Below, piece after piece: positions 1 to 45,840 of a stretch of DNA of 45,840 nt; within the stretch, counting starts at the first letter, position 1; every line of letters starts with the position of its first letter. The stretch covers positions 1 to 45,840 of the forward strand of contig JAJDXG010000027.1 in the NCBI GenBank assembly GCA_022823365.1, written 5' to 3'. The notes below the pieces were generated by a model. That model had not been told where the DNA came from. It was given only the letters and a program-made list of their open reading frames with translations, and searched no databases. The stretch is from Gemmatimonadota bacterium (GTDB lineage: Bacteria > Gemmatimonadota > Gemmatimonadetes > Longimicrobiales > Gaopeijiaceae). Both the position numbers and the translations under genes were made by a program.

Positions 1-846
1 CTGGAGGGCCACGAGGCGCTGATCGTCGCGCACGAGGACACCCGGCACCCGCATGTCCACGTCATCGCCAACCGTGTCGATCCGGAGACCGGGAAGGCGG
101 CGACGCTGGGCAACAGCAAGCTCCGGCTGTCGCGCTGGGCCGAGGGCTACGAGCGGGAACAGGGCCGGATCCGGTGCGAGGAGCGGGTCAAGAACAACGA
201 GCGGCGGCGGCTGGGCCAAGAGGTGGTTCACAACCCGTGGGACCGACCGCTTCACTGGGCGCGCTTCCGCCGCGAGGGCATGCAGCCCGGGCGGGCGCGG
301 CGGGCGAGGAAGCCGGGCGACGAGGAGCGGGTCGACATGACGGCTTGGCGGCGTGCCGAGGCACGGCTCTGGGAGCAGGTCGAGGACCGGCGCTGGCTGG
401 GGTTCTGGCGGCTCGAAACCCGGGCGCGGAAGGAGTGGGCCGAACTGCACAGGCGGCAGGAGGACATGCGGCAGAGGCTCGACCGGGAGAGCCGCACCTT
501 GCTCGGTCGGCTCCGGATCTGGCGGACCGAGCGCTCGCTGCGGGAACTGGTCGGGGCGGTGCGGGGCCGGGAGGACCTGGTCGAGGGCTGGCGCGAGGAT
601 CTCGACCGGTACCACAACGGAGAGCGGGCAGCGCTGGGCAAGGCGCACGGCGACAGCGCCCGGGAGATCGAGCGGAAGGTGAGGGAGACCTACCGAAAGG
701 GGCTGCAGGACGCGGGGCGGCGGGAACCGCCGAGCGACATCGAGCCGGCGGCGCGGGAAGAGCGCGACCGCAACATAACCCGCATTCCCCCGCGACCGCC
801 CAAGCCCCGCGGCCCCGAGCGTGGCGGGGAAGGGTTCGAGCGATGA
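1..846 (+). CDS. Relaxase / mobilization nuclease, C-terminal part (5' end outside window)
   Basis: Frame 1 is open from the first base to the TGA at 844-846, so the N-terminus lies upstream. The visible start carries the histidine-rich metal-binding motif of MobA/VirD2-type relaxases (HPHVHVIANRVDPETG), followed by a conserved RLSRWAEGYER block. Relaxases of this family nick the transfer origin of conjugative or mobilizable elements and stay covalently bound to the DNA. The catalytic Tyr of the N-terminus cannot be seen. After about residue 110 the protein becomes a highly charged, probably coiled-coil tail rich in Arg and Glu. There is no mobilization partner downstream; the next gene is convergent. 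Sure of the family, unsure whether the element is still mobile. Confidence 0.85.
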   Translation: MEGHEALIVAHEDTRHPHVHVIANRVDPETGKAATLGNSKLRLSRWAEGYEREQGRIRCEERVKNNERRRLGQEVVHNPWDRPLHWARFRREGMQPGRARRARKPGDEERVDMTAWRRAEARLWEQVEDRRWLGFWRLETRARKEWAELHRRQEDMRQRLDRESRTLLGRLRIWRTERSLRELVGAVRGREDLVEGWREDLDRYHNGERAALGKAHGDSAREIERKVRETYRKGLQDAGRREPPSDIEPAAREERDRNITRIPPRPPKPRGPERGGEGFER

Positions 847-916
847 CCCTTGTCGCCAGCATCCGTTTGACTTTCGCTCTAACGCTAGCGCGTCGACCAC
901 CGCGGGGTTGTAGCCT

Positions 917-1273
917 TCACCGAATGAGGTCCCCAGTCGCCCGCCAGATAAGGTAAAATCTCTTGGAGTTTAGCGAGATGTCGTCAATCGAATCGCCGGA
1001 GATGACGGCCGACGGATGCATGTCTGCGATGGGCTCGGAGTTGCCGCAGTCGCAGACCACGACGCCATCCTCGACACGGGCAAGACGCATCGGATGGCCC
1101 GAGCCGCAGTGAAAATCGTACTGTGCTGGCGTCCAACGAATGAGGATCGCCAGATGGCACTCCGTCCCGCAGCATCTTGCTTCGTGGGCCTGAGGGCATT
1201 CCGTCCGGTCGTAGTCGCTGCCACATACCCGACACGTCGCCATCGTTCCTCCCGGTTCTGACATTTGGGACAT
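917..1273 (-). CDS. Small zinc-ribbon-like cysteine-rich protein, unknown function
   Basis: A 118-aa protein when started at the ATG at 1273, which has an AGGAG about 6 nt upstream. An in-frame ATG at 1243, with its own GGAGG, is an alternative and would begin MATCRVCG. Cysteine and histidine pairs CRVCG, CPQAHEARCCGTECH, HCGSGH and CDCGN suggest two zinc sites. I do not recognise the family. There is no enzymatic motif; the C-terminal 40 residues contain no further Cys. It is convergent with the relaxase gene and lies inside the left mobile-element region, so it is probably accessory cargo. The longer frame reaching to 1474 has Ala/Arg-rich low-complexity sequence and is unlikely to be translated. 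Confidence 0.55.
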   Translation of the reverse strand: MSQMSEPGGTMATCRVCGSDYDRTECPQAHEARCCGTECHLAILIRWTPAQYDFHCGSGHPMRLARVEDGVVVCDCGNSEPIADMHPSAVISGDSIDDISLNSKRFYLIWRATGDLIR

Positions 1274-1577
1274 TAGCCTCTCCTCGGTGTGACGGCTCAT
1301 GCGGCCCCGGTAGCTCCAGCGAGGCTTCCGGCGTGCAGGTTGCCGGACCCCAAAGGACAAGGCAAGCACGGCTGCAGCCGCCGCATCGTCACGCTCGCGC
1401 AACCTCCGCCCCCGGGAAGCCCTTTGGGAGCTTTGCGTTGCTGCCGGACCGTTGATGGTCCGGGCTGCGACCATCGCCGAGCGGAGCAGGAGCGACGCCG
1501 CTGGCGTGATCTTCTCGCTTCTTGCCTCGACCCGTCGAGTACATCCAACGACAGGTTAGGTTGGTATGGAGGTTCGA
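1274..1577. other. Intergenic region with two short palindromes, no gene seen
   Basis: This lies between divergent small genes. It contains a perfect 7-bp hairpin (CCGGACC at 1444-1450, loop GTTGAT, GGTCCGG at 1457-1463) and a 14-bp palindrome CTCGACCCGTCGAG (1526-1539) just upstream of the membrane-protein gene. Either could be an operator. No convincing -35/-10 pair and no coding signal were found. Confidence 0.4.
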
Positions 1578-2003
1578 ATGGTCACGCCGCCGCCGATCGC
1601 GGTTGCCCTAGGAGGTCGAGTGTTCGGGAGTGCTCTAGAGGGGCTTGGGCTGTTGGTCGTGATTGTGATCGTGATCGTCGTCCTTGAGAGACTTGGAGAC
1701 ACCCTGAAGCGGCGAAAGAACCGGAGAGCGTACTTCCGAACGTGGGGCCGGTTGCCGGATGCTGAAGAACCAGTGGTAAGGTCTTTCGGCGATGACCTGT
1801 GGGGGACGGCCAAGGTCGTTGGGCTATTCCTAGCCCTGAGTTTGGCAGCGGGGGTCAGCATGTCCGACGCGGGCTTGGCCGAGGGCATCCGGTCTGGGAT
1901 GTGGGTTGCCGTGATCGTCTTGGGGTTTGTGGTCACACTCATGGCGTTGTGGACACTGGTCGTGCTTCTGGCCTGGCTGCTCTTGCTACGCTCGCGTGAA
2001 TGA
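1578..2003 (+). CDS. Small predicted membrane protein, unknown function
   Basis: A 141-aa protein starting at ATG 1578, chosen because GGAGG sits 5 nt upstream; an in-frame ATG at 1566 has no such site. Three hydrophobic stretches are visible: about residues 21-37 (LGLLVVIVIVIVVL), 80-97 (VVGLFLALSLAAGV) and 112-136 (the C-terminal Val/Leu-rich segment). Between the first and second lies a basic loop (KRRKNRRAYFRTWGR), suggesting a cytoplasmic face there. No family recognised. The lower GC and its place among mobile-element remnants suggest horizontally acquired cargo. Confidence 0.6.
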   Translation: MVTPPPIAVALGGRVFGSALEGLGLLVVIVIVIVVLERLGDTLKRRKNRRAYFRTWGRLPDAEEPVVRSFGDDLWGTAKVVGLFLALSLAAGVSMSDAGLAEGIRSGMWVAVIVLGFVVTLMALWTLVVLLAWLLLLRSRE

Positions 2004-2317
2004 CCGTTCCAGAGTCCCGGGGCGTCGGCCAGCGCGGGGAACCAAGGGAGGTCCGAGCCGTTCGTTCGCCATGGATGATTATTCGTCCAACGAATCGAGC
2101 GGCACCGCGCGCGTACGCTGGGGAGGGACTCGGAATGGAGCCAAGCGAAGGGAGACTTGGTCCGGCGCCGAGACGAGGCCCAGCGTTCGGCGCCCGCATC
2201 GGCGGGAGCGCCGCCGTGAGGAGCCCGGCAGCGAACTGCCCGGCGTCCACCCTTCGGCATGGCGGCGTGGTGCGACGCAAGTCTGGGCCCAACTCATGCT
2301 TGGGCCAAGACGTCTAG
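2004..2317. other. Non-coding stretch, no gene supported
   Basis: About 310 bases between the membrane protein and the recombinase remnant. All six frames are open in places, but the translations are Arg/Ala/Pro-rich GC artefacts with no ribosome site or family resemblance. The in-frame TAG at 2315-2317 marks the upstream limit of the recognisable recombinase relic. Confidence 0.5.
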
Positions 2318-2560
2318 CGGTCCGTGGAGGAAGTGCCCGAGAGCACGCGGGGGGCCAAGAGCCCGCACACGCTCCCGCGCTCGTTCGCTACCGCGTTGCC
2401 CGCGACTGACAACGATCTCGCCGTCACCGCCGATCTCATGGGCCACGCCCGGACGGACCCAACTGGGCCGGGGGGCCCTTGCTAAAAAGTTGCCCTGGGA
2501 GCGGACGCCAAGCGCGTCACCGCCGCCACGATCAGCGTCCCCTACCGTCCAGTCCAGACG
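2318..2560 (+). pseudogene. Tyrosine recombinase (XerC/D-like integrase) C-terminal remnant
   Basis: In frame 2 the translation reads SPHTLPRSFATALPATDN followed by DLAVTADLMGHARTDPT, which matches the HxxR ... LxGH catalytic segment of tyrosine recombinases (usual pattern TPHTLRHTFAT ... LLGH). The catalytic Arg after the His is displaced by Pro. After an in-frame TAA at 2483-2485 the same frame continues as GADAKRVTAATISVPYRP, typical of an integrase C-terminal tail. No catalytic Tyr segment or N-terminal domain is found. The gene is therefore broken by a nonsense codon and 5' loss. It overlaps the 3' end of the Sel1 gene on the other strand by a few bases. Confidence 0.55.
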
Positions 2561-3993
2561 GGCGTAAAGCGGCCGGGTCTTCCTACCCTCGGTGGCCGGG
2601 CTTCCCCGAAGGCCTCGCAATCTGCCAACGACGACCACGACCCCTCTTGGGCCTGCGCCAGCTGTTGGAGGGTCATCCGCCGGGCCAAGGAATCCATGGC
2701 GTCTTGGGCTTTTTCGACGCCAGAGACACTGATCCAAAAGTAGGCGCGCACGAGGTCCTCGGGAACGCCGAGGCCGCTGGAGTACAGGGCGCCAAGGCTG
2801 GCCTGGGCTTCGGAGTGCCCGTTATCGGCGGCAGCGCAGTACCAACTCGCGGCGAGGGCAGGCGACTGGGAGCCTCCCTCGCCTCGGTAGATCATGAGCC
2901 CGAGGCGGTACTGGGCTTCGACGCTTATGCGTGGATATGTCGGAAACAGCTCCTGAGAACGTTGAGAGGCATGGTACATGATCCACGCTTTTCCAGCAGA
3001 TGCGGCTGCGCGCCGGAACCACCGGCGGGCCTGGGCCTTGTTCTCGGGGTCATCTCCAGTGTCGTACTCCACCTCTCCGCGGCGGCGGTACGTGTGTCCG
3101 TCGTCGCCGTACGTGTGGTAGTGCACCTCCCCGTTGTAAAGCATGAGCCCGAGGCGGTACGCAGCTTCGGCGTGGCCCGCTTCGGCCGCGCGATGGAAGC
3201 GCGCCGCGGCTGCGGTCTTGCCCATCGACACGTTGTGCTCGCCGTGGTAGTTCATGAGTCCCTGCTGAAACAGTGCCACGGCGCTGTGCTCCTCCGACGC
3301 TTCCGCGAGGGAGTGGTACAATCGCCAAGCCTTCAAGGCGTCCCGGGGGACACCGTCGCCGCGCCGGTACAGGAACGCGAGTCTGTACCGGGCTGTGGCG
3401 TCGCCCTGTGCGGCGGCGCGGCTGTACCACCGGAACGCTTCGGCGTGAAAGCCACCGTCCATGTACTCGTTTCCGAGCATGTACGCGTCACCGAGCTGGA
3501 ACTGGGCCTGGGCGTGGCCCTGCTCGGCGGCACGGCGGTACCAACGCTGGGCTTCGGGCCAGTCGTCGGCCAAGTCCTTCGCGAATCCGAGTCCGTACTG
3601 GGCATCCGCGTGGCCCTGTTCGGCGGCACGGCGGTACCAACGCTGGGCGAAGGCTTGTCTCTCGTCGGACGTCTCGAAGTCCCAGACGAGGCTCCCGCTT
3701 GATAGTCCGACTTGGTATTGCGCGGCGGCATGGCCCTGCTCCGCCGCAGTGAGATACCAACGCACGGCCTCGGCGTAGTCCTCCGGGACCGAGACGCCGT
3801 AACGGTACATGTCCCCGAGCCTGTACTGGGCCTCGGCGTCGCCGCGCTCGGCGGCGGCGAACAAGTCCGAAAGGCTGGGCGGCGTCGGTGGCGGATCGTC
3901 CTGTACGCACGCCACGCACAAGAACGCGACCACCGCGACGGCAGCCACCACCGCCCGCTTGGACACTTGCCCTGTTCTCTTCGTCGCCGCCAC
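2542..3993 (-). CDS. Sel1-repeat lipoprotein
   Basis: A 483-aa protein. GTG at 3993 is chosen as start because GAAGGG lies just upstream; GTG 3966 is an alternative. The N-terminus is a lipoprotein signal: basic residues, a hydrophobic AVVAAVAVVAF core and the lipobox LCVAC, so it should be anchored to an envelope membrane. The mature part consists of about eight Sel1-like TPR repeats (for example AERGDAEAQYRLGDMYRYG, AAEQGHADAQYGLGF, AAEQGHAQAQFQLGDAY). Sel1 repeats form alpha-solenoid protein-protein interaction surfaces. No catalytic domain is present. The C-terminal 20 residues are Arg/Pro-rich and may be an extended read-out after loss of the original stop. Similar envelope repeat proteins (ankyrin) occur elsewhere in the window. 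Confidence 0.8.
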   Translation of the reverse strand: MAATKRTGQVSKRAVVAAVAVVAFLCVACVQDDPPPTPPSLSDLFAAAERGDAEAQYRLGDMYRYGVSVPEDYAEAVRWYLTAAEQGHAAAQYQVGLSSGSLVWDFETSDERQAFAQRWYRRAAEQGHADAQYGLGFAKDLADDWPEAQRWYRRAAEQGHAQAQFQLGDAYMLGNEYMDGGFHAEAFRWYSRAAAQGDATARYRLAFLYRRGDGVPRDALKAWRLYHSLAEASEEHSAVALFQQGLMNYHGEHNVSMGKTAAAARFHRAAEAGHAEAAYRLGLMLYNGEVHYHTYGDDGHTYRRRGEVEYDTGDDPENKAQARRWFRRAAASAGKAWIMYHASQRSQELFPTYPRISVEAQYRLGLMIYRGEGGSQSPALAASWYCAAADNGHSEAQASLGALYSSGLGVPEDLVRAYFWISVSGVEKAQDAMDSLARRMTLQQLAQAQEGSWSSLADCEAFGEARPPRVGRPGRFTPVWTGR

Positions 3994-4142
3994 TTGGCAC
4001 CCTTCGATGCAGGTTGCACAGCACCTAACGGGATAGTCGTAATCGGCAGGGCCGTTGGCAACTCCCGCAGCTTCCCCGTGCTTCCCGGCATTTGAGACGA
4101 TTCTTCCGTCGTGTGAGTGGGGCGGAATCAGATATCGGCCAA

Positions 4143-4205
4143 ACGGCAAGAATAGCAGATCGTGCAGCCCTGATTGAGCTTACGTTACTTCTTACCTTGA
4201 CTTGC
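4143..4205. repeat. 63-bp repeat, copy A
   Basis: This aligns without gaps to 4338-4400, with 51 of 63 bases identical by hand count. It begins ACGGCAAGAA and includes GCAGATCGTGCAG and CTTACGT. The terminal inverted repeat that is perfect in copy B is eroded here (CTTCTTACC instead of TTTCTTGCC). Function unknown. Confidence 0.6.
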
Positions 4206-4337
4206 TCTCCAGCGTGGGGGCGTGGGCGGGGCTCGTGTCTGGGACCTCTGGAGCCGAGGAGGACGCGCAGGTGGGAGTCCCGCCATCCTAGTCCGGTTTT
4301 CCCGCTTTGCCGGCACGATCCAGCAGGGTCCAGTACA

Positions 4338-4400
4338 ACGGCAAGAAACGCAGATCGCGCAGTCCTAGTTGAACTTACGTGATTTCTTGCCGTGATTTGC
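4338..4400. repeat. 63-bp repeat, copy B, with 11-bp inverted ends
   Basis: Perfect inverted repeat ACGGCAAGAAA (4338-4348) / TTTCTTGCCGT (4383-4393), which could fold into an imperfect hairpin. Inside it, TTGAACTTACGTGATTTC (4369-4386) matches 17 of 18 bases directly after tRNA-Val (44131-44148), and the core resembles TTGCTGATCGTGCAGTCCTA at 17801-17820. It could be an old attachment-site scar or a small palindromic mobile repeat. Its right end runs into the HNH remnant. Confidence 0.6.
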
Positions 4401-4730
4401 GTTACTGCGGTTCCGCTCTGCCGGCGCCACCATCGCGCCGTTCACGAGGGGCGGATGAAGGTATCGGTGGCAGCCGACGGGACGGTGCTCTTCTTCACGC
4501 CCCGCGGGAAGATGCTGGCCGATGCGCCGAAGCAGCGATCCCGGGCGAATTCAGCGGAGCGGTGCTCGAGGCCAGCCTTGCCTCCCGTCCCATCGGTACA
4601 TCCCGGCGCCCCGCCGACGGGCGAACGGGCTGTCTTGTCCAACGGGGCTGCGCTCTATCACGACCCGGCCATCCCCTGGGAGATCGAGGCGGCCGCGCGG
4701 GAAGCCGTCGACGAGTTGCTGGAGACCTGA
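4392..4730 (+). pseudogene. HNH endonuclease C-terminal remnant (DUF222/13E12-like)
   Basis: The frame reads PLCRRHHRAVHEGRMKV, the zinc/HNH tail found in DUF222/13E12-type HNH proteins, followed by a variable linker and NGAALYHDPAIPWEIEAAA. Such proteins normally exceed 350 residues; only about 110 remain, and no start with a ribosome site exists. The upstream boundary coincides with the end of repeat copy B, so the gene was probably cut at that point by recombination. It should not be functional, since the N-terminal domain and the first Cys pair and His of the nuclease are missing. Confidence 0.6.
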
Positions 4731-4856
4731 CCCGCAGAAGAGTGGATGACCGGGACGAGGAGATCGATCGGTCGGTGGCGGCCCGTGAAGTTTGACCGCA
4801 TTGTTTCAGGGCGTGCCCTCAGCACCGAGCCTGGTGGACCCCAGAGAGGAGGCGAG

Positions 4857-5870
4857 ATGAAATCCGACGACACCAACCGCCGCGACTTCCTGACACGCCT
4901 CGCCGGGCTGGGCGCAGCGCTCTCGCTCCCGAGTGGTCTGCTCGAAGTGAGAGGGATGTCCGCCGGGGAGGGCGCCGCGGGCCCGGAGACACTCCGCGCG
5001 CCCGACAGGTCCTCGTCCGCCGCGCGTGCCCTCCCGCCGCAACAGGCCTTCCCCACCCGCGAGATCCCCGGCACCGGCGAGCGCCTTCCCATCGTCGGTT
5101 TCGGCTCTTCGAAGCCCGTGCTCGAGATTCCCACCGAGGGCACGGAGCCGCTGCAGGCGGTGCTCGGAACGCTGCTCGATCAGGGCGGCCGGGTGGTCGA
5201 CACCTCGCCCCGGACCGTGGAGATCGACCGCGAGTTCGGCCAGGTTCTCACCCGGCCCCGGTTTCAGGACAGCCTCTTCCTCGCCGCGAAGATCAACACC
5301 GAGGGCGAGGAGGCGGGCATCGCCCAGATGCGGCAGTCCCAGCAGCTCTTTGGACGCCCGACGCTGGACCTGCTTCAGGTCGAGAGCTTGCGCGACCTCG
5401 ATGTCCACTGGCCCAACGTGCGCGCCTGGAAGGACAGCGGAGAGGCGCGCTACATCGGAGTGACGGTCTCGGCCTACCGCAACTTCGAGCGGCTCGAGGC
5501 CTTCATGCGCAGCGAGCCGTTCGACTTCGTGCACGTGAACTACTCCGTCATGGAGCCGCTCGCGGAGGAGAGGATCCTGCCGCTGGCGCAGGATCTGGGG
5601 TTGGCCGTGCTCACCAACAGGCCCTTCATGAACGGGAGCTACTTCGGGCGGGTCGCGCCTCACACACTCCCGGCATGGGCGGCCGAGTTCGACTGCGAGA
5701 GCTGGGCCCAGTTCTCACTCAAGTACGTGCTGTCGCACCCGGCCGTGACCTGCGCGCTCACCGAGACCTCGAACCCGGTACACCTGGTGGAGAACATGCA
5801 CTCGGCGCTCGGGCGCTTCCCGGACGAGGCCACCAAGCGCCGCATGCGGGAGCTGGTGAGTACGTTCTGA
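4857..5870 (+). CDS. Tat-exported aldo/keto reductase-like protein
   Basis: A 337-aa protein; ATG 4857 has AGGAGG 6 nt upstream. A twin-arginine signal (TNRRDFLTRLAGLGAALSL) predicts folded export, fitting a cofactor-binding protein. The remainder follows the aldo/keto reductase TIM-barrel pattern: a GFGSSKPV strand, VVDTSPRTVEIDREFG where the family has DTAxxYGxxE, SLFLAAKIN with the conserved Lys, then DLLQVESLRD where the family has DLxxxH. The catalytic Tyr is absent and the His position reads Glu-Ser, so ordinary carbonyl reduction is doubtful. The C-terminal segment (WAQFSLKYVLSHPAVTCAL) matches the NADPH-binding region. It is convergent with the RidA gene. Confidence 0.75.
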   Translation: MKSDDTNRRDFLTRLAGLGAALSLPSGLLEVRGMSAGEGAAGPETLRAPDRSSSAARALPPQQAFPTREIPGTGERLPIVGFGSSKPVLEIPTEGTEPLQAVLGTLLDQGGRVVDTSPRTVEIDREFGQVLTRPRFQDSLFLAAKINTEGEEAGIAQMRQSQQLFGRPTLDLLQVESLRDLDVHWPNVRAWKDSGEARYIGVTVSAYRNFERLEAFMRSEPFDFVHVNYSVMEPLAEERILPLAQDLGLAVLTNRPFMNGSYFGRVAPHTLPAWAAEFDCESWAQFSLKYVLSHPAVTCALTETSNPVHLVENMHSALGRFPDEATKRRMRELVSTF

Positions 5871-5954
5871 GGTTGCTCGCCTGCTCCAGTGCCGGACTGG
5901 CGCCGCCGGCCATCGTGCGGCGGACACCCGGTCGGCGGACCGGGACTGTTCGGG

Positions 5955-6431
5955 CTACCGCGCGACCGCGAACCCCAGCACCTCGAAGCGCGCCCCGAAG
6001 AGCAGCGGGCCCGAGCCCAGGAACGCCCGCGCCGGGTACTCCTGGGTGAAGAAGGTGCGGTAGACCTCGTTGAAGGCGTCGTAGTCCGCGACATCCGAGG
6101 CGTAGACCTGCACCGACACCAGGTCGTCCATGGTCAGCCCCGCGGCCTCGAGCGTGTTCTGCACGTTGGTGAGGACGTTGCGGGCCTCTTCCTGGGCCGT
6201 CTCAGGCACGGTCTGGTTTGGTCCGAGCCCCAGCGTCCCCGACACGTGGAAGGTGTTGCCCACCATCACCCCGGCGCTGAAGGGAGGGACGTCCGGATCG
6301 GCTGCCGAGCGCGGGTTGACGTAGCTCCGCTCCCGCAGGAGCCCCTCGAGGTTCAGGTCGAGCGATACGTCGCCGGCGCACGCAGGAAGCATGGCGAGCA
6401 CGATGAAAGCGAAGGATGCGCGAACGCTCAT
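5955..6431 (-). CDS. RidA-family (YjgF/UK114) lipoprotein
   Basis: A 158-aa protein starting at ATG 6431, 8 nt after AGAGGA; an ATG 6 nt upstream is too close to that site. The N-terminus MSVRASFAFIVLAMLPAC is a lipoprotein signal with lipobox LPAC. The rest is a RidA fold: GNTFHVSGTLGLGP, a helix with VLTNVQNTLEAAGLTMDD, and the C-terminal PARAFLGSGPL with the conserved Arg that binds the substrate carboxylate in deaminating family members. Cytoplasmic RidA hydrolyses reactive enamine/imine intermediates; this one should be outside the cytoplasm. It starts 44 bp after the DUF1028 gene on the same strand, probably in one transcript. Confidence 0.82.
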   Translation of the reverse strand: MSVRASFAFIVLAMLPACAGDVSLDLNLEGLLRERSYVNPRSAADPDVPPFSAGVMVGNTFHVSGTLGLGPNQTVPETAQEEARNVLTNVQNTLEAAGLTMDDLVSVQVYASDVADYDAFNEVYRTFFTQEYPARAFLGSGPLLFGARFEVLGFAVAR

Positions 6432-6475
6432 GGTCATGGTCCTCTGGAATGTCGGGGTCAAGGTCCTCCCGAGTC

Positions 6476-7540
6476 TCATCCTATGAGTCTCCGGAACTCC
6501 GCGTTGTCGCGGATGTTGTCGAAATCGGCCTGCGATGCGGCCAGCCCGCGCCAGCGGGCGTCGATGGCGATGGCTTCCTCGAGCGTGGCGACCGCGCCCG
6601 CGGCATCGCCCGCCCGGGCGTACAGGCGCGCCAGCCCGTAGATGAGTTGATCCTCCCCAGGCTCGATCGCAATCGCTTCCTTCTGCGCCGCGATGGCTTC
6701 GTCGAACCGGCCCTGGGCGGCAAGGTCGCGCGCGTCCCGCGAGTGGATGCGCGAGACCGACATGTTGACGAGGCGGCGCAGCTCCTTGAATGGCTCGGCG
6801 TGGTCGTCCACGCGCACGTCCACCCAGCGGTCGGTGGTCCGGCCCGAGTCGCCGATGGGCCTCACCACCAGCACTCCTCCGGCCTGCTTGCCGCGCGCGT
6901 CGCCCCCGGCGGCCTCGCCGGCATCGAGGGCGTCCATGAGGCGGAGCGCGAGCGGCCCGCTCGACGACTGGAACGCCTCCGCCATCGCCTGCACCACCGC
7001 CTCTCCGGCCAGGATGTTGCCCTGGGCCGAGAAGTTCTCGCCCTCGATGTGGCCCGCCCAGGCGCTGGTGCCCGATCCGGTGTAGGCCCGCACCCGCCCT
7101 TCGGCGTCGATCACGGCGAGCTGGCGGCGGTCGCGGCCCGGGTCCGCACCAGTCAGGTGCTCCACCACCTCGTCCGGCAAGAGCCCCAGCTCCAGCAACT
7201 CAAGCCCGCGCGGCCCGTAGGTCTGGTTGGCCGCCGCCTGGGTCGCGATCGCCCCGATGCCCGCCTTGGCATACGATACGATCGCGCCCGCGCGAAACGC
7301 CCGCGACTGCACCGCCACCCCGAGTTCATCGGTGGCCGGATCGCGCGCGACGATCGAGAAGGTGGCGACGACCTCCTCTCCGAACTCGTTGAGGATGGGC
7401 CCCGGAACGTCGGCGATCGAGCCCGCAGGGGCGACCGTGCCCGCAGTCTGCGCGCCGAGCTGTTGCGCGGGCGCGAGGATGGTCCCGAGGGCCAGCACGG
7501 CAACGAGAGTGGGCACTGCAATGGATGTTGGGCGGGTCAT
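6476..7540 (-). CDS. Exported DUF1028-family (Ntn-hydrolase-like) protein with TPR tail
   Basis: A 354-aa protein; ATG 7540 has GGAG about 9 nt upstream. A signal peptide (hydrophobic VPTLVAVLALGTIL, then AQQLGA) is followed by a 30-residue segment and then the family signature ATFSIVARDPATDELGVAVQ. Further DUF1028 blocks are AGIGAIATQAAANQTYGPRG, AYTGSGTSAWAGH and FSAQGNILAGE. The final 100 residues contain TPR-like helices (FDEAIAAQKEAIAIEPGED). As I recall, DUF1028 is grouped with N-terminal-nucleophile hydrolases; if so, the Thr of TFS would be the nucleophile and would have to be freed by cleavage before it. Gene order with exported RidA suggests amide or imine chemistry. The exact substrate is unknown. 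Confidence 0.8.
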   Translation of the reverse strand: MTRPTSIAVPTLVAVLALGTILAPAQQLGAQTAGTVAPAGSIADVPGPILNEFGEEVVATFSIVARDPATDELGVAVQSRAFRAGAIVSYAKAGIGAIATQAAANQTYGPRGLELLELGLLPDEVVEHLTGADPGRDRRQLAVIDAEGRVRAYTGSGTSAWAGHIEGENFSAQGNILAGEAVVQAMAEAFQSSSGPLALRLMDALDAGEAAGGDARGKQAGGVLVVRPIGDSGRTTDRWVDVRVDDHAEPFKELRRLVNMSVSRIHSRDARDLAAQGRFDEAIAAQKEAIAIEPGEDQLIYGLARLYARAGDAAGAVATLEEAIAIDARWRGLAASQADFDNIRDNAEFRRLIG

Positions 7541-7742
7541 GGCATGCACTCCGACAGATGGTTTCAATCCGGGGAGGACATGATACGCATCCCATTCAGC
7601 GCGAACAAACCCACGGTTATCACCGGACCCGCGGACGCGGGCCGGGCATCGGTCGGAGATGCGTCAGGGAGAGTTTGCCGCGGTCCAAACTACTCCCAGG
7701 TGGCGCGGTACTCCCTGGTGGCCCGGGATCCTTGGCGGCCCG

Positions 7743-8891
7743 CTACTCCTGGTCGTCCAGAACCAGCGGCCTCCCAATCAGCTTGGCCGGGTCCGCGTCC
7801 GGCCTGGGGATGTACTTGTCCATCCAGCCCCCGTCCCAGCTCGCGATGTAGAGGCTGCCCTCCTGATCGACGTCCATCTGGTGCGGGCGCGACAGGCCGC
7901 CGGGGAAGCCGCCCCGGGTGCCCCCGTAGGCGCCGACGTAGTACTGGAGCTCGCCGTCCGTGTTGTACTTGAGGATGCGGTTGAGCGCCGCCGAGATGAC
8001 CCAGATGGCGTCGTTCTCGTCCGCGAACACCCCCACCGGATCGGTGATGTCGGGCCACTCGTCGAGGTACTCGCCGTCCTCGGTGAAGATCTGGATGCGG
8101 TTGTTGGTGCGGTCACCCACGTAGACGCGGCGGTTGCGGTCCACCGCGAGCCCGTGAATCAGGTCGAACTGCCCCGGCCCGCTCCCGAGTTCGCCCCACT
8201 CCATCAGGTACTCTCCCTCGGCGCTGTACTTGATGATGCGCGAGTGCCAGTAGCCGTCGCCCAGCAGGAAGTCGCCGTTGGGGAGGAAGGCCATCACCGA
8301 AGGGTCGCCGTACTCGTACGGGTCCGGGTGCGGGTTGGCGCGCGCCTCCGCGCGGGTCGTCGGGTGATCCCGATCGACCAGCCGCATCACCAGCTCGCTC
8401 CCGTCGTTGGAGAACTTGAGGAGCTGCATGTTGACGTTCTTGCCGCCGCCGCGCTCCACGATCCACACGTGACGGTCGGGGTCGTAGGGGCTGATGTAGA
8501 CCTGGTGCGGCTTGTTGAAGATCGAATCCCACTGGGACCAGTTCTCGGTGATGTTGCCGTCCCGGTCCACGGCGACCACGTAGTTGGTGCTGCCTTCGCG
8601 CTCGTTCCCCTGGGCATCCCGATCTCCCCAGATTCCGACGATGACGCGGTCCGGGTTGTCGACCGCCACCCCGGAGACCTGGCCCCAACCCCACGGTTCC
8701 ACATGGTCCGGCGCCGGCTTCCACCATCCTGGAACGGCGTCGTATTCGCCCGTTCGGTCATCGCCCCCCTTGACCACGGGGCCCGACGATTCCGACGCCA
8801 TCCCACCGCCCGGACTCTCCGCCGCGCAGGCGGGCAGCAGGGCCAGGGCGAAGGCCACCAACAGGGTCAGACCCGTGCGTCCGATCTTCAT
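7743..8891 (-). CDS. NHL/six-bladed beta-propeller lipoprotein
   Basis: A 382-aa protein starting at ATG 8891 with GAGG 8 nt upstream. A lipoprotein signal (GLTLLVAFALALLPAC) anchors it to the envelope. The mature part shows NHL-type blades with the repeating pattern hydrophobic-strand, GLAVDRNRRVYVGDRTNNRI, IFTEDGEYLDEW, MDVDQEGSLYIASW, resembling peptidyl-alpha-hydroxyglycine lyase-like and other NHL propellers. Specific catalytic residues cannot be assigned. The stop of the upstream regulator gene lies 30 bp before its start on the same strand, so the two may be co-transcribed. Confidence 0.75.
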   Translation of the reverse strand: MKIGRTGLTLLVAFALALLPACAAESPGGGMASESSGPVVKGGDDRTGEYDAVPGWWKPAPDHVEPWGWGQVSGVAVDNPDRVIVGIWGDRDAQGNEREGSTNYVVAVDRDGNITENWSQWDSIFNKPHQVYISPYDPDRHVWIVERGGGKNVNMQLLKFSNDGSELVMRLVDRDHPTTRAEARANPHPDPYEYGDPSVMAFLPNGDFLLGDGYWHSRIIKYSAEGEYLMEWGELGSGPGQFDLIHGLAVDRNRRVYVGDRTNNRIQIFTEDGEYLDEWPDITDPVGVFADENDAIWVISAALNRILKYNTDGELQYYVGAYGGTRGGFPGGLSRPHQMDVDQEGSLYIASWDGGWMDKYIPRPDADPAKLIGRPLVLDDQE

Positions 8892-8921
8892 CGACATCAC
8901 CTCTCTGGAGCGTTCCAACAG

Positions 8922-9896
8922 CTACTGCCCGGCCATCATCGCCTGGGCAACGAACTCCGCCCGCATGTCCGGGCGTCCCGGCGAACCCGGCAGCGCCGTC
9001 CACCGCCTGCCTGCGACGAAGAAGCCGGGGGAGCCGACGACATCGTCCCATTGACGCTGGACCCGCGCTGGACGCGTTTGCTGTCCGGCCGCCAGCAGCG
9101 GGGGCACGGCGGGGGGCTTCACGTCCGACACCTGCGAGACCCAGGCCCGGAAGCGGCGCCGAACCAGGGTCGGCTCGCGGGTAGCGACGGAGAGCGTACA
9201 CCCCACCAGGCGCACACTGTGCCGCTCGAGCGTGCGCCGGCGCACACCCGCCCGGTTGGCGATGGCGTCCCAGCGAGTCTTCGGCCGCTCGCCAAGCGCC
9301 CACATGAGCAGGGCCCAGCTGAGGAGCTGCTTGGGACCGCACCGAAGCGGCATGTTCTCCTTCCAGTACCGGCGGAAGGTCTCCGCGGGCACTTCGATAT
9401 CCTGCGCGAGATCCCGGACCGATTTCGCCGGCGGGCTTGATCGCCACTCGTCCGAGAGCCTGCAGATGCGCTCAACCGCCTTCACCATTGACCAGTGGAG
9501 CGAGGCGGACCAGAGCATGCGTCGCCCCAGAAGCCGGAGCGGATCCCGATGCATCACATTGACCCGGCCCAGAGTCGGCCTGAGGTGGTCGTGCGCTTCC
9601 TCCTCCCACACGACCTGAAACCGGTGCGAGTCGGTTGTCCGGAGGCGCTGGAGGCGAGCCAGCGACAACGGCGTAACCACGATGCAGGAAGGCCGTGCGA
9701 GACCCTGGGCGAAAACCTCCCGGAGCCAGGCCACGTCGGAGCTCGAACAGCGTTGCAGACCGGCGATGCCGATGTCGGTCGCGGCGATGAACGACTGGAA
9801 CTCGTCGCGGTCCCGCGTGGAGTACAGATCCGCGTCGCCGAGCAACCCTTCGATCCGGTCGCGCAAGTCACGTGTGTCATAATACAACGCGATCAT
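8922..9896 (-). CDS. Receiver-like / AraC-like helix-turn-helix regulator, paralogue 1
   Basis: A 324-aa protein; ATG 9896, no strong ribosome site. Residues 1-115 alternate predicted strands and helices (MIALYYD, RDLRDRIEGLLG, IGIAGLQ, SCIVVTPLSLARLQRLR, FQVVWEEE) in the order of a response-regulator receiver, but there is no acidic pocket or phospho-Asp (GLQRCSSSDV at that place). Residues about 170-270 hold two helix-turn-helix units like AraC regulators (SVRDLAQDIEVPAETFRRYW; WDAIANRAGVRRRTLERH). The last 55 residues are a low-complexity extension absent from paralogue 2. It shares its architecture and motifs with 11536-12375. It probably regulates neighbouring envelope genes; the signal sensed is unknown. 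Confidence 0.65.
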   Translation of the reverse strand: MIALYYDTRDLRDRIEGLLGDADLYSTRDRDEFQSFIAATDIGIAGLQRCSSSDVAWLREVFAQGLARPSCIVVTPLSLARLQRLRTTDSHRFQVVWEEEAHDHLRPTLGRVNVMHRDPLRLLGRRMLWSASLHWSMVKAVERICRLSDEWRSSPPAKSVRDLAQDIEVPAETFRRYWKENMPLRCGPKQLLSWALLMWALGERPKTRWDAIANRAGVRRRTLERHSVRLVGCTLSVATREPTLVRRRFRAWVSQVSDVKPPAVPPLLAAGQQTRPARVQRQWDDVVGSPGFFVAGRRWTALPGSPGRPDMRAEFVAQAMMAGQ

Positions 9897-10004
9897 GAGC
9901 GCCGGGGTTCGGGTGCGGGTCGCGAACGCATCGCTACGTGACGGTATCCCCCGCCCGGAACCCTGTCAAATCGCGACACCCATGCGACAAAACGCTGTTC
10001 CTGC

Positions 10005-11303
10005 TCAGCTCTTCTCCGTCAGCTCGAGCGGCGGGTTCCACTCCGGAACCCCGGGCAGCCGCCGTCCCCAGGTGTTTCCGTAGCGATCGCCCCGGCGCAG
10101 CAGGAAGCGGAGGATGAGCCGGTGCAGCATGTTCATCTTCGGCAGCAGCCCGTGGAAGCCCGCGGCGGCGGACAGCGCCCGGTCGCGGATCTCCCAGTAG
10201 CCGAAGTCGCCGGGCGTGACGCACACCACGCGCGCCGCGTCCAGGAACGGCGGGATCGCGCCCTTGAGCGGGACCGTGCCGTCGCCGGTGTCGCGGCGGT
10301 CCCCCCCGATGTCGGAGTCCCACTCGTTGCGTCGTTCCGCGCCCCGAAGGTCGAAGCGCGGAAAGCCGTTCTCGTCGCGCGCCACCCTGAGCCCCACGCG
10401 GGTCCTGGAGTCGACGCCCGCGATGGCGAGCCAGCCATCGCCGGCATCGGGCAGCTCCAGCCTCGAAATGCGCTCGCGGTGCGCCCGTGCCTCGTCGAGC
10501 ATCTTCCGGAAGAGCTCCGCCCCCGTTACGTCCCAGTCCCTGACCTGATGTTCGATGGTCTGAACCACGTTCGGTTGCCACGCTTCCGGTCCGAAGAAGT
10601 TCACCGCCACGCCGCCCTGGGACGCGACCGGCCCCGCCGACTCGGGCAGCAGGTGATAGAGGGCGGGCGTCATGCGGGCCATGCGCCGCTCCCGGGCCTT
10701 CCCCGAGTCGTCTCCGAGTTCGCTGGTCCCGGTGGCGACCTTGACGATGGCCTCGTACGAGCCCCGGAACGGAGTCCCCAGCGTCACGACCTTGTCGACG
10801 AGGCGGCTGCCGCCCGCGGGGCTCCCGATGCGCGCGGCGACAAGACTCTCGACGTACCCCGCGATGATCAGCCCGCCCATCGAATGGCCGATCAGGGACA
10901 CGGCCGGGTTGGCGCGAAACGCCTCGTCGTCCCGGTAGTGCTTCATGAGCAGCGTCCGGTCGATGACCTCGCGCACGAACGCGGCGAGCCGCTCCTCGGT
11001 CCATTGCAGCGGCATGCGCCAGTCGTAGCCGAAGGGGAACACGGGCACGGGCCCCGGCTGGTCCTCCGAGAGCCCGTCGCGCAGTTCCTCGACCAGGTCC
11101 TCGTAGATGAGCGGGAAGGGGCCGCGCGGCATGACCCGGGCCGGCTCGCGCAGCTCGTAGCGCTGGTCCTCCGGGTGCAGCGTGACCCGGTCGTAGCGGC
11201 GCTTGAGCATGGTGGTCCAGACGGCCTCGGGCGGCAGCTCGTACTCGTCGTGGAGGTCCGAAGCGGTGATCCCGGGGATGACGATGACGGGGGAGATGGG
11301 CAT
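10005..11303 (-). CDS. LCAT-like alpha/beta-hydrolase (acylhydrolase/acyltransferase)
   Basis: A 432-aa protein; ATG 11303 with AGGAAAGG somewhat distant upstream. It shows the lecithin:cholesterol acyltransferase family layout: an N-terminal strand PVIVIPGITAS, FPFGYDWRMP before the nucleophile elbow, SLIGHSMGGLIIAGY with Ser141 as likely nucleophile, LVDKVVTLGTPFRGS, and a late DTGDGTVPL supplying the Asp, with a His in the following FHGLLPKMNMLHR region. The family hydrolyses or transfers acyl groups of lipids. No signal peptide is seen, so it may be cytoplasmic or use another export route. It lies between two paralogous regulators on the same strand, which suggests it is their target. Confidence 0.75.
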   Translation of the reverse strand: MPISPVIVIPGITASDLHDEYELPPEAVWTTMLKRRYDRVTLHPEDQRYELREPARVMPRGPFPLIYEDLVEELRDGLSEDQPGPVPVFPFGYDWRMPLQWTEERLAAFVREVIDRTLLMKHYRDDEAFRANPAVSLIGHSMGGLIIAGYVESLVAARIGSPAGGSRLVDKVVTLGTPFRGSYEAIVKVATGTSELGDDSGKARERRMARMTPALYHLLPESAGPVASQGGVAVNFFGPEAWQPNVVQTIEHQVRDWDVTGAELFRKMLDEARAHRERISRLELPDAGDGWLAIAGVDSRTRVGLRVARDENGFPRFDLRGAERRNEWDSDIGGDRRDTGDGTVPLKGAIPPFLDAARVVCVTPGDFGYWEIRDRALSAAAGFHGLLPKMNMLHRLILRFLLRRGDRYGNTWGRRLPGVPEWNPPLELTEKS

Positions 11304-11343
11304 GGGGGTGGGCGCCTTTCCTGGGTAATTGAGTGTGAAATGA

Positions 11344-11361
11344 CCCTACTAAATAATAGGG
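11344..11361 (-). promoter_or_regulatory. Palindrome in the leader of the LCAT-like gene
   Basis: CCCTACTAAATAATAGGG has 5-bp inverted arms (CCCTA / TAGGG) and, read on the minus strand, contains TATTAT, a plausible -10 box about 45 bp upstream of the ATG. No good -35 was found. It could be an operator overlapping the promoter. Confidence 0.35.
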
Positions 11362-11535
11362 CTTTACGGAAATCACCCGGAATCAGAGGGCACGATCAGT
11401 CGATATGTCAAGAGCTGCGCGATATTGTCGTAATCGTGTCGGTTTCTGACGTTGCCAGCGGACCGGCGCACTCGCCACCTTGACCTTTAATCATGAGTCA
11501 TCGCGATGTCTGTGCACATGGACCTGAGGATGCGA

Positions 11536-12375
11536 CTATAAGTGAGCCTGATCGCGGCGTTGCGCCTGCCCGCCGGGCGTCGGTGCGGGTTCCGTCAGGT
11601 GCGCCGAGACGCTTGCGGCCCATTCGCGGAACCGGCGCTTGAGGAGGCGCGGGTCCCGACCCGCCTCGGCGAGTGTGCAGCCGGCCAACTGCTGGCCGTA
11701 ACGCTCCAGCGTACGTCTGCCAATTCCCGCTTGTTTGGCGATGGTGTCCCACCTGACCCGGGGTCGCTGTCGGACCGCCCACAGGAGCACCGCCCAGTTC
11801 AACAGTTGTTTGGGACCGCAGGTGAGGGGCGTCCCTTTGCGCCAGTACCGGCGGAACGAGTCGGCCGAAAGGCCGAAGCTGGAGGCCAGCTTGATGACGG
11901 AAGTCTCTGGCGGAGAGGACGATTGATCGCCGGAGACATTGCAGATACGCTCGATGGCCGCGATAACCGACCCGTGGGGCGAACCCGCGGCGAGCATCCG
12001 TCGTCCCAGGAGCCGGAGCGGATCGTCATGCCAGGGTTCGATCTCCGCCAGCACTTCGACCAGGCGGTCGTCCACTTCTTCGGCCCACACCACAAGAAGC
12101 CGGCTGGATCGAACCCTGCGAAGTCGCCGAACCCGGCTTATCGACAGCGGCGTGATCACGATGCACGACGGCGCGAGGAGTCCCGGCGAAGACACCGCGC
12201 GAAGCCAGTTCACGTCGGCTTCGCTGCACCTGCGAAGGCAAATGATCCCGGCAAGTGCGCGGGCGAGGAGCGCTTCGAACTCATGACGACGGGCCGTGGG
12301 TTCGAGCGGGGCATCCGCGAGCAGCTTCTCGACGGCTTCCCGAAGGACAAGCGACTCGTGATACAGCGGGATCAT
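11536..12375 (-). CDS. Receiver-like / AraC-like helix-turn-helix regulator, paralogue 2
   Basis: A 279-aa protein. ATG 12375 is preferred over 12402 because MIPLYHESLVLREAVEKLL then aligns with the start of paralogue 1 (MIALYYDTRDLRDRIEGLL). Further shared blocks are APSCIVITPLSISRVRRLR, DPLRLLGRRML, CGPKQLLNWAVLLWA and WDTIAKQAGIGRRTLERYG. The N-terminal domain again looks like a receiver without the phosphorylation Asp (CLRRCSEADV). The C-terminus carries the two AraC-like helix-turn-helix motifs. It is divergent from the hybrid sensor kinase gene, with a 257-bp AT-rich gap containing an inverted ACAATATA/TATATTGT pair (12438-12445, 12484-12491) that may serve as a shared control region. 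Confidence 0.65.
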   Translation of the reverse strand: MIPLYHESLVLREAVEKLLADAPLEPTARRHEFEALLARALAGIICLRRCSEADVNWLRAVSSPGLLAPSCIVITPLSISRVRRLRRVRSSRLLVVWAEEVDDRLVEVLAEIEPWHDDPLRLLGRRMLAAGSPHGSVIAAIERICNVSGDQSSSPPETSVIKLASSFGLSADSFRRYWRKGTPLTCGPKQLLNWAVLLWAVRQRPRVRWDTIAKQAGIGRRTLERYGQQLAGCTLAEAGRDPRLLKRRFREWAASVSAHLTEPAPTPGGQAQRRDQAHL

Positions 12376-12483
12376 TGGGCGCCTTGCAGGCTGGAAAGAC
12401 AAAGCTGCTCCAGACTCACTATGGAACGAGCCAATTTACAATATAACGATTTAATGTGTGGTTTTGCTGTGGCTAATGCGGAC

Positions 12484-12507
12484 TATATTGTGGCGATACC
12501 GTGTATT
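12484..12507. promoter_or_regulatory. 24-bp conserved box, copy 1
   Basis: It reads TATATTGTGGCG then ATACCGTGTATT, identical at 22 of 24 positions to 22752-22775. It sits between the regulator (minus, start 12375) and the sensor kinase (plus, start 12633). TTTTGC at 12461-12466 with a 17-bp gap to TATATT could form a plus-strand promoter. A weaker, 2-nt shorter relative lies at 11421-11440 upstream of the LCAT-like gene. The protein recognising it is unknown. Confidence 0.5.
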
Positions 12508-12632
12508 CCGACGGATAACAGGCTTGGCGCGCGCATCGAGCGGCATCAGGTGCCACGAATCGGGTGTATCCCCGGGGCGACCCGGGGGACGGCGAGAAAC
12601 GGTTTCGGGCCAGACGCCTCGAGGAGGGCCCG

Positions 12633-14966
12633 TTGAGCGCTGGCGAAGCACTCAACCGAGAGGACGCTACGCGTCGGGACCGGATGTCTCGCCTGAGCGC
12701 GGCGAGCCTACGCATCAGCGAGAGCCTCGACCTCAGTACGGTCCTGCGCGAGGTCGTCGACAGCGCGCGCGCTCTGACCGGCGCGGCAGGTTCGGCAATT
12801 GTGACCGTGGACGATGCCGGGGAGCTGCAGGACTTCCTCACTTCCGGCCCAACGCCCGAGGAGCACCAGCACATCCTGAACCTGCCCAAGGTACGGAGCA
12901 TCTGGCGGTACATGCTTCAGATCTCGGGGCCGGTGCGGCTCACCGACTGGCCATCGTATCTTGCGAGGCACGGCTTTCCCGCCGACGACCCGATTCTGCC
13001 GCGCACGTTCCTGGGGGTGCCCATTCGTCACCGGGGCATCCACATCGGCAACTTCTATCTCGGCGACAAGGAAGGCGGCCAGGCATTCACCGATGAGGAC
13101 GAAGAGATCCTGGTGCTGTTCGCGTCGCAGGCCGCGGCGGCGATCGGGAATGCCCGCGCCTATCGGGACGAGCACCTGGCCCGGTCTGGTCTCGAGGCCC
13201 TGATCGACACCTCGCCGGTGGGGGTGGCGGTTTTCGACGCGCGGACCGCCGAGCTCACGGTGTTCAACCGGGAGGCGAGGGAGCTGGCCGAGCGTCTCGG
13301 CGCTTCGCCGGCGCGTCTGCTCAAGATGATGACGTGCCGTTTCAGCGACGGGCGTGAGATGGCTCTGGACGCATTCCCGCTGGCCGAGGCGCTCGGCACT
13401 GCCACGCGGATACGCGCCGAGGAGATCGAGTTCTCGGTACCCGGCGGCCGGCGCGTCAAGGCATTGGTCAACGCTACCCCGATCCGCGGAAGGGACGGTG
13501 AAATCGAGTCGGTAGTCGCCACCGTGCAGGATCTGGCCTCGCTGGAGGAACTGGAGCGGTCGCGGACCGAGTTCCTCAGCCTGGTCAGCCACGAGCTGCG
13601 GGCTCCGCTTACCTCGATCAAGGGTGCGGCCATGACCCTGCTCGAAACGTTGGACGAGTTGGACCCGGCCGAGCAGCGCGAGTTCGTCCGCATCATCGTC
13701 GGGCAGGCCGACCACATGCGAGGCCTCGTCGGCGATCTTCTGGATGCGGGGCGCATCGAGTCGGGCACGCTGTCGGTCTCGCCCGAGCCATCGGGGGTCG
13801 CTGCCCTGGTGGACCGGGCGAGGAATACGTTCCTCAGCGGCGGCGGCCGGCACACCATCCTCATCGACCTCCCGCCCGACCTGCCCCCGGTGATGGCCGA
13901 CCGCCGACGCATCGCCCAGGTCCTGAACAACCTGTTCACCAACGCGGCCCGCCACTCACCGGAATCGTCTCCCATCCGCGCAGAGGCGGTGCGCGACGGC
14001 GGGCACGTCGTCATCTCGGTGGCCGACCAGGGCCGGGGCGTGGCGCCGGAGCAGCTGCCATTCCTGTTCCGCAAGCACACACGCGGCGACGGGAGGGACG
14101 AGGCCGTGCGCCACGGCCTGGGTCTGGCCATCTGCAAGGGGTTGGTGGAGGCGCACGGAGGACGCATCCGCGCGGAGAGCCCGGGGCTGGGCCAGGGCGC
14201 GCGCTTCACCTTCACGGTTCCGGTGGCCGAGGTCGTGGCCGCCGCGTCTGGCGGAGGATCTACGGACGAGTCTCCGGCACGCATCGGGAGCACCCGCATC
14301 CTCGTTGTCGACGACGACCCTCAGACGCTGCGCTTCGTTCGCGATGCACTCTCACGTGCGGGATACGCGCCCATCGTGACGGGTGATCCGGCGGAGTTGT
14401 CGCGCCTGGTCCGGACCGAGCAGCCCGCGCTGGTCCTGCTCGACCTGATGCTTCCGGGCGCCGACGGCATCGAGCTGATGGAGCAGATCCCCGAGCTCTC
14501 CGACCTGCCGGTCATCTTCATCTCCGGCTACAACAGGGCCGAGACCATCGCCAGGGCGCTCGAGGCCGGCGCGGCCGACTACATCGTCAAGCCCTTCTCG
14601 CCGACGGAGCTCGTCGCGAGGGTGCGGACAACGCTGCGCGAGCGGGCGGAGGCCGACCCCTTCGTGTCGGGCGAACTCCGCATCCGCTACGACCGGCGCG
14701 AGGTGAGCCTGGCCGGCCGCCGACTCGAACTCACTGCCACCGAATACGAACTCCTGCGCATGCTCTCGCTCAACGCGGGCCGGGTCGTGACCACGGACAC
14801 CCTGCTGCGCCGCATCTGGAACCGCGGCCGCGGGGGCAATTCGGAGCCGGTGCGCACCTTTGTGAAGAAGCTCCGCAGGAAGCTCGGCGACGACCCTGCC
14901 AAGCCCCTCTACATCTTCACCGAGCGGGGCGTGGGCTACCGCATGGCGGAGCCGGGGGAGGGGTGA
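12633..14966 (+). CDS. Sensor histidine kinase fused to receiver and OmpR-type winged helix
   Basis: A 777-aa protein. TTG 12633 is favoured because GAGGAGG precedes it by about 6 nt; GTG 12564 and ATG 12684 are in frame. Domains in order: GAF (about 25-180), PAS-like (185-300), HisKA with phospho-acceptor His near 320 (SLVSHELRAPLTSIKG), HATPase (N box NNLFTNAARHS, G boxes DQGRGVAPEQ and GLGLAICKGLVEAHGG), receiver (ILVVDDDPQTL, Asp near 604 in LLDLMLPG, Lys in IVKPFSP) and a C-terminal winged helix (LTATEYELLRMLSLNAGRVV ... KKLRRKLGDD). No transmembrane segment, so it is a cytosolic sensor. It combines sensing, phosphorelay and DNA binding in one chain; such fusions are best known from Bacteroides. 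Targets are unknown, with the divergent regulator or the 24-bp box as candidates. Confidence 0.9.
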   Translation: MSAGEALNREDATRRDRMSRLSAASLRISESLDLSTVLREVVDSARALTGAAGSAIVTVDDAGELQDFLTSGPTPEEHQHILNLPKVRSIWRYMLQISGPVRLTDWPSYLARHGFPADDPILPRTFLGVPIRHRGIHIGNFYLGDKEGGQAFTDEDEEILVLFASQAAAAIGNARAYRDEHLARSGLEALIDTSPVGVAVFDARTAELTVFNREARELAERLGASPARLLKMMTCRFSDGREMALDAFPLAEALGTATRIRAEEIEFSVPGGRRVKALVNATPIRGRDGEIESVVATVQDLASLEELERSRTEFLSLVSHELRAPLTSIKGAAMTLLETLDELDPAEQREFVRIIVGQADHMRGLVGDLLDAGRIESGTLSVSPEPSGVAALVDRARNTFLSGGGRHTILIDLPPDLPPVMADRRRIAQVLNNLFTNAARHSPESSPIRAEAVRDGGHVVISVADQGRGVAPEQLPFLFRKHTRGDGRDEAVRHGLGLAICKGLVEAHGGRIRAESPGLGQGARFTFTVPVAEVVAAASGGGSTDESPARIGSTRILVVDDDPQTLRFVRDALSRAGYAPIVTGDPAELSRLVRTEQPALVLLDLMLPGADGIELMEQIPELSDLPVIFISGYNRAETIARALEAGAADYIVKPFSPTELVARVRTTLRERAEADPFVSGELRIRYDRREVSLAGRRLELTATEYELLRMLSLNAGRVVTTDTLLRRIWNRGRGGNSEPVRTFVKKLRRKLGDDPAKPLYIFTERGVGYRMAEPGEG

Positions 14967-14969
14967 GGG

Positions 14970-15010
14970 CCGGGCAGGCGCTGCACTTCATAGTGCCGCC
15001 TCTCGATCAT
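14970..15010 (-). pseudogene. Deletion relic of a DUF4143-type ATPase gene
   Basis: Read on the minus strand it gives a start MIERRH directly joined to EVQRLPG. Both pieces match the ATPase at 15825-16991: 17 of 18 bases with 16974-16991, and CCGGGCAGGCGCTGCAC identical to 16744-16760. The roughly 210 bp between them in the ATPase gene are missing here. It is thus an internally deleted duplicate, cut short by the end of the kinase gene. Confidence 0.6.
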
Positions 15011-15041
15011 GCGTGCTGATATTGCAAGCCGAATGTCTGAC

Positions 15042-15075
15042 ATTGACGTATTGGACGCACGTTATTGACGTATTG
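15042..15075. promoter_or_regulatory. Direct repeat ATTGACGTATTG with 22-bp period
   Basis: Two perfect 12-bp copies at 15042-15053 and 15064-15075, one face of the helix apart by two turns, followed at 15075-15082 by GCTAATCG, which is also one arm of the operator in front of the ATPase gene. It lies upstream of the ankyrin lipoprotein gene (start 15206) and of the ATPase relic. Such spacing is typical of a dimeric or cooperative DNA-binding protein. Confidence 0.5.
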
Positions 15076-15205
15076 CTAATCGGATTATCAATCCTTCAAT
15101 TTGCTGGTCTAGCGAGCGCCCCATCAATTGCCTGGGCGGGACGGGAAAGGCACCCAAAGGACACGGACGCATGGCGGACCGGAAAGAACGTAGCTGCCCG
15201 ACCCT

Positions 15206-15733
15206 ATGAGACGACTACTCGCGATCCTGGCGTTTGTCGCAGCCTGCGGGGGTGCCACCGAGCCGGAGCCGGCTGCCGATCCCTGCACCAACTGGAACAC
15301 GCAAGGCTTCTTCACTAGGGCGAGTGCCGAAGATGTCGCGAACTGCATCCGGACCGGAAGCGATGTCACCGGACGGAACGAAGATCTGCAGTCCCCGATC
15401 TGCATGGCCGCGCAGTTTACCAGCGACCCCGAGGTAATCAACGTGCTGATACGGAACGGTGCGTCTGCGCACGACTGGTGTGCTTTCAACAGTTGGGAAC
15501 GGTCCAATTGCGCGCGTGCAACCGTGCTTCACGTCGCGGCTTCGGTCAACGAGCATCCGGCAGTGTTTCAGGCTCTGATTGACGCTGGCGCCCCCGTCAA
15601 CCCAATAGGGGGACCGGGCTGGACGCCGTTATCCGTCGCGTGGCTTTGGCACGCTCCCCCGGAGGTGGTCGCCGTTCTGGAACGAAATGGCGCGACAGGC
15701 TCAATTGAAATTGATGCAAGCCTGTGTAGCTGA
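15206..15733 (+). CDS. Ankyrin-repeat lipoprotein (short)
   Basis: A 175-aa protein; ATG 15206. The signal MRRLLAILAFVAAC has lipobox FVAAC. The mature region opens with WNTQGFFTRASAEDVANC, a block also present in the larger ankyrin lipoprotein at 21569-22660 (WGTASFFRTATPAQVAAC), then three ankyrin-like repeats (DPEVINVLIRNGAS; TVLHVAASVNEHPAVFQALI; WTPLSVAWLWHAPPEVVAVL). Cysteines at several positions could form disulfides outside the cytoplasm. It probably mediates protein binding at the cell surface or in the periplasm. No enzyme motif. Convergent with the ATPase gene. Confidence 0.8.
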   Translation: MRRLLAILAFVAACGGATEPEPAADPCTNWNTQGFFTRASAEDVANCIRTGSDVTGRNEDLQSPICMAAQFTSDPEVINVLIRNGASAHDWCAFNSWERSNCARATVLHVAASVNEHPAVFQALIDAGAPVNPIGGPGWTPLSVAWLWHAPPEVVAVLERNGATGSIEIDASLCS

Positions 15734-15824
15734 GTAATGAGCCGTCAGGAACCGGATCCCGATTCACGATCGGACACGGGCTGTATTCCGTAGCCGGATC
15801 CTGGAGCGCGACGGGTCGCGCTCG

Positions 15825-16991
15825 TCAGCGGTGCGCGAGCAGTTGCTTCATCAACTCGGGCAGGGGAGTTGCGACGACTCCATGACCCAGGGGATAGGTC
15901 TCCGTCCCGGGATAGACGATGAAGCTCCGGGTCGCCATGACATCGGCTGTCGCGATGCGAAACCCCTTCGGCACTCGGGGCGACCCCGTCTTCTTGATCT
16001 CCACAGCCCACGGCTCTTCGCCCGGAAGGAGCAGAAGCAGGTCGATTTCGGCTCCGCTCCGGGTCCGGTAGAAGTAGGCGTCCGTGCCGCTGGGCGCGGC
16101 CCCGATGAGGTTCTCCACCGCGAACCCCTCCCACGTCGCGCCCGCCGCCGGATGCCCCAGAAGATCGTGCAGCGACCCGAGATTCAGCAGCGAGTGCACG
16201 ATGCCGCTGTCGCGGACGAAGAGTTTGGCGTCTTGATCAGGCGTTTGCCTACGTTGACGAAATAGGGCTGGACGCGGCGCACCAGCATGAGATCGACCAG
16301 CGTGTCGGCATACCGGTTTACCGATGGAACGGAGATGCCCAGGCTGCGCGCGAGCTCCGCGGCGTTGAAGAGCGAGCCTTGTCGGTGGCACAACATGGTC
16401 CAGAAGCGCCTGAGCGTCTCGGCGGGAGCCCTCAATCCGGACTGGGGCAGGTCCCGCTCCAGCCAGGTGCGGATGAAGTTCCCGAGCCACCTCATGCTCG
16501 CCCCGTCGGATCCTGCCGTAAAGCTGTCGGGGAAGCCACCCCGCAGCCAGAGCTTGTTCAGGTCCGCTCCCGTCTCCAGCGCGTCGAGCACTGGGAGCTC
16601 GCGATAGGCGACGCGTCCTGCCAGGGACTCGGCGGATTGGCGCAGCAAGGCACGCGATGCGGACGCCAGGAGGAGGAAGTGTCCAGCTCGTCTCCCGGCG
16701 CGCCGCCGCGCGTCGATTCTGTCCGCGCAGCAGACGGAAGAGTCCGGGCAGGCGCTGCACCTCATCGAGGATGACCAGCCGGTCGCGGTGCAGATCCAGG
16801 TATTCGCGCGCCTCGGAGAACCGGGACGCCTCGGTCGGGTCCTCAAGGTCCACGTACAGAGTCTCGGGATCCTTCCTCGCGATCGCCCGCGCCAGCGTGG
16901 TCTTGCCGACCTGGCGGGGCCCGAGCAGGACGACCGCGGGCACCTCCCCGAGATCCCGTCGAATCAGTTTCTTGTGTCGCCTCTCGATCAT
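15825..16991 (-). pseudogene. DUF4143-type AAA ATPase with two compensating frameshifts
   Basis: The N-terminal frame (start ATG 16991) gives a Walker A GPRQVGKTTLA and Walker B LVILDEVQRLPG. Near 16715-16724 one extra base moves the family sequence to another frame (HFLLLASASRALLRQSAESL, WLRGGFPDSF, SLFNAAELARSLGISVPSVN). Near 16224-16227 one missing base (in an A run) returns it to the first frame (KLFVRDSGIVHSLL, GAEIDLLLLLPG, AVEIKKTGSP). With both corrected, the length (388 aa) equals that of the family. No stop interrupts either frame, so a scrambled full-length product could be made. It is either a recent pseudogene or an assembly artefact. Family members bind DNA or partner proteins; their role is poorly known. 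Confidence 0.75.
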
Positions 16992-16995
16992 ACCC

Positions 16996-17025
16996 GCTAA
17001 TCGCCAATGGTCATTCACGATTAGC
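16996..17025 (-). promoter_or_regulatory. Inverted-repeat operator before the ATPase gene
   Basis: GCTAATCG (16996-17003) and CGATTAGC (17018-17025) are perfect 8-bp inverted arms spaced by 14 bp, centre-to-centre 22 bp. It lies between the promoter and the start codon at 16991, a placement suited to repression. Confidence 0.5.
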
Positions 17026-17029
17026 AAGG

Positions 17030-17057
17030 ATAATACACCACCGCAGGCTGCGTGCAA
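17030..17057 (-). promoter_or_regulatory. Predicted sigma-70-type promoter of the ATPase gene
   Basis: On the minus strand TTGCAC (17052-17057), a 16-bp spacer, and TATTAT (17030-17035). Transcription would begin near 17023, inside the inverted repeat. Confidence 0.45.
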
Positions 17058-17284
17058 GTGGAAGGCGCGGGGCTCCTGGACACCTCCGGATCTGACCCCG
17101 TACCCACGCCGATGTCTTGAGGGAAGGACACTTGGCTTCTGCCCGGTTCGCAAACAACGTCGCGCGATCTCAGGCCGTTGGCGCTGGTCCGAGCCAAAGC
17201 GTATATTGAATGAATCTTATCGACGTGCTGATGCGTCGCCGGTCGATTCGGCTGCGGGTTCGAGGGATTTCGCCGTGTGGATTC

Positions 17285-17629
17285 ATGACGAAGGTGGGAA
17301 GCAACGCGGGGTTGATCCCTTCCATCATCGCGGTTTGCGTGGTCACCATCGCCCTTCCGTCGAATCTGCTCGACGCCCAGGCCGATTCGAGCACGAGTAC
17401 CGATGCGAACCTCGTTCCCGGACAGGTCTTCCGCGACTGCCCATCCTGCCCGGCAGTGGTGGTCCCTGCCGGGACGTTCATCGTGGGTTCGCCGAAATCG
17501 GAAGCGGGGCAGCTTCGCGTGGTCTACGACCGGGAGGACGAGGCGATCAGCTGGACCACTGACGACGCCGAATGCCTTGAGGTCGAGGCGGGCCCGCAGC
17601 TCGTAATCGTGGAAGGGCGGCAGCACTAG
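17285..17629 (+). pseudogene. Truncated FGE/sulfatase-modifying-factor-domain protein
   Basis: A 114-aa frame from ATG 17285; ATG 17210 is an alternative, and neither has a clear ribosome site. A signal peptide (SIIAVCVVTIALPS ... DAQA) precedes PGQVFRDCPSCPAVVVPAG and TFIVGSPKSEAGQ, the opening of the formylglycine-generating-enzyme-like domain as found in many exported Gemmatimonadota and proteobacterial proteins. That domain needs over 200 residues; here it stops after about 25 and continues as unrelated sequence to a TAG. The catalytic core is lost, so this is a 3'-deleted fragment. Confidence 0.6.
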
Positions 17630-17661
17630 GTTACCATTCCCGCTCCGTCGGAGGAAAGAAC

Positions 17662-18189
17662 ATGCAAGAAGGGAAAGAACAGCTACCGACCCCCCGTGAC
17701 TCAGGAAGGCTACCATTGGATAGTCCTATGATGAAGCTAATGGGAATGCTGCTCGCCGCATTCCTTGCGGGAATCGCGACGTACGACGGAATCGTCCGGA
17801 TTGCTGATCGTGCAGTCCTAACAAGCAGCCAGGTGGAAGATCTTCGGTTGGTGTCCACCAGGTCGACACCGGAATCGCCTCCTCAAATGTCTCTCACAAC
17901 GGAAGTGTCTCTCAGTCCGTCGGAAGAAAGCGTGATGCGTGAGCTAATCAGAGAGAGTGGGGGGATCGGAGGCACCGTCGCACGATACCCATTCGAGTCC
18001 AACATACGCCAGCTTGATATGTCATTGGAGGAAGGAAACACGAGCATTGCGGGTCTACAGACGAAGGGCCTGGTTGAGCTAACAGAGGAAGACGGCTACG
18101 ACGACATAAGAGAGAGGCCGACCACTTATCCCGCCTATCGAGTCACTGACGAAGGCTGGAAACTGTGGATTGACAGAGCAATCAGGTGA
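17662..18189 (+). CDS. Membrane-anchored protein with C-terminal winged-helix-like segment, unknown
   Basis: A 175-aa protein; ATG 17662 is preceded by GGAGGA. One transmembrane segment is likely at residues 24-42 (MKLMGMLLAAFLAGIATY). The soluble part is acidic, and its end (SIAGLQTKGLVELTEED ... AYRVTDEGWKLWIDRA) resembles the recognition helix and wing of MarR/PadR-like or restriction-associated winged helices. The base composition is visibly lower in GC than that of its neighbours, suggesting transfer. Part of its coding sequence (17801-17820) matches the core of the 63-bp repeats. I do not recognise the family. Confidence 0.55.
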   Translation: MQEGKEQLPTPRDSGRLPLDSPMMKLMGMLLAAFLAGIATYDGIVRIADRAVLTSSQVEDLRLVSTRSTPESPPQMSLTTEVSLSPSEESVMRELIRESGGIGGTVARYPFESNIRQLDMSLEEGNTSIAGLQTKGLVELTEEDGYDDIRERPTTYPAYRVTDEGWKLWIDRAIR

Positions 18190-18452
18190 GCGGAGCAACC
18201 GGCTGGAGCGCTGCGAGGCCGCCGTGCCGGTCAGCACAGTATTCGAATCAACGTGCAGTGGCGAATCTGCTTCCGTTGGACCGATCCTGAACGGGCCAGC
18301 GGGGCGTAAGCGCGGACACGGCACTCCGGTTGGCCCGGTACTTCGGGACGATCCCGCACCTCTGGTTGAACCTGCGACGGCAGGACAGCCGTTCTCCTCA
18401 CCCAGAACATCAGGACTTCGGGAGACATCCCCTGCTGGCTGAAGTGGGCCCC
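18190..18452. other. Intergenic gap, no gene supported
   Basis: Between the convergent unknown membrane protein and the large propeller. Frames on both strands are open but show no ribosome site or family resemblance, and no terminator hairpin with a T run was found. Confidence 0.4.
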
Positions 18453-21278
18453 TCACCCACCCATCCACACATCCTCCACCACGGTCACCAGCTCCGAAAA
18501 CTCCTCCCCATGCACCTCCAGCGTCACCCGATACAACCCCGGCTCCGCCACCGGCGCCTGCGGCCCACCGAACCCGCCGCCGGTGGCCTCCTCCGGCATA
18601 TTCCCCCGCAGATCCCACTGCACCCGGTTGATCCCCTCGTGCCCGGTCGTCTCCAGGTCCCGGAACACCTCCCCGGTCGCCACCTCTGTAACCGTCAAAC
18701 TCACATCGTCCGCGTCCATCTCATCCCCCAGCCAGTAATGAATCGCCGTCCCCGGCAACGCGTTGTCCCCAATCAGCACCTTGTCGCCCGTCACTGAACG
18801 CGAACGCATCCGGTTCTGCTTCCAGGCCACTGCCTCCCGGGGCACAAACAGGTGCGCGTCGGCCTCCATCACCTCAGGCGTGAGCTGCTGCAGCGGCGTG
18901 ATGTCGTCCATGACCAGGACGCTGCGGCCGTGCGTCGCCACCACCAGGTCGTTGTCGCGGGGGTGCACCAGCACGTCGTCGATGCGCACCACCGGGAGCC
19001 CGGTCATGAACCGGTGCCAGCTCCCGCCTTCGTCGAGCGAGACGAAGAACTCGAACTCGGTGCCCGCATAGAGCAGGTTCCGGTTGCGCGGATCCTGGCG
19101 CACGGTATTCACGTTGCCATATGCCGGCAGGTTCGACGTGATATTCTCCCAGCTGGCGCCATAGTCGCGGGTGACATACACGTAGGGCGCAAGATCGCCG
19201 CTCTTGTGGCCGTCCACGGAGGCGTAGGCCGTGCCCGCGTCGAAGTGCGAGGCCTCGATCCGCGAGATGTAGTAGCCCTTCGTCCCACCGGGAATGTTCT
19301 CTCCAACCTCCCGCCAGCTGGCGCCGCCGTCCCGGCTCACCTGGAGGTTGCCGTCATCGGTGCCCATCCACAGGAGCCCCGGCACCAGCGGGGACTCGGT
19401 GAGCGAGACGGCCGCGCCCCAGGCGCTCACGCCGTCGTTGCGCGAGAGGATGCACTCCTGGCCGCGGTCCATCTGGTTGCAGCGGGGCAGGGCGTTGGCC
19501 TGGCCCATGAGCTCGATCATGTCGCGGTCGGTGTTCCTCGACAGATCCCGGCTCATCGTCCAGGTCTCGCCCCGGTCCATCGACGTGAAGAAGCGGTTCC
19601 CGCCTGCGTGCACGACCTCGGGATTGTGGGGTGAAAGGATGAAGGGCGTGTTCCAGTTCCAGCGGATCTCGGTGCCCTGCGCGGGCATGGGCACGATGTT
19701 CGACGACGGATTGTTCTCGCTCGGCGCGCGCGGCCGGATGCTGACCTGCTCGCCGGTCGCGAGGCTCAGGCGCCGGATGTTGCCGTTCTGGGACTCGGAA
19801 TAGACGACGGTGTGGTCGGTGGGATCGACGGCGGTGTAGAAGCCGTCCCCGCCCCCGACCCGGTACCAGTCCTCCGAGAGGATCTCGCCGGTCCGGACCG
19901 CGCTCGGGCCGCACCAGCTGCCGTTGTCCTGGAGCCCGGTGCATACGTAGTACGGGCGCCGCATGTCGACGGACGCGTGATAGGGCTGGCCCACGGACCA
20001 GCGCCGGAGCGACTCCCAGGTCTCGCCCTGGTCGTAGCTGACGTCCACCGAACCGTCGTTGCCCGCGATCAGGTGATCGCTGTCTCCGGGGTTGATCCAG
20101 AGCGCGTGCTGGTCCACGTGCCCGTAGCCGTCCAGCGTCTCGAACGTGCGCGCGCCGTCACGCGACTTGTAGATGCGCAGATCGACGATGTAGACGATGT
20201 CGGGGTCCGCCGGGTCGACCCGGATCTGGCTGAAGTACATCGGGCGCCCGTTCTCGTTCGAGCGGAACTCCCAGCTCATGCCCTTGTCGCTGGAGCGCCA
20301 GATGCCGTTGTACTGGGGATCGGGAGGCAGCGCGTCGTCGTCGTCCAGGCGCTCCCACTCGGCCCGCTCCTCCTCCGTGAGCGGCTCTTCCTTGTCCGCC
20401 GCGACCTCGATCTGGGCGTAGAGGATGTCGGGATCGGCCGGGGTCATCGCCAGCGCGACGCGCCCCATGGTGCCGCGCGGCAGGCCGCTGCCGCTCAGTC
20501 GGCTCCAGCTCTCGCCCCCGTCGTCGGAACGCCAGATGCCGCTTCCGGGTCCTCCGCCCACGAAACAGCACGAGGTCCGGCGCCGCTGATACGTGGCCGC
20601 GAAGAGCGTGTTGGGGTTCGAGGGATCGATGACCAGGTCGGTGGCGCCGGTGTTCTCGTCGACGCTGAGGACATGGCTCCACGACCTGCCCCCGTCCGTG
20701 GTCTTGAAGACGCCGCGCTCCGGGTTGGGGCCGAACAGGTGCCCGTTGGCCGCGACCCAGGCCACGTCCGCGTCGTCGGGATGCGCGACTACGCGCGCGA
20801 TTGTCTGCGTCTCGCGCAGCCCCACGTGCGTGAAGGTTTTGCCGCCGTCCTCGGACTTGTAGACGCCGTCCCCGAACGAGGAGCTCTGCCGGTTGTTGGC
20901 CTCGCCGGTCCCGACCCAGAGGATGTCCGGGTTCGAGGGCGCGATTGCGAGCGCCCCGACCGAGTGCGTGCCGTAGCTGTCGAAGACGGGCTCGAAGGTG
21001 GTGCCGTTGTTGGTCGTTTTCCACAGACCGGCGGTCGCGAAGCCCACGTAGTAGATGCGCGTGTCGGTGGGATGCACGGCCAGGTCGTCGACCCGCCCGC
21101 CCTGCCCGAACGGCCCGATGTTGCGCCACGAGAACGCGCGCAGCAGCGGGTGGTCGGAGGCATTGACGGGGGTGTCGGCGTCCTGGGCCGACGCGTCGCC
21201 GGGCAGCAGGAGCAACGGAGCAGCCAGCGCGAAGCAGACGGCCAGTAAGCGTGCGGAAAAGAGTCGGGTGCCGGACAT
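18453..21278 (-). CDS. Large exported BNR/VPS10-type beta-propeller protein
   Basis: A 941-aa protein; ATG 21278 has GAGAGG 5 nt upstream. A signal peptide (LLAVCFALAAPLLLLPGDASA) predicts secretion. The body is two consecutive beta-propellers built from Asp-box/BNR-type repeats (VYKSEDGGKTFTHVG, VFKTTDGGRSWSHVL, GIWRSDDGGESWSRL, LQVSRDGGASWREVG, VYVTRDYGASWENI), as in sortilin/VPS10-like and xyloglucanase-like proteins. The last 150 residues are a separate beta-rich domain (GDNALPGTAIHYWL; RVQWDLRGNMP), probably Fn3- or FlgD-like. No sialidase Arg triad is evident. Members are abundant in Gemmatimonadota; the ligand is unknown. Confidence 0.85.
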   Translation of the reverse strand: MSGTRLFSARLLAVCFALAAPLLLLPGDASAQDADTPVNASDHPLLRAFSWRNIGPFGQGGRVDDLAVHPTDTRIYYVGFATAGLWKTTNNGTTFEPVFDSYGTHSVGALAIAPSNPDILWVGTGEANNRQSSSFGDGVYKSEDGGKTFTHVGLRETQTIARVVAHPDDADVAWVAANGHLFGPNPERGVFKTTDGGRSWSHVLSVDENTGATDLVIDPSNPNTLFAATYQRRRTSCCFVGGGPGSGIWRSDDGGESWSRLSGSGLPRGTMGRVALAMTPADPDILYAQIEVAADKEEPLTEEERAEWERLDDDDALPPDPQYNGIWRSSDKGMSWEFRSNENGRPMYFSQIRVDPADPDIVYIVDLRIYKSRDGARTFETLDGYGHVDQHALWINPGDSDHLIAGNDGSVDVSYDQGETWESLRRWSVGQPYHASVDMRRPYYVCTGLQDNGSWCGPSAVRTGEILSEDWYRVGGGDGFYTAVDPTDHTVVYSESQNGNIRRLSLATGEQVSIRPRAPSENNPSSNIVPMPAQGTEIRWNWNTPFILSPHNPEVVHAGGNRFFTSMDRGETWTMSRDLSRNTDRDMIELMGQANALPRCNQMDRGQECILSRNDGVSAWGAAVSLTESPLVPGLLWMGTDDGNLQVSRDGGASWREVGENIPGGTKGYYISRIEASHFDAGTAYASVDGHKSGDLAPYVYVTRDYGASWENITSNLPAYGNVNTVRQDPRNRNLLYAGTEFEFFVSLDEGGSWHRFMTGLPVVRIDDVLVHPRDNDLVVATHGRSVLVMDDITPLQQLTPEVMEADAHLFVPREAVAWKQNRMRSRSVTGDKVLIGDNALPGTAIHYWLGDEMDADDVSLTVTEVATGEVFRDLETTGHEGINRVQWDLRGNMPEEATGGGFGGPQAPVAEPGLYRVTLEVHGEEFSELVTVVEDVWMGG

Positions 21279-21325
21279 GACGACCTCTCGCGGCAAAGGC
21301 GGAACGGCGGGTGTGAAACGTCCTG

Positions 21326-21572
21326 CTAGAGTACGCACGCGGGCCGATTCCGGCCATGGAGGATGTTGCAGCATGCGGCCACAAACAGCGGAGTACCGGT
21401 CCCGCTCACGCCACCCTCGGCATTGACGTTGGTGCCGGCGCGGATCAGCACCTCGGCTACGTCGGGGTTGGAGTTCGAGGTTGCCGCCAGGTGGAGGGGG
21501 GTAAGTCCCGGGTGGCTTCCCGGCCAGGATCCAGAGTGCCAGCAAGCCAATCAGGGACGGCAGTTGTCTCAT
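21326..21572 (-). pseudogene. Frameshifted, truncated ankyrin lipoprotein
   Basis: ATG 21572 overlaps the stop of the upstream ankyrin gene (ATGA), so it was translationally coupled. The first frame encodes a signal peptide (MRQLPSLIGLLALWILAG); about 20 codons in, the ankyrin sequence continues in another frame (GLTPLHLAATSNSNPDVAEV, LIRAGTNVNAEGG, GTPLFVAACCN) to a TAG at 21326. Only one and a half repeats remain. It is probably a decayed tandem copy of the gene before it. Confidence 0.65.
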
Positions 21573-22660
21573 CCGCTGGTCTGTCCCGCGTACCGCCGCA
21601 GCAACTCCGCCAGGCTCGTTTTCCCTGCCGATTCCGCCCATTCCAGCGGAGTCCGGCCCGTAGAGTCCTGGATGTTCGGATCGGCGCCGGCCTCGAGCAG
21701 CGCTTCTACGGCCCTCAGATTGATGCCTACCATCGCGGCCGCGGCGAAATGCAGAGGGGTCGCCCCTTCAATCGGCTCTCCTCGTATGAACTCCACGGAG
21801 ATTCCCTCGTTGACGTCGGCGCCGGCCGAGATCAGGAAGTCCGTAACCTCCGTGACGGCGTTGAAGATCGCACTATGCAGGGCACCGGAGAGGTCCGCGC
21901 CGGCCGCGATAAGGATCGACATGATCTCCACGACCCCTGGACCATCATTGGAGCCCGCTGCCCGCCTAAGCGAGTCCCTGAGATCGGCCCCGGCCCGCAC
22001 GAGCACGTCCACTACCGCGGGGTTATCCTGATAATGGGCGGCAATCTGGATAGGCGTGCCGTGCTGGCCGATCCAGTTCCCGCTCTCATCGTAGGTGGGC
22101 GGGGGTACCAGATTGACGTCGGCCCCAGCGCGGATCAATGCATCCAGGACGTCGGCGTTCGCATTGAACCGTGCTGCCATGTGCAGTGGCGCGAAACCCC
22201 AGCGACAACTCTCGTTCGGCTGGGACCCTCCATCCAGCAAGGCCTGAGTCACCGAGGGGTTCTCGTTGCGCTCCACCGCGACACACAACGCCGTGTCATC
22301 ATCGTTGTTGCGAGTGTCTGGTCGGGCTCCCGCGTCGATCAGTGCCCGGATGACCGCCGGGTCATCCGAATATGATCCCGCGAGATGAAGTGGTGTCTCC
22401 CCCGTGTCGGGGGACCCTCTTATGACGCTCTCTCCCGCCTCCACGCACGCCGCGACCTGTGCGGGCGTTGCCGTCCTGAAGAACGAAGCCGTTCCCCAGC
22501 CGGAAGGGCATGCAACTTCGTTCGCATCCGGAGCCACGGTGTCCGCGTCGTCCCCGCCGCAGCCGGCCAGCAATCCCATGAGGACGAGAGTTAGCATGTG
22601 CCTGAGCGGGTCTGGTGGCCTGGATGCGTGACGGGGCGTGTCAGATGCCTGATACGACAT
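21569..22660 (-). CDS. Ankyrin-repeat lipoprotein (long)
   Basis: A 363-aa protein from ATG 22660; ATG 22597 is equally possible and starts right at the signal (MLTLVLMGLLAGC, lipobox LLAGC). After GWGTASFFRTATPAQVAAC come about eight ankyrin repeats with the canonical TPLHLA ... VIRALIDAGA pattern (GETPLHLAGSYSDDPAV, APLHMAARFNANADVLDALI, TPLHFAAAAMVGINLRAVEA, RTPLEWAESAGKTSLAELL). It is membrane-anchored and faces outward by its lipobox. Ankyrin proteins are enriched in sponge symbionts, where some alter amoebocyte phagocytosis; that role here is only inference. Shares its N-terminal block with 15206-15733. Confidence 0.85.
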   Translation of the reverse strand: MSYQASDTPRHASRPPDPLRHMLTLVLMGLLAGCGGDDADTVAPDANEVACPSGWGTASFFRTATPAQVAACVEAGESVIRGSPDTGETPLHLAGSYSDDPAVIRALIDAGARPDTRNNDDDTALCVAVERNENPSVTQALLDGGSQPNESCRWGFAPLHMAARFNANADVLDALIRAGADVNLVPPPTYDESGNWIGQHGTPIQIAAHYQDNPAVVDVLVRAGADLRDSLRRAAGSNDGPGVVEIMSILIAAGADLSGALHSAIFNAVTEVTDFLISAGADVNEGISVEFIRGEPIEGATPLHFAAAAMVGINLRAVEALLEAGADPNIQDSTGRTPLEWAESAGKTSLAELLRRYAGQTSG

Positions 22661-22751
22661 GGATCTCAGCCTGGAGGCGCGCGCGATGGACCATACCACC
22701 TCATCCTGAATATAGCGGATTGTTCTGTGGATGATGTGTGAAAAATAGCTG

Positions 22752-22775
22752 TATATTGTGGCGTTATCGTGTATT
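22752..22775. promoter_or_regulatory. 24-bp conserved box, copy 2
   Basis: It reads TATATTGTGGCG then TTATCGTGTATT, 22 of 24 identical to 12484-12507. It lies between the ankyrin gene (minus, start 22660) and the transporter operon (plus, start 22964), about 90 bp upstream of the former. Its orientation relative to the minus-strand gene is the same as for copy 1. Confidence 0.5.
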
Positions 22776-22963
22776 TGTGGTCTTGCAACGCATTGAACAC
22801 CCCTCTGACCCCAACGGGAGAGCCATGACCGGGCACAGCTCAGGTCGCCCAGCGGGACCGTTTCGCTTCCGGGGGCGCCAGATGGTATCTTCGCCGCAGC
22901 CAGACAAGTGACGCGCTCAGACGCGAGGAGACCCCCCCCCTGCCCCTCCGCATCCCCCTCATC

Positions 22964-23914
22964 GTGCTTGCCCTGCTGGCGCTGGCCGTGCTGGTCGCGC
23001 GCCTGCCGTCGGCCGACGAATCGGCGGTGTATCCCGACGCGAGCCGCGAGATCCGCCATGTGATCCCGTGGCGAGCCGGCGGCGGGACTGACACCGCGAT
23101 GCGCGGCTTCATGAGGTGGTTCGAGGAGGAGATCGGGGTCGGAGTGGTTACCGAAAATGTCCCGGGAGGACTGAGTTCGGTCGGCCTCACCATCGTGCAA
23201 AACGCCCCCGCGGACGGGTACACGCTCGGGACCATGACCTACGATGCGCTCAGCGTCCAACTGCTCGGCCTGGCGCCGGTGGACTGGAGGGCGCTCGAGC
23301 CGGTGTGCATGGTGACCGAGCATCCCAGCGCCCTGATTGTTCCCGCGGATCGATGGGCGGATCTTGCGGACTTCGAGACGGACGCGCGGGCCAACCCGGC
23401 CACCATCGCCGTGGGCAACGTCGGGCAGAAGGGGGTCTGGCATCAGCACGCCGCAGCCATGGAGCAGGCGATGGGCGTCGAACTGAGGCACATCCCCTAC
23501 GAGGGAGGTTCCGGACCGCAGATCGGCGCGATTCTCGGAGATGAGGTGGATGCCATCGTCTCCAGTCTTCCGGGAGCGATGTCCTACGTGCGCAGCGGGG
23601 AGCTGAGGGTGCTCGCGCTGATGGCGCCGGAGCGCAGTCCCCTGGTGCCGGACGTTCCGACGTTCGCTGAGCTGGGCTACGATCTGGAGTACGGAAGCTT
23701 CCGGATGTTGATGGCACCGGGCGGCACGCCCGATGATCGCCTCGCGACCCTGGAACGCGCCTGCCGAGCCGCCGCCGAGTCGCCCGAGTTCCAGGAGTGG
23801 GCCCGGGCCGGGGCCGTGGGCGCGACGTGGCGCGGACGGGACGCCGTGCGCGGATATCTCGATGACCTCGCGCCGCGCGTCGAGGGGCTTCTGGCCGCGC
23901 TGGAGGATGCGTGA
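22964..23914 (+). CDS. tctC: Tripartite tricarboxylate transporter substrate-binding protein (TctC-like)
   Basis: A 316-aa protein from GTG 22964. An in-frame CTG at 22940, about 9 nt after GAGGAG and right after a run of nine C, would add PLRIPLIV and give a better basic signal-peptide start; that start or a homopolymer error should be considered. Family blocks: REIRHVIPWRAGGGTDTAMR near the start, ENVPGGLSSVG, PADGYTLG, PATIAVGNVGQKGVWHQHA, and VPTFAELGYD near the end. TctC proteins capture carboxylates such as citrate in the periplasm for the TctA/TctB membrane pair, encoded two and three genes downstream. Its stop overlaps the next start (GTGA). Confidence 0.88.
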   Translation: MLALLALAVLVARLPSADESAVYPDASREIRHVIPWRAGGGTDTAMRGFMRWFEEEIGVGVVTENVPGGLSSVGLTIVQNAPADGYTLGTMTYDALSVQLLGLAPVDWRALEPVCMVTEHPSALIVPADRWADLADFETDARANPATIAVGNVGQKGVWHQHAAAMEQAMGVELRHIPYEGGSGPQIGAILGDEVDAIVSSLPGAMSYVRSGELRVLALMAPERSPLVPDVPTFAELGYDLEYGSFRMLMAPGGTPDDRLATLERACRAAAESPEFQEWARAGAVGATWRGRDAVRGYLDDLAPRVEGLLAALEDA

Positions 23915-25629
23915 GCAGGGCAAACGATCCCACGCCGGCGTCGGGGGAAACTGTGAACGGCGGCCAGGCCCTGGTCGGCGTCCTCGAGCACCTTGGCGTC
24001 GACACCATATTCGGCCTGTGCGGCGATACGTCGTTGCCGTGGTACGAGGCGCTGGCCGCGTCGCCCACCATCCGCCACGTCCTCACCCGCGACGAGCGCA
24101 GCGCTGCCTTCATGGCCGACGCCTACGCGCGCCTGAGCGGCAGAGTTGGGGTGTGCGAGGGCCCAAGCGGCGGGGGCGCGACCTACATCCTCCCCGGAGT
24201 CGCGGAGGCGAACGAGTCGTCGGTGCCGATGGTGTGCCTCACCTCCGACATCGCCACCACCGAGCGGGGCGTAGGCACCCTGACCGACCTCGACCAGGCC
24301 GCGCTGTTCGCACCCGTGACCCGGCGGGCATTCTCCCCCACCACCCCCTTGGACCTCCCCGGCATGACGCGCGCAGCCTTCCGGGAGGCCTCGACCGGCA
24401 GCCTCGGCGCCTGCCAGATCGCCCTCCCCTTCGACACCCAGGGCGGTTCGGTCCCCGCTTCGGCCGTTCACGGCGACGCCTGCTACGGCCGCTATCCCGC
24501 CGAGCGGGTCGCCCCCGCCCCCGACCAGGTGCGCGCCGTCGCCCGCGCGCTCGCCCGCAGCCGCCGTCCCCTGATCGTGGCCGGCGCCGGCGTGCTGCGC
24601 TCGGGGGCCTGGAACGAAGTGCGCGCGCTCGCCCGCGCGCTGGGCGCCTTCGTGGCCACCTCCGTCTCCGGCAAGGGGAGCATCGCCGAGACCGACCCCT
24701 TCTCCCTCGGGGTGATCGGCAGCAACGGCGGCCTGCCCTGGCGCCACGACCTGGTGCGCAAGGCCGACGTGGTCTTCTACGTGGGGTGTGCCACCGGCTC
24801 CGTGACCACCGAGAAGTGGACCCTTCCCCGCCCGGGCGACGCGCGCTTCGTTCAGCTGAATGTCGACGCGGGCGTCCTGGGGCGCAGCTACCCCCTCGCC
24901 GCAGGCATGGTGGCCGACGCGCGCGAGGGCCTGGCCGCCCTCACCGCCGAGGTGCACGACCGGGCTGGCGCCGCCCCCCGCCTCGACCCCGCCGAAATCG
25001 CCACCGCCCGGCGCGCCCACCGCGACCGCGTCGCCGGGCTGTTCGCCTCGGACGAGCGACCCATCCGCCCCGAGCGCCTCCTCGCCGAACTGCTGCCGCG
25101 CCTCCCGGAGCGCGCCGTCATCCTCGCCGATCCGGGCACCCCCTGCCCGTACTTCTCCGCCTGGTGGCGCCTCCCCCGGGCCGGCCGCTGGTTCGTCAGC
25201 CCGCGCGCCTTCGGGGCCCTTGGGTACGCGCTTCCCGCCGTGGTCGGCGCGCACTACGCCCGACCCGACGCCGGCCGCGTCATCGGCGTCATGGGCGACG
25301 GCAGCTTCGGCATCTCCGCCGGCGAACTCGAGACCCTGGTGCGGCTCGACCTCCCGGTCACCCTCATCGTCTGCAACAACGCCGGCTACGGCTGGATCAA
25401 GGCGGGCCAGAAAAGCCGCGGCAGCAGTTACTTCTCCGTCGACTTCAAGGACTCCGACCACGCCGCCATCGCCCGCGCCTACGGCCTGCGCGCCCGGCGC
25501 GTGGAGGATCCCGCCGAGCTGGGAGAAGCCGTTCAACAGGCGCTTACCGCCCCCGGCCCGTTCCTCCTCGATGTCGTCACCCAGCCGCTGGAGGAAGCAA
25601 ACGCCCCGGTCTCGAAATGGATCGCGTGA
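23911..25629 (+). CDS. Thiamine-diphosphate-dependent enzyme (acetolactate synthase/decarboxylase-like)
   Basis: A 572-aa protein of the three-domain ThDP family. The N-terminal pyrimidine domain has LGVDTIFGLCGDTSLPWYEA and the activating Glu in TRDERSAAFMADAYARLSG. The central domain has SRRPLIVAGAGVL. The C-terminal domain has the ThDP motif beginning GDGSFGISAGELETLVR and ending CNNAGYGW. It belongs to the acetolactate synthase/oxalyl-CoA decarboxylase/benzoylformate decarboxylase superfamily; residues seen do not settle the substrate. Being wedged between tctC and tctBA, with overlapping or near-overlapping genes, it likely acts on the imported 2-oxo-acid or hydroxy-acid. No ALS small subunit is nearby, which argues against branched-chain biosynthesis. 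Confidence 0.85.
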   Translation: MSRANDPTPASGETVNGGQALVGVLEHLGVDTIFGLCGDTSLPWYEALAASPTIRHVLTRDERSAAFMADAYARLSGRVGVCEGPSGGGATYILPGVAEANESSVPMVCLTSDIATTERGVGTLTDLDQAALFAPVTRRAFSPTTPLDLPGMTRAAFREASTGSLGACQIALPFDTQGGSVPASAVHGDACYGRYPAERVAPAPDQVRAVARALARSRRPLIVAGAGVLRSGAWNEVRALARALGAFVATSVSGKGSIAETDPFSLGVIGSNGGLPWRHDLVRKADVVFYVGCATGSVTTEKWTLPRPGDARFVQLNVDAGVLGRSYPLAAGMVADAREGLAALTAEVHDRAGAAPRLDPAEIATARRAHRDRVAGLFASDERPIRPERLLAELLPRLPERAVILADPGTPCPYFSAWWRLPRAGRWFVSPRAFGALGYALPAVVGAHYARPDAGRVIGVMGDGSFGISAGELETLVRLDLPVTLIVCNNAGYGWIKAGQKSRGSSYFSVDFKDSDHAAIARAYGLRARRVEDPAELGEAVQQALTAPGPFLLDVVTQPLEEANAPVSKWIA

Positions 25630-25642
25630 GGGCGCTGATCGC

Positions 25643-26164
25643 GTGAAACAGAAAGGGGTCGAGTCCGACAGGGCAAAGCGCGTTTCGGATTCCGCAGCCC
25701 CCTCTCCCCGAACCGATCTCATTTCCGGCGGCAGCCTCTTCGTCGTCGCCCTCGCCTACGGCTTCCGGGCCAGCGGGCTCGCCTCCGCGGGAGATGCGGA
25801 CGTCGCCCTCGTCCCAACCGGCCTGGCAGCCGCCCTCGCGCTCCTCTCGGCCGGCATCGCCCTCTCCGGATGGCGCAAGCTGCGGCGTGAGCGCGCAGCC
25901 GAAGCGAGCCGGCCGGTCGACGCCACCCGCCGCGCCGGCCCCGCCCGCGCCTGGACCGTCATCGGCCTCACCGTCCTCTACGCCGCCCTGTTCCAGATCC
26001 TGGGCTACGTCCTCGCGACCCTGCTCTACACCGGCGCGGTCGCGGAGCGCTTCGGCGCCCGGCGACGAACGATCCTCGCAATCGTCCCCTGCGTGACGCT
26101 CCTCACCTTCTTCCTCTTCCGCGTGATCCTCGGGGCGCGCCTGCCAGCAGGCCTGCTCGGATGA
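25643..26164 (+). CDS. tctB: Tripartite tricarboxylate transporter small membrane subunit (TctB-like)
   Basis: A 173-aa protein; GTG 25643 with GAGGG upstream, just after the ThDP gene. Four hydrophobic helices: about 30-48 (GGSLFVVALAYGF), 60-78 (LVPTGLAAALALLSAGIAL), 108-130 (WTVIGLTVLYAALFQILGYV) and 145-165 (ILAIVPCVTLLTFFLFRVIL). This arrangement, with the basic loop between helices 2 and 3, is that of TctB. It forms the membrane complex with the large TctA subunit, whose start overlaps its stop (ATGA). Confidence 0.85.
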   Translation: MKQKGVESDRAKRVSDSAAPSPRTDLISGGSLFVVALAYGFRASGLASAGDADVALVPTGLAAALALLSAGIALSGWRKLRRERAAEASRPVDATRRAGPARAWTVIGLTVLYAALFQILGYVLATLLYTGAVAERFGARRRTILAIVPCVTLLTFFLFRVILGARLPAGLLG

Positions 26165-27645
26165 GCCTCGAAGTCCTCCTCGACCCGATCCTCCTGCTGT
26201 CCCTCGCGGCCGGATCGCTGCTCGGCATCGCCATCGGCGCCATCCCGGGCCTCACCGCCACCCTGGCAATCGCGCTGCTGCTGCCGCTCACCTATCAGCT
26301 TTCGGCGGCCAACGCGATCGTGATGATGGTCGGGATCTTCACCGGAGGCCTCTACGGCGGCTCGATCGCGGCGATCGCGCTCCGAATTCCCGGGGCGCCC
26401 GCGAACGCGATGACCATGCTCGACGGAAACGCGATGGCGCTCCAGGGCCGGACCGGCACCGCTATCGGCATCGCTACCTTCAGTTCCGTCGTGGGAGGCC
26501 TGGCCGGGGGCGTGGTGCTGGTGCTCTTCAGCCCGCAGCTGGCGCGCATCGCGCTTCGCTTCCAGTCGCCCGAGATGTTCGCCCTGGTGGTGCTGGCGCT
26601 GGTCGCGGTCGCGACGGTCTCGCGCGAGTCGCTCGCCAAGGGCATGGCAGCCACCGTCATCGGGCTGATGCTCTCCACGGTCGGCATCGACCCGCTGGTA
26701 CCGGTCCCGCGCTACACCCTGGGCTCGGTGAACCTGCTGGTGGGGCTGCCGCTGATTCCGGTCGTGATCGGCATCTTCGCCTTCACCGAGTTGTTCCGTC
26801 AGGCCGGCCGGCCCCCGTCCCGGGCGCACGAGCACCCCTCGCACGGGCGGGAAGGAGCGCTGGGCTGGTGGCGCGAGGTGCGGCGCGTGGGGTGGAGGCC
26901 CTTCGTCAAGAACTCGGTGATCGGCACATCGGTCGGGGCGCTCCCGGGCGCCGGCGGTGCCATGGCTGCCTTCCTGGCCTACAGCGAGGCCCGCCGCAGC
27001 TCGCCCGAGCCGGAACGCTTCGGCAAGGGTGCCCCCGAGGGCATCGTCGCGCCCGAAGTCGCCAACAACGCCGTGACCGGAGGTGCGCTCATCCCGCTGC
27101 TGGCGCTCGGAATCCCCGGAGACTCGGTGACCGCGGTCATCCTCGGCGGCCTGGTCATTCACGGCATCACCCCCGGTCCCCAGCTCTTCACCGAGAACGC
27201 GGACCTGGTCGCCCCGCTCTTCGCCGCATTCTTCGCCAGCTACCTGCTGATCCTGGTGTTCGGCCTGACGCTGCTTCCACTGTACGCGTGCATTACGCGT
27301 GTGCCGCGAAGCATCCTCTTCTCCGCGATCGCACCGCTCGCCGTTGTCGCGGCCTTCACCTCGGAGCGGACGACGTTCGCCATCTACGTCGCCGTGGGCA
27401 TCGGCATCCTGGGCTACATCCTGCGACGCTTCGGCTACCCGGTGATCCCCGTGCTCCTCGGGCTCATTCTGGGCCCGATGCTCGAGTCCAACTTCCGCCG
27501 CGCCCTGATTCTGTCGGACGGAGATCCCCTCATCTTCATCTCATCGCCCATCAGCGTCGGGTTATTACTCGCCGCCGCCGGCTTCCTTCTCTACGTCGTG
27601 CAGGGACAGCGGAGGACGAGGGCGGGTTCGAGCGAACAGGGGTAG
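26161..27645 (+). CDS. tctA: Tripartite tricarboxylate transporter large membrane subunit (TctA-like)
   Basis: A 494-aa protein, the usual length for TctA. It has about a dozen hydrophobic segments and the family hallmarks GIAIGAIPGLTATLAIALLL near the N-terminus and GALPGAGGAMAAFLAYSEAR in the middle, plus APEVANNAVTGGALIPLLAL and GIPGDSVTAVILGG. It forms the ion-driven channel that receives substrate from TctC. Last gene of the operon; it converges with the toxin-antitoxin relic, and I see no T-rich terminator in the gap. Confidence 0.92.
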   Translation: MSLEVLLDPILLLSLAAGSLLGIAIGAIPGLTATLAIALLLPLTYQLSAANAIVMMVGIFTGGLYGGSIAAIALRIPGAPANAMTMLDGNAMALQGRTGTAIGIATFSSVVGGLAGGVVLVLFSPQLARIALRFQSPEMFALVVLALVAVATVSRESLAKGMAATVIGLMLSTVGIDPLVPVPRYTLGSVNLLVGLPLIPVVIGIFAFTELFRQAGRPPSRAHEHPSHGREGALGWWREVRRVGWRPFVKNSVIGTSVGALPGAGGAMAAFLAYSEARRSSPEPERFGKGAPEGIVAPEVANNAVTGGALIPLLALGIPGDSVTAVILGGLVIHGITPGPQLFTENADLVAPLFAAFFASYLLILVFGLTLLPLYACITRVPRSILFSAIAPLAVVAAFTSERTTFAIYVAVGIGILGYILRRFGYPVIPVLLGLILGPMLESNFRRALILSDGDPLIFISSPISVGLLLAAAGFLLYVVQGQRRTRAGSSEQG

Positions 27646-27676
27646 GGCGCACGGACTCGGCGAGAGTAGTCCGCTA

Positions 27677-28180
27677 TCACCTTGCCCGTATTTCGTCTCC
27701 GTCCAGAGCTGCGATTCCGGTCAAAGCGATGGGGGGTCGATCGGGGAACTCGGCCACCAGGCGCAGAGTTCCTCCCATGGCTTCGACATAGCCACTCAGC
27801 GTGGACAGGAGCAGGTCACTGCGCCGTTCGATTCGCGACACGTTCTCCTGGTTGATACCAAGCTCCATTGCTACCCGTACCTGAGTCTTATGACGTGCCT
27901 TTCGGAGGTCCCTTAGGGACATCTCTTCGGCAATCAACGCCTTGGCCCGTTTCTCAACCTTCTCACGGCGTTCCACGGGGAGGTTGTCCAGTCTTTCCGC
28001 CAGAGTGCTCATGACCTTTGCGTGTCGGGATCCGTTCAGAGTGTCCACTCGTGGCCGGCCCAGCGTCGGCCCGAACACTTGAAGGAGCTTGGCCTGCGCG
28101 AGCAGCTCATCCTGGACCGCGGTGGAGAGCGCATCGAATTCCGGATCAAAGGCTGGATGAAAACGGACTTGCCATTTCAT
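27677..28180 (-). CDS. Fused HigB-like toxin N-terminus and HigA/XRE antitoxin
   Basis: A 167-aa protein; ATG 28180 (ATG 28183 adjacent). Residues 1-56 (MKWQVRFHPAFDPEFDAL ... GPTLGRPRVDTLNGSRHAKV) match the first half of HigB/RelE-like (Gp49) toxins. The second half, which in intact toxins carries the late strands (the F-A-F-D..R..ILL block), is missing and the frame passes straight into an antitoxin (MSTLAERLDNLPVERREKVE; LIAEEMSLRDLRKARHKTQV; GINQENVSRIERRSDLLLST, an XRE helix-turn-helix). The antitoxin alone could start at ATG 28012. Reading: an in-frame deletion removed the toxic half and fused both genes. It is probably a harmless DNA-binding protein that still represses its promoter. 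Confidence 0.75.
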   Translation of the reverse strand: MKWQVRFHPAFDPEFDALSTAVQDELLAQAKLLQVFGPTLGRPRVDTLNGSRHAKVMSTLAERLDNLPVERREKVEKRAKALIAEEMSLRDLRKARHKTQVRVAMELGINQENVSRIERRSDLLLSTLSGYVEAMGGTLRLVAEFPDRPPIALTGIAALDGDEIRAR

Positions 28181-28185
28181 CATCC

Positions 28186-28214
28186 AGTATGATCCAGAGA
28201 TCATATGCTGTCAA
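28186..28214 (-). promoter_or_regulatory. Sigma-70-type promoter of the toxin-antitoxin locus
   Basis: On the minus strand TTGACA (28209-28214), exactly 17 bp, then CATACT (28186-28191). Only 2 bases separate the -10 box from ATG 28183, so a transcript would begin at or within the first codons: leaderless translation from ATG 28180 is likely. Confidence 0.6.
28188..28205. promoter_or_regulatory. Palindromic operator in the toxin-antitoxin promoter
   Basis: Perfect 7-bp arms TATGATC / GATCATA around a 4-bp centre, filling the spacer and overlapping the -10 box. It is well placed for autorepression by the XRE domain of the fusion protein. Confidence 0.6.
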
Positions 28215-28269
28215 GCGCATATCTCCAGGCCTGGATGGTGAAGGGATTAAACCCGCCTCGCCAGCTTCA

Positions 28270-29868
28270 CTACCCCGCCGGATCCGGCGCCCTCTCCCGA
28301 TGAAACTCCGTCGCCGCCTGGTACGCGGCGATCACCGCGAGCAGCCGTTCCTCCCCGAAGGGCGGCGCCCCCAGCGTAACCCCGCGCGGCACCTGCGCCC
28401 CGGTGGTCTCGTCGGTGTCGAAGCCGATGGGCGTGCACGCGAGCGGCAGCCCGACCCCGTCGAACGAACCGCCCGCGCTCGTGAGCACGACGTCGCACTG
28501 GTTGAAGAGCTGCGTGACCATGCGGTGGCGCAGGAGGTTGCGCGCCTGCTGGACCTTCACGTAGGTGTCGGCGCTCTGGAGCATGCCGTTCAGGAAGCGC
28601 GGCAGGCGGTCGGCGAAATTGCGCACGTCATCGCGCAGTTGCTCGATGAAGAACGCCGTCGGGTCGCCGTGGGAGCCGCCCAGGGGCGGTGAGGTGAGGG
28701 CCTCCCATTCGTCCGGGAGGGTCACATCCGGCACGATCTGCACGCCCGGCGTGCGCTCGAGTTCGGTGAGGAAGTCGCGCCTCAGCTCGTTCACGCGCTC
28801 GTTGTCGCCCTCCAGATACTCGGGCCACACGCCCACCCGGGTGGTCCAGCGCACGCGCGGCCGGTCGCCCCCGAACGGTGTCGCCGCGAGCGCGTAGTTG
28901 GGCGGCCGCGGAAGGCCGAGCGTCCGCGGATCGTTCGGGTCCGGCTGCGCGCACACCTGGAGCAGGATGGCCGCGTCCATGGCGTCGCGCGCCATCACGC
29001 CGACGTGGTCGCGCGTATAGCTCAGCGGGATGATGCCGTGCAGGGAGATCCGCCCGAAGGTGGGCTTGACCGCGGTCAGCCCCTGCGCGGTGGAGGGGCC
29101 GATGACCGAGCCCCCGGTCTGCGTCCCCAGCCCGGCGACCGCGAGCCGGGCCGCCACCGCCGTGCCCGTGCCCGAGGATGATCCCGACGGGCTGTAGCGC
29201 ACGTCGTCCGGCGTCCAGGCGTTGCGCGTGGTCGGCGTGGTGGTGCCGTAAACGCGCGCCCTGCCCCCCGCCAGGTTGCCCATCTGCGCCTTGCCCACGA
29301 CCAGGCCGCCGGCCGCGCGCATCAGGGCCACGCAGGTGGCGTCGTAGTCCGGTTGGAAGCCCTCGAACACAAGCGATCCGCCCTCGGTCAGCAGATCCGC
29401 CGTGTAGCAGTTGTCCTTGGGCGCGAGGCACATGCCGCGGAGCGGGGCGCGCCGCTCGTCGGCGGGCGTCCGGGCCAGTTGCGCGAGGAGCGTCTCGCGC
29501 GACGGACGGTCGGCGTAGGCCTGGTAGGTCCCTTCGAAGGCCTCGATCCGGTCAACGTACGCCTCCACCAGTTGCCGCGGATCGAGCGCGCCCGTTCGGA
29601 TGAGCGTCATCGATTCCGACATCGTGAGCTGCGTGAGGTCGTCGACCTCCTGAAGCCGGACATCCGCCCCGAAGGCTTCCGTGGTCACCGCGGGGCCGCC
29701 CGGGCTCGCGGCCGCCGGCGTGCGCGAGAACAGCGTGCCGGCCGCTGCCGCCGAGGAGACCCACGCCATCCGCTCCAGGAACCAGCGGCGCGAGACCCGC
29801 TCGTCCTGGGGGGCGGGGGCCTCGCGGGCCCGGGCTCTCACCGCGCGGCCGGCGCCACCCCCGCTCAC
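28270..29868 (-). CDS. Tat-exported amidase-signature enzyme
   Basis: A 532-aa protein; GTG 29868 is preceded by GGAGGAGGG and overlaps the stop of the small gene before it (GTGA). The Tat signal is SRRWFLERMAWVSSAAAAGT. The amidase signature triad is visible: Lys in CLAPKDNCYT, cis-Ser in YSPSGSSSGTG, nucleophile Ser in GTQTGGSVIGPST (usual GGSIRxP, so the Arg is replaced). These enzymes hydrolyse C-N bonds of amides. Its place after gamma-glutamyltransferase suggests scavenging of amide- or peptide-bound nitrogen outside the cytoplasm. The substrate is unknown. The Gln/Glu-tRNA amidotransferase role (GatA) is excluded by the export signal. Confidence 0.88.
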   Translation of the reverse strand: MSGGGAGRAVRARAREAPAPQDERVSRRWFLERMAWVSSAAAAGTLFSRTPAAASPGGPAVTTEAFGADVRLQEVDDLTQLTMSESMTLIRTGALDPRQLVEAYVDRIEAFEGTYQAYADRPSRETLLAQLARTPADERRAPLRGMCLAPKDNCYTADLLTEGGSLVFEGFQPDYDATCVALMRAAGGLVVGKAQMGNLAGGRARVYGTTTPTTRNAWTPDDVRYSPSGSSSGTGTAVAARLAVAGLGTQTGGSVIGPSTAQGLTAVKPTFGRISLHGIIPLSYTRDHVGVMARDAMDAAILLQVCAQPDPNDPRTLGLPRPPNYALAATPFGGDRPRVRWTTRVGVWPEYLEGDNERVNELRRDFLTELERTPGVQIVPDVTLPDEWEALTSPPLGGSHGDPTAFFIEQLRDDVRNFADRLPRFLNGMLQSADTYVKVQQARNLLRHRMVTQLFNQCDVVLTSAGGSFDGVGLPLACTPIGFDTDETTGAQVPRGVTLGAPPFGEERLLAVIAAYQAATEFHRERAPDPAG

Positions 29869-30134
29869 GATCCCTCCTCCCCGGTCCACGCCACCAGCGG
29901 CGCCGGAAAGGCGTTGGGCAGATTGAACTGGGGATCGATGTGAAAGTTCGCGGCCTCGACATCCTGCCGGAGGATCGAGCGGCCGTTCTCGAGCAGCCGC
30001 TCCTGGTCCATCGGCGCGTCCTCGTCCGACTCCGGCAGCACCGATATGTCGATCCCGAGCAGCCTGTAGCGCGTCAGGATGCAGGTGTTGAGTTCCTCAT
30101 CCGTGGGTTCGGGCATCTGTGGTCGCGGGCGCAT
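29865..30134 (-). CDS. Small conserved-looking protein coupled to the amidase, unknown
   Basis: An 89-aa protein; ATG 30134 has AAGGAGGAAGGAG directly upstream, overlapping the stop of the gamma-glutamyltransferase gene. Its own stop overlaps the amidase start. No signal peptide or membrane segment. The sequence is acidic (DEELNTCILTRYRLLGIDIS; LPESDEDAPMDQERLLENG; DPQFNLPNAFPAPL). Known amidases such as GatA and AtzE work with small subunits (GatC, AtzG), which suggests a partner or chaperone role by position only. An alternative is a Tat proofreading chaperone for the exported amidase. Confidence 0.7.
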   Translation of the reverse strand: MRPRPQMPEPTDEELNTCILTRYRLLGIDISVLPESDEDAPMDQERLLENGRSILRQDVEAANFHIDPQFNLPNAFPAPLVAWTGEEGS

Positions 30135-30147
30135 GGCTCCTTCCTCC

Positions 30148-31983
30148 TTACCATCCAATCACGTAGTCGCTCTTCGCCGGGCTGACGCCGCCGTACATAA
30201 CGCCGGTCTCCGGATCGATCATCACCATCTTGACCGCCCCGGCCCCGGACGCCGCCTGGCGGTACGGCTGCTGCAGCGGGCTCACCTCCACGCGGTGTCC
30301 CAAGGCGGCCAGCGCCTCGCCCGCCCCCTGGTACAGCACCTCGGGCATCGTCAGCATGCCCCGCATGCGCCCCGGGTACATCGACGCGCGGAAGGCGGTG
30401 CTCGTCACCGTGGGCGCCTCCACCGCCTGCTGCACGTTCATGCCGAAGTGCACCACCGCCAGGAACGCCTGCAGCATTGCCTGCGGCTGGTTGTCGCCCC
30501 CGGGGGTGTTCCACGCCAGGTACGGCTGGCCGTCCTTCAGCGCCAGCGCCGGGTTGATGGTGTGGCGGGTGCGCTTGCCCGGCTCCAGCACATTCACGTC
30601 GTCGGGCTCGAGCCCGTAGTAGGGCATGCGGTTGTTCAGGAAGTAGCCGCCGCCCGGAACCACCATCCCGCTGCCGAAGCTCGAGTTCACGCTGTGCGTC
30701 ACCGAGACCAGGTTCCCGAAGCGGTCCGCGATGGAGAACGACGAGGTCTCGCCGTCCTCCCGATAGAGAACCTCCGGCCGGGAGACGTCCTGCGCCCCGC
30801 TCTCGTACTCGACGCCGTCTCCATCCGCCACTGCGGCCATCCGCCGCGGATCCCCGGCCGGCGCCACGCTCATCGCCCGGTCCATGCGAATGAGTCCGCG
30901 CCGCTCGGCCGCGTATTCCTTCGACAGCAGTTCCTGCGTGGGTACGTCGCTGAAGCGCGGGTCGGCCACGTATCGGTTCCGGTCGGCGAAGCCCAGCTTC
31001 ATCGCCTCCGTGACCACATGCACGTATTCCGCGGAGTTGTGGCCCATCGCCTCCAGATCGAAGCCTTCGAGGATGTTCAGCGCCATGAGCATGACGATGC
31101 CCTGCGAGTTGGGCGCGCTCTGGTAGACCTCGAGCCCCTCGTAGCTCACCTGGATCGGATCCGCCTCCTCGGCCTCATAGCCCGCGAGGTCCTCGTAGCG
31201 AAGCAGTCCGCCCTGTTCCGCGTAGTAGTCCGCGCTCATCCGGGCCAGCCGGCCCCGGTAGAAGGCGTCGGCGCCCTCGCGCGCGATCTCCTCAAGGGAA
31301 CGGGCCAGATCCTCCTGCACGTACAGGTCGCCCACTCCGAGCAGCCTCCCGTCCGGCATCAGCAGCTCCCGCGAGGCGGGGTAGGGGGAGATCTTCTCCA
31401 TCGAGCGCTCGTGATGTCCGGCGACCCAGAAGTCGAGCGGATGCCCCTGGCGCGCGGCGCGGATCGCGGGCGCCAGCACCTGTTCCCTGGGCAGGCTCCC
31501 GTAGCGCGAGTGGGCCAATTCGAAGGCGCCCACCGCGCCCGGGACGTCGGTCGACAGCGGCCCGGCGCCGGGGATGCCTCCTTGTTCCTCGTAGAACTCG
31601 CGCGTCGCGAGCGCGGGCGCGTGCCCGGTTCCATTGATGAAGACGACGCGGTCCTCGGCGGCGAGATAGGCGACCATGAAGGCGTCGCCCCCGATGCCCG
31701 CCTGGTGCTGTTCCACGACCGTCGTCATGTAGAAGACCGCCGAAGCGGCGTCGAAGGCGTTCCCGCCCGCGCGCAGCACCTCCTCGGCGGCCAGCGCCTC
31801 CAGCGGATGCTCCGCGGCGACCATCGCCTCGGTGCCGAGGATGACCGGGCGCCAGACGGGCCGATCGGATGCCTCCTGGGCTCCCGCGGGAGGCGTGCCC
31901 GCAGCGGCGAGCAGGAGCAGGAACATGATCGCGCCGGGGACGCGTGCGGCGTCCCGGCCGGTGGTGCGGAAGATTGCGTTCAT
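30148..31983 (-). CDS. ggt: Exported gamma-glutamyltransferase
   Basis: A 611-aa protein; ATG 31983 with GGAGG upstream. A signal peptide (AIMFLLLLAAAGTPPAGA) sends it to the periplasm. Family blocks: GGNAFDAASAVFYMTTVVEQ, HQAGIGGDAFMV, SAPNSQGIVMLMALNIL, and the autoprocessing site GETSSFSIADRFGNLVSVTH, where the first Thr becomes the N-terminal nucleophile of the small subunit; then FLNNRMPYYGLEPD and AWNTPGGDNQPQAMLQ. It would hydrolyse or transfer gamma-glutamyl groups (glutathione and gamma-glutamyl peptides). First gene of an operon with the small protein and amidase; divergent from exbB. Confidence 0.9.
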   Translation of the reverse strand: MNAIFRTTGRDAARVPGAIMFLLLLAAAGTPPAGAQEASDRPVWRPVILGTEAMVAAEHPLEALAAEEVLRAGGNAFDAASAVFYMTTVVEQHQAGIGGDAFMVAYLAAEDRVVFINGTGHAPALATREFYEEQGGIPGAGPLSTDVPGAVGAFELAHSRYGSLPREQVLAPAIRAARQGHPLDFWVAGHHERSMEKISPYPASRELLMPDGRLLGVGDLYVQEDLARSLEEIAREGADAFYRGRLARMSADYYAEQGGLLRYEDLAGYEAEEADPIQVSYEGLEVYQSAPNSQGIVMLMALNILEGFDLEAMGHNSAEYVHVVTEAMKLGFADRNRYVADPRFSDVPTQELLSKEYAAERRGLIRMDRAMSVAPAGDPRRMAAVADGDGVEYESGAQDVSRPEVLYREDGETSSFSIADRFGNLVSVTHSVNSSFGSGMVVPGGGYFLNNRMPYYGLEPDDVNVLEPGKRTRHTINPALALKDGQPYLAWNTPGGDNQPQAMLQAFLAVVHFGMNVQQAVEAPTVTSTAFRASMYPGRMRGMLTMPEVLYQGAGEALAALGHRVEVSPLQQPYRQAASGAGAVKMVMIDPETGVMYGGVSPAKSDYVIGW

Positions 31984-32139
31984 GGCATCGCCTCCTGGCG
32001 GGATTTCGGCGTTGACAGGCCAGCGGATGGGCAGGTAGTTTCGCACTGCTGAAGTAGCGCGCGCGGTGCGTGCTCGCTAGAGTTCCGTCTCTCCGGGCAT
32101 CTGCGATCCCGGTCGAATCCCGTCAAAAGGAAGGCTTCG

Positions 32140-32850
32140 GTGGCCAACGACCAATTCGGACTCCTGACCCTGTTCGCCGATGGCGGATTCATGATGTATC
32201 CGCTGGTCCTGTGCTCGCTCATCGCGCTCGGCGTGATTATCGCCAAGGCCTGGACCCTGTGGGCGGCCCACAAGGACACCGCGAAGGTTCTGGCGGAAGT
32301 CGACGAGCTGGCCCGCGCCGGGAACATCGACGGCGCGATGGCGGCGGCAGGCTCGAAGCGTGGGCCGGCGTCGGCCATCCTCATGGCCGGGCTTCGGCGC
32401 ATCAAGGGGCGCGAGGTGGGCGAGGGCGAGATCGAGCAGGCCGTCAGCACCGTCGGCACTATCGAACTCGGCTTCCTGGAGCGCGGGCTGGTGGTGCTCG
32501 CGACCATCGCCAACGTGGCGCCCCTCATGGGCTTCCTGGGCACGGTGGCGGGCATGATCCTCGCCTTCGCGTCGATCGAGGCTGCGGGCAGCGTGGATCC
32601 GGCGCTCGTCGCCGGCGGCATCAAGGTGGCGCTGCTCACCACCGCATCCGGGCTCGCGATTGCGATTCCGGTCAACATCGGATACAACTTCTTCGTCACG
32701 CGCATCGACAAGCTGATCGTCGACATGGAGCAGGGCACGCAGGCGATCCTGAACGTCAGTTGGGATCTGGAGAACGCGGGCCAGTTGACGGTGGTCGCCA
32801 GGGATCCGATCACTGCGCTGGCCCCGCCCCCGCCGACACTGCCCGCCTGA
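32140..32850 (+). CDS. exbB: MotA/TolQ/ExbB proton channel family protein
   Basis: A 236-aa protein; GTG 32140 follows AAGGAAGG. Three membrane helices: residues 17-37 (GGFMMYPLVLCSLIALGVII), about 117-145 (VLATIANVAPLMGFLGTVAG) and 160-182 (VALLTTASGLAIAIPVNIGY). The latter two are the ExbB/TolQ core that forms the inner-membrane proton channel. The Pro-rich C-terminus is cytoplasmic. Followed by two ExbD genes and tonB, so it energizes outer-membrane transport rather than the Tol system or motility. Confidence 0.92.
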   Translation: MANDQFGLLTLFADGGFMMYPLVLCSLIALGVIIAKAWTLWAAHKDTAKVLAEVDELARAGNIDGAMAAAGSKRGPASAILMAGLRRIKGREVGEGEIEQAVSTVGTIELGFLERGLVVLATIANVAPLMGFLGTVAGMILAFASIEAAGSVDPALVAGGIKVALLTTASGLAIAIPVNIGYNFFVTRIDKLIVDMEQGTQAILNVSWDLENAGQLTVVARDPITALAPPPPTLPA

Positions 32851-32934
32851 TGCGGGCGTGACGGGAACGATACGGGGAACGGACTGGTAACTTAAGGATT
32901 ACGGAACAGCCGCAATCGGCGGGAGGACCTGAAG

Positions 32935-33360
32935 ATGGCCGTACTGCAGAACAAGAAATCCAAGGTCAGCGACGAGGTTCCCACCTCCTCGATGGCGGAC
33001 ATCGCCTTCCTGCTCCTCATCTTCTTTCTGGTGACCACGGTCTTCCCGAAGGACAGCGGGCTGGCCGTGGTGCTTCCCGAGTCCGCGGAAGAGGTCCAGG
33101 TGAGCCAGCGCAACATCCTGCACCTCTCGGTCCTCCCCAACGGCCTGGTGGACGTGAAGCGGGGCGAGAGCACGCAGATTCAGCAGGTGCGCGCCAACGA
33201 CGTTGAAGCCATCTGGCGCCAGGGGGTCACCGAAAACCCCAACCTGATCGCCGCGGTCAAGACCCACCCGAACGCGCCCTACAGGTTCATGGTGGATGTC
33301 CTCGACGCCCTGCAGACCGCCGGGGCGGAACGTATTTCCCTGCAGCTGCTGGAGGATTAG
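32935..33360 (+). CDS. exbD: ExbD/TolR biopolymer transport protein, first copy
   Basis: A 141-aa protein; ATG 32935 is preceded by GGAGG. A cytoplasmic N-terminus with VSDEVPTSSMADIAFLLLIF leads into one transmembrane helix holding the essential Asp of the proton path (ADIAFLLLIFFLV), then a periplasmic domain. Works with ExbB to power TonB. It is separated from the second ExbD gene by only 3 bases. Confidence 0.92.
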   Translation: MAVLQNKKSKVSDEVPTSSMADIAFLLLIFFLVTTVFPKDSGLAVVLPESAEEVQVSQRNILHLSVLPNGLVDVKRGESTQIQQVRANDVEAIWRQGVTENPNLIAAVKTHPNAPYRFMVDVLDALQTAGAERISLQLLED

Positions 33361-33363
33361 CCG

Positions 33364-33813
33364 ATGGGTATCAAGGCGGGCGGATTTTCGCGCAAATCGA
33401 AGGCTTCCGACGAGATCCCCTCTTCGTCGCTGGCCGACATCGCCTTCCTCCTTCTGATCTTCTTCATGGTCACGACCGTCTTCCGCACCAGCAAGGAGCG
33501 GCCCATCGAGTGGGCGGCGGCGGCGGCCAGCGAGAAGATCGACGAAAAGAGGGAGGACATCCTCCACGTATGGGTTGAGCGCAACGGCGAGGTCTGGGTG
33601 AACGACCGCAGCATCACCATGACGACCCTGTCCAACATCGTGGCGCCCCTGTACGCGGCCTCGGACCGGCGCCTGGTGATTTCCTTGCGTGCGGACACGG
33701 ACGTGCCTTATCAGTTCGTGAACCAGGTCCAGGAGGAACTGCAGGAAGCAAACGTGGTCCGCGTGGTATTCGCGACCGAGCTGGAACGCCGCATGACGAG
33801 GGAGAGACGATGA
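33364..33813 (+). CDS. exbD: ExbD/TolR biopolymer transport protein, second copy
   Basis: A 149-aa protein; ATG 33364. It has the same layout as the first copy: SDEIPSSSLADIAFLLLIFF with the conserved Asp, one helix, then a longer periplasmic domain (RSITMTTLSNIVAPLYAASD; LRADTDVPYQFVNQVQEEL). Two different ExbD proteins in a row are common in Bacteroidetes- and Gemmatimonadetes-type Ton systems and may form a hetero-dimer in the ExbB pore. Its stop overlaps tonB (ATGA). Confidence 0.9.
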   Translation: MGIKAGGFSRKSKASDEIPSSSLADIAFLLLIFFMVTTVFRTSKERPIEWAAAAASEKIDEKREDILHVWVERNGEVWVNDRSITMTTLSNIVAPLYAASDRRLVISLRADTDVPYQFVNQVQEELQEANVVRVVFATELERRMTRERR

Positions 33814-34493
33814 GCGACAACGAATCTGTGCAGGTGCAGGAGGGTCCGACCCTGACGGCGAACGACCGCTTCAAGAGGTCGTTCAACACCTGGTTCTGGG
33901 GATCGGTGCTGGCGGCGACCGTGGTTCACTTCGTGATGTTCATGTTCTGGCCGAACATGACCGCGGAGGACGTCTCGTTCGATTCCGAGGAGCTGGTGGC
34001 GATCGAGCTCCCGCCCGAGATCGAAATCCCGCCGCCTCCCCAGGCGATCAGCCGGCCCGCGACCCCCGTGATCGCGGCGGCCGACATCAGCGAGGACATC
34101 ACCATCGCGCCGACCACCTTCGAGGACAATCCGGTCGAGGAGCTGCCTCCGCCGCCGGACGAGGAGGCGGTCGACATCTCGGCGGCGCCCACCTTCACGC
34201 CCTACACCGTCCGCCCCGACCTCATCAACGAGTCCGAGGTGCAGCGAGCGCTGGAGCGGGAGTACCCCCCGATCCTGCGCGACGCGGGCATTGGCGGCAC
34301 CGTGAACGTGCAGTTCTTCATCGACGAGGAAGGCAGGGTGCAGAGGACGCTGGTGGCGCAGACCTCGGGACACGCCTCCCTCGACGAGGCCGCGCTGCGC
34401 GTCGCCAACGTGTTCCAGTTCACCCCGGCGCTCAATCTCGACAAGATCGTGCCCGTGTGGATCGCGATTCCCATTACCTTCCAGACGCGTTAG
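33810..34493 (+). CDS. tonB: TonB-family energy transducer
   Basis: A 227-aa protein; ATG 33810 overlaps the exbD stop. One transmembrane helix at about 30-50 (WGSVLAATVVHFVMFMFW), a Pro- and Glu-rich periplasmic linker (LPPEIEIPPPPQAISRPATP), and a C-terminal TonB domain (LEREYPPILRDAGIGGTVNV; TSGHASLDEAALRVANVFQF; VPVWIAIPITFQ). Transmits proton-motive force to outer-membrane receptors. No receptor is encoded here. Last gene before a strong terminator. Confidence 0.92.
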   Translation: MSDNESVQVQEGPTLTANDRFKRSFNTWFWGSVLAATVVHFVMFMFWPNMTAEDVSFDSEELVAIELPPEIEIPPPPQAISRPATPVIAAADISEDITIAPTTFEDNPVEELPPPPDEEAVDISAAPTFTPYTVRPDLINESEVQRALEREYPPILRDAGIGGTVNVQFFIDEEGRVQRTLVAQTSGHASLDEAALRVANVFQFTPALNLDKIVPVWIAIPITFQTR

Positions 34494-34519
34494 TCGCTTC
34501 GGACGGTCCGAGCCGGACA

Positions 34520-34556
34520 GGAACCCCGCCGGAGCTTCCGGCGGGGTTCCTTTGGT
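34520..34556 (+). terminator. Intrinsic terminator after tonB
   Basis: A 14-bp perfect GC-rich stem (GGAACCCCGCCGGA / TCCGGCGGGGTTCC, 3-nt loop at 34534-34536) followed by TTTGGTTTG. It closes the exbB-tonB operon. The following yggS gene therefore needs its own promoter. Confidence 0.8.
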
Positions 34557-34593
34557 TTGTGGGCGACTGGTTCAAGGACGACGGAATGGAGCG

Positions 34594-35322
34594 ATGTATC
34601 CGGAAAGGCTGAGGGAAGCGCTGCCACGCGTCCGCGACGAGGTCGCGGAGGCCGCGCGCCGGAGCGGGCGCACGGGCGCGGACGTGACGCTGGTGGCGGT
34701 GACCAAGAGCCACCCGCTCGCGGCGGTGGAGGCGGCGCTCGGGGCCGGCATCCGGGACATCGGCGAGAACCGGGTGGAGGAGCTCGAGGTCAAGGTGCGG
34801 GCGCTGGAGGGCCGGCCTGCCCCGCGCTGGCACATGATCGGGCACCTGCAGCGCCGCAAGGCCCCGCGGGTGATCGGGATCTGCGGCCTGCTGCACTCGG
34901 TGGACACGGTTCGGCTCGCCGAGCGGCTCGACCGCTTCGTGCCCGCCGGAACCACTCCGCTGCCGGTCCTCGTTCAGGTGAACACCTCGGGGGAAGGTAC
35001 CAAGAGCGGCATCTCTCCGGCGGAAGCGCCGGAGGCCGTCCACCGCATCACCGAGCTTCCGGGGCTGGCGGTGCGCGGGCTCATGACCATGGCCCCGTTC
35101 ACCGATCGCGAGAGCGTCGTGCGCGGCGCGTTCCGCGTCCTGCGCCGGCTGCACGAGGAACTCGGCTCGCTCGAGGGATACCGCGGGGAGCATCTGTCGA
35201 TGGGGATGACCAACGACTTCGGCATTGCGATAGAGGAGGGCAGCACGATGGTCCGCATCGGCACGGCGCTGCTGGGGCCCCGGCCGAGACCGCCCGCGCG
35301 GCGGGCGGGGACGGTTGCATGA
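34594..35322 (+). CDS. yggS: YggS-family pyridoxal-phosphate homeostasis protein
   Basis: A 242-aa protein; ATG 34594 with a close GGAG. TLVAVTKSHP holds the Lys that forms the PLP Schiff base, followed by IRDIGENRVEELEVK, RWHMIGHLQRRK, HSVDTVRLAERLD, VLVQVNTSGEGTKSGI, LRGLMTMAP-like VRGLMTMAPF, and LSMGMTNDFGIAIEEGST. Single-domain, cytosolic, non-catalytic; it buffers PLP. The stop overlaps the punA start (ATGA), so the two are co-translated. Confidence 0.92.
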   Translation: MYPERLREALPRVRDEVAEAARRSGRTGADVTLVAVTKSHPLAAVEAALGAGIRDIGENRVEELEVKVRALEGRPAPRWHMIGHLQRRKAPRVIGICGLLHSVDTVRLAERLDRFVPAGTTPLPVLVQVNTSGEGTKSGISPAEAPEAVHRITELPGLAVRGLMTMAPFTDRESVVRGAFRVLRRLHEELGSLEGYRGEHLSMGMTNDFGIAIEEGSTMVRIGTALLGPRPRPPARRAGTVA

Positions 35323-36152
35323 CGGCGGCGAACGACCTCGTCACCCGCATCGACGAAGCGGTCGCAGTGGTGCGCGCCCGCTGCACGGTCCACGCGAGCG
35401 CGGGCATCGTACTGGGCACCGGGCTGGGCGGCCTGGCTCGCGAGATCGCCGTTGAGTGCGCCATCGATTACACGGAGCTGCCCCACTTCCCGGTCTCGAC
35501 GGTGGAGAGCCACGAGGGCCGCCTGCTGCTGGGCGCGCTCGACGGCGTACCCGTGGTGGCCATGCAGGGCCGCTTCCACCGCTACGAGGGCTATACCCTC
35601 CAGCAGGTGACCTTCCCCATCCGGGTGATGGCCGCCCTGGGCGCGGACACCCTGGTGGTCTCGGCGGCCTGCGGCGGGATGGACCCGCTCTGGCCGGCGG
35701 GGCAGCTGGTGGTGCTCGACGACCACATCAACCTCCTGGGCGACAATCCGCTGGTGGGTCCCAACGCGGATGCGCTGGGCCCGCGCTTTCCGGACATGTC
35801 CGAGCCCTACGACCGGGGGCTCCAGCAGGTCGCGCTGGACGCCGCCCTCGCCCAGGGAATACCGCTCGCGCGCGCCGTCTACGCGGCCGTGACCGGGCCC
35901 TGCCTGGAGACCCGGGCCGAATACCGCATGCTGCGCGCCATGGGCGCGGACGTGGTGGGGATGTCCACCGTGCCCGAGGTCATCGTCGCGCGCCACATGG
36001 GCATGCGGGTATGCGGCCTGTGCATCGTTACGGACGTCTGCCTCCCGGACGCGCTGGAGGAGGTCGACGTGCCGACCATCATCCGGGTCGCCACAGAAGC
36101 GGAGCCCGGTCTCACCGCGGTGGCCCGCGCGGTCGTCGCCTCGCTCGCGTAG
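35319..36152 (+). CDS. punA: Purine nucleoside phosphorylase (class I, PNP/MTAP type)
   Basis: A 277-aa protein overlapping yggS. Blocks: SAGIVLGTGLGGLA (phosphate loop), VESHEGRLLLG, VVAMQGRFHRYEGY, LVVSAACGGMDP, VTGPCLETRAEYRML with the base-binding Glu, and GMSTVPEVIVARHMGMRVCG. The residue that is Asn in trimeric PNPs specific for 6-oxopurines (LITN) is Asp here (IVTDVC), as in MTA phosphorylases, so adenosine or methylthioadenosine may be accepted. It cleaves purine nucleosides with phosphate to base and ribose-1-phosphate. Cytosolic; 10 bp ahead of ileS. Confidence 0.87.
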   Translation: MTAANDLVTRIDEAVAVVRARCTVHASAGIVLGTGLGGLAREIAVECAIDYTELPHFPVSTVESHEGRLLLGALDGVPVVAMQGRFHRYEGYTLQQVTFPIRVMAALGADTLVVSAACGGMDPLWPAGQLVVLDDHINLLGDNPLVGPNADALGPRFPDMSEPYDRGLQQVALDAALAQGIPLARAVYAAVTGPCLETRAEYRMLRAMGADVVGMSTVPEVIVARHMGMRVCGLCIVTDVCLPDALEEVDVPTIIRVATEAEPGLTAVARAVVASLA

Positions 36153-36162
36153 AACATCCCCC

Positions 36163-39100
36163 ATGCGCTACCCGGACCTGCCCGCCACCCTGCTCGAACT
36201 GGAGCAGCAGACCCTCGAGCGCTGGCGCGAGGAAGACCTCTTCCGCCGCAGCATGGAGGCATCCGAGGGCCGCGAGCCCTTCGTCTTCTACGAGGGGCCG
36301 CCCACCTCGAACGCGCGCCCCGGCCTGCACCACGTCCTCGGGCGCACGCTGAAGGATCTCGCCTGCCGCTACCAGGCGCTCAAAGGACGCCGGGTCACGC
36401 GCATCGCCGGGTGGGACACGCACGGGCTCCCGGTCGAGATCGAGGCCGAGAAGACGCTCGGCATCTCGGGGAAGCCCGAGATCGAAGCGGTGGGCATCGA
36501 ACGCTTCAACCGCACCTGCCGCGATTCCGTCTTCACCTACAAGGCGGATTGGGAGGCGCTGTCCGAGCGCATCGCCTACTGGCTCGACTATGAGCGGCCC
36601 TACGTCACCTGCGACACCAGCTACATCGAGTCGGTCTGGTGGATCCTGAGCGAGCTGGCGAAGAAGGGGCTTCTCTACCGCGGCCACAAGAGCGTGCCCT
36701 ACTGCCCCCGCTGCGGCACCGCGCTCAGCTCGCACGAGGTGGCGCTGGGCTATCGCGAGGTGGAGGATCCGTCGCTCTTCTTCCTCGCTCCTCTCCTCAC
36801 CGAGGACGGGGAGCCGGACCCTGAAGGACGCGCCTTCCTTGCCTGGACCACCACCCCCTGGACGGTGCCCTCCAACACGGCGCTGGCGCTCAACCCCGCC
36901 CTCACCTACGCCGAGGCGGAGGCGGAAGGCCGGCGCGTTATCGTGGCGAAGGATCTGGTCGAGCGCGTGCTCGGCGAGGACGCCCGCATCGTGCGCGAAC
37001 ACGATGCCCGCTCGCTCGAAGGGGTCCGTTACGCGCGGCCGCTGGAGGTGGTCCCGGTCCCCGACGGTTCCGATGCCGCATGGCGCATCGTCCTCGAGGA
37101 CTTCGTCACGGCGGAGGACGGCACCGGCATCGTGCACATCGCGCCCGCCTTCGGCGCGGACGACTACGCGGCCGGCCAGCGCCACGGCCTCCCGCTCATG
37201 CGCTCCATCGACGACGCGGGGCGCTTCCACGAGGGGCTTCCGCTGGTGGGGGGGATGTTCGTCAAGGACGCCGATCCCGTGCTGGTGGAGGAACTCGACC
37301 GCCGCGGCAACCTCCTGCGGGCCGGCCGGGTGGCGCACTCGTACCCGCACTGCTGGCGCTGTCAGTCGCCGCTGCTCTACATCGCGCGCGAATCCTGGTT
37401 CGCCGCCACCTCGACCCTCAAGGACGAGATGCTCGCCATCAACCGGGACACGGCCTGGTACCCGCCGGAGATCGGCGAGGGGCGCATGGGCGAGTGGCTG
37501 GCCGGCAACGTGGACTGGGCGCTGTCGCGCGACCGCTACTGGGGCACCCCGCTCCCGGTCTGGGTTTGCGACCGCGACGACGACATCACCGAATGGATCG
37601 GCAGCCTGGCCGAGCTGGAGGAGCGCGCCGGCCCGCTGGGCGAGGACTTCGACCCGCACCGGCCCTTCATCGACGAGGTGACCTGGCCCTGCGGGGAATG
37701 CGGCGGGACCATGCGCCGGGCCTCTCCGGTGGTCGACGTCTGGTTCGACTCCGGGGCGATGCCCTACGCGCAGTGGCACTATCCCTTCGAGAACGGCGAG
37801 CACTTCGAGCGCCACTTTCCGGCCGACTTCATCAGCGAGGGGCTCGACCAGACCCGCGGCTGGTTCTATTCGCTGATGGCCATCTCGGCGATGCTCGGAC
37901 GGGGGATGGCGTTCCGCAACGTCCTCGTCAACGACCTGGTGCTCGACGCCGAGGGCCGGAAGATGTCGAAGACGAAGGGCAATGCGGTCGACCCCTGGGA
38001 GGCGGTGGGCGCGTACGGGGCCGATCCGCTGCGCTGGTATTTCATCACCGTGAGCAATCCGTGGGTGCCCAAGCGCTACGACGAGCGCGGGATCGCCGAG
38101 GTGGCGCGCAAGTTCTTCGACACCCTCTTCAACACGTACCGCTTCTTCGCACTGTATGCGAACGTGGAGGGTTGGCGGCCGGCGGAGGGAGGAGAGCAGG
38201 GCGAGGGCGCGCCGGCGCGGACGGCCATCGCGCGCGAGGCGTCCCTCCTCGACCGCTGGATGCTCTCGCGGCTGCATCGCCTGGTGGCGCGCGTCCGGGC
38301 CGACCTGGACGACTACCAGTTCACGCCCGCATACCGGAAGGTTGCGCAGTTCGTCGACGAGGACCTCTCCAACTGGTACGTGCGGCGCAGCCGGCCGCGC
38401 TACTGGGGCAAGACCGGAGCCGCGGACGCCGACGCCGCATTCCGCACCCTGCACCTCGCGTTGCGCATGGTGAGCCAGTTGATCGCGCCGGCGGCGCCTT
38501 TCACTGCGGACTGGCTGCACCGGGCCCTGACCGGAGGGGAGAGCGTTCACCTGTCCATTCTGCCGGAGGCGGACGAGGGGTGTCTGGACGATGGGCTGGA
38601 GCGGGAGATGGACGCGGTGCGCCAGCTCGTCAAGCTGGGGCGGGCGGCGCGCGAGCAGGCGGGGGTGCGCGTGCGCCAGCCGCTGCGGACGCTGCATGCG
38701 GCCATTCCCGGCGTCGTCCTCCGGGCACCGGTGCTGGCGGTGTTGCGCGAGGAGTTGAACGTCAAGCAGATCGTGTTCGTGCGCGATGCCGGTGACCTGG
38801 TGCGTCTCGAGGCACGCCCCAATTTCCGTACGCTCGGACCTCGCTTCCAGAGGCACAGCAACGCGGCCTCCGCGGCCATCCGTGCCCTGGGGCAGCCGGC
38901 GCTGCGCGCCTGGCGCGGGGGGGAAGCGGTGTCCATCACGGTCGACGGGGGGGAACACCCACTCGGCCCCGACGACCTCGAGGTGGCGGAAGTCGCGCGC
39001 GGCAATCTGGTGGTGCGCTCGGCCAACGGCTTCACCGCCGCCATCGACCCCGGCCTGGACGACGAGCTGCGCGCGGAAGGGCTCGCGCGCGAACTGGTGA

Positions 39101-39351
39101 ACCGGGTGCAGCGGCTGCGCAGGGACTCGGGCCTCGAGGTCACCGACCGCATCCGGCTCGCCATCTCCGGCCCGGGGGGCGTGCGCGCCGCCGTGGCCCG
39201 CCACCGCAGCTTCATCGCGGGCGAGACGCTGGCAGTCGATCTGGTGGTCGCGGAGGAGGGCGATGGGGCGCCGGAGGCGTACACCAGCCATCGGGAAGTG
39301 ACGTTCGACGGCACCCGCGCCGCGATCGCGCTGGCACACGCGGGCGAGTAG
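36163..39351 (+). CDS. ileS: Isoleucyl-tRNA synthetase, eukaryote-like type
   Basis: A 1062-aa protein. The class-I HIGH motif appears as GLHHVLG (residues 54-60) after EGPPTSNARP, and KMSKS as KMSKTKGN (600-607). Both variants, the length over 1000 and the long C-terminal domain (about 890-1062) are those of the eukaryote-like IleRS clade seen in Bacteroidetes and others, which tends to resist mupirocin. The editing domain (TTTPWTVPSNTALAL; HIAPAFGADDY) and anticodon-binding domain (NTYRFFALYANVEGW; LDRWMLSRLHRLV) are intact. Charges tRNA-Ile. Only a weak ribosome site is seen. Confidence 0.95.
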   Translation: MRYPDLPATLLELEQQTLERWREEDLFRRSMEASEGREPFVFYEGPPTSNARPGLHHVLGRTLKDLACRYQALKGRRVTRIAGWDTHGLPVEIEAEKTLGISGKPEIEAVGIERFNRTCRDSVFTYKADWEALSERIAYWLDYERPYVTCDTSYIESVWWILSELAKKGLLYRGHKSVPYCPRCGTALSSHEVALGYREVEDPSLFFLAPLLTEDGEPDPEGRAFLAWTTTPWTVPSNTALALNPALTYAEAEAEGRRVIVAKDLVERVLGEDARIVREHDARSLEGVRYARPLEVVPVPDGSDAAWRIVLEDFVTAEDGTGIVHIAPAFGADDYAAGQRHGLPLMRSIDDAGRFHEGLPLVGGMFVKDADPVLVEELDRRGNLLRAGRVAHSYPHCWRCQSPLLYIARESWFAATSTLKDEMLAINRDTAWYPPEIGEGRMGEWLAGNVDWALSRDRYWGTPLPVWVCDRDDDITEWIGSLAELEERAGPLGEDFDPHRPFIDEVTWPCGECGGTMRRASPVVDVWFDSGAMPYAQWHYPFENGEHFERHFPADFISEGLDQTRGWFYSLMAISAMLGRGMAFRNVLVNDLVLDAEGRKMSKTKGNAVDPWEAVGAYGADPLRWYFITVSNPWVPKRYDERGIAEVARKFFDTLFNTYRFFALYANVEGWRPAEGGEQGEGAPARTAIAREASLLDRWMLSRLHRLVARVRADLDDYQFTPAYRKVAQFVDEDLSNWYVRRSRPRYWGKTGAADADAAFRTLHLALRMVSQLIAPAAPFTADWLHRALTGGESVHLSILPEADEGCLDDGLEREMDAVRQLVKLGRAAREQAGVRVRQPLRTLHAAIPGVVLRAPVLAVLREELNVKQIVFVRDAGDLVRLEARPNFRTLGPRFQRHSNAASAAIRALGQPALRAWRGGEAVSITVDGGEHPLGPDDLEVAEVARGNLVVRSANGFTAAIDPGLDDELRAEGLARELVNRVQRLRRDSGLEVTDRIRLAISGPGGVRAAVARHRSFIAGETLAVDLVVAEEGDGAPEAYTSHREVTFDGTRAAIALAHAGE

Positions 39352-39424
39352 CCGGCCGTCGGATGGCGCCGCGACCCTCCGGGCCGTTCCTCCGGTGCGC
39401 GATGCCGGCCGGCCGGAGGGCGTC

Positions 39425-40390
39425 GTGACCGAGGCTGGCTCGCGGCGCGAGACGCTCACCGTGGGAGAGGGTTGCCCCGAGCGTCTGGACGCGTGGCTCG
39501 CCCGCCGCCTCGACCTGTCGCGCACGCAGGCGGCCCGACTGGTGGAGCAGGGCCTCGTGCTCCTACAGGGGCGGCCGGTCAGGAAGTCCGCGCCGGTGGC
39601 GGCCGGGCAGCGCGTCGAGGTGGAAATCCCGCCCCCCGACCCGGTCGACCTCGTTCCCGAGGACATTCCCCTCGCGGTGGTCCATGAGGACGACGCGCTG
39701 CTGGTGGTGGACAAGCCCGCCGGGCTGGTGGTGCACCCCGCGCCGGGCCACCCCCGCGGAACCCTGGTGAACGCGCTCCTCCACCACGTCGCCGACCTGG
39801 CCGGGGTGGGGGGGCGGCTGCGCCCGGGGATCGTGCACCGGCTCGACCGCGACACCTCCGGGCTGCTGGTGGTGGCCAAGAACGACGCGGCGCACCAGTC
39901 CCTCTCCGCCGAGCTGGCCGCGCGCAAGGTAGGCCGCACCTACCTCGCCGCCGCCTGGGGGCACCTGCGCGACACCCCCATGACCGTCGATGCCCCCATC
40001 GGCCGCGATCCCCGGGCCCGGCAGCGCATGGCGGTGGTGGAGGGGGGACGCCGGGCGGTCACCCACCTGGCGGTACGGGAGCGCTGGGAGGCGGCGGAGC
40101 TGCTCGAGGTGCGCCTCGAGACCGGACGCACCCACCAGATCCGGGTGCACCTGGCGCACATCGGGCACCCGGTGGTGGGCGATCCCGTGTATGGGGCGGG
40201 GCGGGAGCGGGGGGTGGCGGGGCCCGCCCGGCGCTGGGCGGGGGAGGTGGCGCGCCGGACCCGGCGCCAGTTCCTGCACGCCCGCGCCCTCTCCTTCACC
40301 CATCCCCTGCTGGGAACGCGCATGCGTTTTCGTTCCTCCCTCCCTCCCGACCTGGCGGAGGTCGCGGAGTGGGCGCGAATGCACCGGTGA
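39425..40390 (+). CDS. rluD: RluD-like pseudouridine synthase
   Basis: A 321-aa protein; GTG 39425 has GGAGG 6 nt upstream, while GTG 39395 lacks one. An N-terminal S4 RNA-binding domain (RLDAWLARRLDLSRTQAARL) is followed by the RsuA/RluA catalytic domain: VVDKPAGLVVHPAPGHPRGT, GIVHRLDRDTSGLLVVAKN with the catalytic Asp, LETGRTHQIRVHLAHIGHP, and RQFLHARALSFTHP. It converts uridines in 23S rRNA to pseudouridine. In many genomes lspA stands between ileS and rluD; here the gap is only 73 bp and lspA is absent. Confidence 0.92.
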   Translation: MTEAGSRRETLTVGEGCPERLDAWLARRLDLSRTQAARLVEQGLVLLQGRPVRKSAPVAAGQRVEVEIPPPDPVDLVPEDIPLAVVHEDDALLVVDKPAGLVVHPAPGHPRGTLVNALLHHVADLAGVGGRLRPGIVHRLDRDTSGLLVVAKNDAAHQSLSAELAARKVGRTYLAAAWGHLRDTPMTVDAPIGRDPRARQRMAVVEGGRRAVTHLAVRERWEAAELLEVRLETGRTHQIRVHLAHIGHPVVGDPVYGAGRERGVAGPARRWAGEVARRTRRQFLHARALSFTHPLLGTRMRFRSSLPPDLAEVAEWARMHR

Positions 40391-41397
40391 TCCGGATGAC
40401 CCTTCCAGGCGCCCTTCTGCTGTGCATCTCCGCACTAACGCCACTTCCACAGACCGATGCGCCCCCCGATCAGGATAGGTCAGGCTATAACGCCCTCACG
40501 CAATCCGGGATCACCATGCACTACGCCCCGGGCGATTCCCTGCGTGCCGAGCGGCTGCTGAACCTGCTGGTGAACGCGCCGGGCCTGCCGGGCCTGCCTC
40601 CGGGCCTCCCCGCCACGGCGACCATCTACCTCGCGGCCTCAGAGGCCGACTTCCTGGAATTCGCCGGCGGCCGGGTCCCGGAATGGAGCGCGGGTCTGGC
40701 CATTCCCTCCACCGGCACCATCGTCCTGCCCATGTACGCCGACGACCGCACCCGCGGCTGGAGCGAGCAGCGCGTGGCCCGGCACGAATGGGCGCACCTC
40801 GGGCTGCACGAATACCTGCGGGGCCTGCGCGTTCCGAGATGGTTCTCCGAGGGGTACGCGGAATGGGCTTCCGGGGGATGGAACGCGGCCGAGGGGTGGC
40901 GTCTGCGCATCGCCATGGCCGGAGGCCGCACCCCCCCGCTCGACTCGCTCGCCCTGGGTTGGCCCAGCGACCGGGCATCAGCCGAGATCGCCTACATGCT
41001 CTCCGCGACCGCCGTCGAGTACCTGGTGGCGTCCAGCGGCGAGCGGGGCCTCGCGCTCTTCCTGTCCCGCTGGCGCGAGGGCAACTCTTTCGAGGCGGCG
41101 TTGCGTCGTACATTCGGCGTCACCAGCGGGCAGCTCGAGGGAGACTGGGGCCGATACGTGCGCCGGCGCTATGGCTGGCTCCTGGTGCTTTCCCAGTCGC
41201 TCGTCTTCTGGGCCTTCCTGGGGACCCTGCTCGCAGTCATGGTGGTCGTGCGCCGCCGCCGCGGACGCTGGCGCATGGCGCGCCTGCGCGCCACCGAACT
41301 CCCGAACGATCCCGCCTTCTGGCTTGACCCGCCCCGCGACCGAAAGGATCTTGGAACCCATGGCAAGGAAGCGAACCAACCGCCGGGGAGCCCGTAA
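40387..41397 (+). CDS. Membrane-anchored gluzincin metallopeptidase (peptidase MA-like)
   Basis: A 336-aa protein; GTG 40387 overlaps the rluD stop (GTGA); ATG 40396 is an alternative. A signal-like N-terminus (MTLPGALLLCISALTPL) precedes a domain with HEWAHLGLHEYLRG, an HExxH zinc motif, and downstream WFSEGYAEWASGGW with the third zinc ligand Glu, typical of the peptidase MA-like gluzincins. A transmembrane helix near 265-287 (LSQSLVFWAFLGTLLAVMVV) and a basic tail follow. The catalytic domain should face the periplasm. The substrate is unknown. Confidence 0.82.
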   Translation: MIRMTLPGALLLCISALTPLPQTDAPPDQDRSGYNALTQSGITMHYAPGDSLRAERLLNLLVNAPGLPGLPPGLPATATIYLAASEADFLEFAGGRVPEWSAGLAIPSTGTIVLPMYADDRTRGWSEQRVARHEWAHLGLHEYLRGLRVPRWFSEGYAEWASGGWNAAEGWRLRIAMAGGRTPPLDSLALGWPSDRASAEIAYMLSATAVEYLVASSGERGLALFLSRWREGNSFEAALRRTFGVTSGQLEGDWGRYVRRRYGWLLVLSQSLVFWAFLGTLLAVMVVVRRRRGRWRMARLRATELPNDPAFWLDPPRDRKDLGTHGKEANQPPGSP

Positions 41398-41587
41398 CCG
41401 GGAGAGAAACCGCAACCGCGATGCCGACTCATTGCGCTTTTCGCGCAAGAACGGCATCCTCGGCCTTGCCGGGCTGCTGGTCATCGTCCTGGGGTACGCC
41501 CTGCTCGCGCAGGGATCGATCACCGCGGCTCCCCTGCTGCTGGTGCTCGGTTACCTGGTGCTCCTGCCGCTGGCGCTCGTCCTCTAG
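41360..41587 (+). CDS. Small two-helix membrane protein, DUF3098-like
   Basis: A 75-aa protein; ATG 41360, overlapping the end of the peptidase gene by 38 bp in another frame. A very basic N-terminus (RKRTNRRGARNRERNRNR) precedes FSRKNGILGLAGLLVIVLGY and a second helix (LLLVLGYLVLLPLALVL). It resembles DUF3098-type small proteins from Bacteroidetes (F-x-K-N-Y-I-L ... VLG). Function unknown. Confidence 0.7.
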   Translation: MARKRTNRRGARNRERNRNRDADSLRFSRKNGILGLAGLLVIVLGYALLAQGSITAAPLLLVLGYLVLLPLALVL

Positions 41588-41689
41588 TTCACGACGCGGA
41601 AGCACCCGGTGGTCCAGGGAAGGTGACCCGAGGGGGAGCGGTGGCCAGCTGCCAATCATCCCGCCCGGGGCTAACCAACCTGTCCGGGG

Positions 41690-42133
41690 CTAACCCCCAT
41701 CCTGCCCGGGTCCGGGCCGCTTGAAGTCGACGATGTTCTCCCACTCCCGCGCATCGGAGCGCGCGACGACTGCCAGCACGGGCTCCGTATCGCTGAGGTT
41801 GAACACTTCGTGCGGCACGCCGGGCTCGATGAAGATGAAATCCCCCGCTTCGTTGTCGAGCGTCTTCTCAAGCCGCGGCCCGAACTCGTGCCGCACGCTG
41901 CCCTGCAGGATGTAGAGCATCACCTCGAAGTCCACATGGATGTGGGCCCGCGCCACGCCGCCGGGCGGGATCATCGCCACGTTCATCGAGAGCGCGCCTG
42001 AACCCACGTTCTCGGCCCACATTCCCGTCTTGTATTCGATCCCGTTCCACGCGCGGTGCCTGCCCCCGCCTCGTACCGTGACCATCCCTTCGTGGCGCTC
42101 CACCTGCCCGGGAACTCCCTGGTCTTCGGTCAT
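41690..42133 (-). CDS. Single-domain cupin
   Basis: A 147-aa protein; ATG 42133 with GGAG upstream. It contains both cupin motifs: HIHVDFEVMLYILQG (His, His, Glu metal ligands) and GDFIFIEPGVPHEVFN (third His, terminal Asn). The full set of ligands suggests a metal-dependent enzyme or sensor. Cytosolic. The substrate is unknown. It is divergent from the following operon with a 237-bp gap, and faces rightmost members of the housekeeping run convergently. Confidence 0.85.
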   Translation of the reverse strand: MTEDQGVPGQVERHEGMVTVRGGGRHRAWNGIEYKTGMWAENVGSGALSMNVAMIPPGGVARAHIHVDFEVMLYILQGSVRHEFGPRLEKTLDNEAGDFIFIEPGVPHEVFNLSDTEPVLAVVARSDAREWENIVDFKRPGPGQDGG

Positions 42134-42370
42134 CTCCGTCTCCGTTCTGCACGCCGCCTCGCGGCCGCGCGTCGACTCGCATCGCGTCAACCAACGCTTT
42201 CCGTAACGCAACGCGTAGGATAGCGCCGGAGAGAGGCGGTCGTCGAGTTGTGAATCGCGGACCTCCGGGTAGCCACCCCCGCTTTCGTCCACTGGCCCGA
42301 CCCCCTCCTCTGGAGTACGATGTAGAAAGTTGACCTCGTGCAGCCGAAGCCCTCGGCGAGGAGGATGATC

Positions 42371-43024
42371 ATGTACCAGATTCCGAGTCCGTCTCCGATC
42401 GCTCGCGTCCGTCTCACGGCACGCCTGGCGATGTCGATCCCGTTCCTCGTGCTCGGTCTCGCGGATGCGCGTCAGGCCGCGGCACAGGCCGAAGTAGTGG
42501 AGGGCCATGCGCCCTCGCGCCGCATCGAGTCGATCCGCCCGCGCACGGGTCCGGCCGGGACGCGCGTAAGCATCAACACCGGGGGGTTGCCCGCCATCAC
42601 CCCGACCCGCATCGGGCTCGGAGCCGCGCAGTTCGGATTCGAGGAGATCGGCCAGGAGCTGACCACCGAGCGAGGCCGGATCGACATGACCGTCACGGTG
42701 CCCGAGTGGGCGCACCTCGACCGTCCCACGGTGTTCATCGTCTTCGATTTCTACTTCCGGCCGCTCGCCCTCTCCAACTACTTCCACGCCACCGACGAGA
42801 ACGGCATCCTCACCCGCCGGGGCCAGCTCATTCACGTGGGCGAACCCTGCTCGGTGCTCTTCGGCGAGTTCGGTGACGTCTACGCGCTGGAGGGCGAGGA
42901 AGGCGACTGGGAGATGGGAACCGAGGTGGTCGTCCAGGGCGTTCTCACCGAGAGCTCGCCGTGTCTGCACGAGACCACGATCTCGGTCCGAAGCATGCGG
43001 CCGGCGCGCAGCACTTCGCCGTAG
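42371..43024 (+). CDS. Exported protein with an IPT/TIG-like opening, unknown
   Basis: A 217-aa protein; ATG 42371 has GAGGAGG 6 nt upstream, while ATG 42365 is too close to it. A long signal peptide (SIPFLVLGLADARQAAAQA) is followed by IESIRPRTGPAGTRVSINTG, the typical opening of an IPT/TIG-type Ig fold, then a beta-rich domain without catalytic motifs. Two Cys (GEPCSVLFG, SSPCLHET) may pair. It lies 37 bp ahead of the exported DUF1028 gene, probably in one operon. Confidence 0.65.
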   Translation: MYQIPSPSPIARVRLTARLAMSIPFLVLGLADARQAAAQAEVVEGHAPSRRIESIRPRTGPAGTRVSINTGGLPAITPTRIGLGAAQFGFEEIGQELTTERGRIDMTVTVPEWAHLDRPTVFIVFDFYFRPLALSNYFHATDENGILTRRGQLIHVGEPCSVLFGEFGDVYALEGEEGDWEMGTEVVVQGVLTESSPCLHETTISVRSMRPARSTSP

Positions 43025-43061
43025 GTCGCACTCCAGCGTACACACCCCCGCGGAGGATCCC

Positions 43062-43898
43062 ATGAGACGCCTGCTCCTCGCTCTTGCATTCATTCTCCTG
43101 GTGCCCTCCACCGCGCTCGCCACCTGGTCGATCATCGCCATCGATCTGAGCACCGGACGCGTCGTGATCGCCTCCGCCACCTGCGCGGCGACCGGCCCCG
43201 ACCAGCTCAAGCTGCTGCAGGCGGTGGTGGTGCCCGGCGTGGGCGTGGCCGCCGCCCAGGCGGGCGTGGACCGCACCCATGAGAACCAGAAGCTCATCTT
43301 CGCCGAGCTGCAGAACGGCACCGATCCCGTCGAGATCATCCGCATGCTGGAGCAGGATCCCAACATCGAGCGCAGGCAGTTCGGCATCATCGACATGCAG
43401 GGCCGCACCGCCGGGCGCTCCGGCGAGGGCAACCGGCAGGTGTCGCTGGACATCCAGGGGCGCAGTTCGGACAACATCCTGTACTCGGTCCAGGGGAACA
43501 TCATCGCGACCACCGAGGCGCTGACCGAATCCGCGCGCATCATGCAGGAGGGCAGCGACGACGTGATCGACCGCGTCATGCGCGCCATGGAAAGGGCCGA
43601 CGAACTGGGCGGGGACAGCCGCTGCACCTGCGAGACCGAACCCCTGCCGGAGGCCTACGCCGACTGCAACGGCAAGACCTCGCACGTCGCCTACATCCTC
43701 GCCGCCGACCCGGAGAACACCCTGGGCGAATTCGCCGATAACCATCCCGAGAACCTGCGCGCGCCCTACAACGACGGGGACTACTACCTCTATATCTCGG
43801 CCATCCCGACGAATACGCTCCCGCACGAGGATGCCAATCCGGTTCGAACGCTGCGCATGCGGTATGATGCGTGGAGGGCGTCCGCCGGGGGCGGTTAG
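43062..43898 (+). CDS. Exported DUF1028-family (Ntn-hydrolase-like) protein, second copy
   Basis: A 278-aa protein; ATG 43062 with GGAGG. The signal peptide MRRLLLALAFILLVPSTALA would be cut just before TWSIIAIDLSTGRVVIASAT, exposing Thr as the first residue. This is the position of the conserved Thr of DUF1028 (TFSIVA). Other blocks: PGVGVAAAQAGVDR, RRQFGIIDMQGRTAG, YSVQGNIIATTEALTESARI. It lacks the TPR tail of the first copy and instead has a Cys-containing segment (SRCTCETEPLPEAYADCNGK) and a different C-terminus. Probably a secreted hydrolase; substrate unknown. Confidence 0.82.
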   Translation: MRRLLLALAFILLVPSTALATWSIIAIDLSTGRVVIASATCAATGPDQLKLLQAVVVPGVGVAAAQAGVDRTHENQKLIFAELQNGTDPVEIIRMLEQDPNIERRQFGIIDMQGRTAGRSGEGNRQVSLDIQGRSSDNILYSVQGNIIATTEALTESARIMQEGSDDVIDRVMRAMERADELGGDSRCTCETEPLPEAYADCNGKTSHVAYILAADPENTLGEFADNHPENLRAPYNDGDYYLYISAIPTNTLPHEDANPVRTLRMRYDAWRASAGGG

Positions 43899-43929
43899 CC
43901 TGGCTGGTTCTGTTAGCCTGGCTGGTTCC
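43894..43929 (+). repeat. Tandem 18-bp duplication over the DUF1028 stop codon
   Basis: GTTAGCCTGGCTGGTTCT (43894-43911) followed directly by GTTAGCCTGGCTGGTTCC (43912-43929). The first copy contains the TAG stop. The second copy with its right flank resembles the D-arm to anticodon-arm part of tRNA-Val 130 bp downstream. Confidence 0.65.
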
Positions 43930-44055
43930 GAGCGAGTGCCTTCCAGGCATTGACCACGGGATGCCAACGAGGCAAGTCGGCCGACCCACCAGGGCTCCAG
44001 CCTTTCTGGGCTGACCGGGTGCAACGGCCTATTGCATCCAGTAGGTTCCAACCCG

Positions 44056-44130
44056 GGGCGCTTAGCTCAGCTGGTTCAGAGCGCCTGCCTTACAAGCAGG
44101 AGGTCGCAGGTTCGAATCCTGCAGCGCCCA
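44056..44130 (+). tRNA. tRNA-Val(UAC)
   Basis: A 75-base cloverleaf: acceptor GGGCGCT / AGCGCCC, D arm GCTC-AGCTGGTTCA-GAGC, anticodon stem CCTGC / GCAGG with loop CTTACAA (anticodon TAC), T arm GCAGG-TTCGAAT-CCTGC, discriminator A. CCA is not encoded. The anticodon reads GUA (valine). Its 3' end is the likely insertion site of the integrase element that begins 48 bp to the right. Confidence 0.95.
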
Positions 44131-44178
44131 TTGAACTTACGCGATTTCGGAGTCCCGATGTTTGCAGTTTATGTTTGC

Positions 44179-45345
44179 TTAATTGGACCCGAAACCGGCC
44201 TCCCGGTACTCCTCTAGCGCCCTCCTGAGGCGGTCCTCGTCGGGCTTCTGATAGCACTGGAGGACCGTCTGGGCGGTCTTCCAGCCGCCCAGCTCGCAGA
44301 GCACCTTCAGCGGCAGATCCATGAGGTCGGACGCGAACTTGCGCCTCAGCGAGTGCCAGCCGCGGCCCCGCCTGGGCTCGAGCCCCGCGAGTCCTTCGGC
44401 CTTCTTCCACCATCCGCTCGCCAGCCAGCGGGACATGCACGCCGAAGGGTCCTTCGGCGCGGGCATCACCGGCGCGTCGCCGATCCCCGGATTGCGCCTG
44501 CGCGCCTCCACCAGAACGGCCCGCGCCATGGAGGTGATCGGCGTCCGGTGTTCGTAGCCGGTCTTCTCGTGTTCGGCGCGCCACCGTATGGTCTTGGCCG
44601 AGACGTCGACGTCGGACCAGCGAAGGTTACAGATCGCCCCGATGCGATGTCCCGTCTCGTGGGCGAGGACCAGAGCCACGCGGAACCGCCAGTCCACGTC
44701 CCCGGCCACCCGAAGTAGCGCCTCGTACTCGGCCTGGGTGAGCGTCACCCGGAGCGGGTTCTTCTCCTTGGGCGGCCTGAGGCCTCTCAGGGGATTCGAC
44801 TCGAGGAGGAGCCTCCCTTCCTCGTCTCTCGATCTCACGGCCCAGTTGAGCATCGCGAGCAGAAGCTTGAGGTCCCGTTCGATCGTCCGGGCGCGGACGG
44901 GCTTCCCGCTCCCGCCGGCCTTTCCCGCGAATCGCGCGCGGATGAAGCGGTCCCAGTCACGCTGCGAGAGCGTCGCCGCTCTTCGGTGCTTCCCGAAGAA
45001 GCGGAGGAACATCTTCATCGCGGCCCGGTCGGAGCGCCGGGCCTTCCACCCCTTGGTGGGCGTCACCTCTTCACCGTAGATGTCAAACAGCGTCTTCAGC
45101 GTGAGCGGCTCGGGCTCGGCGTCGTCCGCGGCCGCCGGCTCGGCGAGCCCGGCGGCGATCTCGTCGGCCTGCCGCTTCGCCAGCGCCCAGTCGCGGTGCT
45201 TCAGCGACCGGGTCAGCCGACGCCCGTCCTCGCACCACTGCACCTGCATGATGCCGGTCCTCCGGTCGGGAAAAACCCTCACCCGGTTCCGGCCCCATTC
45301 GCCGGCGCTATAGCTCCGCCGGCCACGTCTCGCGCGTGCCATCAT
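44179..45345 (-). CDS. int: Tyrosine-type site-specific integrase
   Basis: A 388-aa protein; ATG 45345 (ATG 45342 next to it) with GAGAGGA upstream. Domains: N-terminal arm-binding region (MQVQWCEDGRRLTRSLKHRD), SAM-like core-binding domain (about 80-190) and catalytic domain with Arg in HETGHRIGAICNLRW, His-x-x-Arg in GWHSLRRKFASDL, GGWKTAQTVLQCY with the Trp/His position and nucleophile Tyr. All catalytic residues are present. It reads toward tRNA-Val and ends 48 bp from it, the standard arrangement of an element integrated at a tRNA 3' end. It overlaps the excisionase-like gene. Confidence 0.92.
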   Translation of the reverse strand: MMARARRGRRSYSAGEWGRNRVRVFPDRRTGIMQVQWCEDGRRLTRSLKHRDWALAKRQADEIAAGLAEPAAADDAEPEPLTLKTLFDIYGEEVTPTKGWKARRSDRAAMKMFLRFFGKHRRAATLSQRDWDRFIRARFAGKAGGSGKPVRARTIERDLKLLLAMLNWAVRSRDEEGRLLLESNPLRGLRPPKEKNPLRVTLTQAEYEALLRVAGDVDWRFRVALVLAHETGHRIGAICNLRWSDVDVSAKTIRWRAEHEKTGYEHRTPITSMARAVLVEARRRNPGIGDAPVMPAPKDPSACMSRWLASGWWKKAEGLAGLEPRRGRGWHSLRRKFASDLMDLPLKVLCELGGWKTAQTVLQCYQKPDEDRLRRALEEYREAGFGSN

Positions 45346-45746
45346 TCGATTCCTCTCTCAATGATGGACTGCACGATCTGCACGTTTGAACGGTCGCGCG
45401 GGCGGGGGGCTTCCGCAAGTGGCGCTTGGGCCGGGGCCTTCCGGGGCAGGTGCCTGCGCGCGATCCTCGGCGCGTTGGGCCGTCCGGCGTTGGGGATCTT
45501 GCCGTCGCGCACGAGTCGGCCCAGATGTTCCCTTGAATAGCCGCTCTCGCGGGCGGCCTCGACGAGCGACAGGGTGGTCTCGTCGCGCTCGCGGATCGTG
45601 GCTTCGAGGTCGTCGGCGCACCGCTCGATCGCGACGGCCGGGGTTTCTCCCCCGTATCTGCGGAGCGCCTTGGCCCGCGCGCGCCAGTCGGCGGGCAGGC
45701 CCTCGACGGATGCGGATTCCCTCTTCTCTTGGCGCTTGCGTTTCAT
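45342..45746 (-). CDS. Excisionase-like helix-turn-helix protein
   Basis: A 134-aa protein; ATG 45746 with GGAG upstream. A helix-turn-helix of the MerR/excisionase type lies at about 58-100 (LSLVEAARESGYSREHLGRL, then VRDGKIPNAGRPNAPRIARR). The N-terminus is charged and the C-terminus Pro/Arg-rich. Its stop overlaps the integrase start (ATGA) and its start overlaps the preceding gene's stop, so three genes are co-translated. Likely directs integration versus excision. Confidence 0.72.
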   Translation of the reverse strand: MKRKRQEKRESASVEGLPADWRARAKALRRYGGETPAVAIERCADDLEATIRERDETTLSLVEAARESGYSREHLGRLVRDGKIPNAGRPNAPRIARRHLPRKAPAQAPLAEAPRPRDRSNVQIVQSIIERGIE

Positions 45747-45840
45747 TCCCAGTCTCCTTCGGCGTCCCTGCGGAGCGCGTCGGCGAGGTCCCGGTCCCCT
45801 TCTCCGCGCCGGACGGACCGTTCGGCGAGATCGACCCGGC
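45743..45840 (-). CDS. Partial gene of the right-hand element, 5' end outside window
   Basis: The last 31 codons of a minus-strand gene, charged (DLAERSVRRGEGDRDLADAL), ending in a TGA that overlaps the start of the excisionase-like gene. Too short to name. The tight overlap shows it belongs to the same element operon. Confidence 0.5.
   Translation of the reverse strand, partial: RVDLAERSVRRGEGDRDLADALRRDAEGDWE

Follow-up and report, generated by a model that had tools for sequence, protein, structure and literature searches.

A ThDP-dependent enzyme gene within a tricarboxylate transporter operon of Gemmatimonadota: probable partners in the uptake and breakdown of a small carboxylate

What is the gene of a ThDP-dependent enzyme doing inside the operon of a tripartite tricarboxylate transporter (TTT)? 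The question is raised by a stretch of 45,840 nucleotides (the whole of which is called the window hereafter) from a 98%-complete MAG closely related to Candidatus Palauibacter and BD2-11 Gemmatimonadota, and in which tctC and tctB are separated by such a gene. Although TTT receptors abound, ligands are known for few of them. A TTT that has the same type of enzyme at its side in different phyla would offer two handles on one substrate, i.e., receptor binding and turnover. The reading favoured here, to which we give a probability of roughly 0.6, is that all four genes belong to a single catabolic unit, in which the TTT would import a compound that the ThDP enzyme cleaves, most likely by decarboxylation of a 2-oxo acid.

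The first-pass annotation had described the order tctC-ThDP-tctB-tctA, with GTGA and ATGA overlaps, a 13-bp gap and no regulatory subunit of acetolactate synthase, and this description holds: the four ORFs are found in that order on one strand (Table 1), with the GTGA overlap at 23911-23914, the gap at 25630-25642 and the ATGA overlap at 26161-26164, and no ilvH/ilvN-like ORF lies within the cassette. All its Pfam domains score over their curated cut-offs in the profile search, including those of TctC, TctB and TctA, so the complete set of TTT subunits is encoded jointly. The starts of the two upstream genes are less clear-cut. In the window and in one sibling locus (L028), a 38-bp gap separates tctC from the conserved GTG codon at 23953 (V15 of the ThDP protein), which the reading from 23911 precedes with an in-frame extension of 14 codons; since the equivalent codon forms the GTGA overlap in other siblings, translation may truly begin there, 14 residues later. 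For tctC, too, an earlier start is possible, at an in-frame CTG (22940) where one relative has TTG. No regulator gene lies inside the cassette, the promoter and terminator scans of it gave no signal above chance, and the only match of an Rfam search of the window was a tRNA.

Table 1. Location of the cassette genes and of the other loci referred to in the text (plain coordinates are those of the window; the others are preceded by the handle of the locus)
Feature	Location	Strand	Remarks
tctC, TTT periplasmic solute-binding protein	22964..23914	+	PF03401, 140 bits; best PDB matches 4x9t and 25hk, ~118 bits each
ThDP-dependent enzyme gene	23911..25629	+	PF02776/PF00205/PF02775, 104-125 bits each
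Conserved GTG, alternative start codon for the ThDP enzyme (VNGGQALVG)	23953..23955	+	coincides with the GTGA overlap in 4/7 sibling loci
tctB, TTT small membrane subunit	25643..26164	+	PF07331, 55 bits
tctA, TTT large membrane subunit	26161..27645	+	PF01970, 461 bits
Gamma-glutamyltranspeptidase gene	30148-32046	-	past the amidase gene
Second tctC-tctB-tctA operon of the same genome	L112:3947-9740 (G000:C16)		follows a large ORF for a putative permease
ilvB/ilvH	L109:5536-8066 (G000:C7)		head to head, on opposite strands
xsc	L110:5962-7692 (G000:C25)
Sulfopyruvate-decarboxylase-like alpha/beta pair, second genus	L213:14033-15120	+	TIGR03845 113 bits and TIGR03846 146 bits, both under cut-off
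ORF similar to that pair	L113 ~3386-4186	-
ThDP, orphan tctC, AtuA, DUF4387 and RraA genes, Variovorax	L123:13729-17067
TTT operons with ThDP neighbours of other families (PRK06112-type, Oxc/HACL-like)	L278:5722-11336, L279:5294-9953

A search for the gene order, which the first-pass annotation had proposed, revealed that it is not unique to this contig. The full order is present in eight of the 11 genomes of the genus, with a ninth (G002) in which the cassette ends at a contig edge, and there is no close match to it in G007 (67% complete) or G009; it also appears in two genomes of a second genus (G029 and G902). Beyond these, the 298 Gemmatimonadota genomes sampled yielded as further matches only G902 itself and one distant homologue with 35% identity. 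The flanking genes, all on the opposite strand, encode sortilin-like and ankyrin proteins upstream and an Xre-type regulator, an amidase and a gamma-glutamyltranspeptidase downstream; they are largely syntenic in the genus and are missing next to the cassette of G029 and G902, where the flanks are unrelated, which delimits the unit to the four genes. The host genome carries in addition a second, ordinary TTT operon. Moreover, three MAG records titled Gammaproteobacteria (L030, L031 and L045) contain a Palauibacter-type cassette at 94-97% identity and are therefore probably mislabelled.

The enzyme itself has the PYR, central and PP domains (three TPP Pfam domains), the central TPP_enzyme_M being complete (137/137, 104 bits). 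In the alignment, its catalytic Glu lies within RDERSAA (RDER) and its cofactor motif reads GDGS...NN; E62 and G462-D463 are invariant (alignment A1), the catalytic Glu and the GDGS are conserved at the 95% level across its clade, and this clade has motifs of its own, RA-x-G and GWI. In a tree built by a quick method, in which several reference branches are long, the clade comprises 63 rows with a support of 99 and stands apart from IlvB, Gcl, Xsc, Oxc (the E. coli protein), PoxB and AruI. In the NCBIfam search, the enzyme falls under the cut-off of every model among the best 25 of 56, including those of Xsc, AruI, Gcl and PoxB. No oxalyl-CoA decarboxylase or 2-hydroxyacyl-CoA lyase model is among these 25. 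The best match, NF004772 (PRK06112), scores 375 bits where 673 would be required, and although PRK06112 shares with the window enzyme an arginine at the PRG/PRA position, it sits on a separate branch. The clade is a widespread and functionally uncharacterised ThDP family, for no member of which a report of activity was found.

Is the reaction a decarboxylation? Judged from the sequence it probably is, and the strongest competitor is a carboligase or lyase, similar to HKA synthase, glyoxylate carboligase or 2-hydroxyacyl-CoA lyase, which would join or split two carbon units derived from the imported acid. The AF2 model (pLDDT 85.8) adopts the ALS/POX/HACL fold, and BbmA, titled ThDP-dependent HKA synthase, is both its best structural match (Z 43.4) and the closest PDB sequence (238 bits), with 2-hydroxyacyl-CoA lyases and AHAS also among the close fold matches. 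However, the identity to BbmA is only ~30%, and the top Z values are nearly tied among BbmA, acetolactate synthases and pyruvate oxidase, other ThDP families lying ~1-2 Z units from the best, so that the fold search did not split decarboxylases from carboligases. Also against a carboligase or lyase, the region holding FDDR in AHAS reads ATGSVTT in the window enzyme, and the cassette has no gene that would make an acyl-CoA. We therefore consider this alternative unlikely, though still one to be taken seriously.

The association of the transporter and the enzyme is not restricted to Gemmatimonadota. Among 385 Alphaproteobacteria, 37 have a homologue of the ThDP enzyme at E < 1e-105, mostly with 43-55% identity, and in the Rhodobacterales Qingshengfaniella and Pacificitalea the gene (48% identical to the window enzyme) heads operons of the type GntR / ThDP-tctC-tctB-tctA. 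The search from the ThDP enzyme also reached ThDP-tctC pairs in Burkholderiales. In the reverse direction, a search with TctC against 913 plasmid records gave seven best matches, and each of the six that were examined has a ThDP gene as its neighbour (Qingshengfaniella, Rhodovulum MB263, Sulfitobacter indolifex, Pacificitalea, Alloyangia and R. sulfidophilum; the seventh, left out of the count, is a second R. sulfidophilum record); in two weaker matches examined, no ThDP gene of the window kind was found directly beside tctC. Outside Gemmatimonadota, the nearest relatives of the window TctC and TctA come from TTTs with a ThDP gene likewise at their side, and the TctA proteins of the ThDP-linked operons, from the Gemmatimonadota window and from Rhodobacterales, form one clade (100/100), apart from the second TTT of the host genome and from 25 sampled TctA. 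With the window enzyme, the ThDP enzymes of Rhodovulum, S. indolifex and Alloyangia share only 34-36% identity, and they branch as a sister group. The ThDP and TctA trees are not congruent; enzyme and transporter may have been paired long ago, with later losses, or may have come together repeatedly.

In any case, the link between the TTT and the ThDP gene goes beyond chance, and its recurrence in distantly related marine bacteria makes a dedicated uptake-and-breakdown unit probable. One could still argue that the adjacency is merely historical, i.e., that a TTT operon acquired the ThDP gene while the proteins act on unrelated compounds: what connects them is gene context, and Sulfitobacter LC.270 has a TctA of the ThDP-linked clade with no ThDP neighbour. 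Nonetheless, the tight junctions, a linkage seen from both sides and the recurrence across phyla in two gene orders make a mere accident of history very improbable. The idea of a dedicated import unit, already put forward in the first-pass annotation, is thereby strengthened by the recurring order, by the ThDP genes beside the relatives of TctC and TctA, and by an enzyme that is not an IlvB.

How would such a unit work? The direction of transport, the type of reaction and the class of substrate are predictions in the following scheme. By analogy with the established mechanism of TTTs, a secondary, ion-coupled uptake, TctC would bind a small carboxylate on the periplasmic side and TctAB would carry it inwards. 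There the ThDP enzyme, by means of its ThDP ylide, would cut it between C1 and C2; most likely this would be the decarboxylation of a 2-oxo acid, giving an aldehyde whose breakdown general metabolism would complete. The enzymes of this clade would work with interchangeable importers, and indeed the importer encoded beside the ThDP gene varies among TRAP, TAXI-TRAP, ABC and TTT. The partner genes vary with it: at the loci with a DctP-type TRAP (n=13), a PRK07475-type homologue of Asp/Glu racemases is present in all 13 and a DadA-like FAD oxidase in 12, whereas neither appears in any of the 10 loci with a TTT or a TctC (Fisher p ~1e-5, a value uncorrected for kinship). The loci L228-L231 fell below the ThDP threshold of the automatic locus scan and were covered by annotation instead. 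For the racemase homologue, nothing matched in the PDB at E 0.001. We infer that the DadA-like oxidase supplies the 2-oxo acid in the TRAP loci, where it could form it from an amino or imino acid; since the oxidase is absent from the TTT loci, i.e., the window and some Rhodobacterales, the TTT there probably delivers the 2-oxo acid itself or a ready precursor. Distance weakens this reading: sister loci whose enzymes are ~50% identical to that of the window may differ from it in function, and the partners in Rhodovulum, S. indolifex and Alloyangia are more distant still (34-36%).

As for the substrate, one lead comes from a sister locus in Ruegeria, whose TRAP receptor is closest to 6wgm (~164/300 identical, ~55%), which presumably holds pyroglutamate, and is clearly related to 2pfz and 2pfy, which we take to be DctP6 and DctP7. 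The structures of DctP6 and DctP7 from Bordetella were solved with pyroglutamate (PMC13274462; PMC5812351). This would be compatible with a new catabolic route for a pyroglutamate- or glutamate-like compound, or for its 2-oxo acid, with swappable carriers and breakdown by the ThDP enzyme, the TTT version importing the 2-oxo acid directly. Such a route is speculative and rather doubtful; the lead comes from the Ruegeria TRAP receptor and not from the window proteins, and it concerns the class of substrate. The gamma-glutamyltranspeptidase gene downstream of the cassette, syntenic in most genomes of the genus, is of interest beside this lead, although its position is perhaps coincidental.

A role in C3 sulfonate metabolism was considered as well. 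In such a role, the import of sulfolactate or sulfopyruvate would fall to the TTT, while the ThDP enzyme would stand in for ComDE, likewise a ThDP-dependent 2-oxo-acid decarboxylase, upstream of Xsc. Its attraction lies in the true Xsc of the window genome (TIGR03457, 734 bits over a cut-off of 676), in the failure to find any ComE homologue among the 11 genus genomes and in the precedent of SlcHFG, reported as a TTT importer of sulfolactate (PMC5812351). In one Ruegeria locus, pta and a sulfate-exporter gene also lie close by. However, G029 (99% complete) has the cassette and no Xsc, G009 has Xsc and no cassette, and G902 has ComDE-like genes. Among the clade loci scanned, pta and the exporter occur in just that one and xsc in none. 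We accordingly give the sulfonate role little credence. Sulfopyruvate and phosphonopyruvate decarboxylases (ComDE, Ppd) lack the central TPP_enzyme_M domain, and the window enzyme departs from this two-domain build in having the domain complete. Xsc is encoded in 10 of the 11 genus genomes, with two copies in G010, and in the second genus a sulfopyruvate-decarboxylase-like alpha/beta pair lies ~4 kb from the cassette, with a similar ORF in another locus (Table 1); the genus of the window gave no match to the beta subunit.

Finally, that the enzyme is an acetolactate synthase (AHAS/IlvB), biosynthetic or catabolic, placed in a transporter operon by chance, is scarcely credible: the three-domain fold and the ThDP motifs are common to both and automatic models propose the name (NF004772 being the best), but the curated cut-offs among the best 25 of 56 models are all missed (TIGR00118 with 298 bits against 538), the arginine of the AHAS FDDR motif is missing, no ilvH is adjacent, and the same genome has its own ilvB (TIGR00118, 641 > 538) beside ilvH (161 > 119), this IlvB grouping in the tree with E. 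coli IlvB and not with the window enzyme. The tree placement suggested in the first-pass annotation thus puts the enzyme outside the IlvB clade. The genuine ilvB and ilvH stand head to head and not in the usual co-directional order.

Catabolic enzymes encoded beside TTT genes are already known; here it is an enzyme of this ThDP clade that forms a conserved unit with the TTT. The operons for citrate (TctCBA), sulfolactate (SlcHFG) and terephthalate (TpiBA/TphC) have the same three subunits, with catabolic genes reported nearby, whereas here the enzyme gene sits between tctC and tctB and belongs to a clade with no assigned function. Arylmalonate decarboxylase genes also adjoin TTT, TRAP or ABC importer genes, in clusters that likewise combine one enzyme family with interchangeable importers and contain MR/MLE genes (PMC4996985), but those decarboxylases are cofactor-free and the window enzyme is predicted to depend on ThDP. 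In open-licence papers, no description of the present TTT-ThDP pairing was found, and tricarboxylate transporters go unmentioned in the Palauibacterales paper. Members of the family carry no label beyond "thiamine pyrophosphate-binding protein" or match models named "acetolactate synthase", so that a functional assignment would put right many annotations of marine Rhodobacterales and of Gemmatimonadota.

Pairings of a similar kind occur elsewhere. Two of the 25 sampled alphaproteobacterial TctA loci adjoin ThDP enzymes of other families, in the orders GntR-ThDP(PRK06112-type)-tctA-tctB-tctC and tctC-tctA-ThDP(Oxc/HACL-like). In Variovorax, ThDP, orphan tctC, AtuA, DUF4387 and RraA genes follow one another in a row, as a possible catabolic operon.
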